Shown here piece by piece: positions 1 through 19,859 of a stretch of DNA of 19,859 bases (position 1 is the stretch's first letter; the number at the start of each line of letters is the position of its first letter). The stretch is taken from positions 1-19,859 of the forward strand of contig PIVQ01000059.1 in assembly GCA_003354055.1 (NCBI GenBank), given 5' to 3'. This stretch comes from Desulfobacteraceae bacterium. Its GTDB lineage: Bacteria > Desulfobacterota > Desulfobacteria > Desulfobacterales > Desulfobacteraceae. The translations under genes and the position numbers were made by a program. Below the pieces are notes generated by a model. That model searched no databases and was not told where the DNA came from. It saw nothing but the letters and a program-made list of their open reading frames with translations.

Positions 1-1
1 A

Positions 2-661
2 ATCATAGCGTTAGAGAAAGATGCGATCCTATTGAAGCAAACCGAGAAGGCGCTGAAAGACAGAGAGGAATTTCTTGAAACGGTAATTAACAATATCCCC
101 CACCAGATTTTTTGGAAAGATAAAAACCTTGATTATCTGGGCTGTAACAAACGGTTTTCCATTGTTGTCGGCTTAAACGCCACCAGAAACATCAAAGGTA
201 TGACTGATTATGACTTCAACAGAGATAAAACCCATGCAGAGTCCTACAGGGAATGGGATAGACAGATAATTGACTCCCAAAAAGCAGTATTGGACCTTGA
301 AGAAAATTATCATGATAACGACGGCAATGAAGGAACGGTACTCACAAGCAAAGTCCCTGTATATGATGATGAGGGAAACTGTATCTGCATTGTTGGCATA
401 TGTACCGACATCACCAAGCGGAAACAGGTAGAAAATAAGCTAAAAGAAGCACTTGAAAACGTGAAAACATTAACCGGTTTACTCCCTATCTGTAGCGCAT
501 GCAAAAAAATCCGTGATGATAAAGGCTATTGGAACAATTTAGAATCGTATATTCAAGAGAACTCTGATGTTTCCTTCAGTCATGGTATGTGCACAGAATG
601 CTCTGATGAACTATATGGAAGTGAAGACTGGTACATCGAAATGAAAAAAAAAAAATATTAA
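2..661 (+). CDS. PAS-domain sensory protein with Cys-rich C-terminal tail (5' end outside window)
   Basis: The reading frame is open from base 2, so the gene starts upstream of the window. A TTG at 32 is only an internal candidate start. The visible part begins with a charged, probably helical linker and then a PAS domain of roughly 110 residues. The stretch ending in VGICTDITKRKQ is the usual end of a PAS/PAC sensor unit. After a short coiled-coil-like linker (KLKEALENVKTL) comes a 55-residue tail, PICSACKKIRDDKGYW then SHGMCTECSDELY, with two CxxC pairs that could bind zinc. No kinase or GGDEF domain follows before the stop. The response regulator at the other end of the window carries the same tail. 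It is probably the C-terminal part of a multi-PAS signalling protein; the output mechanism is unknown. Confidence 0.85.
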   Translation: MIALEKDAILLKQTEKALKDREEFLETVINNIPHQIFWKDKNLDYLGCNKRFSIVVGLNATRNIKGMTDYDFNRDKTHAESYREWDRQIIDSQKAVLDLEENYHDNDGNEGTVLTSKVPVYDDEGNCICIVGICTDITKRKQVENKLKEALENVKTLTGLLPICSACKKIRDDKGYWNNLESYIQENSDVSFSHGMCTECSDELYGSEDWYIEMKKKKY

Positions 662-790
662 TAGGTCTCCATTTTTTCCATCATCTTCATGGCGATCTCA
701 CTACGGACGCCGACTTAGCAAATGACAATATAGAGTTTATTTTTATCCAGACCAAACAGGTCCTCCTTAAAGGACGGTGGAGGGAAAAAA
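658..790 (-). pseudogene. Decayed rhodanese-domain remnant
   Basis: On the minus strand about 44 codons read FKEDLFGLDKNKLYIVIC, then a TAA at 717-715, then VGVRSEIAMKMMEKM, ending at TAA 660-658. This resembles the end of a rhodanese domain, with the active-site loop CxxGxRS followed by an amphipathic helix. The TAA sits where CAA (Gln) would restore CQVGVRS. Nothing rhodanese-like is visible upstream of about 790 and there is no start codon context, so this is at best a dead fragment. Its stop overlaps the stop of the PAS gene on the other strand. The match is by eye over a short stretch, so confidence is modest. Confidence 0.4.
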
Positions 791-958
791 AGATACACTT
801 TTATTTTTACAATTTGCTATAGATCAAATGTATTGAATTCGGCACTTAGGGGCGGTCAGGCCGGTGGTCGTTTCCCAAAACAAATCCTATTTAAACGTAT
901 TGCTCTGATTCCGGGCGATATCAATCTTGACCAAAAGCCCATAAGTATTGTATTTTAG

Positions 959-2848
959 ATGGTTATGAATTTTTTTAAAAATAAATACGATATAATCGTA
1001 ATCGGTGCCGGTCATGCCGGCTGTGAAGCGGCCCTGGCAGGGGCAAGAATGGGGTGTGAGACCCTGCTGCTGACCATTGATATGGATAAGATTGCCGCTA
1101 TGCCCTGCAGTCCTTCCATCGGCGGTATGGCCAAGGGACAGCTGGTTAAGGAAATTGATGCCCTTGGCGGGCAGATGGCAAAGGTTACGGATTCCTCAGC
1201 GATCCAGTACCGGACCCTGAACACCCGGAAAGGTCCGGCTGTGCATTCCACCCGGACTCAGAATGATAAAAACATGTACTCCCGCAATATGAAGGCAATT
1301 GTGGAGAAAACAGCCAACCTGGATCTGAAGCAGGCCATGGTTGAGACGCTCATCATGGAAAACAATGAGGTGCGGGGTATTGTAGATCAGACCGGGTGTG
1401 AATATTTTGCCCCCTGTGTGATCATCACCACAGGCACATTTTTGCGGGGGACCGTCCATATCGGGGCATCAATGATTCAGGCAGGAAGGGCCGGGGAATT
1501 TGCCTCTGTGGGACTTGCCAAAAGCCTGGAAGAAATCGGCCTGACCATGGGTCGGATGAAAACAGGTACCCCTCCAAGACTCCATGCAGACAGCATTGAT
1601 TTTTCTAAATTCGACATTCACGGGTCGGAGGAGGCGCCAAAGCCCTTTTCCTACAGTACCCTTGAGATTACCACCCCCATGGTGCCAAGTTTTATGGGGA
1701 AGACCAATCTCGGCACCCATGAAATCATCCGAAAGAACCTGAAGTACTCCGCCTTGTACGGCGGTCATATCAAGGGCCAGTCCGCCCGGTACTGCCCGTC
1801 CTTTGAAGATAAAATTGTTAAATTCCCGGAACGGGAGAGCCACCATGTGATCCTGGAGTATGAGGGCATTGATTCAAAAGAGATTTATGCTTCGGGTCTT
1901 GGCAACAGCCTGCCCGTGGAGATTCAATACCAGGTAGTCCGGTCGGTGCTGGGGCTTGAACAGGCCCAGATCATGCGGCCGGCCTATGCAATAGAATACG
2001 ATTATGTCAATCCCCTGGAGCTGACACCTGGCCTTGAAACCAAGAGGGTGCGGGGGTTGTTTCTGGCCGGACAGATCAACGGCACCTCGGGATATGAGGA
2101 AGCCGGGGCACAAGGGCTCTGGGCAGGAGTCAACGCAGGAGCAAGGGTTCAGAACCTTCCGCCTTTTGTTCTGGACCGGTCCCAGGCTTATATGGGGGTG
2201 ATGGTGGATGACCTGGTCACCCGGGGTACCAAAGAGCCTTACCGGATGTTCACTTCAAGAGCGGAATACCGCCTCTTGCTGCGGGAGGACAATGCCGACC
2301 TTCGCCTGGCGCAAATTGCTTTTGAATACGGGCTGATCAACCGGGAAGCACTGGAATTTACAAGAGAGATCCAGGCCCAGACAGCCGTGGAAATAGACAG
2401 GATCAAACATGCTGTGGTCAAACCAACCGAGACTACCAATGCATTCTTAAAACAGCATAAGGCCAATCCCATTACCAACGGGGTCAAGCTGGACCAATTG
2501 CTCAAGCGGGCAGAGCTGAACTACGACCTGCTCCAGGAGATTTCCCCGATACCGGAACCAATTCATAAACGTTCCACTCAACAGGTGGAAATTGAAATCA
2601 AATACGAAGGCTATATCCAGAGGCAGTATAATGAGATCAAAAAATTCAGGGATCTGGAAAAGATAAAGATTCCTGAAGGATTCTCCTTTGACGCGGCCCA
2701 CGGCCTGTCCAACGAGCTCCGGGAAAAAATGAATCTTATCATGCCGGCCTCTTTGGGGCAGGCCTCCAGGATCGATGGAATGACACCGGCTGCCATCTCA
2801 GTCCTCATGGTTGCCATTACCGCCTTTCACAAGAACAAAAACCCTTGA
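959..2848 (+). CDS. mnmG: tRNA uridine-5-carboxymethylaminomethyl modification enzyme MnmG (GidA)
   Basis: FAD-dependent enzyme that, with the GTPase MnmE, modifies carbon 5 of the wobble uridine in tRNAs reading split codon boxes; cytoplasmic. The 629 residues match the usual length. The N-terminal dinucleotide-binding fold shows GAGHAG at residues 16-21. The family signatures CSPSIGG (Cys50), [29 protein letters not shown] (Cys279) and [13 protein letters not shown] are all present; the two cysteines correspond to the family's conserved pair. The C-terminal MnmE/tRNA-binding part contains KYEGYI. The ATG at 959 has no clear ribosome-binding site, and a second ATG at 965 is an alternative start. 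mnmE is not in the window. The downstream DnaJ gene has its own promoter candidate overlapping this stop codon. Confidence 0.97.
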
Positions 2849-2872
2849 CTTGAGCGGGTTGGCGCTTATCAT
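2845..2872 (+). promoter_or_regulatory. Sigma-70-like promoter for the DnaJ-hpt-DUF3426 genes
   Basis: TTGACT at 2845-2850 and TATCAT at 2867-2872 are each one base from consensus and are separated by 16 bases. The -35 box overlaps the mnmG stop codon. The expected transcript would start about 50 bases before the DnaJ ATG and could continue through hpt and the acidic membrane protein, as the gaps there are 6 and 16 bases. Confidence 0.55.
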
Positions 2873-2932
2873 TTATTTCACAAATATTTAGAATAATTCA
2901 ATTTAACTTTATTTACGGGATATATAGCAACA

Positions 2933-3880
2933 ATGGCTGATGATTATTATAAAATTTTAGGGATTACCAAGCCCTCCTCTGCTTCAGAGATAAAAAAAGC
3001 CTACCGGAAACTGGCTCTAAAATATCATCCGGACAAGACCAAAGGCGACAAGCTTCTTGAAGACAAATTCAAAAAGATTTCCGAGGCCTATGCGGTCTTA
3101 AGCGATCCTGAAAAGAAAACTCAATACGACACTTACGGATCTGCCGATTTCTCGCAGCGGTTTTCCCAGGAAGATATTTTCAGAAATTTTGACCTTGGCG
3201 ATATTCTCAAGGAATTCGGATTCGGCGGAGGCGGACGCGGACGCGGCGGTGGATTTAGCCAGGGCGGTGCCAATTTCGGCCGCGGGGGCGGGGGCGGCAA
3301 CCCATTCTCCCAGAACATGGGCGGCGGTGGCGGCTGAGGTAGCCGTCAAGCCCCGGTTCGGGGCAAAGACCTTCAATATGAAATTCCGCTGACCATAGAG
3401 GAACTGATCAACGGCACTAAAAAAACGATTACCATCAACCAGGGCGGTCAGGCCAAGGCCATTGAAGTAAAGATTCCCAAAGGCTTAACTCATGGTAAGA
3501 AAATACGCCTGACAGGCAAAGGCGAACCCAGCCCCAACGGCGGACCTGTGGGCAATCTCTATATCAAATCGTCTCTCACCCTGCCCCAGGGCATAACTAT
3601 AGAAGACAACAATATTTCCATGACCCAAGAGGTGAAGCTGACCCAGGCCCTGATAGGAGACAAAATCCAGGTAACCACACCCGGGGAAAAAACCTTTAAT
3701 CTGACCCTGCCGCCAGGGACCAGTCATAAGGCCAAAATGCGGATACCGGGCCAGGGGATTCCTCATATGAAAGGAAATGGTTGCGGAGATCTTTATGTTG
3801 TGATTAATATAACAATGCCCAAGGCATTGGACCAGCAGCAGACTGAACTGATCAACGAACTCAAAAAGACAGGATTATAA
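2933..3880 (+). CDS. cbpA: CbpA-type DnaJ co-chaperone with an in-frame TGA (candidate selenoprotein or interrupted gene)
   Basis: Class B J-domain protein that would stimulate a DnaK-type Hsp70. Residues 3-70 are a J domain with HPD at 32-34. A Gly/Phe/Arg-rich linker follows (about 97-134), and a C-terminal substrate-binding domain runs from about 145, starting [10 protein letters not shown]. There is no zinc-finger region, which fits CbpA rather than DnaJ proper. TGA at 3335-3337 is codon 135, inside the Gly tract. The frame then continues without a shift to TAA at 3878-3880, giving 315 residues if the TGA is read, a normal CbpA length. Both halves look conserved and undecayed. A perfect 6-bp hairpin begins 12 bases after the TGA. 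Three readings are open: selenocysteine insertion, a GGA-to-TGA nonsense mutation or sequencing error, or two separate polypeptides (J domain alone to 3337). No good ribosome-binding site is seen for an independent downstream start. Confidence 0.85.
3350..3364 (+). promoter_or_regulatory. Stem-loop downstream of the in-frame TGA, possible bacterial SECIS element
   Basis: GCCCCG (3350-3355), loop GUU (3356-3358), CGGGGC (3359-3364): six perfect pairs. Eighteen bases separate the TGA from the loop. Counting the U of UGA as 1, the loop G is base 22 and the next U is base 23, close to the G23-U24 apex of the E. coli fdhF element. The bulged U of the E. coli stem is not visible. The same bases also encode Ala-Pro-Val-Arg-Gly, so chance cannot be excluded. 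Confidence 0.4.
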
Positions 3881-3886
3881 CCAAAG

Positions 3887-4402
3887 ATGCCTGAATTCAT
3901 CCCCATGATTTCCGAAGAGGAGATCAAAGAACAGACCCGGAAAATCGGGGAACAGATTGCCGAAGACTATAAAGGCCAGGACCTTGTGCTGGTCGGGGTT
4001 CTCAAGGGATCGTTTGTTTTCCTGGCAGACCTGACCCGTCAGATCTCCATCGACCATGAAATTGATCTTGTGGGCGCCTCTTCATACGAAGGAACTTCCT
4101 CCACCGGCCAGATCGTTTTTACCAAGCAACCGGATCTGGAACTGGAAGGACGGGATGTGCTTCTGGTGGAAGACATCGTGGATACCGGCCAAACCCTGTC
4201 AAAAATAGTTGAATTTGTCCAATTGCTGAATCCGCGGTCCATTAAAATATGTACCCTGATCGATAAACATGAACGCCGGGAAATAGAACTTAAGGTGGAT
4301 TATTCATGTTTTTCCCTTAATAAAGGGTTTATCGTGGGCTATGGACTGGATTACAATGAAAAATACAGAAACCTACCTGCAATCTTTGATTTAAAATTAT
4401 AA
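3887..4402 (+). CDS. hpt: Hypoxanthine phosphoribosyltransferase
   Basis: Type I phosphoribosyltransferase of 171 residues, a normal length. It joins hypoxanthine (and probably guanine) to PRPP in purine salvage, in the cytoplasm. The PRPP-binding signature LLVEDIVDTGQTL is near residues 94-106. The N-terminal VGVLKGSFVFLADL and the region around SSYEGTSSTG are also typical. The C-terminal GFIVGYGLDYNEKYRNLP is the usual purine-binding end of the family. The ATG lies 6 bases after the stop of the DnaJ gene, so the two are probably cotranscribed. The link to a chaperone gene has no obvious functional meaning. Confidence 0.95.
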   Translation: MPEFIPMISEEEIKEQTRKIGEQIAEDYKGQDLVLVGVLKGSFVFLADLTRQISIDHEIDLVGASSYEGTSSTGQIVFTKQPDLELEGRDVLLVEDIVDTGQTLSKIVEFVQLLNPRSIKICTLIDKHERREIELKVDYSCFSLNKGFIVGYGLDYNEKYRNLPAIFDLKL

Positions 4403-4418
4403 GATAAGGGGATGCGCA

Positions 4419-6716
4419 ATGATTATCACCTGTGAGGAATGCTCAACTCGATTTAACCTTGATGATTCCCTGATCCAGCCGAAAGGCACCAAGGTAAGGT
4501 GCAGCCAGTGTAAACATGTTTTCACGGCATTTGCCGAACCTGCCCAAACGCCTGCGCCTTCAGGGATACCTGTACCCGCTGAGATCTCCGATTCCACTGA
4601 GATACCCGTACCCACTGAAACTCCCGATCTTGAATTTGATGATCCAGGACCTTCTTCACAGACCTCAGAAGACAATTTTGACGATATCTCCTTTGACGAA
4701 CCTGAATTATCAGGTGATGCAGACCTGGATATCCCGGATGCCGAAGATACGGATCTCGACAGCCAGGATATTGATTTTGATTCGGATGAATTTGACCAGA
4801 ATATGGACTTGGGTCTGGATATGGATGAAGACCCTGGCGAAGATATGGATCTTTCTGAGCCGGATGCCGTAGGATCAGACCCTGAAATGGAAATGCCTGA
4901 ACCTGAAGAATCAGAGGCAATGGATTTCGACTTTGATGAAACAGATATTTCCTTTGAAGAAGATGACATTGAATTTGAATCCGAAGATCTGGGTTTTGAA
5001 GACACACTTGCAGCTCTGGATTCCTTGGAATCGGGTGAATCAGAGTCGGACGACATTGAAACCGGCATCCTGGAAGTTGATGCCATGGAAACCGTTGAAA
5101 TGGAATCAGATACTGACCTTCAAAATCTGGAAATGGAAACAGATGAGCTCCAGAATGATGAAATTGAAATAGACCTCCCGGATCCGGGTCTGGAAATGGA
5201 AGAAACAGAACCGGATCCTGATGATATTCAATTTGACGAACCCGAAGAAATCGACTTTGATGAACCAGCCTTTGAAGAGTCCGAGTCGGCATTCCCGGAT
5301 CTTGATTTCGAGGAAGAGGATTCTGAAGTTGACGGAACCGCGGATATTGAAATTTCCTTTGATGATGATGAAGATGATGCCCCGGCCCTGGCTGACGTCC
5401 CGTTGAAAATGGAGTCCCAAGAGGAGGAACCGGCGGACGGACCAGCGGATATTGAATTTGAAGCAGAGGACCTGAGTTTTGAGGACGAGGGTATTGAATT
5501 TGAAGAAACAGATCTACCCACGGATGCGGTTGGAGATGAAGATGCAAAAGCCCTTAGTGAGATAGATTTCCAGGGTCTTGAAACTGAAGAGGCAGAAGCA
5601 ACTATACCTGATCTGGAGCTTTCGTTTGAGGATGACCCGGATGCAGATCTGGTCTTTGAAGAAGATACAGGTGCTCCCCCACACCAAGACATAGATATGG
5701 AATCGGATGCAGTTCCCGCGCTGGAAATGGCCGCCTCCGAAGATGAAGACCTATCGTTTCCGGAACTTGATGATTTTGAGACCGAAGCCGGCAAGGAAAC
5801 AGAGGAGGACGGGCTTGATCTTTCATTTGATGAAACTGACATTGATGTACCGCTTGACCCGTTTGAGGAAGATGATACGGATTTTCAGGACAGTCTTGAT
5901 GCCGAGTTGGAAGATGACAAATTTTCAGGATATGATACGGTCCTGGATCAGGAGGTGGAACCTGGTCAAGAGCTTCCTGATTTTGACCGGGAGCTCAAAG
6001 ACGAGCCTTTCCCCGGACAGGAAATAAAAGCGCCTCCCCCTCTTCCTCCGGAACTGCACCCGGCCCAGGAAACACCATCCCCGGCTTCGGAAAGCGCGCT
6101 GATTGATCCGCTGCCGGACAAAGATGTGCGGAAAAGAAGAGCCCGGCAGAAAAAATCAGCCATTGGCACCCCGATCAAAGTATTGTTCCTGCTCTTTTTG
6201 TTGGTGATGGCTGCTTATGCGGCCAGTCTCCGGTTCGGGTACCCCATACCCTTTTTGTCTGATCTTAAAATCCCTTATCTGACAGAGGCGTTTAAACCCG
6301 AGCCACCGCCTAAACCGGTGCTAACGCCAGTACCCAATGAGGTCAGCATCAACGGCAGATTTGTATCCAATGAAACGGCCGGAGAACTGTTCATTGTCAC
6401 CGGTAAAGTTGATAATCCCTCTGATATTGACTACAGCCACATCCGGGTCAAAGGCACTTTGATTACAAAAGACAAGGCCAAAGCAACCGACCAGATCATC
6501 TATTGCGGCAATATCATTTCCGAAGAGATGTTAAGTTCAGGCAATATTTCAGATATCAGCAAACTATTGACAGTAAAAGAGGGACTTTCGAAGACCAATG
6601 TAAATATCAAGCCCGGCAAGTCGGTACAGTTTATGCTGGTTTTCTCCGACCTGCCTGAAAACCTGGCCAATTTCACCGTGGAAATCATGGATTTCCAGCC
6701 CGGAGCCAAAAAATAA
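4419..6716 (+). CDS. Zinc-ribbon (MJ0042)/DUF3426 single-pass membrane protein with a very long acidic region
   Basis: The 765-residue product starts with a short MJ0042-type zinc ribbon (Cys5, Cys8, Cys28, Cys31). About 500 residues of highly acidic low-complexity sequence follow, with repeats such as DIEFEAEDLSFEDEGIEFEE, then a proline-rich stretch. A basic cluster KRRARQKK precedes a single transmembrane helix at about 587-606, and a C-terminal domain of about 130 residues resembles DUF3426. The basic cluster predicts that the zinc ribbon and acidic region are cytoplasmic and the C-terminal domain lies outside the membrane. AAGGGG about 8 bases upstream supports the ATG at 4419. MJ0042-DUF3426 proteins occur widely in Proteobacteria, but their role is not established. 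The acidic part is much longer than I would expect and is probably disordered. Confidence 0.85.
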   Translation: MIITCEECSTRFNLDDSLIQPKGTKVRCSQCKHVFTAFAEPAQTPAPSGIPVPAEISDSTEIPVPTETPDLEFDDPGPSSQTSEDNFDDISFDEPELSGDADLDIPDAEDTDLDSQDIDFDSDEFDQNMDLGLDMDEDPGEDMDLSEPDAVGSDPEMEMPEPEESEAMDFDFDETDISFEEDDIEFESEDLGFEDTLAALDSLESGESESDDIETGILEVDAMETVEMESDTDLQNLEMETDELQNDEIEIDLPDPGLEMEETEPDPDDIQFDEPEEIDFDEPAFEESESAFPDLDFEEEDSEVDGTADIEISFDDDEDDAPALADVPLKMESQEEEPADGPADIEFEAEDLSFEDEGIEFEETDLPTDAVGDEDAKALSEIDFQGLETEEAEATIPDLELSFEDDPDADLVFEEDTGAPPHQDIDMESDAVPALEMAASEDEDLSFPELDDFETEAGKETEEDGLDLSFDETDIDVPLDPFEEDDTDFQDSLDAELEDDKFSGYDTVLDQEVEPGQELPDFDRELKDEPFPGQEIKAPPPLPPELHPAQETPSPASESALIDPLPDKDVRKRRARQKKSAIGTPIKVLFLLFLLVMAAYAASLRFGYPIPFLSDLKIPYLTEAFKPEPPPKPVLTPVPNEVSINGRFVSNETAGELFIVTGKVDNPSDIDYSHIRVKGTLITKDKAKATDQIIYCGNIISEEMLSSGNISDISKLLTVKEGLSKTNVNIKPGKSVQFMLVFSDLPENLANFTVEIMDFQPGAKK

Positions 6717-6727
6717 TAAAATAGTGG

Positions 6728-6757
6728 TTGACACCTGCGGAAATGCTGTGCTATTGT
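6728..6757 (+). promoter_or_regulatory. Promoter for the CAU tRNA gene
   Basis: A perfect -35 TTGACA lies at 6728-6733. Eighteen bases on, TATTGT at 6752-6757 matches 4 of 6 positions of the -10 consensus. Initiation would fall a few bases before the mature tRNA 5' end at 6770. Confidence 0.6.
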
Positions 6758-6769
6758 TCTCGGGTTTTT

Positions 6770-6846
6770 GGCGACGTAGCTCAGTTGGTTAGAGCATGCG
6801 GCTCATATCCGCAGAGTCCGGAGTTCAAATCTCTGCGTCGCTACCA
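6770..6846 (+). tRNA. tRNA with CAU anticodon, elongator tRNA-Met type
   Basis: A complete 77-base cloverleaf. The acceptor stem GGCGACG pairs with CGTCGCT (first pair G-U). The D stem is GCTC/GAGC, the anticodon stem TGCGG/CCGCA with loop CTCATAT (anticodon CAT), and the T stem CGGAG/CTCTG with loop TTCAAAT. CCA is encoded at 6844-6846. The anticodon stem lacks the three G-C pairs of initiator tRNA. CAU could also mark the Ile tRNA modified by TilS, but the acceptor and D arm closely resemble elongator Met tRNA. Confidence 0.93.
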
Positions 6847-6859
6847 AAAATATACAAGG

Positions 6860-6890
6860 GCCCCTCAAAGCAATTTGAGGGGCTTTTTTT
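6860..6890 (+). terminator. Rho-independent terminator after the tRNA gene
   Basis: A perfect 10-bp stem GCCCCTCAAA/TTTGAGGGGC with tetraloop GCAA is followed by seven T residues at 6884-6890. It cleanly ends the single-gene tRNA transcript before queD. Confidence 0.95.
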
Positions 6891-6908
6891 ATGGCCTGCT
6901 TGATTCTT

Positions 6909-6937
6909 TTGATTCAGACACAAGTTTATGGTAGAGT
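6909..6937 (+). promoter_or_regulatory. Promoter candidate for queDEC
   Basis: TTGATT at 6909-6914 and TAGAGT at 6932-6937 are spaced 17 bases apart, each a partial match to consensus. The short leader that would result (about 35 bases before the queD ATG) shows no recognisable preQ1 riboswitch. Confidence 0.4.
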
Positions 6938-6978
6938 TTAAAAGTTAATTTAATGATTTACAAATCCCAGGAGTGCCT

Positions 6979-7359
6979 ATGACCGGTGTTTATGAAATCT
7001 ATGTAAAAGATCACTTTGCCGCTGCCCATGCATTAAGGGGATATGACGGCAATTGTGCTAAAATGCACGGCCATAACTGGATTGTGGAAGCCTATATTCA
7101 ATGTACCAAGCTGAACCAGCTGGGAATCGGTATAGATTTTCGGGATGTTAAAGTCATTGTCAAGGATGTATTGAGCAAGCTGGACCATACCAACCTGAAC
7201 GAGATCATGGAATTCGGCAGCATCAATCCGACGTCTGAGAACCTGGCCAAATTTATCTATACGGAGCTGTCAAGACGGCTGAATACCGACCATATCAAAG
7301 TAACAAAAATCATGGTCTTTGAGAGCCCTGGCTGCGGCTCGTCCTACCAGGAGGTTTAA
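6979..7359 (+). CDS. queD: 6-carboxy-5,6,7,8-tetrahydropterin synthase QueD
   Basis: Converts dihydroneopterin triphosphate to 6-carboxytetrahydropterin, the first dedicated step toward preQ0 and queuosine. The product has 126 residues. The zinc-binding histidines are His17, His30 and His32 (AAAHAL and MHGHNW), and the catalytic cysteine is Cys26 (GNCAKM). The C-terminal ESPGCG carries the substrate-binding Glu typical of the pterin synthase fold. AGGAG at 6969-6973 lies 5 bases before the ATG at 6979, so this start is chosen over the in-frame GTG at 6973, which overlaps the ribosome-binding site. It is directly followed by queE and queC, confirming the pathway assignment. Confidence 0.95.
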   Translation: MTGVYEIYVKDHFAAAHALRGYDGNCAKMHGHNWIVEAYIQCTKLNQLGIGIDFRDVKVIVKDVLSKLDHTNLNEIMEFGSINPTSENLAKFIYTELSRRLNTDHIKVTKIMVFESPGCGSSYQEV

Positions 7360-8004
7360 GTGTCTCTGGACATTTGTGAAATTTTCTACAGTCTTCAGGG
7401 AGAATCCACCTTTGCCGGCCTGCCCTGCGTGTTTGTCAGGCTGTCAGGATGCAATCTTTCCTGTGCCTGGTGCGACACCCCCTATGCCAGAACAGAAATC
7501 CAGACCCTGTCTCTGGAGGCCATTATCGACCAGGTGGCGTCTTTTGACTGCACCCTGGTGGAAATCACCGGTGGAGAACCCCTGCTGCAGGACCAGACCC
7601 CAGAGTTGGTCACAAGACTTCTATCAAAAGGCTATGATGTGCTTTTGGAGACCAACGGCAGCCTCAGCATTGAACCGGTTGATCCGGCATGTATCCGGAT
7701 TATGGATATAAAATGCCCATCCAGCAATGCAGAAGATTCCTTTAAAGAAGAGAATTTTGATCATCTGGCCCCAAGTGATGAGATCAAATTTGTCATTGGG
7801 TCCCGCACGGATTATGAATTTGCCAGGGAGATTATCCGCGGCCGCCTGGCAGACCATCCCAACCGGAAGATACACCTGTCCCCGGTATTCGGTCAAATTC
7901 CCCCTGAGCGCATGGCTGCCTGGATCCTGGAAGACAATCTCCATGCCCGCCTCTCCCTTCAACAGCACAAATTGATCTGGAATCCGGAACAAAGAGGAGT
8001 ATAA
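7360..8004 (+). CDS. queE: 7-carboxy-7-deazaguanine synthase QueE (radical SAM)
   Basis: Radical SAM enzyme that rearranges 6-carboxytetrahydropterin to 7-carboxy-7-deazaguanine. The CNLSCAWCDT motif holds the three cluster cysteines (Cys31, Cys35, Cys38). FYSLQGE near the N-terminus and ITGGEPLLQ are typical QueE sequences. The 214 residues are a normal length. It starts with GTG immediately after the queD stop, with AGGAGG at 7349-7354 inside the end of queD, which implies translational coupling. Confidence 0.95.
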   Translation: MSLDICEIFYSLQGESTFAGLPCVFVRLSGCNLSCAWCDTPYARTEIQTLSLEAIIDQVASFDCTLVEITGGEPLLQDQTPELVTRLLSKGYDVLLETNGSLSIEPVDPACIRIMDIKCPSSNAEDSFKEENFDHLAPSDEIKFVIGSRTDYEFAREIIRGRLADHPNRKIHLSPVFGQIPPERMAAWILEDNLHARLSLQQHKLIWNPEQRGV

Positions 8005-8010
8005 AATTTC

Positions 8011-8703
8011 ATGACAAAAAAAAAAGCTGTGGTGCTGTCCAGCGGAGGCATTGATTCAACCACGGCCATGGCCATGGCCAAAGACACGGGATACGAAGTT
8101 TACAGCCTGAGCTTCAGGTACGGCCAGCGCCATTCAGTAGAACTTACCTGCGCTGTAAAAGTTGCCCGCCACCTTAAGGCAACCGATCATAAAATCGTTG
8201 ATATTGACCTGCGGCAATTTGGGGGATCTGCTCTGACAGATGACATCGCTGTGCCCAAACACTGTGATGTGAATGATATTGACCAGGACGAGATCCCCAT
8301 CACCTATGTGCCTGCACGGAACACCATCTTTTTATCCTATGCAATGGCCTGGGCTGAAGTACTCAAGGCGGAAGCCATCTTTATCGGGGTCACAGCGGTT
8401 GATTTTTCCGGCTATCCCGACTGCCGGCCTGAATTTATCAATGCCTTTCAGACCATGGCCAATCTGGCCACCAAGACGGGGGTGACCGGCGAGGCCGTGC
8501 TCTCCGTTGAAACCCCTTTGATCCAAATGTCCAAATCACAGATCATTACCACAGGCCACAAACTCGGGGTGGATTACGGCCTGACTATTTCCTGCTATGA
8601 TCCTGATGACCAGGGCAGATCCTGCGGCCATTGCGATTCCTGCCTTCACAGAATAAAAGGCTTTAAAGAGGCCGGCATTCCCGATCCCACACCGTATCAA
8701 TAA
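8011..8703 (+). CDS. queC: 7-cyano-7-deazaguanine synthase QueC
   Basis: ATP-dependent enzyme converting 7-carboxy-7-deazaguanine and ammonia to preQ0. The N-terminal PP-loop is SSGGIDST. Internal FRYGQRH and [12 protein letters not shown] are family hallmarks. The C-terminal zinc site is formed by Cys195, Cys205, Cys208 and Cys211 (CYDPDD then CGHCDSC). The 230 residues are full length. The ATG lies 6 bases after the queE stop, with AGAGGAG somewhat far upstream (11 bases). Neither queF nor tgt is in the window, so the later steps to queuosine are encoded elsewhere. Confidence 0.96.
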
Positions 8704-8798
8704 GTGCCCCTTTAGGGCTGCCCTGCACGGAGTTGGCGACCTAGTACCCATATGCCTTGTCCCCGGCAACTATCCCCGAGCAGCTTGACTTGTGCACT
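8703..8798 (+). other. Nested inverted repeats after queC, possible structured RNA or cis element
   Basis: Three nested 5-bp pairings are visible: AGTGC 8703-8707 with GCACT 8794-8798, GCTGC 8717-8721 with GCAGC 8780-8784, and AGTTG 8731-8735 with CAACT 8767-8771. GAC/GTC (8738-8740/8760-8762) lies inside, and a small GCCC/GGGC hairpin sits on the 5' side. No T-run follows, so it is not a simple terminator. I do not recognise a known riboswitch family. The outer repeats overlap the promoter candidate at 8785-8813, so regulation at the DNA level is also possible. Confidence 0.3.
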
Positions 8799-8813
8799 AT
8801 TTTCTTTAATAAT
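8785..8813 (+). promoter_or_regulatory. Promoter candidate for the first solute-binding protein
   Basis: TTGACT (8785-8790) and AATAAT (8808-8813), spaced by 17 bases, each match consensus at five of six positions. The predicted leader of about 75 bases contains the inverted repeat TTCAGG/CCTGAA (8823-8828, 8839-8844). Confidence 0.5.
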
Positions 8814-8895
8814 AAAAAGACCTTCAGGCAGCCCGACACCTGAAACCATAAATAGTTAATTAACAATTCGTAAATGCCGGAAACCGCGGAGAGAA

Positions 8896-9681
8896 ATGAA
8901 GCGATTACTCATATGTATTGTTTTCTGTTCTTTTTTTATCCAGCACACCTCTGCATTGTCGCGGGAAATAAAAAGTATCCACTTGGTCTGCGACCTTTGG
9001 CCGGGGTATACAAACCAGGATGGCACCGGGGCCTATTGGGAAGTGGTGAAGGCTGTTTTTGAACCTGCAGGGATTGTGGTGACAGCACGAACAATGCCCT
9101 GGAAAAGGGCTGAAATGATGGTTACACATCAGATGGCAGATGCCATTGTGGGAGACTATTATTCCCCTGAACTGGATGAAAAAACCCATCTATACCCCCA
9201 ATGGCATATCAGCGTGGAAGACCCCATTGTCGTCATTTTCAAACAGGGACGTTTTCCCCAATGGTCAACCCAAGGCGTTCTATGCTTTGATGGGCAAACC
9301 GTGGGATGGATCAGGGGATATGGTTTTGATTCCCAAAAATGGTGGCCTGTCAACGCTGAGATCCATGAAGTCACCACCGTCCATGCCGGGCTTGAAATGC
9401 TTCTCAGGGACCGATTGGATGCCTTGGTTGATTACCGGTCCACGATCATAGCAGAAAGTAAAAAAACAGGACTTGATATCACCACATACGAGATTAAAAC
9501 GGTTAAACAGGGAGAAAAACTCTTTTTAAAATTTTCAAATACCCCCCGATCCAGAGATCTGATTCATATATTTGATCAACGAATGGAAAAACTATCAGCA
9601 TCGGGAGCCATTGAAGAAATATATGAAAAATGGGGACACCCACCTGAAAAATTTGGCAAAAAACGCTATAATTCCCGATAA
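8896..9681 (+). CDS. Periplasmic solute-binding protein, family 3 (SBP_bac_3), orphan
   Basis: A 261-residue protein with a signal peptide (basic MKRLL, hydrophobic core, probable cleavage after HTSA at residue 20). The rest resembles an amino-acid-type binding protein: LVCDLWPGYTNQDGTGAYWEVVKAVFE at residues near 30-56 read as the ligand-domain start, MPWKRAEMM in the first lobe, and a C-terminal IEEIYEKWG typical of the family. GGAGA just upstream supports the ATG at 8896. No permease or ATPase gene is adjacent, so it may be a stand-alone sensor or supply a transporter encoded elsewhere. The ligand cannot be predicted. It converges with serB. Confidence 0.85.
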   Translation: MKRLLICIVFCSFFIQHTSALSREIKSIHLVCDLWPGYTNQDGTGAYWEVVKAVFEPAGIVVTARTMPWKRAEMMVTHQMADAIVGDYYSPELDEKTHLYPQWHISVEDPIVVIFKQGRFPQWSTQGVLCFDGQTVGWIRGYGFDSQKWWPVNAEIHEVTTVHAGLEMLLRDRLDALVDYRSTIIAESKKTGLDITTYEIKTVKQGEKLFLKFSNTPRSRDLIHIFDQRMEKLSASGAIEEIYEKWGHPPEKFGKKRYNSR

Positions 9682-9713
9682 ATTTCAAGATCCGATCTTT
9701 TATTTAAAACACC

Positions 9714-9743
9714 CCGACCGCGATCCTTTTTGAACGCGGCCGG
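9714..9743. terminator. Hairpin between convergent SBP gene and serB, possible bidirectional terminator
   Basis: CCG-A-CCGCG (9714-9722) pairs with CGCGG-C-CGG (9735-9743) across a 12-base loop with one mismatch. It lies between two convergent stop codons. The minus-strand side is followed by a short T-rich tract (GTTTTAAAT), so it best serves serB; T-runs are weak on the plus side. Confidence 0.45.
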
Positions 9744-9745
9744 TA

Positions 9746-10975
9746 TTATTGCTCCGAATTGGACTGGCTGATCTCCCTTTCATGGATACCGATGAGATAT
9801 AAAAGTCCGTCAAGCCCCATGGTGGAGATGGCATTGGCAGCCTTTTCCCTGACCACGGGCTTGGCATTAAAGGCCACCCCAAGGCCTGCAATGGAAATCA
9901 TGGGCAGATCATTGGCCCCGTCTCCCACGGCAATGGTCTGCTGGATGGAGAGCTTTTCCCTCTGGGCAATTTCCCTGAGCAGGATAGCTTTACGTTCTCC
10001 ATCCACAATATCACCGGTGACTTCGCCTGTAACCTTCCCATCTTCGATTTCCAGCTCATTTGCATAGGCGTAGTCAAACCCCAGTTTATCCTTGAGATAC
10101 TCCCCGACAAAGGTAAATCCGCCGGAAAGGATTCCTAACTTGTACCCAAGGCCTTTAAGGGTTCTGACCACCAGATCCGCCCCTTCGGTCAGGGGCAGTT
10201 TTTCAGCAAGCCCCTGGATCTGTTCCTCCCTTAACCCTTTTAGCAGGGCTACCCTGCGGCGAAAACTTTCCTTGAAATCAATTTCACCCCGCATGGCGGA
10301 TTCCGTTATCTCATCGACTTCTTTGCCAACCCCTGCCAGCTTGGCCAATTCTACAATGACCTCAGCCTGGATCAGGGTGGAGTCCATATCAAAGACCACC
10401 AGCTTCCTGTTTTTCCGGTAGATATTGTCCACATGAAATGAGATATCAATGCCCTGGGTCTGGGAAATCCGCATGAATTCCCCACGCATATCCGCAATAT
10501 CTGTCGGTGTGCCGGATATGGAAAACTGAATACTGGCCTTTGGGCTTTTCTGGGAACTTCTCACAGATCTGCGGCCGGTAAGCCGGGTAATGGAGTCAAT
10601 ATTCAGATCATTGGCGGCAATGACCGAGGCTACAGATGAAATCTGCCGGGCGGTAATGGTTCTGCCCAGAATGGTTATGATCCGCCGTTGCTTGCCCTGG
10701 GCATGGACCCAGTTCTCGTAATTGTCATGGTCCACAGGCTTGATATCAACCGTCAGCCCCATGTTATGACCTTCAAAGAGCATATCCTTGAAAATCAGTG
10801 AAAAGTCCTGGGAACAGGGTATTTCTGCCAAAATCCCCAGGGAAATATGCTCATGGATCACGGCCTGACCGATATCCAGAATGGTTACACTATACTGGGC
10901 CAAAATGCCTGTGAACTTTGCATCCAGCCCCTTCCTGTCCCTGCCCGTTATATTTATGAGAACGATATCGCCCAT
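9746..10975 (-). CDS. serB: Phosphoserine phosphatase SerB with N-terminal ACT-like region
   Basis: Last step of serine biosynthesis: hydrolysis of O-phosphoserine. The HAD catalytic motif is FDMDSTLI with nucleophile Asp196 and acid/base Asp198. LSGGFTFV is motif II and VGDGANDLPM is the metal-binding motif IV. The 409-residue length exceeds minimal SerB because about 190 residues precede the catalytic domain. These read as two ACT-like regions (one starting LINITGRDRKGLDAKFTGIL, a second near IITILGRTITARQ), as in double-ACT SerB proteins, suggesting allosteric control by an amino acid. AAGGAA a few bases before the ATG supports the start. Confidence 0.95.
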   Translation of the reverse strand: MGDIVLINITGRDRKGLDAKFTGILAQYSVTILDIGQAVIHEHISLGILAEIPCSQDFSLIFKDMLFEGHNMGLTVDIKPVDHDNYENWVHAQGKQRRIITILGRTITARQISSVASVIAANDLNIDSITRLTGRRSVRSSQKSPKASIQFSISGTPTDIADMRGEFMRISQTQGIDISFHVDNIYRKNRKLVVFDMDSTLIQAEVIVELAKLAGVGKEVDEITESAMRGEIDFKESFRRRVALLKGLREEQIQGLAEKLPLTEGADLVVRTLKGLGYKLGILSGGFTFVGEYLKDKLGFDYAYANELEIEDGKVTGEVTGDIVDGERKAILLREIAQREKLSIQQTIAVGDGANDLPMISIAGLGVAFNAKPVVREKAANAISTMGLDGLLYLIGIHEREISQSNSEQ

Positions 10976-11047
10976 GGGTTTCCTTATGCTTCACATTAAA
11001 TTTTGTTTTTTATAGCCCTGACCGCTGAATATTGTAAAGCTTTTTCC

Positions 11048-11106
11048 TTGATTTAGAGTTAGAAATACCGAAACCTGGGAGCCCAGTACCGGGCCCCCTA
11101 AATCAA
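11048..11106. repeat. Inverted repeat in the divergent serB/SBP intergenic region
   Basis: TTGATTTAG at 11048-11056 is perfectly complementary to CTAAATCAA at 11098-11106. Inside it, GGGAGCCC (11077-11084) pairs with GGGCCCCC (11091-11098) with one mismatch around a 6-base loop. It lies between divergent genes, so a terminator is unexpected there. Operator or small-RNA roles are possible. Confidence 0.4.
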
Positions 11107-11123
11107 CCGTGTTGTATTTTCCG

Positions 11124-11152
11124 TTGATACGACAACTACTTTCTGTCATACT
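11124..11152 (+). promoter_or_regulatory. Promoter candidate for the second solute-binding protein
   Basis: TTGATA (11124-11129) and CATACT (11147-11152) are spaced 17 bases apart. A perfect palindrome CCTTAA-A-TTAAGG at 11164-11176 sits right at or after the expected transcription start, where a repressor could act. Confidence 0.4.
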
Positions 11153-11192
11153 ACTCTAAATTGCCTTAAATTAAGGATTCAACAAGCCTCTG

Positions 11193-11936
11193 ATGAAAAC
11201 TTATTTCGCCTCGATATTAATTTTATTATACCTGACCTGCCCTGTTCTCGCAGACCAGCCCCTCACCATTGTCAGGGGGCAGAACTTCCCCCCGTATCAT
11301 TTTATGGATAAAACCGGCCAGGAGACCGGATTTCTTATCGACATTATATTGCAGGTCAGCGCGTCCATGGATCTTTCTATCACCTTTGAACAATACCCCT
11401 GGTCCAGATGCCTCCGCATGGTGAAAACCGGAGAGGCAGACGCCATGATGAACCTGTTCAAAACAAAAGAACGTGTGACATTCATGTATTTTGCAGACAA
11501 TGTTCTGGCCCGGGAGGTGAACCGGTTCTTCAAACTTAAAACCAATAAATTTACATTTACCGGCAATCTCACGCAGATGAAGGGTAAGCGACTGGGCACC
11601 ATCCGGAACTATAGTTATGGAAAAGAATTTGATGCGTTCAGGCAGGAGTTGACCCTTCTTGAACTGGAAACGGAAAAGGCCCTGATCCTGAATCTCATCG
11701 GCCGGCGGTGCGATATCATTCTTGGCAATGAGATCGTTCTTCAATCCCTGTCCCAGGTTACCCGTGGAGGAGACGCCGTCGTGCCCACTGGAGCAGGCAT
11801 CACCAATGATCCACTTTATATTGGATTTTCCAAGGCCAGGAAACATAAGACATTGGCTGAGCGGTTTTCCAAAGCATTAAAGAAATTCAAGGCCGGTCCC
11901 GGATACCGGGAAATCATAAAAAAATACAACCTCTGA
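11193..11936 (+). CDS. Periplasmic solute-binding protein, family 3 (SBP_bac_3), orphan
   Basis: A 247-residue secreted protein. The signal peptide is MKTYFASILILLYLTCPVLA with probable cleavage before Asp21. The mature part begins with the typical first strand (LTIVRGQNFPPYHF), then GQETGFLIDIILQV, YPWSRCLRMVKTGEADAMM and a C-terminal FKAGPGYREIIKKY, all usual for polar amino acid-type binding proteins. As with the first binding protein, no permease or ATPase gene is near. The two share a family but differ clearly in sequence, so this is not a recent tandem duplication. The ribosome-binding site is weak. It converges with the DUF89 gene, leaving only 9 bases between stops. Confidence 0.87.
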   Translation: MKTYFASILILLYLTCPVLADQPLTIVRGQNFPPYHFMDKTGQETGFLIDIILQVSASMDLSITFEQYPWSRCLRMVKTGEADAMMNLFKTKERVTFMYFADNVLAREVNRFFKLKTNKFTFTGNLTQMKGKRLGTIRNYSYGKEFDAFRQELTLLELETEKALILNLIGRRCDIILGNEIVLQSLSQVTRGGDAVVPTGAGITNDPLYIGFSKARKHKTLAERFSKALKKFKAGPGYREIIKKYNL

Positions 11937-11945
11937 TCCAACGAC

Positions 11946-12806
11946 TCAGGCATTCTCAGGTCCCAGTATCACCACATCGCCATGGTCACAATCAGCCTGC
12001 AGGGCTACCACCGGGCATTTGGCCTTGAGCAGAAAAAAAATCCTGGGATCCCTATCCAGGGTTTCAAAATTGCCCTGGCCCTTTGAAATGATGAGATCCG
12101 CCCGGTTAAAATTTTCGACAAATTCATCAGAACAATACTCAAGAAGGGTACCGGGAATCACAGCCCCGGAGTCAATCACCCGCACCATATCCGTCAGCCC
12201 CACAGCTACGGCATCGTCCATGGTGGCATCGTTCTGGATCGGCCCACCCCGGACCACATAGGTGATTTTTGAGCAATCCATCTCTTCCAGCAGGAGCTTG
12301 TCAAATACGATTTCACCTGCATTGTCTCCCAGCCAGAGAATATGGTCTGCCTTTCGGGCGGCCTCTTTGAACCGGTAGATACTGCCCCGTACGCGGGTCT
12401 CCAGGGCATGAGAGATGGTATCCATCACCTTTTCACGGCCGACAGTGGAGGCGGAGCCAAAATCAATAATGTTCCCGGCAATGGCCAGGCGGACGCCAAT
12501 ATCAAACCGGTTTTCTTTTCCGGCCTTTTCTTTCAGAGATGAGAGCCGAGGGTAGAGCTCCAGAGCCATGGCATTGTATTTTTCCTTTAAAGGCCCGTAG
12601 GGGTCCCAGACACCGGTAAGTTCGCCCACGGTTTCCCGGATAAACCTGGCCACCAGGGGCGGGGGCCAGTCCGGCGCAAGATTGGTCAGTTTGACCAGTA
12701 CTTTTTTCAGGATCTTCAGTTGAAGTGCCTGATCTGATGTAGCAAGGCTTGCGACATCAAGCGCCCCCCTGGCAAGGCAGGGGTAACAGGCATTATTCAT
12801 CTTCAT
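11946..12806 (-). CDS. DUF89 (ARMT1-like) family protein, probable metal-dependent phosphatase
   Basis: A 286-residue protein of the DUF89 family, whose studied members are metal-dependent damage-control phosphatases acting on phosphorylated metabolites. The metal site is visible as LGDNAGEIVFD, with the conserved Asp-Asn, and DLIISKGQGNFETL near the C-terminus. The N-terminal NNACYPCLARG (Cys7, Cys10) is typical of the prokaryotic Cys-containing subfamily. Its ATG overlaps the cca stop by one base (TAATG), so translation is probably coupled. The true substrate is unknown. Confidence 0.88.
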   Translation of the reverse strand: MKMNNACYPCLARGALDVASLATSDQALQLKILKKVLVKLTNLAPDWPPPLVARFIRETVGELTGVWDPYGPLKEKYNAMALELYPRLSSLKEKAGKENRFDIGVRLAIAGNIIDFGSASTVGREKVMDTISHALETRVRGSIYRFKEAARKADHILWLGDNAGEIVFDKLLLEEMDCSKITYVVRGGPIQNDATMDDAVAVGLTDMVRVIDSGAVIPGTLLEYCSDEFVENFNRADLIISKGQGNFETLDRDPRIFFLLKAKCPVVALQADCDHGDVVILGPENA

Positions 12807-14176
12807 TATTTCAGGCCTCGAATCAGTTTTTCCAGGGCAGAAGCTGTATTCAGGGCCGGATCTTCCAATACCTTTTCAAACAGATCGTGCTTGATTTCAC
12901 CCACCTTCGGGCCGGGTGCAAGCCCCAATATTTCCTGGATCTCCCGTCCGGAAATCTCAAGATCGTTCATGCTGAAAGCAGTCTGTGAGGCGAGTTGTTC
13001 CCTTATTTTTTTTAGACGAATCCGAACCTGTGCCAGGGTATAGGGTGCCTTGGCCAGATTCCCCCGTTTATCGGCGATTCGCATCCGCAAAAAATCCTGA
13101 TAGGAGAGATCCAGATCTGCCAGCATGGCCAGAAGCCTGCGCACCGCTTTAGGGGTGCTTTCTTCATTCAAAGGCCGCATATGTGCCCGGACCAGGGACA
13201 GGATATAGGCAATGTCCTTCTTGGAAAACCTGAGGCGTTCAAGGTCTGTTTCCAGGGCATCCATATGGGTCTCATGCCCCGGGAAAGTCAGTTGCCCGTT
13301 CTTTGATTGCGCAGCATCAAACTTCCCCACATCGTGAAGGTACCCGGTAAGCCGCAGCAACGGTTGCCGGGCAGGTAACGCATCCCCCACTATCAGGCAG
13401 TGTTCAAACACGGTTTCACCGTGATGGGGACCGCCGTCAAGGTCGCAGCACCGGTCCAGACTGGGAAAGATCAGGGCCAGAAGGCCGGTATGATAAAGTT
13501 GGGAAAAAAACTTTGAGGGCTTTTGCATGGCCATGGCTTTGACAATCTCTGTCCGGATCCGTTCCCCGGCTGCCCGGGTCAAAATTTCCTGTCTATGAGC
13601 TTGAATGGCTGCAAGAGAGTCCGGTTCAATATCGCTGTTATACCGGGCTGAAAATCTGCAGGCGCGGACCATGCGAATGGGATCTTCATTGATCCGGTCT
13701 TCAGGGCAGCGGGTAAACCGAATGATTTTGTCTGACAGATCCTTTTGGCCGTTGAACGGATCAACCAGAGCATGGGAAAAAGGATCCCAGGCCATGCTGT
13801 TGATGGTAAAATCCCGCATCCCCAGATCTGCCTCAAGAAAGTCTTTTTGCGCGTCCTCACTGCGGCAGGAGGCCACCTCCACTCCATTGATCAGACTGAT
13901 TTCAAAGGTTCTGCCCACCTGGCGGATCTTCTGGTCGGAAAACAAACGTTTCACGATTACAGGGCCGGCATTGGTCAGGATATCTACATCACTGGGGTCC
14001 AGTCCCAACAGCATGTCACGGACAGCCCCGCCAACCACAAACCCTTCATATCCATTGATTCTCAGGGTATTCAGAATGGGTTGGACTATTGGCCATGAAC
14101 CGCTGGAATCGTTGAAACAGCTTTTTGTCAGATCTATAGGGTCAGGCGCCATGGGAACTTTATTTATTGCCCCCAT
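12806..14176 (-). CDS. cca: CCA tRNA nucleotidyltransferase with HD domain
   Basis: Adds or repairs the 3' CCA of tRNAs. The nucleotidyltransferase core shows VVGGAVRDMLLG (near residues 47-58) followed by the catalytic DVD pair (Asp63, Asp65). RDFTINSMAWD, DRINEDPIRMVRACRFSARY and the RNA-binding region follow. An HD-type site (HGETVFEHC then LHDVGKF) is in the second half. The 456 residues are normal for HD-containing members. The start overlaps ubiX by 13 bases; an alternative ATG at 14152 would avoid the overlap, and neither has a strong ribosome-binding site. Because CCA is encoded in the tRNA at 6770-6846, a main role in repair is plausible. Confidence 0.93.
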   Translation of the reverse strand: MGAINKVPMAPDPIDLTKSCFNDSSGSWPIVQPILNTLRINGYEGFVVGGAVRDMLLGLDPSDVDILTNAGPVIVKRLFSDQKIRQVGRTFEISLINGVEVASCRSEDAQKDFLEADLGMRDFTINSMAWDPFSHALVDPFNGQKDLSDKIIRFTRCPEDRINEDPIRMVRACRFSARYNSDIEPDSLAAIQAHRQEILTRAAGERIRTEIVKAMAMQKPSKFFSQLYHTGLLALIFPSLDRCCDLDGGPHHGETVFEHCLIVGDALPARQPLLRLTGYLHDVGKFDAAQSKNGQLTFPGHETHMDALETDLERLRFSKKDIAYILSLVRAHMRPLNEESTPKAVRRLLAMLADLDLSYQDFLRMRIADKRGNLAKAPYTLAQVRIRLKKIREQLASQTAFSMNDLEISGREIQEILGLAPGPKVGEIKHDLFEKVLEDPALNTASALEKLIRGLK

Positions 14177-14784
14177 CTCTGGGTCAGCCTGTGTTCGGCA
14201 CCCAGATGATCCATGATTCTGGCCACCACTGTATCCACAAGATCTTCCATGGTCTGGGGAGCGGTATAAAAAGCGGGAGACGGGGGTAAAATAACAGCCC
14301 CTGCCCGGACAGCCCGGGTCATGTTTTCCAGATGGATAAGCCCAAAAGGAGTTTCTCTGGGTACCAGGATCAGAGGACGTTTTTCTTTGAGAGTGACATC
14401 GCTTGACCGGGTAATCAGATTGTCTGCATAACCTGAGGCAATGGCAGACAGAGTTTTCATACTACAGGGCGCAACAGCCATTCCGTGATGAATAAAAGAA
14501 CCGGATGCCGGGGCAGAGGCAATTTCATCCTGGTTAAAGGTTTCCACTCTGTGCAAAGAGGCCTGGTCCATCCCGTACCGGACCATAAAATTGATAAAAG
14601 ACTCCTTGGGATCCATTCCCATTTCATGGGTCAACACTTTTTTTCCGGCATGGGAAAGGATCACCAGAACCCTGGCAGCGCTCTCTGCCAAGGCTTTGAT
14701 CAGGCGGATGCCGTAAACGCTGCCTGACGCACCGCTGAGCGCCACGACATAGGTCTTATCTTTATTCATCATTTCAGGATTCAC
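14164..14784 (-). CDS. ubiX: Flavin prenyltransferase UbiX
   Basis: Makes prenylated FMN, the cofactor of UbiD-type decarboxylases. The 206-residue protein has the flavoprotein start VVALSGASGSVYGIRLI, the central APCSMKTLSAIASG and the C-terminal LVPRETPFGLIHLENM and PPSPAFYT motifs of the family. A GTG start at 14784 overlaps the ubiA stop by 4 bases (GTGA) and has GGAGGTG upstream at suitable spacing, so it is preferred to the in-frame ATGs at 14772 and 14769. No ubiD homologue is in the window. Confidence 0.95.
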   Translation of the reverse strand: MNPEMMNKDKTYVVALSGASGSVYGIRLIKALAESAARVLVILSHAGKKVLTHEMGMDPKESFINFMVRYGMDQASLHRVETFNQDEIASAPASGSFIHHGMAVAPCSMKTLSAIASGYADNLITRSSDVTLKEKRPLILVPRETPFGLIHLENMTRAVRAGAVILPPSPAFYTAPQTMEDLVDTVVARIMDHLGAEHRLTQRWGQ

Positions 14785-15665
14785 CGCAACAACACCTCCG
14801 TTAACACCCCGATGAAAAGCACCACGGATACGATGGAATTCATATGGAAGAAGGCCATATCGATCCGGCTCAGGTCACGGGGATTGACCAGGCGGTGCTC
14901 AATGATTAATAAAACGCCGATACCGGCCAGGAACACAAGGAATATCGGATGCATGTCAAATGAAAAAAACATGGCAACAAAAAATCCCATGGTCATAAAA
15001 TGAAGCAGGGAAGAAACCTTCATGGCATTTTCAGGCCCCAAATTTGCCGGAAGGGAAAACAGTCCCTGTTCCCTATCAAAATCAATATCCTGGCAGGCAT
15101 AGAGGATATCAAATCCGGCAATATAGGTCCAGAGGCTTGCCCCTAAAAAAACAATCCCAGGGGCCAGAGAATTTGTGATGGCTACCCAGGCTCCCACCGG
15201 AGCCAGAGCAATGGCAAACCCCAGATAAATGTGGCAATACTGGGTAAACCGTTTTGTATAGGAGTAGAAAAACAGGGCAAAAAGAACCGGGAAAGAGAGA
15301 ATAAAACAAAGGAACGACAGCATGGCCGCAGAAAGGATAAAACCTAAGCTTGAGAGACCAACAAAAAACAACGCCTCTTTTTCCGACAAAACACCTGAGG
15401 GGATTTCCCTGATGGCGGTTCTGGGATTTTTTGCGTCAATGGCCGCATCCACGATCCGGTTAAAGCCCATGGCTGCAGAGCGGGCACCGACCATGGCCGT
15501 AAGGATCCAGAGAAGATCCCAGAGGGACGGTGTATGGACCTGCCATGCCAGGACCACGGCAGACAGGGCAAAGGGAAGGGCAAAAATAGTATGGGAAAAC
15601 TTGATCATCTTGCCGTAATCCCGCGTTTTTTCCGTAAAGCGTTTTTTTGTTGCGTCTGTAGTCAT
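14781..15665 (-). CDS. ubiA: UbiA-family polyprenyltransferase (4-hydroxybenzoate or MqnP type)
   Basis: Integral membrane enzyme attaching a polyprenyl chain to an aromatic acid. The 294 residues hold several hydrophobic helices. The first Asp-rich motif is NRIVDAAIDAKNPRTA (Asp73, Asp77) and the second is YACQDIDFDREQG (Asp193, Asp197); both bind Mg-diphosphate. Adjacent ubiX fits a decarboxylation step after prenylation. Anaerobic sulfate reducers use menaquinone, so the substrate is more likely the futalosine-pathway naphthoate (MqnP role) than 4-hydroxybenzoate; this is inference. AGGA 5-6 bases upstream supports the ATG. The 39-base gap from amrS suggests cotranscription. Confidence 0.92.
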   Translation of the reverse strand: MTTDATKKRFTEKTRDYGKMIKFSHTIFALPFALSAVVLAWQVHTPSLWDLLWILTAMVGARSAAMGFNRIVDAAIDAKNPRTAIREIPSGVLSEKEALFFVGLSSLGFILSAAMLSFLCFILSFPVLFALFFYSYTKRFTQYCHIYLGFAIALAPVGAWVAITNSLAPGIVFLGASLWTYIAGFDILYACQDIDFDREQGLFSLPANLGPENAMKVSSLLHFMTMGFFVAMFFSFDMHPIFLVFLAGIGVLLIIEHRLVNPRDLSRIDMAFFHMNSIVSVVLFIGVLTEVLLR

Positions 15666-15704
15666 CTTAATCCTGTATCGTGTTGAGCCGCGGGTCGGGC
15701 CGGT

Positions 15705-16721
15705 TTAGTAAATTCCATATACAGAAATCCCGCACCCGGGGCACAGCCCGTCGTCCTTTAAATTATTTTTAATACCATACCCGTGACGTTTTACCACAAG
15801 GTCTCCGCAGGCATGGCAGTATGTACTTTCCCTGGCACCGGGCACATTCCCTGTATACACATGATAAAGTCCGGCCTTTTCACCGATATCACAGGCCCTT
15901 TCCAGTGTTTCCACAGGGGTGGCGCTTATGTCCCGAAGTTTATACGCCGGGTGAAACCTGGACAGATGCCAGGGGGTCTGCCGCCCCAGATCCTCTGCAA
16001 TAAAGGCTGCCATCCGGGCCAATTCATCCGGATCATCGTTGAGTCCTGGGATGATCAGGGTGGTGACCTCCACCATGATTCCCTTTTTCTTCATCAGACG
16101 CAAGGTCTCTTTGACAGGTTCAAGTTTGGCATTGCATAGCTTCTTATAGAAATCATCGTTATAGGCCTTGAGGTCCACATTGGCTGCATCCAGAGTATCC
16201 CCAACCATCTCAATCAGTTCGGGGCTCATGAATCCGTTGGTCACAAATATATTGTACAGTCCCTTTGCTTTTGCAAGCCTTGCCGTATCCAGAGCCAACT
16301 CAAAAAACACCGAGGGTTCGGTATAGGTATAGGAGATACTCTCACACCCACGGTTCTTGGCCTGATCCACAATTTGGGCAGGAGTGAATCCCTGGCCTTG
16401 GAGACTGGGCCTACCCGAATCCGGGTCCCCGACCTGGGCAATATCCGCATTCTGACAAAACCTGCAGCGAAGGTTACACCCCATGGTGGCAATGGAAAAA
16501 GAGGTGGATCCGGGTTTAAAATGAAAAATGGGCTTTTTCTCTATGGGATCCACACTGGCGGCCACTACCCGGTCATAAACCAAAGAAACCAGGGTGCCGT
16601 CCCGGTTTTCCCGAACTTTGCAACGACCTGTTTTTCCGGGGTTTATTTTGCAATAGTGGTTGCAGGCCAGGCATTTTACCCGATTGTCGCCCAAAGACTC
16701 AAAGAGATACGCCTCTTTCAT
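15705..16721 (-). CDS. amrS: AmmeMemoRadiSam-system radical SAM enzyme (AmrS-like)
   Basis: A 338-residue radical SAM protein. The cluster motif is CNLRCRFCQN (Cys82, Cys86, Cys89). An N-terminal Cys cluster (Cys17, Cys20, Cys24, Cys34) and SVDPIEKKPIFHFKPGS match the AmrS/PflA-like family. YTYTEPSVFFE and VTNGFMSPE are further family motifs. The C-terminal part has two more Cys pairs (CHACG and CPGCG) that read as a zinc-ribbon tail. Its usual partners AmrA (AMMECR1) and AmrB (MEMO) are not present here. The start overlaps the methyltransferase stop (ATGA), and GGAAGA lies just upstream. The biochemical role of the family is unsettled. Confidence 0.9.
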   Translation of the reverse strand: MKEAYLFESLGDNRVKCLACNHYCKINPGKTGRCKVRENRDGTLVSLVYDRVVAASVDPIEKKPIFHFKPGSTSFSIATMGCNLRCRFCQNADIAQVGDPDSGRPSLQGQGFTPAQIVDQAKNRGCESISYTYTEPSVFFELALDTARLAKAKGLYNIFVTNGFMSPELIEMVGDTLDAANVDLKAYNDDFYKKLCNAKLEPVKETLRLMKKKGIMVEVTTLIIPGLNDDPDELARMAAFIAEDLGRQTPWHLSRFHPAYKLRDISATPVETLERACDIGEKAGLYHVYTGNVPGARESTYCHACGDLVVKRHGYGIKNNLKDDGLCPGCGISVYGIY

Positions 16722-17491
16722 TCTTCCACCCTCATTCCTGTGACAAGACCTGTGGCCGGCTTGTAAATCTTTCGTTTACTGATCTTCAGGGCCAGGGGCC
16801 GGGTTCTGAATTTGGGTACCGGCTTTATCCGGATGCCGATGAAGGTGCCGCAATAGGATTTTTGTACCAGGCTAAAATTCTCCACCCGGGAAATCCAGGC
16901 GCCGGAAAGAAAAGGAAATTGTACGGTTGTTCGCCACTTCACCGGCACCCGCCCGAGAATGAATGAGAGCATCCTCTTCAATTCCCAGACAGAAAAAAAA
17001 TGGGCGTGCGTATAGATATTCGAGAAGAAAAATCCCTTAAACCTTCTTGCCATGTTCAGGGGGGCATACCGGTTGAGCACACCGATCACCACCCGGTCTT
17101 TGGCCACCCGGCAGGCCTCTTCTATGGCCTTTGCCGGGCGGTCTGTAAATTCAAGACTGGTAAAGAGCAGAGCCGTGTCAAAGGCATTGTCGTCAAAGGG
17201 CAGGTCCTCGGCATGACCCCGGTGCAGGTCTACACGATTGCCAAGTTTTGACGCGGCCTTGTCCAGCATATAAGGAGATGGATCAATCCCGGTGAGACTT
17301 AAACCCTGATCCAGAAAAGGGATCAGACTTAAGCCGGTACCACAGCCGATATCCAGGAGCCGCTGGCCCTTTTGGGGATTGACAAGATCCTGGATCAACT
17401 TGATTTCAAGGTCAAGGCAATGCCTGTGCTTGCCCTTGTCGGGCCAGGCATCGCATTTACCTGCATCCTTGAAATCAAATACATACCCCAT
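16718..17491 (-). CDS. Class I SAM-dependent methyltransferase
   Basis: A 257-residue methyltransferase-11 type protein. Motif I is LLDIGCGTG (residues 46-54), followed by LTGIDPSPYML and the motif around HAEDLPFDDNAFDTALLFTSLEF. The C-terminal part is basic (KISKRKIYKP) and unlike the better-known small-molecule families. It starts 2 bases after cooC ends and overlaps amrS by 4 bases, so it is embedded between a metallocentre ATPase and a radical SAM enzyme. The substrate cannot be read from the sequence. Confidence 0.88.
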   Translation of the reverse strand: MGYVFDFKDAGKCDAWPDKGKHRHCLDLEIKLIQDLVNPQKGQRLLDIGCGTGLSLIPFLDQGLSLTGIDPSPYMLDKAASKLGNRVDLHRGHAEDLPFDDNAFDTALLFTSLEFTDRPAKAIEEACRVAKDRVVIGVLNRYAPLNMARRFKGFFFSNIYTHAHFFSVWELKRMLSFILGRVPVKWRTTVQFPFLSGAWISRVENFSLVQKSYCGTFIGIRIKPVPKFRTRPLALKISKRKIYKPATGLVTGMRVEE

Positions 17492-17493
17492 GA

Positions 17494-18258
17494 TCAGGCA
17501 ATAACCTCCTTGACTTTGGTCATCAGATCATCCACAGCAATAACTGCCGGAGAATCGTCCGGCAGTTCGACCAGGGAGCGCTGCTCCATGTCAAATTCCA
17601 GAAGATTACCGTCATCGGGAATGGTGGCAATAATGGGTACACCGATTCTTTCCACCTCATCCAGAAAGGCCTGGCTCAACTTCTCCGGAGCCCGGTTCAC
17701 GATTATCCCTTTTTCTTTCACTTCCAGTTTGAGATCAGAAAGCATCTCATTGATCCTTCCTACGGCCCGCAACCCCCTGAGGGCATAGTCGGTTACCATG
17801 AGCAGAATATCCACCTTACCGCTGGTTCTCCGGCTCAAATGCTCCATACCGGCCTCGTTGTCCACCAGCAGGTACTTGTAATTACCTTCCAGTTCTTCTG
17901 CAAACCGATTCAGGATATTGTTGACCATGCAATAGCAGCCCTGGCCTTCCTGGCGTCCCATGACCAGCAGATCGTAGGATTTTTCCTCGATCAGCACCTG
18001 GTTCATGAGCATTTCAAGGTAAATTATCTTGTCCATACCCGACGGCACAGCCTGAGGATCTTTCATGAAATCCTCACGGATATCTCCGACGGTTTTTTCA
18101 ATGTTCAGTCCAAGGGTCTCTCCCAGGTTGGAGTTGGGATCAGCATCAATGGCAAGAAGAGGGTCTGTCTGTTTTTTTGCAAAATATCTGGTTACCAGCG
18201 CGGAGACGGTTGTTTTTCCAACACCGCCTTTGCCGGCCATGGCAATTACTTTACTCAT
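17494..18258 (-). CDS. cooC: CooC/AcsF-type nickel-insertion ATPase
   Basis: SIMIBI-class P-loop ATPase with the deviant Walker A GKGGVGKTT (residues 9-17). The CooC-specific metal-binding pair Cys108-x-Cys110 lies in GQGCYC. LLVDNEAGMEHLSRRT is the typical switch/Walker B region of CooC. At 254 residues it matches CooC/AcsF, which mature nickel centres of CO dehydrogenase or acetyl-CoA synthase. GGAG 6 bases before the ATG supports the start. No cooS or acs gene lies in the window. It leads the run cooC, methyltransferase, amrS. Confidence 0.93.
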   Translation of the reverse strand: MSKVIAMAGKGGVGKTTVSALVTRYFAKKQTDPLLAIDADPNSNLGETLGLNIEKTVGDIREDFMKDPQAVPSGMDKIIYLEMLMNQVLIEEKSYDLLVMGRQEGQGCYCMVNNILNRFAEELEGNYKYLLVDNEAGMEHLSRRTSGKVDILLMVTDYALRGLRAVGRINEMLSDLKLEVKEKGIIVNRAPEKLSQAFLDEVERIGVPIIATIPDDGNLLEFDMEQRSLVELPDDSPAVIAVDDLMTKVKEVIA

Positions 18259-18357
18259 AGTCGCTCCAATACTTGAAGGTTAAATTCACGTCAATAACAT
18301 AACGCAATCTATGAAAAAAGCAATTGATCTTGTGGAAAAAAAAGAGAAGAAAGGCCT

Positions 18358-18921
18358 TTATTTATGGTGCTTTTTATACCATTTGGTGTCTTTGTACAGG
18401 TCATGCATGCAATCCGGGCAGATCCCGTGGGTAAAGGTCAGCTCCGAATGGGCCTCCAGATAAGAATCCACCCGGTTCCAGAATCCTTCGTCATCCCGAA
18501 TATTTTTACAATTGGCGCACATGGGCAAAAGCCCCCTGAGCAGCTTCACTTCAATATGGGTTCGTATCCGTGCCAGAAGCTCGGCAGAGTTAAAGGGTTT
18601 GGTCACATAGTCCACCCCGCCCACGTCAAACCCTTTGACCACATCCTCGGCATCGGTTTTGGCAGTCAGGAAAATAACCGGAATATGGCGGCTGTTGAAC
18701 TCATTTTTTAATCTCTCGCATACCTCATACCCATCCATCTCCGGCATCATGATATCCAGAAGGATAAGATCGGGCTCATCTTTTTTTACAAAATTCAACG
18801 CCTGTTGGCCGCTCTGGGCCATGGCAACCTCATAACCGTTGTCAGACAGCAGTTTTCCTAAGAATTGAAGATTCGTGGGTTTATCATCAACCGCAAGAAC
18901 CAAACTTTTTTTTACAACCAT
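18358..18921 (-). CDS. Response regulator receiver with Cys-rich C-terminal tail
   Basis: The receiver domain has the acidic pair Asp12-Asp13, phosphoacceptor Asp56 (LILLDIMMPEMDGYE), Thr86 (FLTAKTD) and Lys108 (VTKPF). After it, residues 132-187 form a tail with PMCANCKNIRDDEGFW and THGICPDC (Cys135, Cys138, Cys168, Cys171) instead of a DNA-binding domain. GGAG lies 7 bases before the ATG at 18921 but only one base before the in-frame ATG at 18927; 18921 is chosen, giving 187 residues. The tail closely matches that of the PAS protein at the left edge. No cognate kinase is adjacent. Confidence 0.92.
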   Translation of the reverse strand: MVVKKSLVLAVDDKPTNLQFLGKLLSDNGYEVAMAQSGQQALNFVKKDEPDLILLDIMMPEMDGYEVCERLKNEFNSRHIPVIFLTAKTDAEDVVKGFDVGGVDYVTKPFNSAELLARIRTHIEVKLLRGLLPMCANCKNIRDDEGFWNRVDSYLEAHSELTFTHGICPDCMHDLYKDTKWYKKHHK

Positions 18922-19057
18922 TACCATACTCCGGAACGATAGAAACTTAAGATGTTTGAATTGCAAGAACCTTTATTCAGCACAGCATAGGCGGATTTTA
19001 TTCTCCTTGCAAGTTCTTTTCGCTACTTTTTCAAATATTAAAAAAAATATGCCGGCC

Positions 19058-19804
19058 TCAGAAAGAGAACTCTCCGTCTGCATGGATGACTGCAGGATCA
19101 TTGGCATCTGTAACAGCAAAACACTGGTGACGGTCATTCTTGCAGCACCCGATCTTGATGCCATGGGTTCCCAGAGGGATTTCCCTGCCCAGCCGCAGTT
19201 TTAAGTGCAAAAGCCTGTCACTGGAAGGATCTGATGCTGAAAGGAGGCCGGAATACCCCAGGGTTTCAACCATTCCAGGATAGATGGTGTTATTGACATG
19301 GCCGTTAATATCAAAATCTCCATACCGCAGGTTAATGTCCATCCGGACATCGGGCATGACGACTTTTGGAGGCGTCCACTTGTACAACTCATCATCAAAC
19401 TGAGTCCGTGGTTCTGACTCAAAAGCCGCGGCCATTTCCTCAGGCGCCCGGATCACCCTTTTTTTCCTGAAATCGTAAAAGACCCAGACTGAACTGGCTT
19501 GAACAGCAACGCCCGCATCTGACTCTATGGTATATTCCCTCAATCCCATGTATTGACGAAAAGACCTAGACCAGGTGGTCAGGGTAATTTCATCCCCCAG
19601 TACAGGATAATGTAATACCCGAACCTCCAGACGGTGAAGAAACCAGACCAGACCTTTTGGAAAGAGCTGATCCGGACCCGCTCCCACCTGGCTGGAATGG
19701 CGAATGGCCACATCCTGAAAAAGCCGGGCCATGGCTTCTATTCTCAGGGTTTTATCATGGGCAACATCAAAAAAATCAATCGTATGTTTTTGGGTAATCT
19801 TCAT
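19058..19804 (-). CDS. Acyl-ACP thioesterase (FatA/FatB-like, double hot-dog)
   Basis: A 248-residue product with two tandem hot-dog halves, as in the acyl-ACP thioesterase family that releases fatty acids from acyl carrier protein. The N-terminal half has RLFQDVAIRHSSQVG and VWFLHRLEV; the C-terminal half has FDINGHVNNTIYPGMVET, containing the conserved Asp, Asn, His and Glu of the active-site region. AGGA 7 bases before the ATG at 19804 supports this start over an upstream in-frame ATG at 19858. Bacterial members are common in anaerobes; the physiological product here is unknown. Confidence 0.9.
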   Translation of the reverse strand: MKITQKHTIDFFDVAHDKTLRIEAMARLFQDVAIRHSSQVGAGPDQLFPKGLVWFLHRLEVRVLHYPVLGDEITLTTWSRSFRQYMGLREYTIESDAGVAVQASSVWVFYDFRKKRVIRAPEEMAAAFESEPRTQFDDELYKWTPPKVVMPDVRMDINLRYGDFDINGHVNNTIYPGMVETLGYSGLLSASDPSSDRLLHLKLRLGREIPLGTHGIKIGCCKNDRHQCFAVTDANDPAVIHADGEFSF

Positions 19805-19859
19805 TAAGTGTCCTTGTGTGACCGAGCGGGATATGGTCACCAGAGGTGAACCTGACAAC

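Follow-up and report, generated by a model that had tools for sequence, protein, structure and literature searches.

Class B Hsp40 co-chaperones such as CbpA, Thermus DnaJ2, DNAJB1 and Sis1 combine a J domain carrying an HPD motif with a Gly-rich linker and a DnaJ C-terminal (DnaJ_C) domain, and lack zinc-finger repeats. The gene described here, found in a 19,859-nucleotide stretch of DNA from a Desulfobacteraceae bacterium (the window), shares this layout but carries an in-frame UGA, proposed to encode selenocysteine (Sec), in its linker, and it falls under the NCBIfam cut-off for CbpA. In eukaryotes, the selenoproteins SELENOK and SELENOS have a role in protein quality control. Each has one Sec, placed by PMC10650576 in a Gly-rich part of the chain that lacks fixed structure, and in this they resemble the window protein; however, they are membrane proteins with the Sec near the C terminus, and homology is neither shown nor claimed. 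With bacterial selenoproteins that use a bSECIS element (SelD, FdhA and others in Table 1 of PMC13188914), the window gene has in common a UGA, an adjacent hairpin that lies at the usual distance and has G at its apex, homologues with Cys, and sel genes in related genomes. Unlike them, it encodes a J protein without an oxidoreductase fold, in which Sec would lie in a co-chaperone linker predicted to be disordered; section 7 of PMC13188914 attributes a thioredoxin-like fold to most characterised prokaryotic selenoproteins and regards most uncharacterised ones as redox-functional. J proteins of the Desulfofustis order have the same architecture and bear thiols in the same stretch just before the C-terminal part, but theirs form a Cys pair (C-X(2-5)-C), whereas the window gene has one Sec codon.

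The reading frame of the window gene begins at ATG 2933 and, apart from a single TGA preceded by 134 codons, is open to TAA 3878-3880 (Table 1). The earlier note had described this lone in-frame TGA between the J and C-terminal domains and the resulting length of 315 residues, and both hold. Its view that the two halves look undecayed is likewise borne out: Pfam scores for DnaJ and DnaJ_C are both well over the cut-off and the sequence past the UGA is under purifying selection. By Pfam and sequence, the protein has the J domain, Gly-rich linker and DnaJ_C of class B J-domain proteins and is devoid of CXXCXGXG repeats. The label 'CbpA-type', also taken from that note, is valid for the J-protein architecture only; as an equivalog assignment it fails, with 143.7 bits against a cut-off of 403 for the NCBIfam CbpA model NF007618. 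Among the 14 NCBIfam models that match the J protein, none is a selenoprotein model.

Table 1 Features of the J-protein gene in the window
Feature	Position	Strand	Remarks
J-domain gene (Hsp40, class B layout), candidate selenoprotein	2933..3880	+	UGA read through, 315 residues
J domain, Pfam PF00226, residues 4-66	2942..3130	+	with HPD motif
Gly-rich linker, residues 88-138	3194..3346	+	predicted disordered, pLDDT < 50
UGA codon 135, proposed selenocysteine	3335..3337	+	conserved in 8 other genomes
bSECIS-like hairpin	3350..3364	+	GCCCCG (3350-3355), GUU loop (3356-3358), CGGGGC (3359-3364)
DnaJ C-terminal client-binding domain, PF01556, residues 147-296	3371..3820	+	purifying selection
Cys284 codon	3782..3784	+	sole Cys codon in the gene, the UGA aside

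Hsp40 proteins were the nearest relatives in both fold and sequence searches, those in the PDB being DnaJ2 (4j80 and 6psi) and a Klebsiella protein (3lz8). An AlphaFold2 model built from a 20-row alignment (pTM 0.47) is confident in the J domain and the C-terminal part, and has its low-confidence region in the linker that includes the Sec position. The gene is flanked by gidA/mnmG upstream and a phosphoribosyltransferase gene downstream. Further along, positions 4419-6716 encode a 765-residue protein with an N-terminal zinc ribbon and DUF3426, and this gene is followed by a tRNA at 6770-6843.

We used the read-through protein as the query against 86 genomes of one family and obtained matches in 79. 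An internal stop was present in eight of these 79 matched genes, exactly one in each and always TGA, so that the TGA sought in related genomes on the suggestion of the earlier note does occur there; the remaining 71 had none. In all eight UGA-bearing genomes (G001, G020, G022, G050, G052, G081, G083 and G084) the codon sits in the linker, as in the window. Counted back from the Gly of the [KR]G[KN][DN] anchor that marks the start of the C-terminal part, it lies 9 residues away in seven genes and 10 in two (window included). In G022, a near-complete genome of 5.0 Mb, the gene is found at 4.92 Mb on the first contig. This recurrence bears on the competing explanation offered in the note, namely that a GGA codon had become TGA by nonsense mutation or sequencing error. 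Although the codon does sit in a Gly tract, TGA is found in eight other genomes and, among full-length genes, at four separate places on the gene tree; many database proteins end at the site, and the second half is undecayed. A single-base error is thus excluded by the recurrence of TGA, and we assign this explanation a negligible probability.

The same break is visible in protein databases. Among the best 120 matches to the N-terminal half, 59 were shorter than 150 residues with a terminal Gly run, and 51 of these terminate 3-11 residues past the linker NPF motif; where source names are given, they read DnaJ domain-containing or curved DNA-binding protein. The other eight short proteins (P0176, P0178, P0180, P0196, P0202, P0205, P0209 and P0219) are more ambiguous, and contig ends may account for some of them. 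Judging from where they stop, dozens of these short entries (the 51 among the best 120) are probably halves of unrecognised selenoproteins. Four database proteins less like that of the window (P0191, P0196, P0202 and P0205) also stop after a linker GGG and are possible further Sec forms. When P0191, which comprises only the N-terminal half, was compared with 257 genomes of the Desulfofustis order, 114 of 116 matches had an open frame of at least 284 residues, the shorter ones being G505 (193) and G444 (210). Outside the family, no Sec form was seen among the matches listed (333 matches in all).

To place the UGA genes among their relatives, we used a gene tree from whose alignment the linker was excluded. 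Its 92 rows, drawn from 176 sequences, comprise 76 genome or window rows and 16 hand-chosen database proteins (19 were named, 3 of them identical to genome rows); partial genes, for example that of G081, were omitted. The eight Sec rows require at least four changes on this tree, at least two of them forced by well-supported branches, and the 15 Cys rows require ten. The SRQ(Q)APVRG stretch and the hairpin that the UGA genes share point to a single ancient Sec form that was lost several times, with repeated gains as a possible alternative.

Substitution patterns indicate that the sequence past the UGA is under purifying selection. Between the window gene and that of G020, dS past the UGA is 0.67 and dN 0.035, and in the first 70 codons pS is 0.43 and pN 0.019; four other pairs gave dN of 0.083-0.153 and dS of 0.59-1.18. 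A split gene, with the J fragment and the C-terminal domain made as separate proteins from their own starts, might be imagined from the mechanical ORFs at 2933-3337 and 3548-3880 and from an in-frame ATG at +134 or +135 past the UGA, the one start codon that all nine UGA genes share. However, that ATG falls within the client-binding domain, so separate initiation fails to explain the conserved stretch upstream of it: the 70 codons past the UGA are conserved, although the first in-frame start codon comes at +71 in the window and only at +134 in G001 and G081. We therefore consider gene fission highly improbable.

Near the 3′ end of the ORF, about 45 nt at window positions 3767-3811 (ATGAAAGGAAATGGTTGCGG...TTAATATA) hardly vary, synonymous sites included, in Sec and non-Sec genes alike among the 45 listed. 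Across eight UGA genes, synonymous identity in 13-codon windows at this element reaches 93%, compared with 54% on average. When as many as 3 mismatches are allowed, the element occurs once per genome in six of seven genomes and is absent from the seventh. It may be regulatory for the next gene; it does not appear in the promoter scan output.

Immediately past the UGA lies a hairpin resembling a bSECIS element (Table 1). Seven of the nine UGA genes have the form GCCCCG-GU(U or C)-CGGGGC, with the loop starting 18 nt past the UGA, and G050 and G052 have GCUCC-(CGUGC or AGUUC)-GGGGC at 20 nt. According to the bSECIS model given in PMC13188914, the small loop has G at its first or second position, often followed by G or U, and the distance after the UGA is 16-37 nt. 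All nine UGA genes fit this model, G050 and G052 weakly. A comparison of hairpin energies that took in 79 of 80 genes found a best SECIS-like hairpin of -7 kcal/mol or lower in 9/9 UGA genes versus 14/70 non-UGA genes, and of -11 or lower in 7/9 versus 5/70, the non-UGA median being 0. The five non-UGA genes at -11 or lower are those of G021, a Cys form, and of G017, G019, G027 and G031 (L103, L089, L102 and L097), the last four of which fall in one 20-row group of the tree. Three of these four retain the stem, with GCC as the loop, which is how a SECIS in decay might look once Sec had been lost.

Synonymous recoding reached the observed energy in only 4-26 of 2000 trials for seven of the nine UGA genes; in G050 and G052 it did as well in 468 and 398 of 2000, respectively. 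In plain folding of the window sequence, 8 of 200 shuffles were as good. By eye, the stem letters are nearly fixed, with one C-G to U-G change and the inner pair lost in two genes, and no two-sided covariation was seen in the stem among the UGA genes. Over the first 13 codons past the UGA, synonymous conservation showed no rise (181/314 pairs identical, or 0.58, where the J domain has 0.56), but this average, taken over eight UGA genes, is a limited measure because only the stem needs constraint and two of the genes carry an extra codon that misaligns. As a positive control, we took 10 selD genes in nine genomes, namely G021 and the eight whose J-protein gene has the UGA; these selD genes all contain a UGA and were each predicted to form a hairpin with a G-first loop beginning 19-21 nt after the UGA.

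Decoding of UGA as Sec also calls for dedicated machinery, which we counted in the genomes of relatives. All eight UGA genomes had selA over the cut-off and a selD that itself contains an in-frame TGA, and seven had selB and tRNA-Sec over the cut-off; neither of the latter was found in G081, where the J-protein gene sits on a 3,353-base contig. Across the whole family, selB was present in 76 and tRNA-Sec in 66 of the 86 genomes, as against 2 and 5 of 14 control genomes. Because the machinery is general in the family, it does not separate UGA from non-UGA genes.

A near-cognate tRNA might instead decode the UGA, inserting Trp or some other residue rather than Sec. TGG is one base from TGA, and offset 10, at which G050 and G052 have the UGA, is occupied by Trp in three database proteins (P0003, P0004 and P0082). 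Nevertheless, the hairpin fits the SECIS model, the relatives have Sec machinery and Cys relatives exist, and TGA terminates 6 of the 15 other window ORFs that we judged to be genes, which makes such readthrough very unlikely. The same count of TGA terminators means that the genetic code is not reassigned, and code reassignment was ruled out as an explanation. Taken together, the recurrent TGA, the Cys residues near it, the bSECIS-like hairpin and the sel genes of relatives support the candidate selenoprotein put forward in the earlier note, and this comparative evidence argues strongly that the gene encodes a class-B-type J co-chaperone and that its UGA at 3335-3337 specifies selenocysteine (probability roughly 0.9).

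The residues that replace Sec in relatives offer a view of what it might do. Cys, which the earlier note had proposed to look for, does occur in homologues, and in the same part of the linker (offsets 8-14, compared with 9-10 for Sec), but 69 of the 92 tree rows lack both Cys and Sec at the site, so the thiol is dispensable; because the Gly tract is gapped, Sec and Cys can be equated only to within a few residues. P0001, the closest full-length database relative and identical to the G021 protein, carries its Cys at offset 11, which is two residues away from that of Sec, and keeps the hairpin. Elsewhere among the relatives, Cys lies at offset 8 in P0008 and P0011, at 10 and 14 in P0036, at 9 and 13 in P0087 and at 11 in P0092. 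Over 168 non-Sec linkers, Cys occupies 16/1176 positions at offsets 7-13 versus 9/6142 elsewhere in the linker. A uniform Gly at the site, which the note had named as evidence against Sec, was not what we found: relatives show Phe, Tyr or Trp there as well as Gly.

Of 26 linkers parsed in the Desulfofustis order, 25 have a Cys among their final 22 residues, and in 24 a C-X(2-5)-C pair directly precedes the client-binding domain (within L181-L209); these linkers are the parsed members of the 30 best-scoring of 116 matches, not a random draw. In a second set of 20 loci, from a contig scan that covered at least 80 mostly distant loci, seven linkers were parsed and two had the pair. From these comparisons, Sec would most likely be a selenium counterpart of the thiol or dithiol that related J proteins have in their linkers, a reading that we hold tentatively, at somewhat under even odds.

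The stop could also matter in itself. If Sec insertion were inefficient or regulated, the gene would yield a 134-residue J-G/F fragment alongside the full-length protein, in a ratio set by selenium that would be the functional output. The stop does sit between the functional halves, J-G/F modules are active on their own, and the tolerance of Phe, Tyr, Trp and Gly at the site in relatives means that the chemistry of Sec need not matter. Yet the recurrence of Cys in this stretch, together with the near-fixed Cys pairs of the Desulfofustis order (24/26), points to chemistry rather than product ratio, and we regard a selenium-gated pair of products as unlikely. Given the Cys-pair relatives, redox or metal chemistry is more likely than a purely regulatory stop.

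Under decoding as Sec, a ribosome would arrive at UGA 3335-3337, SelB carrying Sec-tRNA would bind the hairpin just behind it, and Sec would be inserted in place of termination to give the 315-residue protein. This would place Sec in the flexible Gly-rich linker, between the DnaK-driving J-G/F part and the client-binding domains. There, the selenol could bind metal, join its counterpart in the dimer through a diselenide, or enter a selenylsulfide with a small thiol or with Cys284, a possible partner of Sec135. Such a redox or metal switch might tune chaperone activity in sulfide-rich anaerobes that meet oxidants.

A J-domain protein is absent from the 2026 table of 119 prokaryotic selenoprotein families (PMC13188914 Table 1), and no J-domain selenoprotein was found in passages of PMC12013277, PMC9312934 and PMC8318568 or in searches of open-licence papers; the supplement of PMC8318568 lists further predicted deltaproteobacterial selenoproteins. 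Within this literature, the J protein, whose UGA very probably inserts selenocysteine, would represent an unreported kind of selenium-containing chaperone. More speculatively, and with low probability, selenium could act as a switch of the Hsp70 system, an ample supply giving the full-length co-chaperone with a redox-sensing linker selenol and scarcity giving a free J-G/F fragment that rewires DnaK; if so, protein folding would be tied to both selenium status and redox state through a single codon. If Sec is indeed incorporated in the hinge of this Hsp40, the selenoproteome would gain a chaperone. Sec, Cys, Trp, Phe and Tyr versions are mixed on one gene tree, and such natural Sec and non-Sec pairs would provide a probe of the benefit of selenium outside an active site.
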